Virus record (IMG/VR): IMGVR_UViG_3300036832_001382
Coordinates: 1 to 27,947 of that record
Source of the DNA: a virus
Length of the DNA stretch: 27,947 nt
Direction: 5' to 3' (one strand)
Below, in pieces: positions 1 to 27,947 of this stretch; the first letter of the stretch is position 1, and the number at the start of each line of letters is the position of its first letter. The translations under genes were made by a program, and so were the position numbers. The notes beneath the pieces are model-generated. The model ran no database searches, had not been told where the DNA came from, and worked only from the letters and a program-made list of their open reading frames with translations.

Positions 1-162
1 GCCACCGCGTCGGTGAGACGCTCGACGACGAGACGACCGAGCTGCTCCTCCAGGGCACCCTGCTCGCTCGTCGGGGCGCTCGCCTTGATCCCGACCCCCC
101 CACAGCCGGGAGCACCCGGCGCCTTGCGGCAGATGTAGCGACGCACGCCGCGGTCGCCGGTG
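1..162. repeat. Terminal redundancy, left copy (circular-map overlap)
   Basis: These 162 bases recur at 27786-27947 in the same orientation, with differences only at positions 6 (C/T) and 36 (A/C). Both copies lie inside the integrase reading frame, and joining them restores one uninterrupted gene. The window is therefore a circular or circularly permuted molecule of 27785 bp read past its own start. A true terminal repeat of a linear phage is less likely, because it would fall inside a gene and the two copies should be identical. Confidence 0.93.
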
Positions 163-1088
163 TTGCCGACCATCGTCGCCCCGCAGCGCTCGCAGCGGAG
201 GAAGCCCGTCAGCGCCCACGCCTCGCGGCCGGCGCGACCGACCGGGGTGCGGGTGCTGAGCGCAGCCATCACCCGTCGCTGGGTGACCTCGTCGAGGATC
301 GGCTTCCAGACGGCGTCGCCGACGATGACGCCCTTGTGCACCCGCTTGCCGACGAGTCGAGCCGAGCGCAGCATGTTCGCCAGCGGGCCGGGGTGCCACT
401 CGTTGCCCGCTGACGTCGGGATGCCGGCGGCGTTCCAGCGCTTGGCGATCGCCCGCGGCGAGTCGCCGCTGAGCACGGCCCGCACCGCGTCGTGGATCAG
501 CGCGACCTCGCTCGGGCGGTGCTTGACGCCGTCGGCCTCGAAGCCGAACGGGCGACGCCCGCCCGTGAAGTTGCCGGCGGCGACGTCGGCGTCACCGGCT
601 CGCTGCTGACGCTCACGGAGCTGGCGGACCTCGAACTCGCTGCTGACGCCCATGTCCATGAGGTGTCTCCAGTCGAACGCCTTGTTCGGGTTGAAGACGT
701 GACCCATCGAGGTGATGTACACGAAGACGTTGCGCCGAGCGAGCAGGTCGAGCAGCTCGTGCCACTCGGGGACGCTGCGGCTGCCGCGGCTCGCCTCCCA
801 CAGGATGAGCACGTGCGCCCCGAAGCGGTCGGCGCGCAGGTCGGCCATGAGACGCTGGAACGCCTCGCGCTCCTTGCGCTTCCACTGCGACGCCGACCCG
901 ACGTCGCCGTAGCTCTCGCCGAGGCGCCAGGTGCGCTTGCGCCCGACGGCACGCTCGGCCTCGTCGAGCTGCTCCTTCGGTGAGCGCTCACGCCCTGACT
1001 TGTCCTTGCTCACCCGCAGGTAGCAGCGAGCGAGCACCTCGTCCAGCTCGTCGAGGTCGAAGATGTAGTTGCGGGCGAGGTCGCTCAT
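1..1088 (-). CDS. int: Large serine integrase, N-terminal 362 codons (gene continues at 27785)
   Basis: This is a site-specific recombinase of the large serine family, which inserts the phage circle into the host chromosome at attP x attB. The frame opens at ATG 1088 and runs off the window start. On the circle it continues from 27785 to the TAG at 27380, giving 497 aa. The catalytic domain is at the N-terminus (YLRVSKD with Ser27 as the predicted nucleophile; the helical motif WEASRGSR). A recombinase domain and a zinc ribbon follow (Cys299, Cys302, Cys320, Cys329). The start codon overlaps the stop of the upstream 50-aa gene (ATGA), so the two are co-translated. The gene is intact and only appears split because of where the circle was opened. 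Confidence 0.95.
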   Translation of the reverse strand, partial: MSDLARNYIFDLDELDEVLARCYLRVSKDKSGRERSPKEQLDEAERAVGRKRTWRLGESYGDVGSASQWKRKEREAFQRLMADLRADRFGAHVLILWEASRGSRSVPEWHELLDLLARRNVFVYITSMGHVFNPNKAFDWRHLMDMGVSSEFEVRQLRERQQRAGDADVAAGNFTGGRRPFGFEADGVKHRPSEVALIHDAVRAVLSGDSPRAIAKRWNAAGIPTSAGNEWHPGPLANMLRSARLVGKRVHKGVIVGDAVWKPILDEVTQRRVMAALSTRTPVGRAGREAWALTGFLRCERCGATMVGNTGDRGVRRYICRKAPGAPGCGGVGIKASAPTSEQGALEEQLGRLVVERLTDAV

Positions 1089-1237
1089 GACCGGGCCTCG
1101 AACTTCGTGGCGAAGCGCCCGTGCGCTTCACACATCGGGATGCCGGCCTTCGGCAGTCGCTGGTTGTGCAGCTTGCCCGTGGCGATCCCGACGGCGGGCT
1201 CGTCGCAGTGGTGGCAGGTATTGCTCTGGTGACTCAT
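1085..1237 (-). CDS. 50-aa zinc-finger protein upstream of the integrase
   Basis: The protein begins MSHQSNTCHHCDEPAVG and has a CxxC pair near residue 8 followed by a Cys-x-x-His (MCEAH), which suggests a single zinc knuckle. ATG 1237 lies 7 nt after a TATACT box, so the message is probably leaderless. The stop overlaps the integrase ATG by 4 nt, which ties its expression to the integrase. The family is not one I can name. Its position makes it a candidate integrase accessory or directionality factor, but that is inference; the actinophage genome also carries many other small zinc proteins of unknown role. Confidence 0.8.
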   Translation of the reverse strand: MSHQSNTCHHCDEPAVGIATGKLHNQRLPKAGIPMCEAHGRFATKFEARS

Positions 1238-1244
1238 GGATTCC

Positions 1245-1275
1245 AGTATAGCGCCCCCGTGTGCTATTCGCACAC
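1245..1275 (-). promoter_or_regulatory. Leaderless integrase-operon promoter with overlapping palindrome
   Basis: On the minus strand TATACT occupies 1250-1245, followed by 7 nt and the ATG at 1237. This is the usual spacing for a transcript starting at the start codon in actinobacteria. No good -35 is visible. Immediately upstream, 1259-1275 is a perfect palindrome (GTGTGC, 5-nt spacer, GCACAC) lying across the -35 area, so a bound protein, possibly the integrase on attP, could repress the promoter. Confidence 0.6.
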
Positions 1276-1308
1276 TGTCACTGGGGCGAACATCTCGAAA
1301 TAGCACAC
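1259..1308. other. attP: Candidate phage attachment site attP
   Basis: A perfect 10-bp inverted repeat, GTGTGCTATT at 1259-1268 and AATAGCACAC at 1299-1308, bounds a 50-bp segment whose halves match at about 15 of 25 positions when folded. The segment lies in non-coding DNA next to the serine integrase. Known attP sites of large serine integrases (for example Bxb1) are about 50 bp, with outer inverted arms around a central dinucleotide; here the centre falls at 1283-1284 (GG). The exact crossover cannot be fixed from one sequence. Confidence 0.6.
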
Positions 1309-1344
1309 GCCGAGCTGGGCTGTTCCCGCAGCTCAGCGCACCGC

Positions 1345-1457
1345 GTGACGCTGGCGTCACCCCAGAGCACGCTCAGAGCGCCCCAGAGCGACGTTCGCGG
1401 CTCCCCGCGGCAACGAGAGCTGCTCGACGTCTGCGAGCGCTCAGCGCTCACGCTCGC
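1345..1457 (-). terminator. Candidate terminator region at the end of the late/lysis operon
   Basis: There are two hairpins without U-tracts, as is common in actinobacteria. The first, at 1433-1457, has a 7-bp stem GCGAGCG/CGCTCGC with an 11-nt loop and overlaps the stop of the 43-aa gene. The second, at 1345-1360, has a 7-bp stem GTGACGC/GCGTCAC with a 2-nt loop. Either could end leftward late transcription before attP. GC richness makes chance hairpins likely, so confidence is low. Confidence 0.35.
1371..1390 (-). repeat. 20-bp motif shared with the capsid leader
   Basis: Read on the minus strand this is CGCTCTGGGGCGCTCTGAGC. It matches 12383-12402 on the plus strand at 19 of 20 positions. 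Both copies lie in non-coding gaps. A second partial unit (GCTCTGGGG) precedes it at about 1360-1368. Confidence 0.6.
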
Positions 1458-1572
1458 GGCGTACGACGTCGAGCGCGACGCGCAGCAGTCTGATCGTCAG
1501 CACGACGCCGAGCGCGACGCCGACGACGAAGGCCCCGACCGCGGTCAGGTTCGCCCAGTCGACGCCGAGCAC
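1441..1572 (-). CDS. 43-aa single-pass membrane protein, possible second holin or lysis regulator
   Basis: The gene starts at GTG 1572, 3 nt after the stop of the upstream holin-like gene, and ends at TGA 1441. Residues 8-29 are a continuous hydrophobic segment (AVGAFVVGVALGVVL), followed by a strongly basic tail ending RRERER, which predicts an outside N-terminus and a cytoplasmic C-terminus. No clear ribosome site is visible, so translation probably depends on coupling. Last place in the lysis cassette and the single transmembrane helix fit a type-III-like holin, pinholin or antiholin, but no family is recognised. Confidence 0.6.
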   Translation of the reverse strand: MLGVDWANLTAVGAFVVGVALGVVLTIRLLRVALDVVRRERER

Positions 1573-1575
1573 GCG

Positions 1576-1767
1576 CTACAGCACGAGCCAGGCGACGGCG
1601 ACGAGCGTGAGCCCGAGCGGGACGAGACAGGGCAGCCAGTCGCGGGGCACGTTCTGTCGCACGTAGCTGGCGACGGTCGCGACGGCGAACACGACCGCCG
1701 CGACCAGGAACAGCCAGTCGGCGAGCAGCAGGTGGCCGTGGAGGATGTCGGCGGCGGCGAGCATCAT
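1576..1767 (-). CDS. Holin-like protein, two transmembrane segments
   Basis: The 63-aa protein has hydrophobic stretches at about residues 13-34 and 44-63, separated by a short charged turn (RQNVPRDW). That is the layout of small class II holins, which form the membrane lesion that releases or activates the endolysin. ATG 1767 overlaps the stop of the amidase gene by 4 nt (ATGA); a second ATG follows directly, and dual starts are known in holin/antiholin pairs. The function rests on topology and position, not on a specific sequence family. Confidence 0.75.
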   Translation of the reverse strand: MMLAAADILHGHLLLADWLFLVAAVVFAVATVASYVRQNVPRDWLPCLVPLGLTLVAVAWLVL

Positions 1768-2561
1768 GGCCCCTGGGTGGAGCGCAGCTCGTCGACGAAC
1801 CCTTGCGGGTACACGACCGGGTCGGTGTTCTGGTACAGGTTGGCTTCGTAGCCCCACTGCACCCATTCCAGCGACGGGATGCCGGTGCAGGTCACCCCGT
1901 CCCAGGCGTAGTAGCTGTCGGCGCCGTCGCCCTTGATGACCTGTGCCTTCACGTCGTCCTCCTCGGGTGGTTGCGGGGTGGGGCCGGTGCCGGCGCAGTC
2001 GGCCCGGAAGGCGTCCATGTCCCACGAGGCCGAGCCGGTGGCGTAGCGGGGTGGCCCGGCGCAGTCGATCTTGCGGGTCGTCCACTCGAAGTGGGCATGT
2101 ACGCAGTGGTTGGCGATGCCGTAGTGGTCGCACAGCGCCGCCACCAGCCGGACGTAGGCGTCGAGCTGGGCGTCGGGCCAGGGCTCGCCGACCCCGTCGT
2201 TGCCGGCCTCGATCCCGACCGCCGCGGCGTTCATCGAGTCGTCGGCGACGACCGCGCACGGGTCCTGGCCGGAGCCGTTGGTGTTGGTGGCGCCGGCGGC
2301 GATGACCCAGATCTGGCCGGAGCGGCCGAGGTACAGATTCGACAGCGGGGCGTCCTGGGAGCCGGTGGCGATGTAGTTGACGTCGGGCCAGCCGTCCTGG
2401 CTCGGGCCGCTGGCGGTGTGGTGGACCATGACGTGGTTGGGTTTGCCGGAGTCGTAGCCGCCGGAGCCGCGGGCCCTGGTCGGCCAGCCGTCGACCTCGG
2501 TGACCGACAGGCCAGCGCCGCGGCAGACGTCGGCGAGGTCAGTGAGATATCTGGCGCCCAT
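1764..2561 (-). CDS. lysA: Endolysin, N-acetylmuramoyl-L-alanine amidase (Amidase_2 type)
   Basis: The 265-aa peptidoglycan hydrolase cuts the bond between muramic acid and L-alanine at the end of infection. The amidase domain covers about residues 30-190. Likely zinc ligands are His47 (in VHHTA), His157 (in HFEW) and Cys167 (in RKIDCAGP). A proline-rich linker near 193-203 leads to a C-terminal segment of about 60 residues (GADSYYAWDGVTCTGIP onward), probably cell-wall binding and seen in other actinophage tail-end genes. There is no signal peptide, so a holin is needed. ATG 2561 overlaps the preceding stop by one base (TGATG). The holin-like genes follow immediately. Confidence 0.92.
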   Translation of the reverse strand: MGARYLTDLADVCRGAGLSVTEVDGWPTRARGSGGYDSGKPNHVMVHHTASGPSQDGWPDVNYIATGSQDAPLSNLYLGRSGQIWVIAAGATNTNGSGQDPCAVVADDSMNAAAVGIEAGNDGVGEPWPDAQLDAYVRLVAALCDHYGIANHCVHAHFEWTTRKIDCAGPPRYATGSASWDMDAFRADCAGTGPTPQPPEEDDVKAQVIKGDGADSYYAWDGVTCTGIPSLEWVQWGYEANLYQNTDPVVYPQGFVDELRSTQGP

Positions 2562-2773
2562 CAGTCCTCCCAGACGATTCGAGTCGAGCCGTTGTGCCCG
2601 TGGAGGTGCTCGACGGCTTCCACGCCACGCTCGTAGAACACCACCGACGTCGGCCACGCCCCGCGCCAGTGGAGTGCCACGATCCCGTCAGGGAACACGC
2701 AGCCGTCAGCCACGACCCCGGTACCGGACAGACCGGTGGGGTCGGCGTCGCGGTGCAGTTCAAACGTCTTCAT
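2561..2773 (-). CDS. Conserved small actinophage protein (70 aa)
   Basis: The protein has a pattern I recognise from many actinophages: FELHRDxDxTGxSGTGVVA near the start and HGHNGSTRIVW at the end. It is probably a compact beta-rich fold. The function is unknown to me. It starts one base inside the previous stop and overlaps the amidase start by one base, so it belongs to the tail/lysis operon. Relatives also occur in host genomes, so it need not be structural. Confidence 0.85.
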   Translation of the reverse strand: MKTFELHRDADPTGLSGTGVVADGCVFPDGIVALHWRGAWPTSVVFYERGVEAVEHLHGHNGSTRIVWED

Positions 2774-3000
2774 CAGAGCGCCTCCAGGCGGGCCCGCAGG
2801 GCGTCGAGGCGGCGGTTACGCCCCAACTCCGCTCGGAGGTTGGCAACGAGCCGTAGAGCGTCGCTGAGACGCTCCTGACGGCGTTCTGCGCTGCCCTGCT
2901 CCAGCGCGGTGGCGATCCGGTCGAGCACGTCGAGACGGATGGTCGGCGGGTCCCCGGCGTCGTAGGCGTCGGCCGGCTCGGCGTCGCCGAAGCTGCTCAT
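2773..3000 (-). CDS. Small helical protein of the tail-end operon (75 aa)
   Basis: The first 20 residues are acidic and Pro/Asp-rich. The rest is predicted as one long amphipathic helix with regular Leu spacing (LDVLDRIATALEQ, LRLVANLRAELGR, LDALRARLEAL), which suggests a coiled coil. The start overlaps the upstream stop (ATGA) and the stop overlaps the next start by one base. No recognised family; it may be a minor virion or lysis-linked protein. Confidence 0.75.
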   Translation of the reverse strand: MSSFGDAEPADAYDAGDPPTIRLDVLDRIATALEQGSAERRQERLSDALRLVANLRAELGRNRRLDALRARLEAL

Positions 3001-3263
3001 GCCGGCGGCGTGTACGGGTGGGCTTGGACGGCGGCGGTGAGCATGCCGTCGGTGACGACCGCCTCGTCGCCGCCGGGGTTCGGGTTGTTGTTGAGGATGG
3101 CCGACTCGTACGGCGGCTCGATCGACGGGTCGGCCGAGATGAGCCAGCGCTGGTCGTACCAGGCGGGGTCGGGGTTCTCGATGCCTTCCTTGGCGTAGGC
3201 GGCGCGCACTCGCTGGCCGAACGCCTCGTCGGCGGCGCACTTGCTGATCGTCTCGAAACTCAT
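2997..3263 (-). CDS. Conserved tail-operon protein (88 aa)
   Basis: The protein starts MSFETISKCAADEAFGQRV and contains a tryptophan-rich middle (PAWYDQRWLISADPSIEPPYESA). This resembles a small conserved protein found near the minor tail and lysis genes of actinophages, as far as I recall. ATG 3263 has an AAAGGA ribosome site about 10 nt upstream. The function is unknown; placement suggests a tail or tail-assembly role. It overlaps the next gene by 4 nt. Confidence 0.8.
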   Translation of the reverse strand: MSFETISKCAADEAFGQRVRAAYAKEGIENPDPAWYDQRWLISADPSIEPPYESAILNNNPNPGGDEAVVTDGMLTAAVQAHPYTPPA

Positions 3264-3280
3264 CGGCGGGATTCCTTTCG

Positions 3281-4267
3281 TCAAATCCGGGAGATGGTGT
3301 AGATGCCGCTGGCGTTTGCCCACGCTCCGCCGGACGCGATGTAGTCGACCACGAAGCGGGTCTTGAAGCCGGCGCCGAGGCCGATCGGCACGTTCCAGGA
3401 CCAAATGATGGGATAGGCGCTCCACTGGCCGCCGGGGGCGGTCGTTGAGCCGGCTCCGGCGGCGTAGGTCTGGTTGTCGCTGAACCGGAAGATCTCGCCG
3501 TGGCCGTGGACCTCGCCGCCAGCGAAGCCGAAGGGGACGGTGGCCCAGCAGTTCACGGCGACCATGAACGGGTACGGGCCGAGAAACGTCGCCCCGAGGT
3601 CGTAGGTGCCGACACCCATCCCGGACGCACCGCTATGGGTGAACCCGCCCGTCGCGATGATCGTCCAGTCGCGCTGCCAGGCGCCGCCCATCCGGTAGAA
3701 GTTGACGCCGGCCGGGGCCTGGCAGGTGGCGCCGTCGGGCGGAGTCGGCCACAGCGCATCGCGCTCGGTCGTCGAGGCGAACACCGGAGCGAACCCGATG
3801 CCGCGGCGCAGGTCGGTGATGGCGACGCCGTTGAGGTTGGCGACGGCGGCCGGCACCACGTAGGAGCAGACCGGGGCGGCGTTGTTCGGGACGGTCGGCG
3901 CGACCGGGGTGCCGGTCGACGGCGCCCCGGCGAGGACCTGGAAGATGAAGTCGTTGTTGACGCCGGCGTCGAGCTGCGGGTCCCGCACTTGGAGGATGAC
4001 GACGTCGATGCGGGTGTTGCCGGCGGCGGGGGCGGCGGTGGAGGTGACGACCTCGTTGGCGTCCCAGCGGCACAGCGCGGTGTTCTGGCCGGCCTGCAAC
4101 GGGACGGCGATGGTCCCCGGCGGGATCGACACGTTCATCGTGTTGGAGACCGGGGCGGCGATGGCGCCGACCGCGGCCGGCGTCGGCCACAGGGCGGACA
4201 GCAGACCGCGGTCGACTTGCGCCGAGTACGACCCGGCCTGCTGCCACAGCGGCGTGAATCGGGTCAT
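3281..4267 (-). CDS. Minor tail protein, probable host-contact tip protein (328 aa)
   Basis: The first 160 residues match an N-terminal module I know from actinophage minor tail proteins: a beta-rich domain containing PPGTIAVPLQAG, ALCRWDANEV, RIDVVILQVRDPQLDAG and NDFIFQVL, ending in ITDLRRG. The second half (about 165-328) is Gly/Trp/Phe-rich and looks like a beta-sandwich, which is typical of receptor-binding or adhesin parts. ATG 4267 is 4 nt past the stop of the upstream tail gene, and an open extension to 4645 merely shadows that gene. Host recognition is inferred. Confidence 0.82.
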   Translation of the reverse strand: MTRFTPLWQQAGSYSAQVDRGLLSALWPTPAAVGAIAAPVSNTMNVSIPPGTIAVPLQAGQNTALCRWDANEVVTSTAAPAAGNTRIDVVILQVRDPQLDAGVNNDFIFQVLAGAPSTGTPVAPTVPNNAAPVCSYVVPAAVANLNGVAITDLRRGIGFAPVFASTTERDALWPTPPDGATCQAPAGVNFYRMGGAWQRDWTIIATGGFTHSGASGMGVGTYDLGATFLGPYPFMVAVNCWATVPFGFAGGEVHGHGEIFRFSDNQTYAAGAGSTTAPGGQWSAYPIIWSWNVPIGLGAGFKTRFVVDYIASGGAWANASGIYTISRI

Positions 4268-4271
4268 GGCG

Positions 4272-5591
4272 TCATCTCCTGGCGAGTGCGTTGACGGCGG
4301 TGTTGGTGCGGGCGAGCAGGTCGCCGAGCGAGGTGTCGGGGCGGCCGACGGTGACGGCGACGTCCTCCTGGCCGTCGTCGCCGATCGTCCAGGCGATGCC
4401 GACGACCCGGATCGTGGTGTTGACGGCGAGCCGCCCGGAGTAGATGACGAGCGGCACCGTGTCGCCGATGTTCGGTGAGCCCCACACGTAGGCGCCGGGC
4501 CGCATGGTGAGCGAGTAGCTCGGGACGAGCACACCGGCCGAGGCGAGCAGGCCCTGGGCCCGCTGGTCGAGCGTCGCCTGCTGGTTGACGTCGGACGGCG
4601 CCGAGTCGGCGAGCGGCCACCACCCGACCGTCGACCCGGAGGCATCCGAGTTGGCGGCCTGCGAGAACATCTGCGGCGCGTTGGGGTCGCTGCTGGCGTT
4701 GTTGCCGAGCGAGCGGACGTAGTTGGCGTAGTCGGCCGAGTTGACGGTGCGGGCGACCGCCGACACGTTGCCGCCGTAGAGCAGGACGAGGTCGGTGCGG
4801 GCCACGCCCTGGGCCGGGTAGAAGATCCGCAGCGCGTCGCGGCCGGCGCCGAGCGGGCTGATGGTGCCGTTGCCGTCGATCATCGACAGCGTGTCGGCGG
4901 CGGCCGGCTCGGGGATGACGTCGTAGTCGAAGCCGCCGATGACCTTGGCGAGCTGGTCGATGGCGGTGCCGAGCGACGTCGAGCCCGCATAGCTGCGGAC
5001 CCGGAGCTGGCCGGAGGCGGTGCGGGTCGTGGTGCCGTCGCCGCCGACGAGGACGACGCCGATCGGCAGCGACGAGCCCGGCGCGTACGGCGCCGTCGGC
5101 GTCGGGCCACCCCCGGCGGCAGCCAGCAGGGCGGCGGCGATCTGGTCCTGGTCGAGATTCGTGTACGTGACGGGCGAGGCGCCGACGGTGAAGCGCCGCA
5201 CGATCGAGGCCAGCTTGTCGTGGGCGACGAAGTTGACGGTGTGGGCCTGCTCCGACAGCTGGTCCTCGGAGTGGTCGATGATGCCGCGGAACACGCAGAC
5301 GTCGGCGCCGGTCTGGTCGTCCCACCGCCACGCCATCACCGACGACGCCAGTTCCTGGATCGCCGCGCAGTCCGGCGCCCGCCCGTCGAGGGTGAACGTC
5401 AGCTCGGCCGGCGCATCCCACGCCCGGGTCAGCGAGCGCGAGCGGGCCGAGGCAAGCTCGAGGAGCTGCGTCTGGTCGTAGGTGGCCGGGGCGAACGCCC
5501 GGCGGTGCAGCGTGAGCCGCCAGCGACCGCGACCGACCGGCACCGGGTAGGTGTTCGGCGCGGCGAGCGGCGCGAGATCGAGCATGGTCAT
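4272..5591 (-). CDS. Minor tail protein, tail-hub-like (439 aa)
   Basis: The protein lies two genes after the tape measure and is similar in style to the Gp37-like minor tail proteins of actinophages. It has an early beta-rich domain (RWRLTLHRRAF, FTLDGRAPD), then VFRGIIDHSEDQL and TVNFVAHDKLASIVRRF at about residues 105-150. The C-terminal part (about 380-425) carries PNIGDTVPLVIYSGRL and a GQEDVAVTVG strand, as expected of a hub or baseplate component. ATG 5591 overlaps the upstream stop (ATGA); a second in-frame ATG lies two codons on. Exact placement in the tail tip is inferred from gene order. Confidence 0.82.
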   Translation of the reverse strand: MTMLDLAPLAAPNTYPVPVGRGRWRLTLHRRAFAPATYDQTQLLELASARSRSLTRAWDAPAELTFTLDGRAPDCAAIQELASSVMAWRWDDQTGADVCVFRGIIDHSEDQLSEQAHTVNFVAHDKLASIVRRFTVGASPVTYTNLDQDQIAAALLAAAGGGPTPTAPYAPGSSLPIGVVLVGGDGTTTRTASGQLRVRSYAGSTSLGTAIDQLAKVIGGFDYDVIPEPAAADTLSMIDGNGTISPLGAGRDALRIFYPAQGVARTDLVLLYGGNVSAVARTVNSADYANYVRSLGNNASSDPNAPQMFSQAANSDASGSTVGWWPLADSAPSDVNQQATLDQRAQGLLASAGVLVPSYSLTMRPGAYVWGSPNIGDTVPLVIYSGRLAVNTTIRVVGIAWTIGDDGQEDVAVTVGRPDTSLGDLLARTNTAVNALARR

Positions 5592-6475
5592 GCCAGGTAC
5601 CCGTCGTTCCAGAACGCCTGCGTCTGACTCGCCCCGGTGGTGGAGCTGCCGGTCATCGCCATCGTGATCGACGTATGCGGCGGGATCAGCGGCCACGACC
5701 CGTTGGCGTTCATCGCCGCCCAGTCGATCTGGGTGAGCACGTTCTGGGCCCGGTCGCCGTTGAGGTACGCGGTGCGCTGCGCGCAGTCGACCTCGACGTA
5801 CTGGCCGGCGGACACGACCAGCGTCGACTGGAAGGCGACGATCCCGGCGGCCGGCGTGAACTGCACCACCGGCGCCGTCACCGGCCCGTAGATGCGCAGC
5901 AGCGGGCGCACTGCGACATCGCCGGCCGACATGATCGTCGCCGTTGACGGCGAGCCGCCGCCGCCGGGGTACGTGCGCGGGAACACGAGGTTGTAGACGC
6001 GGCCCCCGCCCGAGCTGGCCCCGGCAAAGGCGGTGGCGGTGTGCTGCGCCGGGTCGCGGGCGACGGGGTCGGCGGCGACCCACTGCAACTGGATCTTGCG
6101 CTCGAACGGGCCGGCGATCGGCCAGGAGTAGCCGGCGGCGCGCAGCGTCAGCGTGCGCTCGGGGGCGCCCGGGCGGTCGAGGACGTAGTGCAGCACGGGG
6201 CGCACCGACGGGACCATGAACGGGGCGAACTGGGCGGCGACCGCGTCGATGCTGGCGGCCGGGCCGGCGACGGTGTGGATCGCCGCGCTCACGGCGCGCT
6301 CGCCCATGAGCTGGGTGCGGTCGTCGATGCCGTCGACGTCGGGCCGGTTGTTGACGACGGTGCGCACCGTCGGAAAGCCGAGGTCGAGCGACTCGCAGAA
6401 CCAGCCGCCGGGCTGCGATTCGAGCTGCACCGTCTGGGCGCCGAGCACGAGCCAGGCGGAGCGGACGCACACCAT
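5588..6475 (-). CDS. Distal tail / minor tail protein (295 aa)
   Basis: This is the first gene after the tape measure, the usual place for the distal tail (Dit-like) protein that joins the tail tube to the hub. The N-terminal domain (about 1-140) contains DDRTQLMGERAVSAAIHTV and RPVLHYVLDRPGAPER. The middle has FERKIQLQWVAADP, and the C-terminal beta domain (about 185-295) resembles a carbohydrate-binding-like sandwich with VVSAGQYVEVDCAQRTAYLNG. ATG 6475 overlaps the tape-measure stop by one base (TGATG). An in-frame extension upstream to 7078 only shadows the tape measure. Confidence 0.82.
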   Translation of the reverse strand: MVCVRSAWLVLGAQTVQLESQPGGWFCESLDLGFPTVRTVVNNRPDVDGIDDRTQLMGERAVSAAIHTVAGPAASIDAVAAQFAPFMVPSVRPVLHYVLDRPGAPERTLTLRAAGYSWPIAGPFERKIQLQWVAADPVARDPAQHTATAFAGASSGGGRVYNLVFPRTYPGGGGSPSTATIMSAGDVAVRPLLRIYGPVTAPVVQFTPAAGIVAFQSTLVVSAGQYVEVDCAQRTAYLNGDRAQNVLTQIDWAAMNANGSWPLIPPHTSITMAMTGSSTTGASQTQAFWNDGYLA

Positions 6476-8442
6476 CAGGCGCTCCTCAGTTGCATCGCCC
6501 ACGCCGCCCGCTTCAGCAGCAGGTCGACGTCGACCTCGGTGGCGAAGGTGGCGTGCTCGATGTTGACGGCCGGGCCGGCGACTGCCGCGACACCAGCCGA
6601 CTGCGGGGTCGGCGGGGCGAGCACGGCGGCCATCGTCGTGCCGACCATCGGGGACTGCTGTTTCATGCCGAGGGCGTAGCCCTCCATCACGTTCACGCCG
6701 ATCTCCATGAACACCTTCGACGGCGACCCGATCCCGAGCAGACTCTTGGCGCCCGACACGACCGAGCCGACAGCGTTCTGCACCGCCTTGACGGCGCCGC
6801 TCACGGCGTCGGTGATGCCGTTGACCATCCCCTGGATGATCTGCTTGCCGACGTTGTACAGCAGGCTGCCGACGTCGCCGAGGGCGCTGAGGATGCGGCC
6901 GGGGATGCCGTAGAAGAACGCCACCGTGCCGTCCCAGAACTGCTTGATGCGGTCGGTCACGGCGCTGGCGTCGCCCTTGATCGTGTCCCACAGGCCCTGC
7001 AAGGTGCCGACGGCGGAGGAGACGGCGCCGGTGATGGCGCCGGTCACGGTCTGCCACACCGAGTTGAACCACTGCCACACGCCGACGGCGGCGTTCTTGA
7101 TGTCGGACCAGTGCTGGATGATGAGCGTGGCGGCGATCCCGATCGGGCCGAGGATGATCGAGAGCAGCAGCGGCCAGTGATCGACAATCCAGTTGTAGAC
7201 GTCCATCACGGCGTCCTTCGTCTGCTCCCAGTGGGTGATCATCCAGGCGATGGCGGCGACGACGGCGGCGATGGCGATCGGGATGCCGAGCAGCGCGACG
7301 TTCTCGGCGACGGCCGCGGCCACGGCGGCGATCTGGTCGGCGACCCAGGCCGCGGCCTGCGATTCGAGCAGCGTCTGGGTGAGCTGCACGGCGACGCCGA
7401 CGCCGGCCATCGTCGTGCCGACCGCGGTGAGGGCCGGCCCGTACTTCTGGCCGAGGTTGGCGGCCATGTCCTCGAAGTGGGCCTTCATCGCTTCGAGGTG
7501 CCCGCTGAACGTCGACGCGGCGGCGTCGGCCTGGCCCTTGATCTTGTCGCCGAGCAGCCCGATCGCATCGCCGGCCTTGCCGCCCGCGGCGGCGACATTG
7601 TTCTGGGCGTCGGACAGCTTGCCCTGGGCGGTTGCGGCGTCAGCGCCGGTCTTGTCGACGAGCGCCTGGGCGTCCCGGAGCCTGAGCTGCTCGGCCGTCG
7701 TCAGCTTGGTCTTGCCGGCGTAGAGGGTGTGCAGGTCGTCGAGCTTCTGGATCGCCTTGGCATGCGCGTCGCTGGTGGTCTGCACCGCCTTCTGGGCAGT
7801 CTCCAGCCCCTTCTGGGCCTTCGCGCTGGAGTCGACGGTGACACCGAACTCCTTCAGGATGCGGGTGTTGCCGTTGTACGCCTTGCCGAGCGACGTCGCC
7901 GCGGCGTCGAGAGACTCGTGCTTCGCCGCGGCGAGATCACTCGCCACAGCCAGGTCCTTCAGCGCCTTGGCCGGGTCGCCCGTCGCCTGCGTCAGGATGC
8001 GCAGCGCGTCGCTGGTCGTGTTGGCGGTCGTGCCGTACTTCTCCTGATGCCCGATCGCTGTCTCGATCTGCGGGGCGAAGTCTTCGTACGCCTTGCCGGT
8101 GGCCTCGATGGCGGTCTGGAGCTGCTTGTGGGCGGCGGCGTCCTTCGAGCCGATCGCTGAGAACCCGATGCCGATCCCGGCGATGGCGGTGCCCATCCCG
8201 GTCATCGCCGGGCCGACGCCCTTGGCGTGCGAGATGATCCCGTCGATGGCGGTCGTGATGCCGTCGAGCGCGGCGCCGAAGGGCCCGAGCACGCCGGTCT
8301 GGTTGATCGCCCCGAGGGCGCCCTTGAAGGCGGCGCCGAGCCGCTTGCCGGTACCCTCGCCGGCTGTCGCCGTGTCCGTCATCGCCTTGCCGAACCCGGT
8401 GAGATCACCGAGCACTCGGACGGCGACGGAGGGGCCGGCCAT
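6475..8442 (-). CDS. Tape measure protein (655 aa)
   Basis: This is the longest gene of the genome. It sets tail length; at the usual 1.5 angstrom per residue, 655 aa predicts a tail near 100 nm. Residues 1-340 are Ala/Gly/Lys/Thr-rich helix with long coiled segments (about 200-290). Two strong hydrophobic helices lie at about 383-402 and 424-443, suitable for crossing the host membrane during DNA entry. The C-terminal part has the common tape-measure signature LLGIGSPSKVFMEIG near residues 580-600. No lytic domain is visible. It starts 3 nt after the second chaperone frame. Confidence 0.95.
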   Translation of the reverse strand: MAGPSVAVRVLGDLTGFGKAMTDTATAGEGTGKRLGAAFKGALGAINQTGVLGPFGAALDGITTAIDGIISHAKGVGPAMTGMGTAIAGIGIGFSAIGSKDAAAHKQLQTAIEATGKAYEDFAPQIETAIGHQEKYGTTANTTSDALRILTQATGDPAKALKDLAVASDLAAAKHESLDAAATSLGKAYNGNTRILKEFGVTVDSSAKAQKGLETAQKAVQTTSDAHAKAIQKLDDLHTLYAGKTKLTTAEQLRLRDAQALVDKTGADAATAQGKLSDAQNNVAAAGGKAGDAIGLLGDKIKGQADAAASTFSGHLEAMKAHFEDMAANLGQKYGPALTAVGTTMAGVGVAVQLTQTLLESQAAAWVADQIAAVAAAVAENVALLGIPIAIAAVVAAIAWMITHWEQTKDAVMDVYNWIVDHWPLLLSIILGPIGIAATLIIQHWSDIKNAAVGVWQWFNSVWQTVTGAITGAVSSAVGTLQGLWDTIKGDASAVTDRIKQFWDGTVAFFYGIPGRILSALGDVGSLLYNVGKQIIQGMVNGITDAVSGAVKAVQNAVGSVVSGAKSLLGIGSPSKVFMEIGVNVMEGYALGMKQQSPMVGTTMAAVLAPPTPQSAGVAAVAGPAVNIEHATFATEVDVDLLLKRAAWAMQLRSA

Positions 8443-8445
8443 CGC

Positions 8446-8852
8446 CTACCTGCGGGCCGCGGCGGTCTGGCGGCGGATCTCGTCGGCCTCCCGTTCCATC
8501 AGGCGCACCATCGCCGCGAAGTCCTCGTCGCCTACGTCGTCGGGCCAGAGTCCCCAGTACCGCCGGAAGGCAGCACGGGCATCGGCTCGGCCCCGTTCGT
8601 AGGGTTTACCTCGGTGATCTCGACCTCGACGTCGTAGGCGTGCAGCCACAGCGAGGTGACGTCGCGGGCCGGGAACTGGCGCATCAGCGCACGGAAGGCG
8701 ACGACGCGGAACGGCTGGCGCTGCACGATGTCGCCGAAGCCGGCGCCGCCCTCGGCGTGCTCCACGGCGTCGATCACCCGCTGGGTCGGCATCCGACTGG
8801 CGAACGACTGGGTCACCGTCATCACCACCGGCAGGGCGTCGGGGTCAGTCAT
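8446..8852 (-). CDS. Tail assembly chaperone GT fusion made by -1 frameshift (135 aa)
   Basis: The upstream chaperone frame (8852-8532) overlaps a second frame that ends at TAG 8446, and the second lies in the -1 register. A slip at 8610-8604 would join residues 1-83 of the first frame to 52 residues of the second (PYERGRADARAAFRRYWGLW onward). The G/GT pair just before the tape measure is a hallmark of siphoviruses; the two products coat the tape measure and recruit tube subunits. The second frame has no ribosome site of its own near its only ATG (8649), which lies inside the first frame. Confidence 0.78.
8532..8852 (-). CDS. Tail assembly chaperone G (106 aa)
   Basis: This is the unshifted product of the chaperone pair. 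It starts at ATG 8852 with an AGGAG site upstream and overlaps the end of the gp10-like gene by 8 nt. The core is mixed alpha/beta (MTVTQSFASRMPTQRVIDAV, PFRVVAFRALMRQFPARD), and the C-terminus is Pro/Gly/Thr-rich, as in other G proteins. It binds the tape measure during tail assembly and is not expected in the finished virion. Assignment rests mainly on position, size and the overlapping second frame. Confidence 0.82.
   Translation of the reverse strand: MTDPDALPVVMTVTQSFASRMPTQRVIDAVEHAEGGAGFGDIVQRQPFRVVAFRALMRQFPARDVTSLWLHAYDVEVEITEVNPTNGAEPMPVLPSGGTGDSGPTT
8604..8610 (-). promoter_or_regulatory. Candidate -1 frameshift slippery heptamer
   Basis: On the minus strand the bases are G GTA AAC in the zero frame, which re-pair as GGT AAA after a one-base backward slip. 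The A-site AAC-to-AAA re-pairing is standard in -1 sites; the P-site GTA-to-GGT is weaker than an ideal XXXYYYZ. It is the only heptamer in the overlap that I found close to consensus. Confidence 0.55.
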
Positions 8853-9297
8853 GAACCTGATCTCCTGACGTCGCCTCGTTCTCCCACGGGTAGGCGTCGA
8901 GCGCCGACTGCAGGGCGTCGGTGTAGCGGGCCAGCACGGTGCCGGCGAGCTGGCGGGCGTTCGGGAACAGGAACCGGCCGTTGGGCAGGTAGTCGCGCTG
9001 CGAATCGTGGGGCGCGCCGCGATGTCCGCCGAACTCGACCCAGCCGGCGTAGCGGATCGAGCTGCGACCCATGCGCACCGTCGCGCCGGAGCGGGTGGCG
9101 TTGACTCGCACGTCGCCGGCCAGTCGCCCCGTGTCCTGCGGCAGCGCACCGCGGGCCGCCCCGGCGACCGGCTCGGCGGCGGTGCGACCGGCCTGGCTCA
9201 TCGCCTTGTTGAGCGGCCCGCGGTCGGTGACGAGCTTGTTCAGGTCACGGTTGAGCGCCCGCAGACCGATGACCGCGGCGACGGGGGCCTGCGCCAT
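8845..9297 (-). CDS. HK97 gp10-like neck/tail component (150 aa)
   Basis: The protein matches the HK97-gp10 family pattern: an N-terminal helix (LRALNRDLNKLV), a Gly/Ala/Arg middle, then SIRYAGWVEFGGHRG and YLPNGRFLFPNARQL near residues 83-118, and a C-terminal helix. The family bridges head and tail or acts in tail completion. It usually precedes the tail terminator, but here it follows the major tail gene. ATG 9297 directly abuts the TAG of the major tail gene, and its stop overlaps the chaperone start by 8 nt. Confidence 0.82.
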   Translation of the reverse strand: MAQAPVAAVIGLRALNRDLNKLVTDRGPLNKAMSQAGRTAAEPVAGAARGALPQDTGRLAGDVRVNATRSGATVRMGRSSIRYAGWVEFGGHRGAPHDSQRDYLPNGRFLFPNARQLAGTVLARYTDALQSALDAYPWENEATSGDQVHD

Positions 9298-9993
9298 CTA
9301 TGCCTTCCCCGCCACCCACGCCGAGCTTGACCAGTGCGCGGCGAGCAGGTCGGCGGTGATGACGAACTGGCCGGTGGCCCATGCCGTCGTCGGGCTGGCG
9401 GTCAGCCCGGTGAGCGCGGCGAGGTTGGCCGGCACGGTCGCCCCGGTCGGCAAGAAGTAGCCGGGTGCCCCCGAGACGGCGGACGTGGCGACGACGGCGC
9501 CGTTGTCGATCGTCGGGGCCGCGGTCAGGTTCCAGTCGATCTGCACCTCGGAGGCAGCCCCGGCGTCGCCGCCCATCGGCATGATCGGCTGCGGGATCGC
9601 CAGCCCCGAGATGATCGGGTTGTTCGCCGAGGCGATCTGCGAGGCGTGCGGGCGCGCCTTCCACGGCACTGCCGCGCCGTTCGCCACATAGTTGGCGTAG
9701 GCGGCCTGCAACGTCTGGAACACCGAGCCCGTCGTGAAGTCCTGCACGAACGTGACCCGCAGGTGCCACTTGACGGAGCCGGTGTAGTCGGTCTCCGAAC
9801 AGAACGACGTGATCGTCACCAGCTTGACCTCGGGGAACCCGGCCTCCAGGTGCTTGACGGTGCAGCGCAGGTTGACGCCTGACATCTCGAAGTAGGCGTC
9901 GTTGAGGATCAGCGGGTTCGTCGGCGGTGGTGTCGGGTCGCCGGCCGCGGTGAGCATGACCTCGGGCGGCGCCTCGGCGGTCGCAGTGGGCAT
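9298..9993 (-). CDS. Major tail tube protein (231 aa)
   Basis: The protein is largely beta-structured and would form the stacked rings of the tail tube. Segments such as VNLRCTVKHLEAGFPEVKLV, TGSVKWHLRVTFVQDF and EVQIDWNLTAAPTI have the alternating pattern of tube proteins. The start at ATG 9993 is preceded by a strong GAGGAGG site, as expected for an abundant structural protein. Position between the tail terminator and the chaperones supports the call. No C-terminal Ig-like domain is seen. Confidence 0.85.
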   Translation of the reverse strand: MPTATAEAPPEVMLTAAGDPTPPPTNPLILNDAYFEMSGVNLRCTVKHLEAGFPEVKLVTITSFCSETDYTGSVKWHLRVTFVQDFTTGSVFQTLQAAYANYVANGAAVPWKARPHASQIASANNPIISGLAIPQPIMPMGGDAGAASEVQIDWNLTAAPTIDNGAVVATSAVSGAPGYFLPTGATVPANLAALTGLTASPTTAWATGQFVITADLLAAHWSSSAWVAGKA

Positions 9994-10010
9994 GACGGGT
10001 CCTCCTCGGG

Positions 10011-10400
10011 TTACTGGGTGATCTTCAGGACCAGCTCCACGTACAGGAGCTGGATGCCGCCGGCACCAGTGAGCTGGCGCCAGTTGCGCTCCTCGCTCGG
10101 CACCGCGCTGTACACGGTGCCCTTCAGCGTCGAGTCGCCGAGCACGGCGGCTCGCACCACGTTCTTCAGGGTGTCGACGGCGACGTCCTGATCGGCGGCG
10201 CCGACGATGGCGACTGGCAGCTCGACGTCGTCGACCCCGAAGGCGGCGACGCTGTACGTCACCACGTTCGGGCGCATGATCACGACGCTCGGCGCGTTCA
10301 GCGTCGCAGGCGGCGCGGCGTGCACGTAGCAGCTCCCCGCCGTGGCCGCGTTGATCATGTCGACCAGCGCGGCCGCGACGGAAGCACGAGCCCAGGTCAT
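10011..10400 (-). CDS. Tail terminator-like protein (129 aa)
   Basis: The 129-aa alpha/beta protein carries an N-terminal helix (RASVAAALVDMINAAT), then strands (PSVVIMRPNV, VELPVAIVGAA), a helix (VAVDTLKNVVRAAVLG), and a closing strand (GIQLLYVELVLKI). This order resembles tail terminator proteins, which cap the tail before head joining. ATG 10400 overlaps the connector stop by 4 nt. The assignment depends on gene order and secondary-structure pattern; a head-closure protein is the main alternative. Confidence 0.72.
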   Translation of the reverse strand: MTWARASVAAALVDMINAATAGSCYVHAAPPATLNAPSVVIMRPNVVTYSVAAFGVDDVELPVAIVGAADQDVAVDTLKNVVRAAVLGDSTLKGTVYSAVPSEERNWRQLTGAGGIQLLYVELVLKITQ

Positions 10401-10735
10401 GCGATCACCACCGCGAGGTAGGGGGTGATCATCGTCTCCACGTCCGGGTCCTTCGGGCCGACCCGCACGATGCCCGAGTCGCCCCAGCCGATCGTGCCGT
10501 CGACGGAGTCACGGCGCCGGTACAGCCGGCCCGCCTCCAGCACGGTGACGGTGAAGAGGGCGTCGGGCAGGAACGACGGGTCGGCCGGGTCGACCCAGTG
10601 CGGATCGACCCGGCTCGTGACCCATGCGGTGGCGCCGGCAAGCTGCTGATCCACGACGCCGTCGTCGGTCGTGTCGTCGAGCGACAGACGCAGGAACGCC
10701 TTGACGTCGTCGCGTTGCGGCCAGCCGGCAGCCAT
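10397..10735 (-). CDS. Head-tail connector, gp6-like adaptor (112 aa)
   Basis: This is a small helical protein immediately after the major capsid gene. DDVKAFLRLSLDDTTDDGVV and LAGATAWVTSRVD match the start of gp6-like adaptors (a D-x-K-x-x-L-x-L pattern followed by a helix), and LFTVTVLEAGRLYRRRDSVDG provides the second helix. Such proteins form a ring beneath the portal. The start lies 7 nt past the capsid stop, with the SD only weakly visible. Confidence 0.8.
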   Translation of the reverse strand: MAAGWPQRDDVKAFLRLSLDDTTDDGVVDQQLAGATAWVTSRVDPHWVDPADPSFLPDALFTVTVLEAGRLYRRRDSVDGTIGWGDSGIVRVGPKDPDVETMITPYLAVVIA

Positions 10736-10741
10736 CGTCGC

Positions 10742-12100
10742 CTACTTGGCAGCCTTGGCCGGCGTCTGCTCGGGCGCCTGCTCGGCCTCGGGGCCGGACT
10801 CGGCCGGCGCAGGGATCGTGGCCCCGGCGTCGATCTTGGCGGCGGACGAGTTGTAGCGCTTCAGCACCGGGGCGGCGTAGCCCCACACGCCGAGACGGAT
10901 GCTCGATGGACCGAGGACCTCCTCATAGCGGAAGTTGAAGGTGCTCGACTCCAGCAGGAGCATGTCGTCGGCCTTCGTCACGTAGAGGTGGTTGTCGTTG
11001 GCGGCCCAGCTCGGGATGCACGAGAGCCCGACGACCTCACCGGCGATGTGCCCGTACTGCGTCGCCTCGCCGAGGCCGTAGGCGTTCTGCGGGCCGTGGT
11101 AGCCGGTCACGACGAGCGGGCGCCCGGCGGTGTCCTTCTGCTTCGACAGGAACGCCCAGGCGCCGATCGACAGGAACACCACCCGAGCGGGCGCCTTGCG
11201 GTGCTTGATCACCGAGGCGCTGCCGTCGATGAAGGCGTCGGGCAGGTTCGTGTAGACGGGCGCCGTGCCGGGATAGGTGATCGTCGCGGCCAGGTTGCCG
11301 GCCGTCAGCGCCTCGAAGGCGGCGACCACGGCCTGCTCGATCTGCTCGTTGTAGGCGCCGAGACAGTCGCTGTAGATGATCGAGTCGACGGACGGGTTCG
11401 ACCCGTCGACGAGCTGACGGGACACGTCGACCTTGCCGGTGTAGGTCTTCGGCGACGTCGGCAGCACCGCGGCGGTGAACGAGCCGTCGCCGGCCGGGTC
11501 ACCCTCGTTCGACTGCACGCCGACGACGGCGCCGGCCGTCTGCTGACCGATGTTGATCGGGTTGGCGTTGTCGATCGGGATCCGGCGCAGCGTGTCGGCC
11601 CACGGTCGGGCGCCGTGAGCGATCGCCGCGAACTCCTCGAACAGCCACGTCGGCGGGACGACACCCGGCGAGTTGGTGGTCGTGCCCGTGGCACGCATCT
11701 GGATGTTGTGGCGCTCGATGCGCGAGCGCGAGTCGGGGTCGCCGTCGAGCTGGGCGTGGAGCAGGTCGCGGAAGAACGACTGGCGGTCGCCGCCGGCATC
11801 GGGCGGGCGGTAGATCTCGGGCTCCGAGCGCACCTGCACGAGCGCGCCGCGCTCGCTGCTGCGCGTCTCGGGCAGCTCGCTGAGCGCGGCGGTGGTCGAC
11901 GAGCGACGGTCCTCCGTCTCACGGAGCTGGATGATGCGCTCGCCGAGCGGGTTCATCTCGGAGCGCAGCTCGACGAGCAGTCCGTCCTCGGACTCGTCGG
12001 GGTCGCGGCCCTCGTCGTGGCAGCGGTTCAGGATCGCGTCGTAGCGGGCGAACAGCTCGTTGTAGTCGTCGCCCAACCTGTTGAGCAGGCGGTTCGGCAT
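10742..12100 (-). CDS. Major capsid protein, HK97 fold, with N-terminal scaffold region (452 aa)
   Basis: The first 130 residues form a charged coiled coil (LRSEMNPLGERIIQLRETEDRR), the delta/scaffold region removed by the prohead protease in HK97-type phages. The mature shell domain follows, with ARPWADTLRRIPI, a beta-rich loop (YTGKVDVSRQLVDGS), a spine helix (NEQIEQAVVAAFEALTAG) and the late NFRYEEVLGPSSIRLGVWGY motif. An Ala/Pro/Glu tail closes it. I chose ATG 12100 because GAGGGAG sits 8 nt upstream; the open frame to 12235 crosses the leader repeats and is unlikely to be translated. Confidence 0.95.
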   Translation of the reverse strand: MPNRLLNRLGDDYNELFARYDAILNRCHDEGRDPDESEDGLLVELRSEMNPLGERIIQLRETEDRRSSTTAALSELPETRSSERGALVQVRSEPEIYRPPDAGGDRQSFFRDLLHAQLDGDPDSRSRIERHNIQMRATGTTTNSPGVVPPTWLFEEFAAIAHGARPWADTLRRIPIDNANPINIGQQTAGAVVGVQSNEGDPAGDGSFTAAVLPTSPKTYTGKVDVSRQLVDGSNPSVDSIIYSDCLGAYNEQIEQAVVAAFEALTAGNLAATITYPGTAPVYTNLPDAFIDGSASVIKHRKAPARVVFLSIGAWAFLSKQKDTAGRPLVVTGYHGPQNAYGLGEATQYGHIAGEVVGLSCIPSWAANDNHLYVTKADDMLLLESSTFNFRYEEVLGPSSIRLGVWGYAAPVLKRYNSSAAKIDAGATIPAPAESGPEAEQAPEQTPAKAAK

Positions 12101-12168
12101 CGCAGGACTCCCTCGGTAAGGGGTCGCGCCCAGGGCACGGCGGCGCAGGACGATCTCGGCCCTGATCC

Positions 12169-12283
12169 GGTTCCCTGCTCGACGGTTCCCGTCGTCCCGG
12201 CGGCGGGGTTCGCTCGTCGCGGTTCCCGCTCTCACCGGCCGACAGGGTTCGTCCCCTCCGGGGTTCGGTTGCGGCCGCGACAG
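12169..12283. repeat. Degenerate tandem repeat of GGTTC boxes in the capsid leader
   Basis: Six GGTTC boxes begin at 12169, 12184, 12207, 12221, 12246 and 12262. The spacings of 15, 23, 14, 25 and 16 form three units of 38-39 bp, each with two boxes 14-16 bp apart, followed by a GC-rich spacer ending in GACAG in units two and three. The unit length is not kept as a multiple of three, so selection is not on a peptide. Confidence 0.7.
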
Positions 12284-12382
12284 TACCGCTCAGCGTCGCC
12301 CCAGTGCTGCGCCAGATGCGCCCTAAGCCGCGAGACGCTCTCGCCGCGGTGCGCAGCGCTGAGCGCTGATCGACGCTCTGAG

Positions 12383-12402
12383 CGCTCTGGGGCGATCTGA
12401 GC
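12383..12402 (+). repeat. 20-bp motif shared with the integrase/lysis gap
   Basis: CGCTCTGGGGCGATCTGAGC differs by one base from the minus-strand sequence at 1371-1390. It lies just beyond the lipoprotein terminator. Both copies sit in the two non-coding gaps that bound the capsid-to-lysis segment. Confidence 0.6.
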
Positions 12403-12412
12403 GCAGACGCGA

Positions 12413-12445
12413 CAGAGCCCCGAGCTGCTCGTGCTCGGGGCTCTG
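12413..12445 (-). terminator. Strong hairpin terminator after the lipoprotein gene
   Basis: There is a perfect 12-bp stem, CAGAGCCCCGAG (12413-12424) with CTCGGGGCTCTG (12434-12445), and a 9-nt loop. No U-tract follows on either side, as is usual in actinobacteria. It lies 30 nt past the lipoprotein stop and would isolate that unit from the capsid leader. Confidence 0.8.
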
Positions 12446-12475
12446 CGGGCGGGGGGATGATGGGTCAGTCGCCGC

Positions 12476-12997
12476 TCACGCTGCCGGACCCTTCACGATG
12501 CTGACGTCCAGCCCCAGGTTGCGGGCCGCAGCGCGGACGGCCGCCTCGCCAGCCGCCGACGTCGTCTCGGCGTCCCCGGCGGCGGTCACCAGGAGGTTGT
12601 CGCCGCTGGCGATCACGACCCGTGCGTCGGCCGCGAAGAGGGTGGCGACGACGCCGCGCACGGCCGTCTCGGCGTCCTGGCGCTCGGCCGGAGTCGCCCA
12701 CGACGAGATCTGGAGCGGCGTGCCGGTTGCCGTCGTGCACGTCCCGCTCTGAGCCGGCTTCGGGCCGACCGGGGCCGCGCCCGGCGCCGGCGTCGACGGT
12801 GCGTAGTCCCGGCAGCCGAGCTTCGCGGCGGCAGCCTCGGCCGTCAGGGCGGGCGCAGGAGCCGTGATCTTGGCCGAAGGAGCGGTCGAGGTGGGCGCCG
12901 CGGCCGGCGTCGAGGGCGACGAGCTGTGCGACGTCGCGGCAGCGCCGCCGCAGCCCGCGAGGGCTACGACGGCGGCGAGGGCGAGGAGGCGGCGCAT
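12476..12997 (-). CDS. Secreted lipoprotein carried between protease and capsid genes (173 aa)
   Basis: It has a clear lipoprotein signal: MRR, a hydrophobic core LLALAAVVALAG, and the lipobox LAGC with Cys16 as the lipidated residue. A Ser/Thr/Pro/Ala linker of about 40 residues would span the wall region. The globular domain (about 60-173) has two cysteines (GCRDYAP, GTCTTATG) likely to form a disulfide, and alternating strands (ARVVIASGDNLLVTAAG). Similar small lipoproteins exist in actinobacterial hosts. ATG 12997 overlaps the upstream stop by one base. A surface protein within a head operon suggests expression in the lysogen, for instance blocking superinfection; this is inference. Confidence 0.82.
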   Translation of the reverse strand: MRRLLALAAVVALAGCGGAAATSHSSSPSTPAAAPTSTAPSAKITAPAPALTAEAAAAKLGCRDYAPSTPAPGAAPVGPKPAQSGTCTTATGTPLQISSWATPAERQDAETAVRGVVATLFAADARVVIASGDNLLVTAAGDAETTSAAGEAAVRAAARNLGLDVSIVKGPAA

Positions 12998-13419
12998 CAG
13001 ATGCGCTTCCCGCCCTGGAGCACGCGGCACAAGCCGCGGTTCGTCGAGCTGCTGACGCCGCGAGCACGAGCGATGGCGGCGAAGCCGGCGCCCTGGGCGA
13101 TCGCCGCGAGGATCAGCTCGTTGCGGCGGACCATCAGCGGGTCGGCGGCGTCGCGGCGCTCGGCGAGCAGCTTCTCGTCGATCTGCGCCTGGACGGCGGT
13201 GAGATCAGCGAGCGTCGCATCCCAGGGCGTCGACTCGACGACCTCGGCGGCGGGCTTCACGGCGGCGGGCTTGGCGGTGCGCTTCGACGCCTTCACGGCG
13301 GCGGCGATGTCGGCGCCGGTGAGGCGGGCGTTCGCTCGCTCGGCTGCTTCGGCGCTCACCTTGCGGGGCGCACGCTTGGCGGCGGGCCTCACGGCGGCGG
13401 GGGACTTCTTGGCGGTCAT
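12997..13419 (-). CDS. Basic helix-turn-helix protein, histone-like N-terminus (140 aa)
   Basis: Residues 1-65 are rich in Lys, Arg, Ala and Pro in the style of histone-H1 or nucleoid-protein tails (AAKRAPRKVSAEAAERA, KASKRTAKPAAVKPAAE). A helical middle follows (LADLTAVQAQIDEKLLAERRD). The C-terminal 45 residues hold a helix-turn-helix (ELILAAIAQGAGFAAIARARGVSS). It probably binds DNA, either as a regulator of the two-gene unit or as a nucleoid-type protein. The ribosome site is GAAGGA about 12 nt before ATG 13419. The next gene, the lipoprotein, is coupled to it. Function unproven. Confidence 0.75.
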   Translation of the reverse strand: MTAKKSPAAVRPAAKRAPRKVSAEAAERANARLTGADIAAAVKASKRTAKPAAVKPAAEVVESTPWDATLADLTAVQAQIDEKLLAERRDAADPLMVRRNELILAAIAQGAGFAAIARARGVSSSTNRGLCRVLQGGKRI

Positions 13420-13445
13420 GGTGACTCTGGTTCCTTCGGGTTTGG

Positions 13446-13465
13446 CGCTGCGCTTGTTCGCAGCG
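13446..13465 (-). promoter_or_regulatory. Hairpin in the leader of the helix-turn-helix/lipoprotein unit
   Basis: There is a 7-bp perfect stem CGCTGCG/CGCAGCG with a 6-nt loop, 27-46 nt upstream of ATG 13419. The surrounding gap (13420-13543) must contain the promoter of this two-gene unit, but I cannot fix a -10/-35 pair with confidence. The hairpin could be an operator or a 5'-leader stabiliser. Confidence 0.4.
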
Positions 13466-13543
13466 ATGTGGATGGAATCACCTGGTCAGGCGGTCCACGC
13501 AGTCCTGCCGAACAACCTGAAGTGATCGCCGTCACAGCCCGGC

Positions 13544-13583
13544 GGGGGCGCCGCGACCAGAGTCACCAGAGCGCGGCGCCCCC
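13544..13583 (-). terminator. Strong hairpin terminator after the protease-linked small gene
   Basis: A perfect 12-bp stem joins GGGGGCGCCGCG (13544-13555) and CGCGGCGCCCCC (13572-13583), with a 16-nt loop. It starts 15 nt past the stop at 13598 and would end transcription coming from the terminase/portal/protease genes. No U-tract is present. Confidence 0.75.
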
Positions 13584-13597
13584 TGCCGCGCACGACG

Positions 13598-13807
13598 CTA
13601 GCCAGCGCCCTCGCCCTCGGGCTCGTCAGCGTCGGGCAGCCCGAGCACGGCGAGCAGTGCGTCGCTCGTCGCCTCCGCCGCGGTCAGCAGCGCGGCCGCC
13701 TGCGCCGGGTTGTCGTCGGCGAGCGCGAGCTGCGCGGCGTCGATCGCCGCATCCAGCGCCTGAGCGAGCGCGCCGGGATCGTCGTCGGGGTCGTAGCTGT
13801 CGCTCAC
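13598..13807 (-). CDS. Acidic small helical protein (69 aa)
   Basis: Ala- and Asp-rich protein (DPDDDPGALAQALDAAIDAAQLALADD) predicted as two or three helices, with an acidic tail (DADEPEGEGAG). The GTG start at 13807 overlaps the protease stop (GTGA), so it is coupled to the protease. Position between protease and capsid would suit a small scaffold or head accessory protein, but there is no recognised family. The frame extended to 14074 overlaps the protease and is not credible. Confidence 0.7.
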   Translation of the reverse strand: MSDSYDPDDDPGALAQALDAAIDAAQLALADDNPAQAAALLTAAEATSDALLAVLGLPDADEPEGEGAG

Positions 13808-14670
13808 CGACGGACCAGCTCGCGGTAGCGGTCGCGCTCGGCGTCGAGCTGCGGCAGCTTCGAGCGCACCGCGAGCACCTGCGCCTCGGCGTAGACGGGC
13901 TCGTGCGTCAGCGCGACATGGTCGAGATGCGCTACGTGGCGCTCGATGACACCGTCGGAGCCGCGGCGTGACCCCGCCGGCTTCGACGTGAACCCGACCG
14001 ACAGGCCGGTGACCTCGTTGGCGCGCACGAGCTTCAGTGCGTCCTCGGCGCGGCTCGTGTCGAACAGCCCCCACTCGCCGTACAGCCCGTCGGGTCGCTC
14101 GCTCATCGAGATGGTGCGCCCGATCGGGTGGGCGCCGTCGATGCGGTCGCGGTGCATGTCGTAGAGCTTCACCTGGGCGAGCTGGCCGGCTCCGACCTGG
14201 CGGGCGAAGACGCCGGGGACGAAGCGCTCACGGAAGCTGCCGACGTCGGCGGCGACGCCGTACGGGACGGCGCGCCCCATCAGCGTGCGCCCGTCGCCTG
14301 AGCTGCGCAGCTCCATCACCAGCGAGAAGGTGCGCTCCTGCTCGCCGAGCGCATCGTCGGGGAGACGCTCGACGACGGGCGCCGCCATCGAGCGCTGCTC
14401 GCTGAAGGTGATGCGACGCGCCGCGCTCAGCGCGGTCGCTCGGGCGTCAGGCGACAGCGACAGCGTCAGCGGGATCCGGTCGACGGCGTTGCGCAGGTGC
14501 AGCTCGTCGACGAGCCCGTCCCGGTCACGCACCGGGAAGTAGCGCTTCGAGCGCGGCGACGTGCGCCCGTCGCTGCCGCGCTGCCCGCCGGGGGCGATGT
14601 AGAGAAACGCCGAGTCGGGCAGATCAGCCACGTACGCGGCGGTCCAGGTGTCACGGTACGTCTGCGGCAT
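13804..14670 (-). CDS. Prohead protease (HK97/U35 type) with N-terminal DUF6582-like domain (288 aa)
   Basis: This enzyme matures the head by cutting the scaffold part of the capsid protein. The protease domain spans about residues 110-270. It has a typical start (MELRSSGDGRTLMGRAVPYG), the likely catalytic His173 (LYDMHRDR) and Ser224 (TGLSVGFTS), and the closing strand HLDHVALTHEPVYAEAQVL. The first 90 residues are extra: SKRYFPVRDRDGLVDELHLR and ATALSAARRIT resemble the small DUF6582/ChaB-like module found on some phage head proteins. ATG 14670 overlaps the portal stop by one base. The longer open frame to 15258 is a shadow of the portal gene. Confidence 0.9.
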   Translation of the reverse strand: MPQTYRDTWTAAYVADLPDSAFLYIAPGGQRGSDGRTSPRSKRYFPVRDRDGLVDELHLRNAVDRIPLTLSLSPDARATALSAARRITFSEQRSMAAPVVERLPDDALGEQERTFSLVMELRSSGDGRTLMGRAVPYGVAADVGSFRERFVPGVFARQVGAGQLAQVKLYDMHRDRIDGAHPIGRTISMSERPDGLYGEWGLFDTSRAEDALKLVRANEVTGLSVGFTSKPAGSRRGSDGVIERHVAHLDHVALTHEPVYAEAQVLAVRSKLPQLDAERDRYRELVRR

Positions 14671-15968
14671 CAGGTGCCTCCTGGTAGCTCGTTGCTCGAC
14701 GCCGGCCCGCCCGGCTGGCGCGGCACGGGCGGCGGGAGCTCTGGCGGTGTCGGCTCGGTCGGGGCCGGCGCGAGCGGTGCTGGGAGCGGGACGCCCAGCT
14801 CGTCGGCGACGTCGCTCATCGGGTCGAGGTTGCGCTGCGCACGCACCTCGTCGACGAGCAGCCACTGCGACTGCGGGCCTGGTCCGCCGAGCGCGATCTG
14901 GTACGCCTGGAACTGGGAGAGCGTGTCGCTGCGCAGCGAGGCGTCCATGTCCCACTGGAGGTGCTGACCGCGCGGCAGCAGCTCGATCGAGCCTGACTGC
15001 TCCAGCAGGCGCACCCACGGGGCGACGGCGTCGTTGCGGGCCTGGATCTCTTCCATCTCGGCGTTGCGGTACGTGCCGCCGCCGACGTTGGCGCCGATCT
15101 TGGACGGCGGCACCCCCCACATCAGGGCGACCTCGACGAGGCTGAACTGGCGGGACTCGATCATCTGCGAGTCGACCGGGTTGAACGAGACGGGGGTGAA
15201 GTCGGTCAGCTCGTTGAGCACCCCGATCGACGGCGACCCGGCGAACTTCTGCACCCACGCCGCCTTGGCGTTGTCAGCCTGGGTCTGGGTGATCTCGGGG
15301 CGATGGATCTTCAGGATGCCCGTCGGCATGCCGCCCGTCACGAAGTACGACGCGCCGTAGCTCTGGAGGGCGAGCGCCGAGCCGATGGCGTCGCCCTCGG
15401 TGTCGACGAGGCCACGCCCGAGCGGCCAGCCGGCGCGGCCGAGATGGGACTTGACGTGCCAGACGTCGCTCGGGTCGTAGCGCCCGCCAGCGATGTACCA
15501 CTCGGCGATGAACGGCGCCATCGGGTTGCCCTGCAAGCGCACCGCAGTCAGCGTCGGATGCACGGGCTTGAGGGCGAGCGGCCAGCCGTAGCGGTCGCGC
15601 TGCGTCACGAGACAGATGGCGTTGCCGTACAGGGCGAGCGACGAGACGACGCCTGACCAGAACGCCATCGGGGTCTGGTTCGGGTCAGGCTGGACGACCA
15701 CCGGCGGCTGCGGTTCGAGGGCGTCCCCGTCGCGGAACGCCGAGACGGGGAGCATCCCGACCGTGCCGCAGACGTAGGCGTGGCCGCGCCAGAAGGCGGG
15801 GACCGACAGCGCCTGCGTCTCGCTCGGCGCGGCCAGCACGCCGCTCGGTGGCCACGGCTGCTCGGGGCCGGCGATGACCGCGGACGGCGTGACCGGCGGC
15901 GGGCGGGCGTCGCTCAGCACGGGGAGCGGCGGCGCTGAGCGCAGAGCGAGCGCGCGGCCGAGCCCCAT
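14670..15968 (-). CDS. Portal protein (432 aa)
   Basis: This is the HK97-type portal, the dodecameric ring at one head vertex through which DNA enters and leaves. Familiar segments include VPAFWRGHAYVCGTVGMLPV, the MAFWSGVVSSLALYGNAIC helix, YDPSDVWHVKSHLGRAGWPL, and GVPPSKIGANVGGGTYRNAE followed by EIQARNDAVAPWVRLLEQ. A Pro-rich tail (LPAPLAPAPTEPTPPELPPP) is unordered. Length and order (terminase, portal, protease) are standard. ATG 15968 overlaps the upstream stop by one base. Confidence 0.94.
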   Translation of the reverse strand: MGLGRALALRSAPPLPVLSDARPPPVTPSAVIAGPEQPWPPSGVLAAPSETQALSVPAFWRGHAYVCGTVGMLPVSAFRDGDALEPQPPVVVQPDPNQTPMAFWSGVVSSLALYGNAICLVTQRDRYGWPLALKPVHPTLTAVRLQGNPMAPFIAEWYIAGGRYDPSDVWHVKSHLGRAGWPLGRGLVDTEGDAIGSALALQSYGASYFVTGGMPTGILKIHRPEITQTQADNAKAAWVQKFAGSPSIGVLNELTDFTPVSFNPVDSQMIESRQFSLVEVALMWGVPPSKIGANVGGGTYRNAEMEEIQARNDAVAPWVRLLEQSGSIELLPRGQHLQWDMDASLRSDTLSQFQAYQIALGGPGPQSQWLLVDEVRAQRNLDPMSDVADELGVPLPAPLAPAPTEPTPPELPPPVPRQPGGPASSNELPGGT

Positions 15969-16171
15969 CAGCGCTCGCTCCGCACCCGCTCGACCTCCGC
16001 GACGGTGCCCGCTGCGAGCATGCCGACGCCGCCGACTGCGAGCCCCGCCCAGAAGGAGAGCATCCCGAAGCCGACAGCGATCGAGGCGATGCCGAGCACC
16101 TGCGCGACCACGGGCAGGTAGTCTCGCAGGTCCCGCTTGCGGGGGGCGGAGTGGTCAGGTTCGTCGTTCAC
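15968..16171 (-). CDS. Small two-helix membrane protein between terminase and portal (67 aa)
   Basis: A charged N-terminus (NDEPDHSAPRKRDLRD) precedes two hydrophobic helices at about residues 19-38 and 40-57 (VVAQVLGIASIAVGFGML, AGLAVGGVGMLAAGTV), then a charged tail. The GTG start at 16171 overlaps the terminase stop (GTGA). Small membrane proteins in this slot occur in other actinophages; the role is unknown. It might anchor procapsids at the membrane or act on the host envelope, but there is no direct evidence. Confidence 0.75.
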   Translation of the reverse strand: MNDEPDHSAPRKRDLRDYLPVVAQVLGIASIAVGFGMLSFWAGLAVGGVGMLAAGTVAEVERVRSER

Positions 16172-17589
16172 AGGATCTGGATACTCCCTTGTCCGGCTCG
16201 GGCGAGTCCCCAGCAGGCGAGCGTCGCGGCGACGAGCGGCGAGATGTCGCCGCCGGTGCGACGTGCCCACGCCCAGGCGTCGCCGAGCGGGCGCTTGCGT
16301 GCCGCGGCGACCGCGGTGTTCAGCGTCGGCTGATCGAGATGGGCGAGACGGTCCTCGGCGACGAGGTCGTAGAACTGCCCGCATGACTGGGCGTAATCAC
16401 GAGCGGTCATCGTCGTCGTCGGCACCCCCGACATCTTCAGCGCCGTGAGCAGCGAGCCGGCCGGCGACCCGGGGTCGACGACGGTCGTCAACGGCGCATG
16501 CTCTCGTTCGAGCTGGGCGAGTCGGCCCACGACCCAGTCGGTGCCGGGGCCGTGCTCGACGATCTCGACGTGCACCCGCCCGTCGGGGCGCCAGCCGGCG
16601 ACGGCGATCGCCGCGGCGCCGCGCTCAGGCGTCACGTCGACCGCGAGGCACGGCATCGTGCCGAGCTGCGAGCCGCGGTGATGCGCTCGACGCCACGAGA
16701 GCAGGTCGATGACGGGTCGGCCGCCGGGCGCTCGGCGGTTCAGGTAGGCGCGGCTGAACTCGGACGGCTCGAAGGCGTCGTGGTCGGCCTGCACCACCGA
16801 CTCGGTGACGGTGTACCCGAGCGCCGGCATGCACTTCCACCACGTCGCCGGGTCGTCGGGGTCGTCGTCGTCTGATGCTGACCACTCGAAGTAGCAGACG
16901 CTGTGGCGCTCGTCGGCCTCGACACGAGCACGACCGTCGTCGACCCGGCTGTGCAGAAACTCGCTGCCCTCGGGGTAGCCCATCGTCGAGACAACCCACA
17001 TCTGAGCGCTCGGGCGCGTCAGCATCGCCGGGCGGAACGCCTGCGCCAGACGCTCGTCACGCTGGGCGAACGCCTCGTCGATCACGCCGAGATCGAGCGT
17101 GCGCCCGTGCCCTGACGTCTCGCCTGACGCGGTGATGGCGATCTGGCTGCGCGTGCTCGGGAAGACGGTCGCCTCCAGCCCGGTCTGGCGACGGGTCGTG
17201 AAGGCGTGACGGAACGGCGTGCGCAGCAGCAGCTCGCCGTGTTCCTCCCACTTCGCCCGGCTGTTGATGCGGTCCTGCGCGGCGTAGACGCAGCGCTGAT
17301 CGTTGCCCCACCACAGACAGCGGTCGATCATCGCCGCGAGCAGCAGCGTCGTCTTCCCCGACTGGCGCGGCACGGTGAGGCGCACCTCGCGGTAGGCCGG
17401 CAGGCCGGTCGCCGGGTCCAGCTCCAGGGCGACGTCGGCGACGAGTTGCTGCCACGGCATGAACGACTGCCCGAAGGCGCGGGCGATCTTGGCGAGCCGC
17501 GGCCCGTAGGTAAACCGCTCAGGGCTCCGAGACGTCGCCCAGCGCGGCGAGCAGCTCGTCGAAGCCGGCGTTGGCAGCGTCGTCGACAT
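16168..17589 (-). CDS. terL: Terminase large subunit (473 aa)
   Basis: This is the ATP-driven packaging motor with nuclease activity. Walker A is PRQSGKT (residues 74-80), Walker B ends in Asp171-Glu172 (LDLGVIDEAF), and a likely coupling motif is WVVSTMG (198-204). The RNase-H-like nuclease has Asp318 (LAVDVTPERG), Asp372 (TVVDPGSPAG) and Asp437 (RPLGDAWAWAR), so both activities look intact. ATG 17589 overlaps the small terminase by 71 nt but carries its own GAGAGGA site 4 nt upstream, and no later start exists before the conserved region. Packaging mode (cos or pac) cannot be told from the sequence. Confidence 0.95.
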   Translation of the reverse strand: MSTTLPTPASTSCSPRWATSRSPERFTYGPRLAKIARAFGQSFMPWQQLVADVALELDPATGLPAYREVRLTVPRQSGKTTLLLAAMIDRCLWWGNDQRCVYAAQDRINSRAKWEEHGELLLRTPFRHAFTTRRQTGLEATVFPSTRSQIAITASGETSGHGRTLDLGVIDEAFAQRDERLAQAFRPAMLTRPSAQMWVVSTMGYPEGSEFLHSRVDDGRARVEADERHSVCYFEWSASDDDDPDDPATWWKCMPALGYTVTESVVQADHDAFEPSEFSRAYLNRRAPGGRPVIDLLSWRRAHHRGSQLGTMPCLAVDVTPERGAAAIAVAGWRPDGRVHVEIVEHGPGTDWVVGRLAQLEREHAPLTTVVDPGSPAGSLLTALKMSGVPTTTMTARDYAQSCGQFYDLVAEDRLAHLDQPTLNTAVAAARKRPLGDAWAWARRTGGDISPLVAATLACWGLARAGQGSIQIL

Positions 17590-18094
17590 CCTGTCCTCTC
17601 AGTTGACGCAGGGCGTTGGCGTAGGCACGGGACAGCGAGGCGAGCTGCGCAGGGCGCGCGACGGGGTCGGTCTGGTCGATCGCCGCGGCGAGCGTGCGCA
17701 CGAGCGCCACCACGCCCTCGTCGCACGCCTCCAGCCGGCCCGTCGAGCGGAGCGCGGTGATCATCGTCTCGGCGCCGCGCTGGTTGCGTGAGCCGCGGCG
17801 CACCTTCGGCTCAGCGCTCGGCTCGTGCAGCCCGAGCTGGCGGGAGAGTCGCGCCATCGTCTGCGCGGCGTCACGAGCAGCCGCCAGGGCCGGGTTGCGG
17901 ATCAGACGATCACCCTCGCCGCGCACGAGCACCGCGGAGCGAGTGACGAGCGCGCTCGCCTCAGCGTGCTGGGCGACCGCGCTGGCGTAGGCGGCGAGCG
18001 TCTCGACGTCGAACGGTCGGCCCTGCTCGTGCAGCGTCGCCGCGGTGCGGTCGTAGACGAGTAGCGCCGCAGGTGACAGCCAGTCAGGTGCCAT
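17519..18094 (-). CDS. terS: Terminase small subunit, P27-like (191 aa)
   Basis: The small subunit recognises phage DNA and feeds it to the motor. Residues 10-95 match the P27-type pattern: AALLVYDRTAATLHEQGR, YASAVAQHAEASALV, then GDRLIRNPALAAARDAAQTM and ARLSRQLGLHEPSAEPK. An additional helical C-terminal region of about 75 residues (GVVALVRTLAAAIDQTDP, AQLASLSRAYANALRQLRG) is probably for binding the large subunit. ATG 18094 overlaps the 41-aa zinc ribbon gene by 11 nt. DNA recognition elements were not identifiable. Confidence 0.9.
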   Translation of the reverse strand: MAPDWLSPAALLVYDRTAATLHEQGRPFDVETLAAYASAVAQHAEASALVTRSAVLVRGEGDRLIRNPALAAARDAAQTMARLSRQLGLHEPSAEPKVRRGSRNQRGAETMITALRSTGRLEACDEGVVALVRTLAAAIDQTDPVARPAQLASLSRAYANALRQLRGQDVDDAANAGFDELLAALGDVSEP

Positions 18095-18209
18095 GCTCAG
18101 TCTTCACCGCGCAGTCAGAACAGCGCTCTGATCGGCCGCGCTCAGCGAGCGAGCCGAGACGCCAGATGCGACCGCAGCGCGGACACCGGATCGGGTGGGA
18201 CGGTTCCAT
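18084..18209 (-). CDS. 41-aa zinc-ribbon protein before the terminase
   Basis: The gene is too short for most gene callers, but support is good. It has ATG 18209 with AAGGAG 6 nt upstream, 2 nt after the methyltransferase stop, and overlaps the small terminase start by 11 nt. The product has a CPRCGR pair and a CSDC pair separated by about 20 residues, a four-cysteine zinc ribbon. Its place between the ParB-methyltransferase and the terminase suggests a nucleic-acid-binding helper of modification or packaging; no family is recognised. Confidence 0.75.
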   Translation of the reverse strand: MEPSHPIRCPRCGRIWRLGSLAERGRSERCSDCAVKTEHGT

Positions 18210-18211
18210 GC

Positions 18212-19729
18212 TCACTCCTTCACGAAGACCAGCAGCGGCTCGAAGGCGACTCTGCGCTCACCACGGCCACGCACGCGGCCGCCGAGCGGGAAGCGGTCGC
18301 GGCGCAGCAGGCGGAAGCCGACATCGCGGGCGAGCGTCTCGCACCACTCGACGAGCGGGTAGCTCGTGGCGCCGATCTTCACGTCGGCGATATTGACGAT
18401 CGCCACCGAGTCCGGCTTGAGGCTGCGGTACTGGAGGGCGAGCGTCGGCGCCAGGAAGCCGTCACGCCAGCTCTCGCCGCTCAGGTAGCGGTTGCAGCTC
18501 TGCGTCGGCTCGTCGCTGTAGTGCTCCTTGGCGAAGTACGGCGGGGACGTGAAGGCCAGGTCGCAGCTCTCGGGGGCGATCTCGCCCTCGACGTCCTCGG
18601 CCGGCAGGTTGATCAGCTCGACGTCCTTGCCGGCGCCGAGATCGGCGGCGAGCCGAACGTTCGCTCGATGCGTCTCGGTGTTCGGATCGACCCCGATGTA
18701 GCGGGCGCACTGCGACGCCAGGAAGCCGACGAGGCGGCCGCCGTAGCCCGTCGACGTGTCGAGCACGGTGGCGCCGTCGAAGCCGTAGCGGCGATACAGC
18801 GACAGGGCGAAGCCGGGGCGGAAGTTCGACGCGGCCTGCGCCCCCCTCGTGTACGGCAGCACGTTCAGGATCGACGTGTCGGTGATCAGCTGGTTGGGCG
18901 TCGCAGCGAGCAGGCGCAGCGCGACCAGCAGGTAGTCGTCGCGCTCGAAGGTCTCCCACACGGTGTTCTTGCCGGGCACCTTGGCGAGGAAGCGGTGCGG
19001 GTGGTACGTGTCGGCGACGCTGTAGCCGACGGTCGTCTCGGCGACGCTCGCTGAGGGCGTGGCGGCCAGCTTGTTGATCTCTTGCATGCACTCGTGGATC
19101 GACAGCTCGACCATTGGGAGCCCGACCCGGCGGTAGTGGGCGAAGGCGGCGGCGACGACGGTCTCGGCGTCGTAGACGTCGTAGCCGATCGGCTCGTCGG
19201 TCACCTCGGTCGGGATCAGACGGGCGAGATCGTCCTCGGTGTAGGCGGTCGCTTCGAGCAGCTCGAGGTCGGCAGTCGCCGCGACCCGCGCCAGCTCGGC
19301 GGCGAGTAGCTCGTGGTCGTAGTCGCCCAGTTCGGCGGTGCGGTTGTCGGCGAGCCCGTAGGCCGCGGCGGTCGTCTCGTCGTCGTCGACCCACACCACG
19401 GCGACGTGCGACCAGCCCAGCTCGTCACGAGCAGCCTTCAGGCCGTGGTTGCCGGCCTCGACGATGCCGACCGGGTCGCCGTGCTCGTCGCTGCCGGTGC
19501 GGCGGGCCACGAGGGGCTTGCGCTGGCCGAAGACCCTGAACGAGCGGGCGATGGCAGCGACGTCGCCGCGGCGAGGGTTCGTCGGGGCCTCGACGAGGTT
19601 GGACACGGGCACAGCGAGCGCTGAGAGCCCTTGGGCGATGTTGTGCGTCGTCGTAGCGCTCGGGGCGTCAGCGCGGCTCTGGGGCTCATCCAGCGCGGTC
19701 TGGAGCGACTCTGCGAGCTTCGACGGCAT
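18212..19729 (-). CDS. ParB-like domain fused to a DNA methyltransferase (505 aa)
   Basis: The N-terminal region, about residues 38-135, resembles ParB/Srx-like domains: LVEAPTNPRRGDVAAIARSF, FGQRKPLVARR, GIVEAGNHGLKAA, AAAYGLADNRTAELGDYD. A linker of about 170 residues of unknown fold follows, with a conserved-looking DTYHPHRFLAKVPGKNTVWE. The methyltransferase core has an SAM-site motif VLDTSTGYGGR (322-331), an acidic loop YIGVDPN, and the catalytic SPPY (395-398), which is typical of amino-methyltransferases (N4-C or N6-A). No restriction partner is nearby. ATG 19729 has a GGAG site. Such fusions methylate phage DNA, commonly to evade host restriction; target site unknown. Confidence 0.85.
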   Translation of the reverse strand: MPSKLAESLQTALDEPQSRADAPSATTTHNIAQGLSALAVPVSNLVEAPTNPRRGDVAAIARSFRVFGQRKPLVARRTGSDEHGDPVGIVEAGNHGLKAARDELGWSHVAVVWVDDDETTAAAYGLADNRTAELGDYDHELLAAELARVAATADLELLEATAYTEDDLARLIPTEVTDEPIGYDVYDAETVVAAAFAHYRRVGLPMVELSIHECMQEINKLAATPSASVAETTVGYSVADTYHPHRFLAKVPGKNTVWETFERDDYLLVALRLLAATPNQLITDTSILNVLPYTRGAQAASNFRPGFALSLYRRYGFDGATVLDTSTGYGGRLVGFLASQCARYIGVDPNTETHRANVRLAADLGAGKDVELINLPAEDVEGEIAPESCDLAFTSPPYFAKEHYSDEPTQSCNRYLSGESWRDGFLAPTLALQYRSLKPDSVAIVNIADVKIGATSYPLVEWCETLARDVGFRLLRRDRFPLGGRVRGRGERRVAFEPLLVFVKE

Positions 19730-19959
19730 CACACTCCGATCTCGGGCAGCTCGCGGGCTCCGCAGCCGTCCTCGGGGCCATTCTGGTTTCCTCGCCCAGG
19801 TTCGTGACGGCTCGCGCACAAATCAGTCGTACGTGATGACCAGCTCTCGCCCTCACGAAGAACGGGGTGGGGGGCCTCCCCCTGCTGCGAGCCGAGCCGA
19901 CGAGACGCCACCCCACCCCCACCCCACGGGGTAGGGGCAGTGTCAGTCGGACTCCGCCA
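19730..19959 (-). other. 230-bp gap upstream of the methyltransferase, with G/C-run hairpin
   Basis: Runs of C and G at 19916-19937 (CCCC, CCCC, GGGG, GGGG in mirror order, with one mismatch) can form a tight hairpin 23 nt past the HNH stop, a plausible terminator. A second G-run/C-run pair lies at about 19863-19881. A 60-aa frame from GTG 19911 to TGA 19729 ends in a TGATG junction with the methyltransferase, but it has no good ribosome site or recognisable content and I do not call it. A promoter for the methyltransferase/terminase operon probably lies in here. Confidence 0.5.
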
Positions 19960-20238
19960 TCACCAGCGCCGTGAGCGGGGGCCGAGTGACCGCTGACGTC
20001 GATGCTGTGCCGCCGTGCGGGCTCCTGCTACCCCGTTGCAGTGAGCGCACGACGCTCGCAGGTTGTCTCGCACGTTGAGTCCACCCTCGCTGACAGGCAC
20101 GATGTGGTCAGCAGTCGTGGCCCACGTCGTGCACCCTCGCAGTCTCATCTCACACAGCCCTCTCGCCTCGGTGATGACGATGGGCCGCAGACGCCGGTAC
20201 TCGGGGGTGTCGTACGCCCTGCGTGCTGTGAGCGCCAC
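19960..20238 (-). CDS. HNH endonuclease (92 aa)
   Basis: The protein has the compact zinc-HNH layout: Cys29 and Cys36 (GLCEMRLRGC), the Asp44-His45 pair (TTADHIVPVSEGG), Asn55/Asn59 (LNVRDNLRASC) and Cys64-x-x-Cys67 followed by Asn68. Stand-alone HNH enzymes near the terminase often assist packaging cleavage; here a methyltransferase gene lies between. The start is taken as GTG 20238, 4 nt past the previous stop; the upstream open frame to 20355 only shadows that gene. A basic tail (HRRQRSLGPRSRRW) could contact DNA. Confidence 0.85.
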   Translation of the reverse strand: MALTARRAYDTPEYRRLRPIVITEARGLCEMRLRGCTTWATTADHIVPVSEGGLNVRDNLRASCAHCNGVAGARTAAQHRRQRSLGPRSRRW

Positions 20239-20242
20239 GCCC

Positions 20243-20437
20243 TCAGTCTGTGCTGGCTGTGCGCTCGATGTGGTCAGCGAGCAGCGCTGCGAGTAGTGCG
20301 ATGTCAGCAGCCAGCTCATCGACAGGGCGCAGTGGTGGCCCGTATGCCTCGACACGAGCGAGCACCTGTGCCTCTAGGTCTGCTGTCTTGGCACGCAGTA
20401 GACGCACAGCGTGCTCAGCGTCGAGCTGCTCAGCCAT
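20243..20437 (-). CDS. Small helical protein (64 aa)
   Basis: The sequence MAEQLDAEHAVRLLRAKTAD onward, then AQVLARVEAYGPPLRPVDEL and AADIALLAALLADHIERTAS, predicts two helices split by a Pro-rich turn, a helical hairpin. It starts 8 nt inside the upstream gene and is 4 nt before the HNH start, so it belongs to the same operon. No recognised family and no motif that points to a function. Confidence 0.65.
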   Translation of the reverse strand: MAEQLDAEHAVRLLRAKTADLEAQVLARVEAYGPPLRPVDELAADIALLAALLADHIERTASTD

Positions 20438-20606
20438 CGCTGTGCTCGTGATGTGCGAGTGGCGTCAGCAGCCCGTAGTACCTGCACCCGTAGTACGGGT
20501 GGCCCACCGTGGCTCGCACGTAGTCGAGCAGCACAGCTCGGCACGTGCAGCCCTCACACCACACGCTGCCTGGCTCAGCGGTGCCCTCGATGCGCTCACG
20601 CATCAT
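20430..20606 (-). CDS. Cysteine-rich small protein (58 aa)
   Basis: The chosen start is the first of two adjacent ATGs (20606), 11 nt inside the previous gene and preceded by AGGAG about 10 nt upstream. The product has a CEGCTC cluster near residue 17, an aromatic segment (GHPYYGCRYYG) and a His-rich end (AHHEHSDG), so zinc binding is likely. The Tyr/Gly-rich centre is unusual for this genome. Function unknown. Confidence 0.65.
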   Translation of the reverse strand: MMRERIEGTAEPGSVWCEGCTCRAVLLDYVRATVGHPYYGCRYYGLLTPLAHHEHSDG

Positions 20607-20973
20607 CGCCCTCGCAGCTCCTGCGGAACGTCGACAGCTCGGGGTCCCAGGCATAGCGGCAGCCCATGCGGTCGAGCATCTCGGTCAGCACGTCGTCGCC
20701 GGGCGGGTCAGGGTCGAAGATGGTGACCTGCCCGCAGTGCGTGCAGGTGCCCCCGTCGATCACCAGCTCACAGAGGCGCAGCGTCGCCTGGACCGGGTCG
20801 AGCGACGCCGCGGCTTCCGCCTTGTTCCCCGGCCACTGGGCGACGGCATACCAGACGGTCGGCGCCCCGTCCTCCTCGTCGCTGTAGCCCGTGCGGTACG
20901 TCTGCGCGCCGGTTCGCTCCAGCAGCTTCACCGCGGCGAGCAGCTTGGGGGAATCGATCGTGGGCTCAGGCAT
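20596..20973 (-). CDS. Conserved actinophage protein with CTHC motif (125 aa)
   Basis: This matches, as I remember it, a conserved small actinophage protein. It has an N-terminal helix (LLAAVKLLERTGAQTYRTGYSDEED), an aromatic strand (VWYAVAQWPG), then DPVQATLRLCELVIDGGTCTHCG and a C-terminal YAWDPELSTFRRSCE. The two or three Cys around CTHC suggest a metal site. Function unknown. ATG 20973 overlaps the small gene upstream by 8 nt. Relatives also occur in actinobacterial genomes, likely in prophages. Confidence 0.8.
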   Translation of the reverse strand: MPEPTIDSPKLLAAVKLLERTGAQTYRTGYSDEEDGAPTVWYAVAQWPGNKAEAAASLDPVQATLRLCELVIDGGTCTHCGQVTIFDPDPPGDDVLTEMLDRMGCRYAWDPELSTFRRSCEGDDA

Positions 20974-21121
20974 CGGCGGGCCTCTCTCGCTCGGGCATCG
21001 GCGCGCTGGCGAGCAGTGCGGCGATCTCGTCGCGGATGTGCTGCGGGACCTCAGGATCGAGCCCGTGGGCGACCCTGATGCGGCGCAGCTCGTTGGCGAA
21101 GTCGACCTCGTCGAGCCTCAC
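20966..21121 (-). CDS. 51-aa small protein
   Basis: The GTG at 21121 overlaps the stop of the 300-aa gene by 4 nt (GTGA), the same junction type seen across this genome, and the product (VRLDEVDFANELRRIRVAHG, LDPEVPQHIRDEIAALLASA) reads as a plausible amphipathic two-helix peptide with balanced charge. There is no ribosome site, so it would rely on coupling. It ends 8 nt inside the next gene. No family recognised. Confidence 0.6.
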   Translation of the reverse strand: MRLDEVDFANELRRIRVAHGLDPEVPQHIRDEIAALLASAPMPERERPADA

Positions 21122-22020
21122 GACGCCACGGCCGCGTCGTGGGCAGCGACTCGGCTGTTCGCCCCGTTCGGTGTCTCTCGCATGAGCTGCGCCACCTGGC
21201 GATCGACCTCGGCCTGGATGATGCGCTGCGAGTCCTTCGACGTCGCCACCTGGAGGTTGTGCTGCGTCGCTCGCAGCTCTCGACGCAGACCGTCGCGCTC
21301 GACCTTGAGGGCGTGCACCTCGTCGCCCAGCTCGCGCAGCTCTCGACGCAGCTTCTCGACGTAGCTAACCTGCGTACCAAGTCGCTCCGAGAGTGCTGCG
21401 TAATCGAGCTGGAGCTGAGACAGCTCACGAGCGCCGTTGATGCCGTCGACGCCCTTGGTTGAGACGATCTCGACGACTTGCGCCAGCAGCGCTGTCGCGA
21501 CTGCGTTCGCCAGCTCGATCTCGACGACTGAGCTGCTCTGAAGTGCAGGGGCAGCAGTCGTCTGCTCCTCGATTAGCTCGGGCTCGATCTCGACTCGCTC
21601 AGTCTGCGCAGTCTCGCTGAGCAGCTCTGCGTACCAGCGCTCCGGCAGTCTCACGAGCGCCAGTCTGCTCGTGCGTCGCAGACTCTTCTCGGTGCGCTCG
21701 ACTGCTGCGCTGAACGAGCCCGTCGCCGCCGGCCCCGTCTGATGCGTGATGCTCGTCTTGTTCGAGTCGGGCGGAAGCCCGTAGCGCAGCGCTCGCTCCA
21801 TCAGCAGCAGCGTCGCTCTCCCGTGGCGCTCGTCAACGGCTGCGCCCTCGTTCCAGAGCGCTCTGATGTACGCCCAGCGGACCGGGAAGTCCGTCGTCTT
21901 CACCATCAGCGTGACGATGTGCTGCTGAGAGATGTCGCCGCCTGCTAGCTCGACGAACGCTCTGTCGCTGAGCAGCTCGATCTCCTCGCCTGCTGGTGAC
22001 GTGACGGTTCGGGTGATCAT
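21118..22020 (-). CDS. 300-aa coiled-coil protein of unknown function
   Basis: ATG 22020 has a strong GAGGAG site. The N-terminal half (about 1-100) is globular, with a likely helical DNA-binding-type section (AFVELAGGDISQQHIVTLMV, TTDFPVRWAYIRALWNEG). Ser/Thr-rich linkers follow. Residues about 195-285 form a long heptad-patterned coiled coil (LSQLQLDYAALSERLG, VEKLRRELRELGDEVHALK). Codons ending in T or A are commoner than in the structural genes, a hint of separate origin. Position next to the origin-like region would suit a replication, partition or regulatory role. No family recognised. Confidence 0.8.
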   Translation of the reverse strand: MITRTVTSPAGEEIELLSDRAFVELAGGDISQQHIVTLMVKTTDFPVRWAYIRALWNEGAAVDERHGRATLLLMERALRYGLPPDSNKTSITHQTGPAATGSFSAAVERTEKSLRRTSRLALVRLPERWYAELLSETAQTERVEIEPELIEEQTTAAPALQSSSVVEIELANAVATALLAQVVEIVSTKGVDGINGARELSQLQLDYAALSERLGTQVSYVEKLRRELRELGDEVHALKVERDGLRRELRATQHNLQVATSKDSQRIIQAEVDRQVAQLMRETPNGANSRVAAHDAAVAS

Positions 22021-22031
22021 TGGGTGCTCCT

Positions 22032-22050
22032 CGTGACTCTGTCGTGACTC
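22032..22050. repeat. Direct repeat in the leader of the 300-aa gene
   Basis: CGTGACTC occurs at 22032-22039 and 22043-22050, an 11-bp period equal to about one helix turn. It lies between the stop at 22057 and the ribosome site of the 300-aa gene. The core GTCACG (minus strand) is the half-site of the origin-like palindromes 300 bp away. Confidence 0.55.
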
Positions 22051-22056
22051 GTGCGC

Positions 22057-22251
22057 TCAGTCTGACTCACGCCGCGAGTCTGCCGCGCGCTCTCGCTGAC
22101 GGCGCTGGAATCTGCGCCGCTCCGACTCGGCGATGCGGCACGCCTCGCAGTCGTTGCGCCCCCAGCTCTGCTCGATCTTGCAGCAGTCGTGGATCGTGCG
22201 ACCGCCGTAGACAGCTCGCCCGCACAGGGAGCACCCCACAGGTTTATCCAC
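22057..22251 (-). CDS. Zinc-finger protein (64 aa)
   Basis: Two CxxC pairs (CSLCGRAVYGG; CEACRIAE) and an additional CC (HDCCKIEQSWG) predict a compact zinc domain over residues 7-40, followed by a highly basic helix (ESERRRFQRRQRERAADSRR) suited to binding nucleic acid. The GTG start at 22251 overlaps a DnaA-box-like sequence (22244-22252), so initiator binding there would block this gene. There is no clear ribosome site; the start is chosen because the frame closes upstream. Function unknown. Confidence 0.7.
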   Translation of the reverse strand: MDKPVGCSLCGRAVYGGRTIHDCCKIEQSWGRNDCEACRIAESERRRFQRRQRERAADSRRESD

Positions 22252-22342
22252 AGCGAGCGACAGTCGCGCGTGAAGAGGATTTATCTCGCGAGATGTAAAT
22301 ACGCGTGACGTCTCGTCTCGTCCTGCGGAGAGGGCGCGCCAC

Positions 22343-22356
22343 TGTCACGCGTGACA
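22343..22356. repeat. Palindromic iteron, copy 1
   Basis: TGTCACGCGTGACA, a perfect 14-bp palindrome. The same sequence starts again 25 bp to the right. Confidence 0.85.
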
Positions 22357-22367
22357 TCTGCGCCGCC

Positions 22368-22381
22368 TGTCACGCGTGACA
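22368..22381. repeat. Palindromic iteron, copy 2
   Basis: Identical 14-bp palindrome to 22343-22356. A degenerate third copy (GTCACGCTTCC) follows at 22394, where it overlaps the stop codon of the initiator-like gene. Confidence 0.85.
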
Positions 22382-22394
22382 TCGTGCGGACAGG

Positions 22395-22748
22395 TCACGC
22401 TTCCTCGCCGCGTGACTCGTCACGGCTGCGCCGCTTCCGGAGCCGGTCCTGGGCGGCACGAGAGTGCGCGCCGTTGCGACGGTCGTAGTTGTGCAGCACG
22501 TAGCCGCCGCCCTCGGCTGGCACCCAGAGCCGCCCGACGACGAGCGTCGAAAACACCTGGCCCTGGTGCCTGCCGAGCGCGGCATGGCTGGCGACGACGT
22601 CGAGGCTCGACGCCGGGATGTACCCGTCGCCGATGTCGTGCCCGGCGCAGTACAGCACCGAGGCGAGGTGCAGCAGCTTGCCGTCCTGGCTGAGCGCACG
22701 GATCTTGGGGTGCGTCAGGTAGTTCGCATCAATGCGCGCCCAGTCCAT
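22395..22748 (-). CDS. Replication-initiator-like protein, winged-helix type (117 aa)
   Basis: The N-terminal 95 residues (MDWARIDANYLTHPKIRALS, GKLLHLASVLYCAGHDIGDG, IPASSLDVVASHAALG, LVVGRLWVPAEGGGYVLHNY) follow the pattern of the N-terminal domain of phage replisome organisers: start, helix bundle, a winged helix and a beta hairpin. A basic tail follows (RLRKRRSRDESR). It is much shorter than full initiators, which carry a further helicase-loader domain, so it may only mark the origin. Its gene ends inside the third iteron. ATG 22748 follows the previous stop by one base. Confidence 0.65.
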   Translation of the reverse strand: MDWARIDANYLTHPKIRALSQDGKLLHLASVLYCAGHDIGDGYIPASSLDVVASHAALGRHQGQVFSTLVVGRLWVPAEGGGYVLHNYDRRNGAHSRAAQDRLRKRRSRDESRGEEA

Positions 22749-22749
22749 C

Positions 22750-22965
22750 TCACTCGCCCCGCAGGATCGGCCGATGGCACGTCTCGCACTCCCACATGCC
22801 GCCCATCCGAGAGCCCAGCAGGTCGACCGGGACGCCTTTCGGGTCGTCGCAGATGCACCACAACGGCGTCGCTGAGCGCCCCAAACGGACGCAGACCCGG
22901 CAGCGATCGCCTCTCATCACCGTGGTCCGTCCACAGACCGCGCACGGGTGCTGGGGGTAGATCAT
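22750..22965 (-). CDS. Multi-CxxC zinc protein (71 aa)
   Basis: Four cysteine pairs (CAVCGRTT, CRVCVRLG, CIC, CETCHRPI) spread over nearly the whole length predict a zinc-ribbon-like protein with two metal sites. ATG 22965 overlaps the upstream stop (ATGA). It directly precedes the initiator-like gene and is translated with it, which makes a role at the origin possible, though nothing in the sequence proves it. Confidence 0.75.
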   Translation of the reverse strand: MIYPQHPCAVCGRTTVMRGDRCRVCVRLGRSATPLWCICDDPKGVPVDLLGSRMGGMWECETCHRPILRGE

Positions 22966-23180
22966 CCGCGCCCCCGCTCTGCTCGACGATCTCGCGCCAG
23001 CCCGAGATCGCGCGACGTCAGCATGGCGTCGAGCACCCGCTGACCGAGCGCGCGGGCCTCGGCGTCAGCTCGACGCTCGCGGGTGCCGAGCGGCATGCGG
23101 GACTTCGCCTCGTCGCAGTGCGCGCACCCGTCGTGGTAGTGCCCGTCCAGCTCGTGGTCGTGCGGCGGTAGCTCGCTCAC
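22962..23180 (-). CDS. His/Cys-rich small protein (72 aa)
   Basis: The N-terminal 22 residues are packed with His, Asp and Cys (PPHDHELDGHYHDGCAHCDE), a likely metal-binding cluster. The remainder is a basic, Arg-rich helix (RERRADAEARALGQRVLDAM, ARDRRAERGRG). The GTG start at 23180 overlaps the upstream stop (GTGA) and its stop overlaps the next start (ATGA). Function unknown. Confidence 0.7.
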   Translation of the reverse strand: MSELPPHDHELDGHYHDGCAHCDEAKSRMPLGTRERRADAEARALGQRVLDAMLTSRDLGLARDRRAERGRG

Positions 23181-23518
23181 AGTTCAGCCATCGGGATGTA
23201 CTCCAGCTCCTCGACGCGCTCACGCAGATCGAGCACCCGGCTCTTCAGCTCGCTGCGCTGCCGGCGCAGCTCGGTGATCCAGTCCACGGCGGCGTCGACC
23301 AGCTCCTCCAGCTCGGTGCGCGTGGCGGGCTCGTCGCGCACCGCGCGAGCGGTATGCGCCATCAGGCGGTGGTACCAGTCGTGCTCGGCGACCCATGCCG
23401 CGCTCGGCGTCACGCCGCGCGGCGGGATGTGCAGCCCGCACGAGCAGGTGTCACGTGCTCGCAGCGATCGGCGCTCGTCGAGATCGTCGCTGACCAGGTC
23501 AGTACGGGTCTTGGGCAT
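23177..23518 (-). CDS. Hypothetical early protein with C-terminal coiled coil (113 aa)
   Basis: The protein has a CSCGLHIPPRG segment at about residues 25-35, then a helical region and a long charged helix at the C-terminus (TELEELVDAAVDWITELRRQ, RVLDLRERVEELEYIPM), likely a coiled coil. ATG 23518 lies 20 nt inside the ERF gene and has a GAGGCGG-like site upstream. No recognised family. Confidence 0.7.
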   Translation of the reverse strand: MPKTRTDLVSDDLDERRSLRARDTCSCGLHIPPRGVTPSAAWVAEHDWYHRLMAHTARAVRDEPATRTELEELVDAAVDWITELRRQRSELKSRVLDLRERVEELEYIPMAEL

Positions 23519-24293
23519 CAGGTGCCGCCTCTCGTGCTGCCTCGGCGGCGTCCCATGCCTCGCTGCGCCCGTCGACCTCGTCGGCGGCGTCACGAGCGCG
23601 GCGCATCAACTCGCTGTGGAGCCGGTTCAGCTCGACCATCTCCAGATCGCCGAAGCTGGCGACCGGCTTGCCGAGGATCTCGCTGGCCAAGGCGTGGCGC
23701 TGATCGTCGTCGCGGATGCCCTGCCCGCCGAGCACAGCGAAGATCGCTCGCATCGTGCGCTCACGTGGCGACGCCGCCGGCGGGCGATGCGCAGTCGTCG
23801 TCCGAGCCCCACTCTGACGAGGGGGTGTGACAGTTTGGCGAGGGGCCTGCTGCGCCGCGGCCTGCCCGTCGTCGTCGTCGTCGGCAGCGATGCCCAGTGC
23901 GGCCTGAGCGCAGTAGCGCCGGCCGTAGGTGATGGCGCTCCCGATCGCCTGCGGGCTGCCCTCGCCCGACACCTCGAACGTCCAGCGCAGCAGATGCCCC
24001 GAGCTGTGCAGCAGCCACGTCGACACGACGACCATCCCTCGGCCCTCGCGCTCGACGGGTTGCACGAGCGCCAGCCCGTGCTTCGCCAGCACCGGGCGCA
24101 CCACGTCGAGCATGTCGCTCAAGTCGGCGTACTGGTAGGAGTGCCTCCCGCCGTCGCGGTGCTCGACGTTGGCCGTCTTCGTCTTCGGGACGGACGCCAG
24201 CTCGCCCCACGCGGCGACCCAGGCCGACGCCAACTCGGGCGGGATCATGTCGGGCGTGCCCAGCTCGGGGAGCAGCTCGTCGGTGTCAGTCAC
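23499..24293 (-). CDS. erf: ERF-family single-strand DNA annealing recombinase (264 aa)
   Basis: Residues 23-145 match the ERF domain: AWVAAWGELASVPKTKTANV, YQYADLSDMLDVVRPVLAKHG, GMVVVSTWLLHSSGHLLRW, and the diagnostic GSPQAIGSAITYGRRYCAQA leading to GIAADDDDDG. ERF proteins form rings on single-stranded DNA and pair homologous strands, important for circularising or recombining phage DNA. A Pro/Gln/Arg linker (145-180) leads to a C-terminal helical region of about 85 residues not part of ERF. No paired exonuclease gene is evident. The GTG start at 24293 overlaps the upstream stop. Confidence 0.9.
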   Translation of the reverse strand: MTDTDELLPELGTPDMIPPELASAWVAAWGELASVPKTKTANVEHRDGGRHSYQYADLSDMLDVVRPVLAKHGLALVQPVEREGRGMVVVSTWLLHSSGHLLRWTFEVSGEGSPQAIGSAITYGRRYCAQAALGIAADDDDDGQAAAQQAPRQTVTPPRQSGARTTTAHRPPAASPRERTMRAIFAVLGGQGIRDDDQRHALASEILGKPVASFGDLEMVELNRLHSELMRRARDAADEVDGRSEAWDAAEAAREAAPDAQDPY

Positions 24294-24580
24294 AGTCGCT
24301 CCTTCGCGACGTCGACCTCAGCAACGACTGGCCGGCATCGGGGGCACAGCCACACCTCGCCGTCGACGAGGTCGGCCTCGGTGACGCGGAACGTGAGCAG
24401 CTCGGCGCGAGTCGGGCAGTCGAAGTTGCCGCAGTAGACGTCGTAGTGCCGCCCAGTGCGGGATTGCATCGCGACCGGTGCGTCAGGGCTCATCGGGCAG
24501 ACCCCGTGCCACATCCGCACGACGTCATCGCTGCGCGCCTCGTGGCGCCAGCCGCACAGGGGACAGCGGAACTCGGTCAT
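24290..24580 (-). CDS. Zinc-binding early protein (96 aa)
   Basis: It has CPLCGW at the N-terminus, YCGNFDC in the middle and WLCPRC near the end, enough for two zinc knuckles. The rest contains His and charged residues (RMWHGVCPMSPD). It overlaps both neighbours by 4 nt. The zinc sites suggest DNA or RNA contact; the neighbour is the recombinase ERF, so a recombination accessory role is conceivable but unproven. Confidence 0.75.
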   Translation of the reverse strand: MTEFRCPLCGWRHEARSDDVVRMWHGVCPMSPDAPVAMQSRTGRHYDVYCGNFDCPTRAELLTFRVTEADLVDGEVWLCPRCRPVVAEVDVAKERL

Positions 24581-24765
24581 GATCGTGAGGTCCGGGTGTC
24601 ACGGGGTTGGCGGCGACGCTCGGCCTCTTCGGTCTCAACGGCGCCCATCCAGAGCGCCGCGTCCTTGCCGACCCGCTCGACCTCGTCCGCCAGTTCACTG
24701 GCACCCCAGCTGTTCAGGCCGGCGACGACGACACGGAGAGCGTTGCGGAAATCACTCACCGCCAT
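24577..24765 (-). CDS. Small early protein (62 aa)
   Basis: ATG 24765 with AAGGGA about 9 nt upstream is preferred to longer frames, which shadow the gene before. The protein is helical (MAVSDFRNALRVVVAGLNSW, ASELADEVERVGKDAALWMG) with a charged, Arg-rich C-terminus. It ends with an ATGA junction to the zinc protein. No recognised family or motif. Confidence 0.65.
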   Translation of the reverse strand: MAVSDFRNALRVVVAGLNSWGASELADEVERVGKDAALWMGAVETEEAERRRQPRDTRTSRS

Positions 24766-25390
24766 TGCTCGGTCCCTTCTCAACGGCGTCGGCCAACGCC
24801 CGCAATTGGCGGACAGCGACATCGCGGCTGGCGGTGGTGATCTGGGACGCCATCCACCAGTCGTCACTCTTGGTGACGATCCCGGCGAGCATCTCGCGTC
24901 GCACCGCGGCGGCGATCGCCCGGCGGAGACGCTCCTCGTACTGACGGGCGGGCATCGGATTCTCATCGGCGCGCAGCCGGGCCAGCATCCGCCGAGACAG
25001 CGCCATGCCCTCGCGGTCGGCTTGGCGCAGCCGCTTCTTCATCTCGGCCTGTCGGCCCTCGCCGCGCATTCGTTGATGGACATCGAAGCTGGCTCGTGAA
25101 GACCGGTCTTCACGAGGCCAGGCGATCGCCGTCGCCCGCACTTGGCGCAGATGACCCGCCGTGGCGATGATCCCGAACCGGCGGGCCAGCTTCAGCTCGT
25201 CCTGCCGCAGTGCGACGTGGAGGCCCGTGTGCGCGGCGGCGCCTCTCGACTCCGGGAACTCATCGAGCGAGTAGCGCTCCAGGAGAGCGTCGGCGAGCTT
25301 CCACTTCTCGCCGTTGGTCAGCTCGGCGAGCGTGCGGATCCAGTCGTCGTCGGGATCGCTCGCGACCGCGTGCAGCTCGGGCGGGCTCAT
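24752..25390 (-). CDS. Probable DNA-binding early protein (212 aa)
   Basis: The segment NGEKWKLADALLERYSLDEF, then the helical VALRQDELKLARRFGIIATAG and RQVRATAIAWPREDRSSRAS-FDVH recalls a DNA-binding family of actinobacterial phages and plasmids, in which a helix-turn-helix is followed by an A-x-x-W/F-P-x-x-R motif. The second half (110-212) is Arg-rich helix. ATG 25390 overlaps the upstream stop (ATGA). A role as early regulator or partition-like factor is inference; homology search would settle it. Confidence 0.65.
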   Translation of the reverse strand: MSPPELHAVASDPDDDWIRTLAELTNGEKWKLADALLERYSLDEFPESRGAAAHTGLHVALRQDELKLARRFGIIATAGHLRQVRATAIAWPREDRSSRASFDVHQRMRGEGRQAEMKKRLRQADREGMALSRRMLARLRADENPMPARQYEERLRRAIAAAVRREMLAGIVTKSDDWWMASQITTASRDVAVRQLRALADAVEKGPSNGGE

Positions 25391-25791
25391 GACGCCGCCT
25401 CGCCGCGCGGGACGGCCGAGCGCCTCGACGGCTTGGCGATGTCGGCGTACATCACGACGACGTCGTTGCCGACGCCCCTGTACGGCAGGGTCACCGTGCG
25501 CATCACGATGTTGAGGCTCGGGTACTCGCGGGCGGCCCACGCCTTACCCGCCTTGCGCTGGCGATCGTCGGTCTGCTGGAACACCTCTCGGATCGGGTCG
25601 TGGCAGTAGGCCATGCAAGGAACGTCGGGGTGCTCGGCGACGAAGCGGACCGCGATCATCACTCCGTCGTAGGGGTCGCCGCGCCGCCAGGCGTCGAGCG
25701 GGACGCCAGCACAGGATTCGTCGACCTGCTGGCGCGGCGGCGCGATGTCGGCGGGCTGGAGGTCGGTGGGTGCGGGCAGATTCTCGGTCAC
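25387..25791 (-). CDS. Hypothetical early protein (134 aa, or 176 aa from an upstream GTG)
   Basis: The start GTG 25791 has a strong GAAGGAG site 5 nt upstream. The same frame is open further, and GTG 25917 overlaps the previous stop (GTGA), the local habit, adding a basic Pro-rich 42-residue extension (KHPRKGPGPSGQRPRPKPRQ). Both forms could be made. The core (GVMIAVRFVAEHPDVPCMAY, CHDPIREVFQQTDDRQRKAG, RTVTLPYRGVGNDVVVMYAD) looks like a small alpha/beta protein. Function unknown. Confidence 0.7.
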   Translation of the reverse strand: MTENLPAPTDLQPADIAPPRQQVDESCAGVPLDAWRRGDPYDGVMIAVRFVAEHPDVPCMAYCHDPIREVFQQTDDRQRKAGKAWAAREYPSLNIVMRTVTLPYRGVGNDVVVMYADIAKPSRRSAVPRGEAAS

Positions 25792-25913
25792 TGGTGCTCC
25801 TTCGTAGAACGCCGTTCTGAGCCCACTGCGGGCGAGCTGTCGCGGCTTGGGTCGGGGCCGTTGGCCCGATGGGCCTGGGCCTTTGCGGGGGTGCTTGGTG
25901 GCGGCGCCGAGCG

Positions 25914-26114
25914 TCACGACGCCACCGCCCGCTGACGAGCAGCAGCGCCGCGGCGGCCAGCAGCGCGCAGCTTGGCGCGGCGCTCGTCGTCGAGGATCTC
26001 GTCGAGTAGGGCGACGAGCGGCCAGAACGGTGCGGCGCTGTCGATCTCGACCGGGGTGGCGTCGGTCGGTGTGTCCCAGGCGCAGGTGCAGCTCGGGCAG
26101 TGACGCATGATCAC
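25914..26114 (-). CDS. CxxC small protein (66 aa)
   Basis: The GTG start at 26114 overlaps the upstream stop (GTGA); an ATG two codons later is an alternative. There is a CPSCTCAW motif at the N-terminus, then a hydrophobic/acidic helix (APFWPLVALLDEILDDERRA) and a basic tail (LRAAGRRGAAARQRAVAS). A zinc knuckle is likely though only three Cys are present. Function unknown. Confidence 0.65.
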   Translation of the reverse strand: MIMRHCPSCTCAWDTPTDATPVEIDSAAPFWPLVALLDEILDDERRAKLRAAGRRGAAARQRAVAS

Positions 26115-26323
26115 GTCGCACGCTCCAGCACCAGCTCGAAGCGCCAGTGGTGCTCGCTGTCGCTGTGCCGGCGCTCGCGGGCCTCGACCGTGAAGCGCTC
26201 GTCGCAGGTCGTACAGCGCGTGTGGTACGGCGCTCGGGCGACGGTGCGCTGGCGGGTGCTCGTCGTGGCGCCGACGTCGATGCCGAGCGCACGAGCCTCG
26301 GCGACGGTGAGTCGAGCGGCCAT
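26111..26323 (-). CDS. C2H2-like zinc protein (70 aa)
   Basis: Cys37-x-x-Cys40 followed by His53 and His58/59 (CTTCDERF, RRHSDSEHHWRFE) form a zinc-finger-like site, with a preceding basic linker (TSTRQRTVARAPYHTR). The opening MAARLTVAEARALGIDV and overall layout resemble a short early protein of many actinophages. ATG 26323 overlaps the repressor-like gene stop by one base. It probably binds DNA or RNA; role unknown. Confidence 0.75.
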   Translation of the reverse strand: MAARLTVAEARALGIDVGATTSTRQRTVARAPYHTRCTTCDERFTVEARERRHSDSEHHWRFELVLERAT

Positions 26324-26595
26324 CACGCGGCGCCGTCGATCGCGCGCAGCGTGTCGAGATCGCTGACCCGCCCGGCGCGCCTGAACTCGGCGTCGATCAC
26401 GGGGTTCACGAGGCTGAACAGCTCGTCCTCGTCGCGATCGAGCGCGGCGGCCAGCGCGGAACGCTGCGGAGGGGTCGCTCCGTGCTCGCCTGCTGCGAGC
26501 AGCTCGATCGTGCGCACTGGCACACCCGAGACCGCGGAGAGCCGCTCCAGATCGCACTGGGCCAGCTCTGCGACGAGGACGGGGTACGCGATCAC
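26323..26595 (-). CDS. XRE/Cro-type helix-turn-helix regulator (90 aa)
   Basis: Residues about 8-60 fit the Cro/C1 fold: VAELAQCDLERLSAVSGVPV, RTIELLAAGEHGATP, QRSALAAALDRDEDELFSLV. There is a short C-terminal part without a dimerisation or protease domain. The GTG start at 26595 overlaps the previous stop (GTGA). It is the second gene of the leftward early operon, hence an early (Cro-like) regulator is likely, acting at the control region just upstream; a lysogenic role is also possible. Confidence 0.75.
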   Translation of the reverse strand: MIAYPVLVAELAQCDLERLSAVSGVPVRTIELLAAGEHGATPPQRSALAAALDRDEDELFSLVNPVIDAEFRRAGRVSDLDTLRAIDGAA

Positions 26596-26792
26596 GGCCG
26601 ACGCCGATCCCACCAGGCGAGCAGCTCGCTCGGGGCGATCTCCCAGCGGTTGCGCTCCTTGTGGAACGGCGGCGGATCGTCGTCGCTGCCGATCAGCTTG
26701 CGCAGCCAGTCGGGGTGGTAGCCGGTGATCGCCGCGGCCTCGATGATGGTGAGCGCATCGCCCTGGGGCGCGCGCTTCAGACGTGCAGACAC
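26592..26792 (-). CDS. Excisionase/MerR-like helix-turn-helix protein (66 aa)
   Basis: The sequence LTIIEAAAITGYHPDWLRKL followed by PPFHKERNRWEIAPSELLAW is the standard HTH_17 (excisionase-type) winged helix. The GTG start at 26792 has AGGAG 9 nt upstream; an ATG at 26858 would add a poorly conserved extension. It is the first gene of the early operon. With a serine integrase, such a protein might be a regulator rather than an excisionase, because known directionality factors for serine integrases do not share one family. Confidence 0.8.
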   Translation of the reverse strand: MSARLKRAPQGDALTIIEAAAITGYHPDWLRKLIGSDDDPPPFHKERNRWEIAPSELLAWWDRRRP

Positions 26793-27033
26793 GGTTAGGT
26801 ACTCCTGGTGAGTTGAGGCGCGGAGCGGGTGCGCTGCCCAACGTGGCGCTCCCGTCAACCTCCGGACGTTCCCATGCCGACAATGCCGGATGTCGGGGCG
26901 TCACTTCTAGGGGTGACAGAAAAAACTTCCCGACCTCCGGATGTGGTTACGATCACCCCTGGTCACGGTTCCAGACCTCGACCGTGTTCCCGGTGGGCGA
27001 CTAGAAACCCCAGGTCAGAAGGGTCAGACAACT
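26793..27033. promoter_or_regulatory. Divergent control region of the lysis/lysogeny switch
   Basis: This 241-bp gap holds several repeated elements. CCGGAYGT is at 26862-26869, 26886-26893 and 26937-26944, twice within ACCTCCGGA. A dyad GTCAC-N8-GTGAC with central CTAG is at 26900-26917. CTGG/CCAG pair at about 26958-26973. GGTCAG is at 27013-27018 and 27022-27027. A weak -10-like TACGAT (26948-26953) could serve the rightward gene. No firm leftward promoter is visible, though TTGACG on the minus strand near 26857-26852 is a candidate -35. Confidence 0.6.
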
Positions 27034-27303
27034 GTGAGATTACTGACCACGTCAGGCACTGACCACTCAGAGCGCCAATACGGCGACGTCAGCGGGCTCG
27101 GGCAGGCCGAGATGAGAGTCCTCCTCGCTGGCGCGCTGTCGCGACTGGTGCGGGAGCACCGGGTCGCCGAAGCGATCTGCGAGAACCGACGCGACACGGT
27201 GCGTAGCGCGCTGCGCCTCGGGGCGACGTGGACTGACATAGGCAACGCGACCGGCATGTCACGCCAAGCGGCCCACGGGCGGTTCGGGCGCCAGCTCTCC
27301 TGA
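27034..27303 (+). CDS. Rightward helix-turn-helix regulator, candidate immunity repressor (89 aa)
   Basis: This is the only rightward gene. It is divergent from the early operon and convergent with the integrase, the usual place of a prophage repressor. The C-terminal 35 residues carry a clear helix-turn-helix (RSALRLGATWTDIGNATGMS, RQAAHGRF), a type known in small actinobacterial regulators. Residues 25-55 form a helix that may mediate dimerisation. GTG 27034 has AAGGG 11 nt upstream; ATG 27112 is a later alternative. The GGTCAG/CTGACC repeats flank and overlap its start, which fits autoregulation. Repressor function is inferred. Confidence 0.75.
   Translation: MRLLTTSGTDHSERQYGDVSGLGQAEMRVLLAGALSRLVREHRVAEAICENRRDTVRSALRLGATWTDIGNATGMSRQAAHGRFGRQLS
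27042..27066. repeat. Direct repeat inside the start of the rightward regulator gene
   Basis: ACTGACCAC stands at 27042-27050 and 27058-27066, a 16-bp period. The core CTGACC is the reverse complement of the GGTCAG boxes at 27013 and 27022, so four half-sites bracket the GTG start. Confidence 0.6.
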
Positions 27304-27309
27304 GACGCG

Positions 27310-27349
27310 ACGAGACCCGCACCGAAGTTGGGGACGGTGCGGGCCTCGT
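27310..27349 (+). terminator. Terminator between the rightward regulator and the integrase
   Basis: Stem CCCGCACCG (27316-27324) with CGGTGCGGG (27335-27343), extended through one A/C mismatch by ACGAG/CTCGT to 27310-27349, with a 10-nt loop and a following TTT. It lies 7 nt after the regulator stop and 30 nt past the integrase stop, so it can serve both converging genes. Confidence 0.8.
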
Positions 27350-27379
27350 TTGACTCCAACCCCTCAGACGGGGCGGATG

Positions 27380-27947
27380 CTATGCGCGCCAGGCGATGCG
27401 TGGCGTGCCATCGGGCAGCAGCCCGGCGAAGCGGTCGCTCTCGAAGGCGGTCGAGCCGCGGCGCGTCGCCGAGCCGATCGTGACGCTCTCGACGAGCGCC
27501 GTCAGGATGCGACGCTGCTCGTCGACGCTCAGCTCGCCCCACGTGCGACCGACGAGCCCGTCCTCCACGATGAAGTCGAGCGCGCTGTCGGACTGCTGCG
27601 CCTTGGCGGCGAGCCGCTTCTCGATCTCGCGGTGGCGACGGTTGAGCGTGGCGAGGGTGCTGTTCTTGTCGTCGCGCTCGATCAGCCCGAGCCCGTAGTC
27701 CTCGTTCGTCGCGGCGCGGCGTGCCGCGATGCTCGCCAGCTCGGCCAGCTCGGCCGCGTCGTCGGGTCCGCCGGTCGAGCGCCGGGCCACTGCGTCGGTG
27801 AGACGCTCGACGACGAGACGCCCGAGCTGCTCCTCCAGGGCACCCTGCTCGCTCGTCGGGGCGCTCGCCTTGATCCCGACCCCCCCACAGCCGGGAGCAC
27901 CCGGCGCCTTGCGGCAGATGTAGCGACGCACGCCGCGGTCGCCGGTG
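27380..27947 (-). CDS. int: Large serine integrase, C-terminal part (27786-27947 repeats 1-162)
   Basis: This continues the frame from position 1. The last 135 codons of the 497-aa protein lie at 27785-27380, ending in TAG. It holds the end of the zinc ribbon (CRKAPGAPGCGGVGIKA), a helical coiled-coil section (LATLNRRHREIEKRLAAKAQ) and the typical C-terminus (RTWGELSVDEQRRILTALVE). The coiled-coil motif controls synapsis and direction in this family. The ATG visible at 27931 is internal, not a start. The gene converges on the rightward regulator. Confidence 0.93.
   Translation of the reverse strand, partial: TGDRGVRRYICRKAPGAPGCGGVGIKASAPTSEQGALEEQLGRLVVERLTDAVARRSTGGPDDAAELAELASIAARRAATNEDYGLGLIERDDKNSTLATLNRRHREIEKRLAAKAQQSDSALDFIVEDGLVGRTWGELSVDEQRRILTALVESVTIGSATRRGSTAFESDRFAGLLPDGTPRIAWRA
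27786..27947. repeat. Terminal redundancy, right copy
   Basis: Second copy of 1-162, 160 of 162 identical. Both differences are at third codon positions (GCG/GCA for Ala and GGT/GGG for Gly on the minus strand), so they look like natural variants from a mixed population rather than sequencing errors. Confidence 0.93.

What the first reader, a model, noticed from the sequence alone, without database searches (positions are those of the whole stretch)
12413..13583. A self-contained helix-turn-helix plus lipoprotein unit inserted in the head operon
Two perfect 12-bp-stem hairpins bracket a two-gene unit placed between the protease and capsid genes, where nothing is normally found. One gene is a basic DNA-binding protein, the other a lipoprotein exported to the cell surface. 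This is the layout of a moron expressed in lysogens. Surface lipoproteins of prophages (for example Ltp of TP-J34) block DNA entry of rival phages, so this may be a new superinfection-exclusion system.
Basis: partly seen in the sequence, partly recalled or inferred. Interest (0 to 1): 0.7.

Follow-up and report, generated by a model that had tools for sequence, protein, structure and literature searches.

The report
Phage cargo genes beside capsid-leader RNA

Summary
Observation partly confirmed. Two perfect hairpins (13 bp at 12413-12445, 12 bp at 13544-13583) bracket two overlapping minus-strand genes: a basic protein with a weak helix-turn-helix (13419-12997) and a lipobox lipoprotein (12997-12476). 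"Nothing is normally found there" is wrong: of 64 relatives, 47 have a 115-341 nt gap, but 17 carry 0.6-3.4 kb of unrelated cargo. Neither protein has a detectable homologue, so superinfection exclusion is untested and unsupported. Anatomy suggests a moron-like cassette: a candidate -10 (TAGCGT, 13600) upstream of the right hairpin, whose loop is an exact 13-nt antisense of the first gene's start (modelled as a bistable leader), and the left hairpin as terminator. The cassette ends just before the capsid operon's own promoter and leader. In 51/51 loci TAnnnT lies 11-20 nt before an RNA hairpin with two facing GAACC/GAACC 3x3 internal loops (three in this window). Covariation is strong: 94% of cells paired, score 0.59 against at most 0.10 when slid. 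No Rfam match; found only upstream of this capsid family. A capsid operon with its own promoter would explain why the slot tolerates insertions. The leader RNA is the more novel result; its function is inferred.

The parts
13595..13600 (-). Candidate -10 element TAGCGT of the cassette, overlapping the stop codon of the preceding 69-aa ORF
   Evidence: One of only six TAnnnT on the whole minus strand, 17 nt upstream of the right hairpin; no recognisable -35
13544..13583 (-). Perfect 12-bp hairpin with 16-nt loop in the likely 5' leader of the cassette
   Evidence: (z -4.7)
13556..13568 (-). Loop segment exactly complementary (13 nt) to the spacer and first base of the start codon of the HTH gene (13419-13431)
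   Evidence: whole-window shuffles give 0.73 such repeats of 13 nt or more within 250 nt; alternative fold
12997..13419 (-). 140-aa basic protein, K/A/P-rich N terminus, weak C-terminal helix-turn-helix
12476..12997 (-). 173-aa lipoprotein: signal peptide, LAGC lipobox, A/S/T/P spacer (about 17-52), C-terminal domain with two cysteines; start overlaps the HTH stop (TGATG)
12413..12445 (-). Perfect 13-bp hairpin, terminator-like but without a T tract
   Evidence: z -5.1
12359..12404 (.). Three copies of CTGAGCGC with exact 19-bp period (12359, 12378, 12397): candidate operator array
   Evidence: only such triple in the window, 1 of 2000 shuffles
12280..12285 (-). -10 element TACTGT of the capsid operon
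   Evidence: TAnnnT 11-20 nt before the leader hairpin in 51/51 loci, about 1/51 expected
12167..12268 (-). Capsid-leader RNA hairpin with three facing GAACC/GAACC 3x3 internal loops (relatives have two)
10742..12100 (-). Major capsid protein (HK97 fold)
   Evidence: Pfam Phage_capsid 4.7e-6, phrog_2263 8e-25
13598..13807 (-). 69-aa acidic ORF coupled to the protease (GTGA overlap); belongs to the upstream head operon
   Evidence: no family

Best explanation
The region is an accessory (moron-like) two-gene cassette in a recurrent cargo slot of a large family of soil actinophages. The slot lies between the head-protease gene and the start of the capsid operon. Shown: the capsid operon of this family has a conserved TAnnnT -10 and a conserved structured leader, so DNA can be inserted just upstream without separating capsid from its promoter. 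Inferred: the cassette has its own promoter (TAGCGT at 13600) and ends at the 13-bp hairpin (12413-12445). Its leader carries a hairpin whose loop is antisense to the first gene's start, which would let the RNA alternate between two folds and hold translation low or regulated. The first gene is probably an autoregulator binding DNA, and the coupled second gene is a lipoprotein anchored outside the membrane. The lipoprotein most likely changes a property of the infected or lysogenic host's surface; entry blocking of other phages is one option among several. The capsid leader is inferred to act in cis on the abundant capsid mRNA, as a 5'-end stabiliser, a protein-binding site or an antitermination element.
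For: Gap sizes in 64 relatives and cargo content. Hairpins beyond chance. Exact 13-nt inverted repeat between loop and start; competing folds differ by 2.5-5 kcal/mol, the winner depending on transcript length. Cassette GC rank 262/268. Promoter in 51/51 loci. Leader covariation 93.5-94.1% paired, score 0.58-0.59 against 0.03-0.10 slid. Correct nested partners paired 92-98% against 40-75% for wrong partners. The covariance model finds the leader upstream of the capsid in 53 relatives and the window at 39.9 bits or more, including 16 relatives not used to build it. No Rfam match.
Against: No homologue of either cassette protein, so nothing ties the lipoprotein to any function. HTH support is below Pfam cut-offs, and the predicted structures are poor (pLDDT 49 and 55). 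The cassette -10 overlaps a TAG stop codon and could be chance (six TAnnnT in 28 kb of this strand; roughly 4% for the 180-nt leader). Neither hairpin has a T tract. The cassette is seen in one genome only, so its leader cannot be tested by covariation. Several other cargoes in the slot look virion-related rather than lysogenic.
Confidence: 0.55

Rival explanations
1. One reading: a lysogen-expressed superinfection-exclusion system; the lipoprotein blocks DNA entry of rival phages and the HTH protein keeps the unit on in lysogens.
For: Lipobox and an A/S/T/P-rich spacer resemble the layout of Ltp (anchor, serine-rich spacer, active domain; PMC3952083). The phage is probably temperate: serine-integrase C terminus at 27383-27931 (phrog_95).
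Against: No sequence relative among solved structures or PADLOC defence families; not in the lysogeny module; no sign of a separate expression programme.
Confidence: 0.2
2. The genes are part of the late head operon and are expressed only in the lytic cycle; the lipoprotein alters the host envelope late in infection (lysis, blocking re-adsorption of progeny).
For: Same strand as the head genes. Other cargo in the slot is virion-like: L002 matches phrog_10356 virion structural protein, L019 weakly matches phrog_3304 tail-fibre assembly, and L019, L006 and L024 encode collagen-like repeats.
Against: A hairpin at each end and a separate capsid promoter suggest an independent transcript.
Confidence: 0.3
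3. The right hairpin is simply the terminator of the upstream head operon, and the complementarity to the HTH start is an inverted operator pair (ACCAGAGTCACCA, 137 bp apart) bound by the HTH protein for autoregulation, not an RNA switch.
For: Exact 13-bp inverted copies; the loop also repeats ACCAGAG twice.
Against: The copies coincide with a hairpin loop and a start codon, which an RNA role explains more directly; a -10-like element lies upstream of, not downstream of, the hairpin.
Confidence: 0.3
4. The capsid leader is not RNA but a DNA element: GAACC repeats are protein-binding sites upstream of the capsid.
For: Repeats are short and nearly invariant with spacings near 15/19/15.
Against: Stems between repeats covary while keeping pairing. 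G-U pairs far outnumber A-C mismatches on the capsid-sense strand. The -10 lies upstream, so the element is within the transcript.
Confidence: 0.06

Closest known systems
Ltp superinfection-exclusion lipoprotein (Streptococcus phage TP-J34; PMC3952083)
   Same: Prophage lipoprotein with a spacer before a C-terminal domain
   Different: Ltp lies in the lysogeny module, has a repeat domain and a serine-rich spacer; no sequence similarity to solved structures was found
Prophage moron / accessory loci (PMC7067206)
   Same: Extra genes at a mosaic site between conserved genes, apparently own transcription signals, deviating composition
   Different: Placed in the head operon; expression not shown
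HK022 put RNA (PMC9378689)
   Same: Structured phage RNA of about 70 nt close to a promoter, ahead of a long operon
   Different: put is two stem-loops in the early operons; this is one rod with facing A/C internal loops in front of the capsid; no activity tested
T7 gene 10 (capsid) mRNA leader (own knowledge)
   Same: Structured 5' end directly before the major capsid gene, after its own promoter
   Different: No sequence or structural relationship tested; to my knowledge the T7 leader has no repeated facing internal loops

Membership tests
Prophage moron | Present in one phage, absent between the same two genes in relatives | tested here: met
   47 of 64 relatives have 115-341 nt at this site; no relative has these genes
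Prophage moron | Own promoter | tested here: inconclusive
   TAGCGT at 13600; no -35; scan for sigma-70 sites found none
Prophage moron | Own terminator | tested here: inconclusive
   13-bp hairpin at the 3' end, z -5.1, but no T tract
Prophage moron | Deviating base composition | tested here: met
   GC 0.744 against 0.706, rank 262 of 268 windows
Prophage moron | Expressed in the lysogen, not needed for lytic growth | not testable with these tools
   No transcriptome or host
Ltp-type superinfection exclusion | Lipobox signal peptide and spacer | tested here: met
   MRRLLALAAVVALAGC; residues 17-52 rich in A/S/T/P
Ltp-type superinfection exclusion | Sequence or structural similarity of the active domain | tested here: not met
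   By sequence: no PDB hit. By structure: model too poor to compare
Ltp-type superinfection exclusion | Gene in the lysogeny module | tested here: not met
   Integrase at 27.4 kb; cassette in the head operon
Ltp-type superinfection exclusion | Blocks DNA injection via the tape measure protein | not testable with these tools
   Needs phage challenge
Known RNA families (Rfam 15) | Score above a family's gathering threshold | tested here: not met
   No match in the window or in six relatives; sub-threshold hits in 12090-13620 do not cover the leader

The most novel reading that the evidence does not exclude
The capsid leader is a new class of phage cis-regulatory RNA: a 5'-terminal rod with two or three facing 3x3 internal loops made almost only of A and C, recognised by a phage or host factor that controls the whole capsid-tail operon in a widespread uncultured actinophage family. 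The neighbouring cassette in this window has a second, unrelated bistable RNA leader of its own.
Probability: 0.5. Interest if true: 0.75.

Novelty: new variant of a known kind. Interest (0 to 1): 0.52.

Why it matters
It shows a specific place in phage head operons that repeatedly takes up cargo, and offers a reason: the capsid operon restarts there with its own promoter and leader RNA. The leader is a well-supported RNA family absent from Rfam, present in dozens of phages known only from metagenomes, and simple enough to test with a reporter. The lipoprotein remains a candidate host-surface modifier, but only a candidate.

Tried and rejected
Homologues of the lipoprotein and HTH protein: none in viral contigs, phage records or the PDB. 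Hits in 396 actinobacterial genomes are weak, mostly signal-peptide or low-complexity matches; those inspected were chance. A recalled actinobacterial G-C...G-x-C lipoprotein domain was considered, but a pattern scan of the held loci found no example, so it is not claimed. AlphaFold models without an alignment were poor, and Foldseek gave nothing better than E 0.2. Relatedness to the HTH cargo of L013 was not supported. Leader-model hits in actinobacterial genomes (30 of 297) were rejected: the ten inspected are mostly tandem 15-16-nt GAACC-type repeats that merely imitate the motif. The idea that leader covariation is a by-product of tandem repeats was tested with wrong-partner controls and rejected. 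Additional hairpins after the leader rod were looked for; the alignment gave no reliable consensus.

Full report
What the window is. G000 is a single 27,947-base virus record with most genes on the minus strand: small terminase 18094-17519, large terminase 17589-16168, portal 15968-14670, S78 protease about 14670-13804, capsid 12100-10742, tail tube, tape measure and amidase endolysin, and at the right edge the C-terminal end of a serine integrase (phrog_95). Terminase relatives lie almost all in Actinomycetota genomes, and the closest capsids in cultured phages are mycobacteriophage ones at 24-27% identity, so the host is probably an actinomycete; it is not known.

The observation. Both hairpins are exact and more than chance. 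Between them are two overlapping genes (TGATG), both with the codon-position GC of genes of this phage. The first encodes a basic protein with a weak C-terminal helix-turn-helix. The second encodes a lipoprotein with a clear lipobox, an A/S/T/P-rich spacer and a C-terminal domain of unknown fold. Its predicted structure is too uncertain to use.

The site. I collected 80 relatives by the capsid protein. In 64 of them the end of the protease and the start of the capsid can both be placed. In 47 the gap is 115-341 nt. In 17 it is 594-3436 nt and holds different cargo: collagen-like proteins, a virion structural protein relative (phrog_10356), a phrog_1084 protein with a weak match to a tail-fibre assembly family, a weak carbohydrate-binding-module match, a small family resembling glycosyltransferases by eye only, and in L013 two antisense genes, one with a helix-turn-helix. 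So the place is a recurrent cargo slot, not one where nothing is found. The cassette here has no counterpart in any of them.

How the cassette may be expressed. Only six TAnnnT sequences exist on the minus strand of the window. One, TAGCGT at 13600, overlaps the stop codon of the preceding 69-aa ORF and lies 17 nt before the right hairpin. The same arrangement, a -10 overlapping the stop codon of the preceding gene, appears at the capsid promoter of several relatives, such as L003 and L009. If it is a promoter, the right hairpin is the 5' end of the cassette message rather than a terminator. Its loop contains TGGTGACTCTGGT, the exact complement of ACCAGAGTCACCA, which covers the spacer and the first base of the start codon of the HTH gene. 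Folding gives two mutually exclusive forms, hairpin or loop-start duplex, within about 2.5-5 kcal/mol, the winner depending on how much of the gene is included. This is modelled, from one genome, and has no comparative support. Across the whole window, exact inverted repeats of at least 13 nt within 250 nt number three, against 0.73 in shuffles, so the repeat alone is not overwhelming; its position at a loop and a start codon is what makes it notable. A DNA reading (two inverted operators for the HTH protein) is also open.

What follows the cassette. After the 13-bp hairpin come three CTGAGCGC copies with an exact 19-bp period (1 of 2000 shuffles), a candidate operator array, then the capsid promoter and leader. 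In all 51 loci examined (50 relatives and the window) a TAnnnT sits 11-20 nt before the leader hairpin; random windows of the same loci give about one in 51. The leader therefore begins close to the transcript's 5' end, if TAnnnT is the -10.

The capsid-leader RNA. Four GAACC repeats at about -118, -103, -84 and -69 from the capsid start fold against each other: the first faces the fourth and the second faces the third, each pair forming a symmetric 3x3 internal loop within one rod. On the unfitted MAFFT alignment of 38 sequences 94.1% of cells pair, 12 of 17 pairs change on both sides, and the covariation score is 0.588 against at most 0.097 when partners are slid. Because repeats can imitate pairing, I paired each repeat's flank with every other repeat's flank: the correct partners pair 92-98%, wrong partners 40-75%. 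The loops are almost only A and C (703 of 711 letters) and in several genomes change together (AAA in L003, ACA/ACC in L029, ACC and CCC in L039, L041 and L052). L002, L003, L005, L029 and the window fold to this form alone as minimum-energy structures; L034 does not. The window has six repeats, giving three facing loops. G-U pairs outnumber A-C mismatches on the capsid-sense strand, as expected of RNA from that strand.

How far it extends. A covariance model finds it upstream of the capsid in 53 relatives and the window at 39.9 bits or more, including 16 relatives not used to build it (some near-duplicates of training members), and at 26-27 bits in L039, L041 and L052. It is not found upstream of the capsid in L020, L042, L068, L070, L072, L073 and L081 although upstream sequence is held. 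It is absent from the more distant prophages searched. Apparent hits in actinobacterial genomes look like tandem repeats. Rfam 15 has no match. A literature search of the held open-access papers found no description of such a leader; that search is limited.

Verdict. The finding's anatomy is right in the main, its claim of an unusual place is wrong, and its function claim is open. The best-supported explanation is a moron-like cassette in a cargo slot that exists because the capsid operon restarts there with its own promoter and leader. The leader RNA is the most novel and best-supported part; what it does is inference.

Noticed in passing
window 12167-12285 and the same place in more than 50 relatives (L002-L080): Conserved capsid-operon promoter and leader RNA hairpin with facing GAACC/GAACC internal loops; no Rfam match. 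Described in the report because it borders the cassette.
   Followed up: yes
window 12359-12404: Three CTGAGCGC copies at an exact 19-bp period between the cassette and the capsid promoter; candidate operator array.
   Followed up: partly
window 22343-22356 and 22368-22381: Two perfect 14-bp palindromes TGTCACGCGTGACA 25 bp apart, upstream of the 300-aa ORF at 22020-21118; looks like a repressor operator pair.
   Followed up: no
L013:4188-5629: Cargo in the same slot on the opposite strand: an HTH protein and a second ORF, with a perfect 14-bp hairpin (5494-5530) just before the capsid -10.
   Followed up: partly
L021:2310-2804, L043:4109-4606, L045:1923-2417, L031:4311-4811: A small protein family (about 165 aa, resembling glycosyltransferases by eye) carried in the slot by several phages; L021 and L031 were searched, with no Pfam match and no significant PHROG match.
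   Followed up: partly
window 18212-19819: 535-aa protein with a weak DNA methylase domain C-terminally; the N-terminal half looks ParB-like by eye.
   Followed up: no
L035:2944 and 12937, L058:2847, L019:2070: Further clusters of four GAACC in the same phages, away from the capsid; only L035:12944 gives even a weak model score (21.1 bits).
   Followed up: partly
50 nt upstream of the capsid -10 in 49 relatives: Position -27/-26 before TAnnnT is enriched for W and T; may be a -35-like element or conserved codons of the protease end.
   Followed up: no
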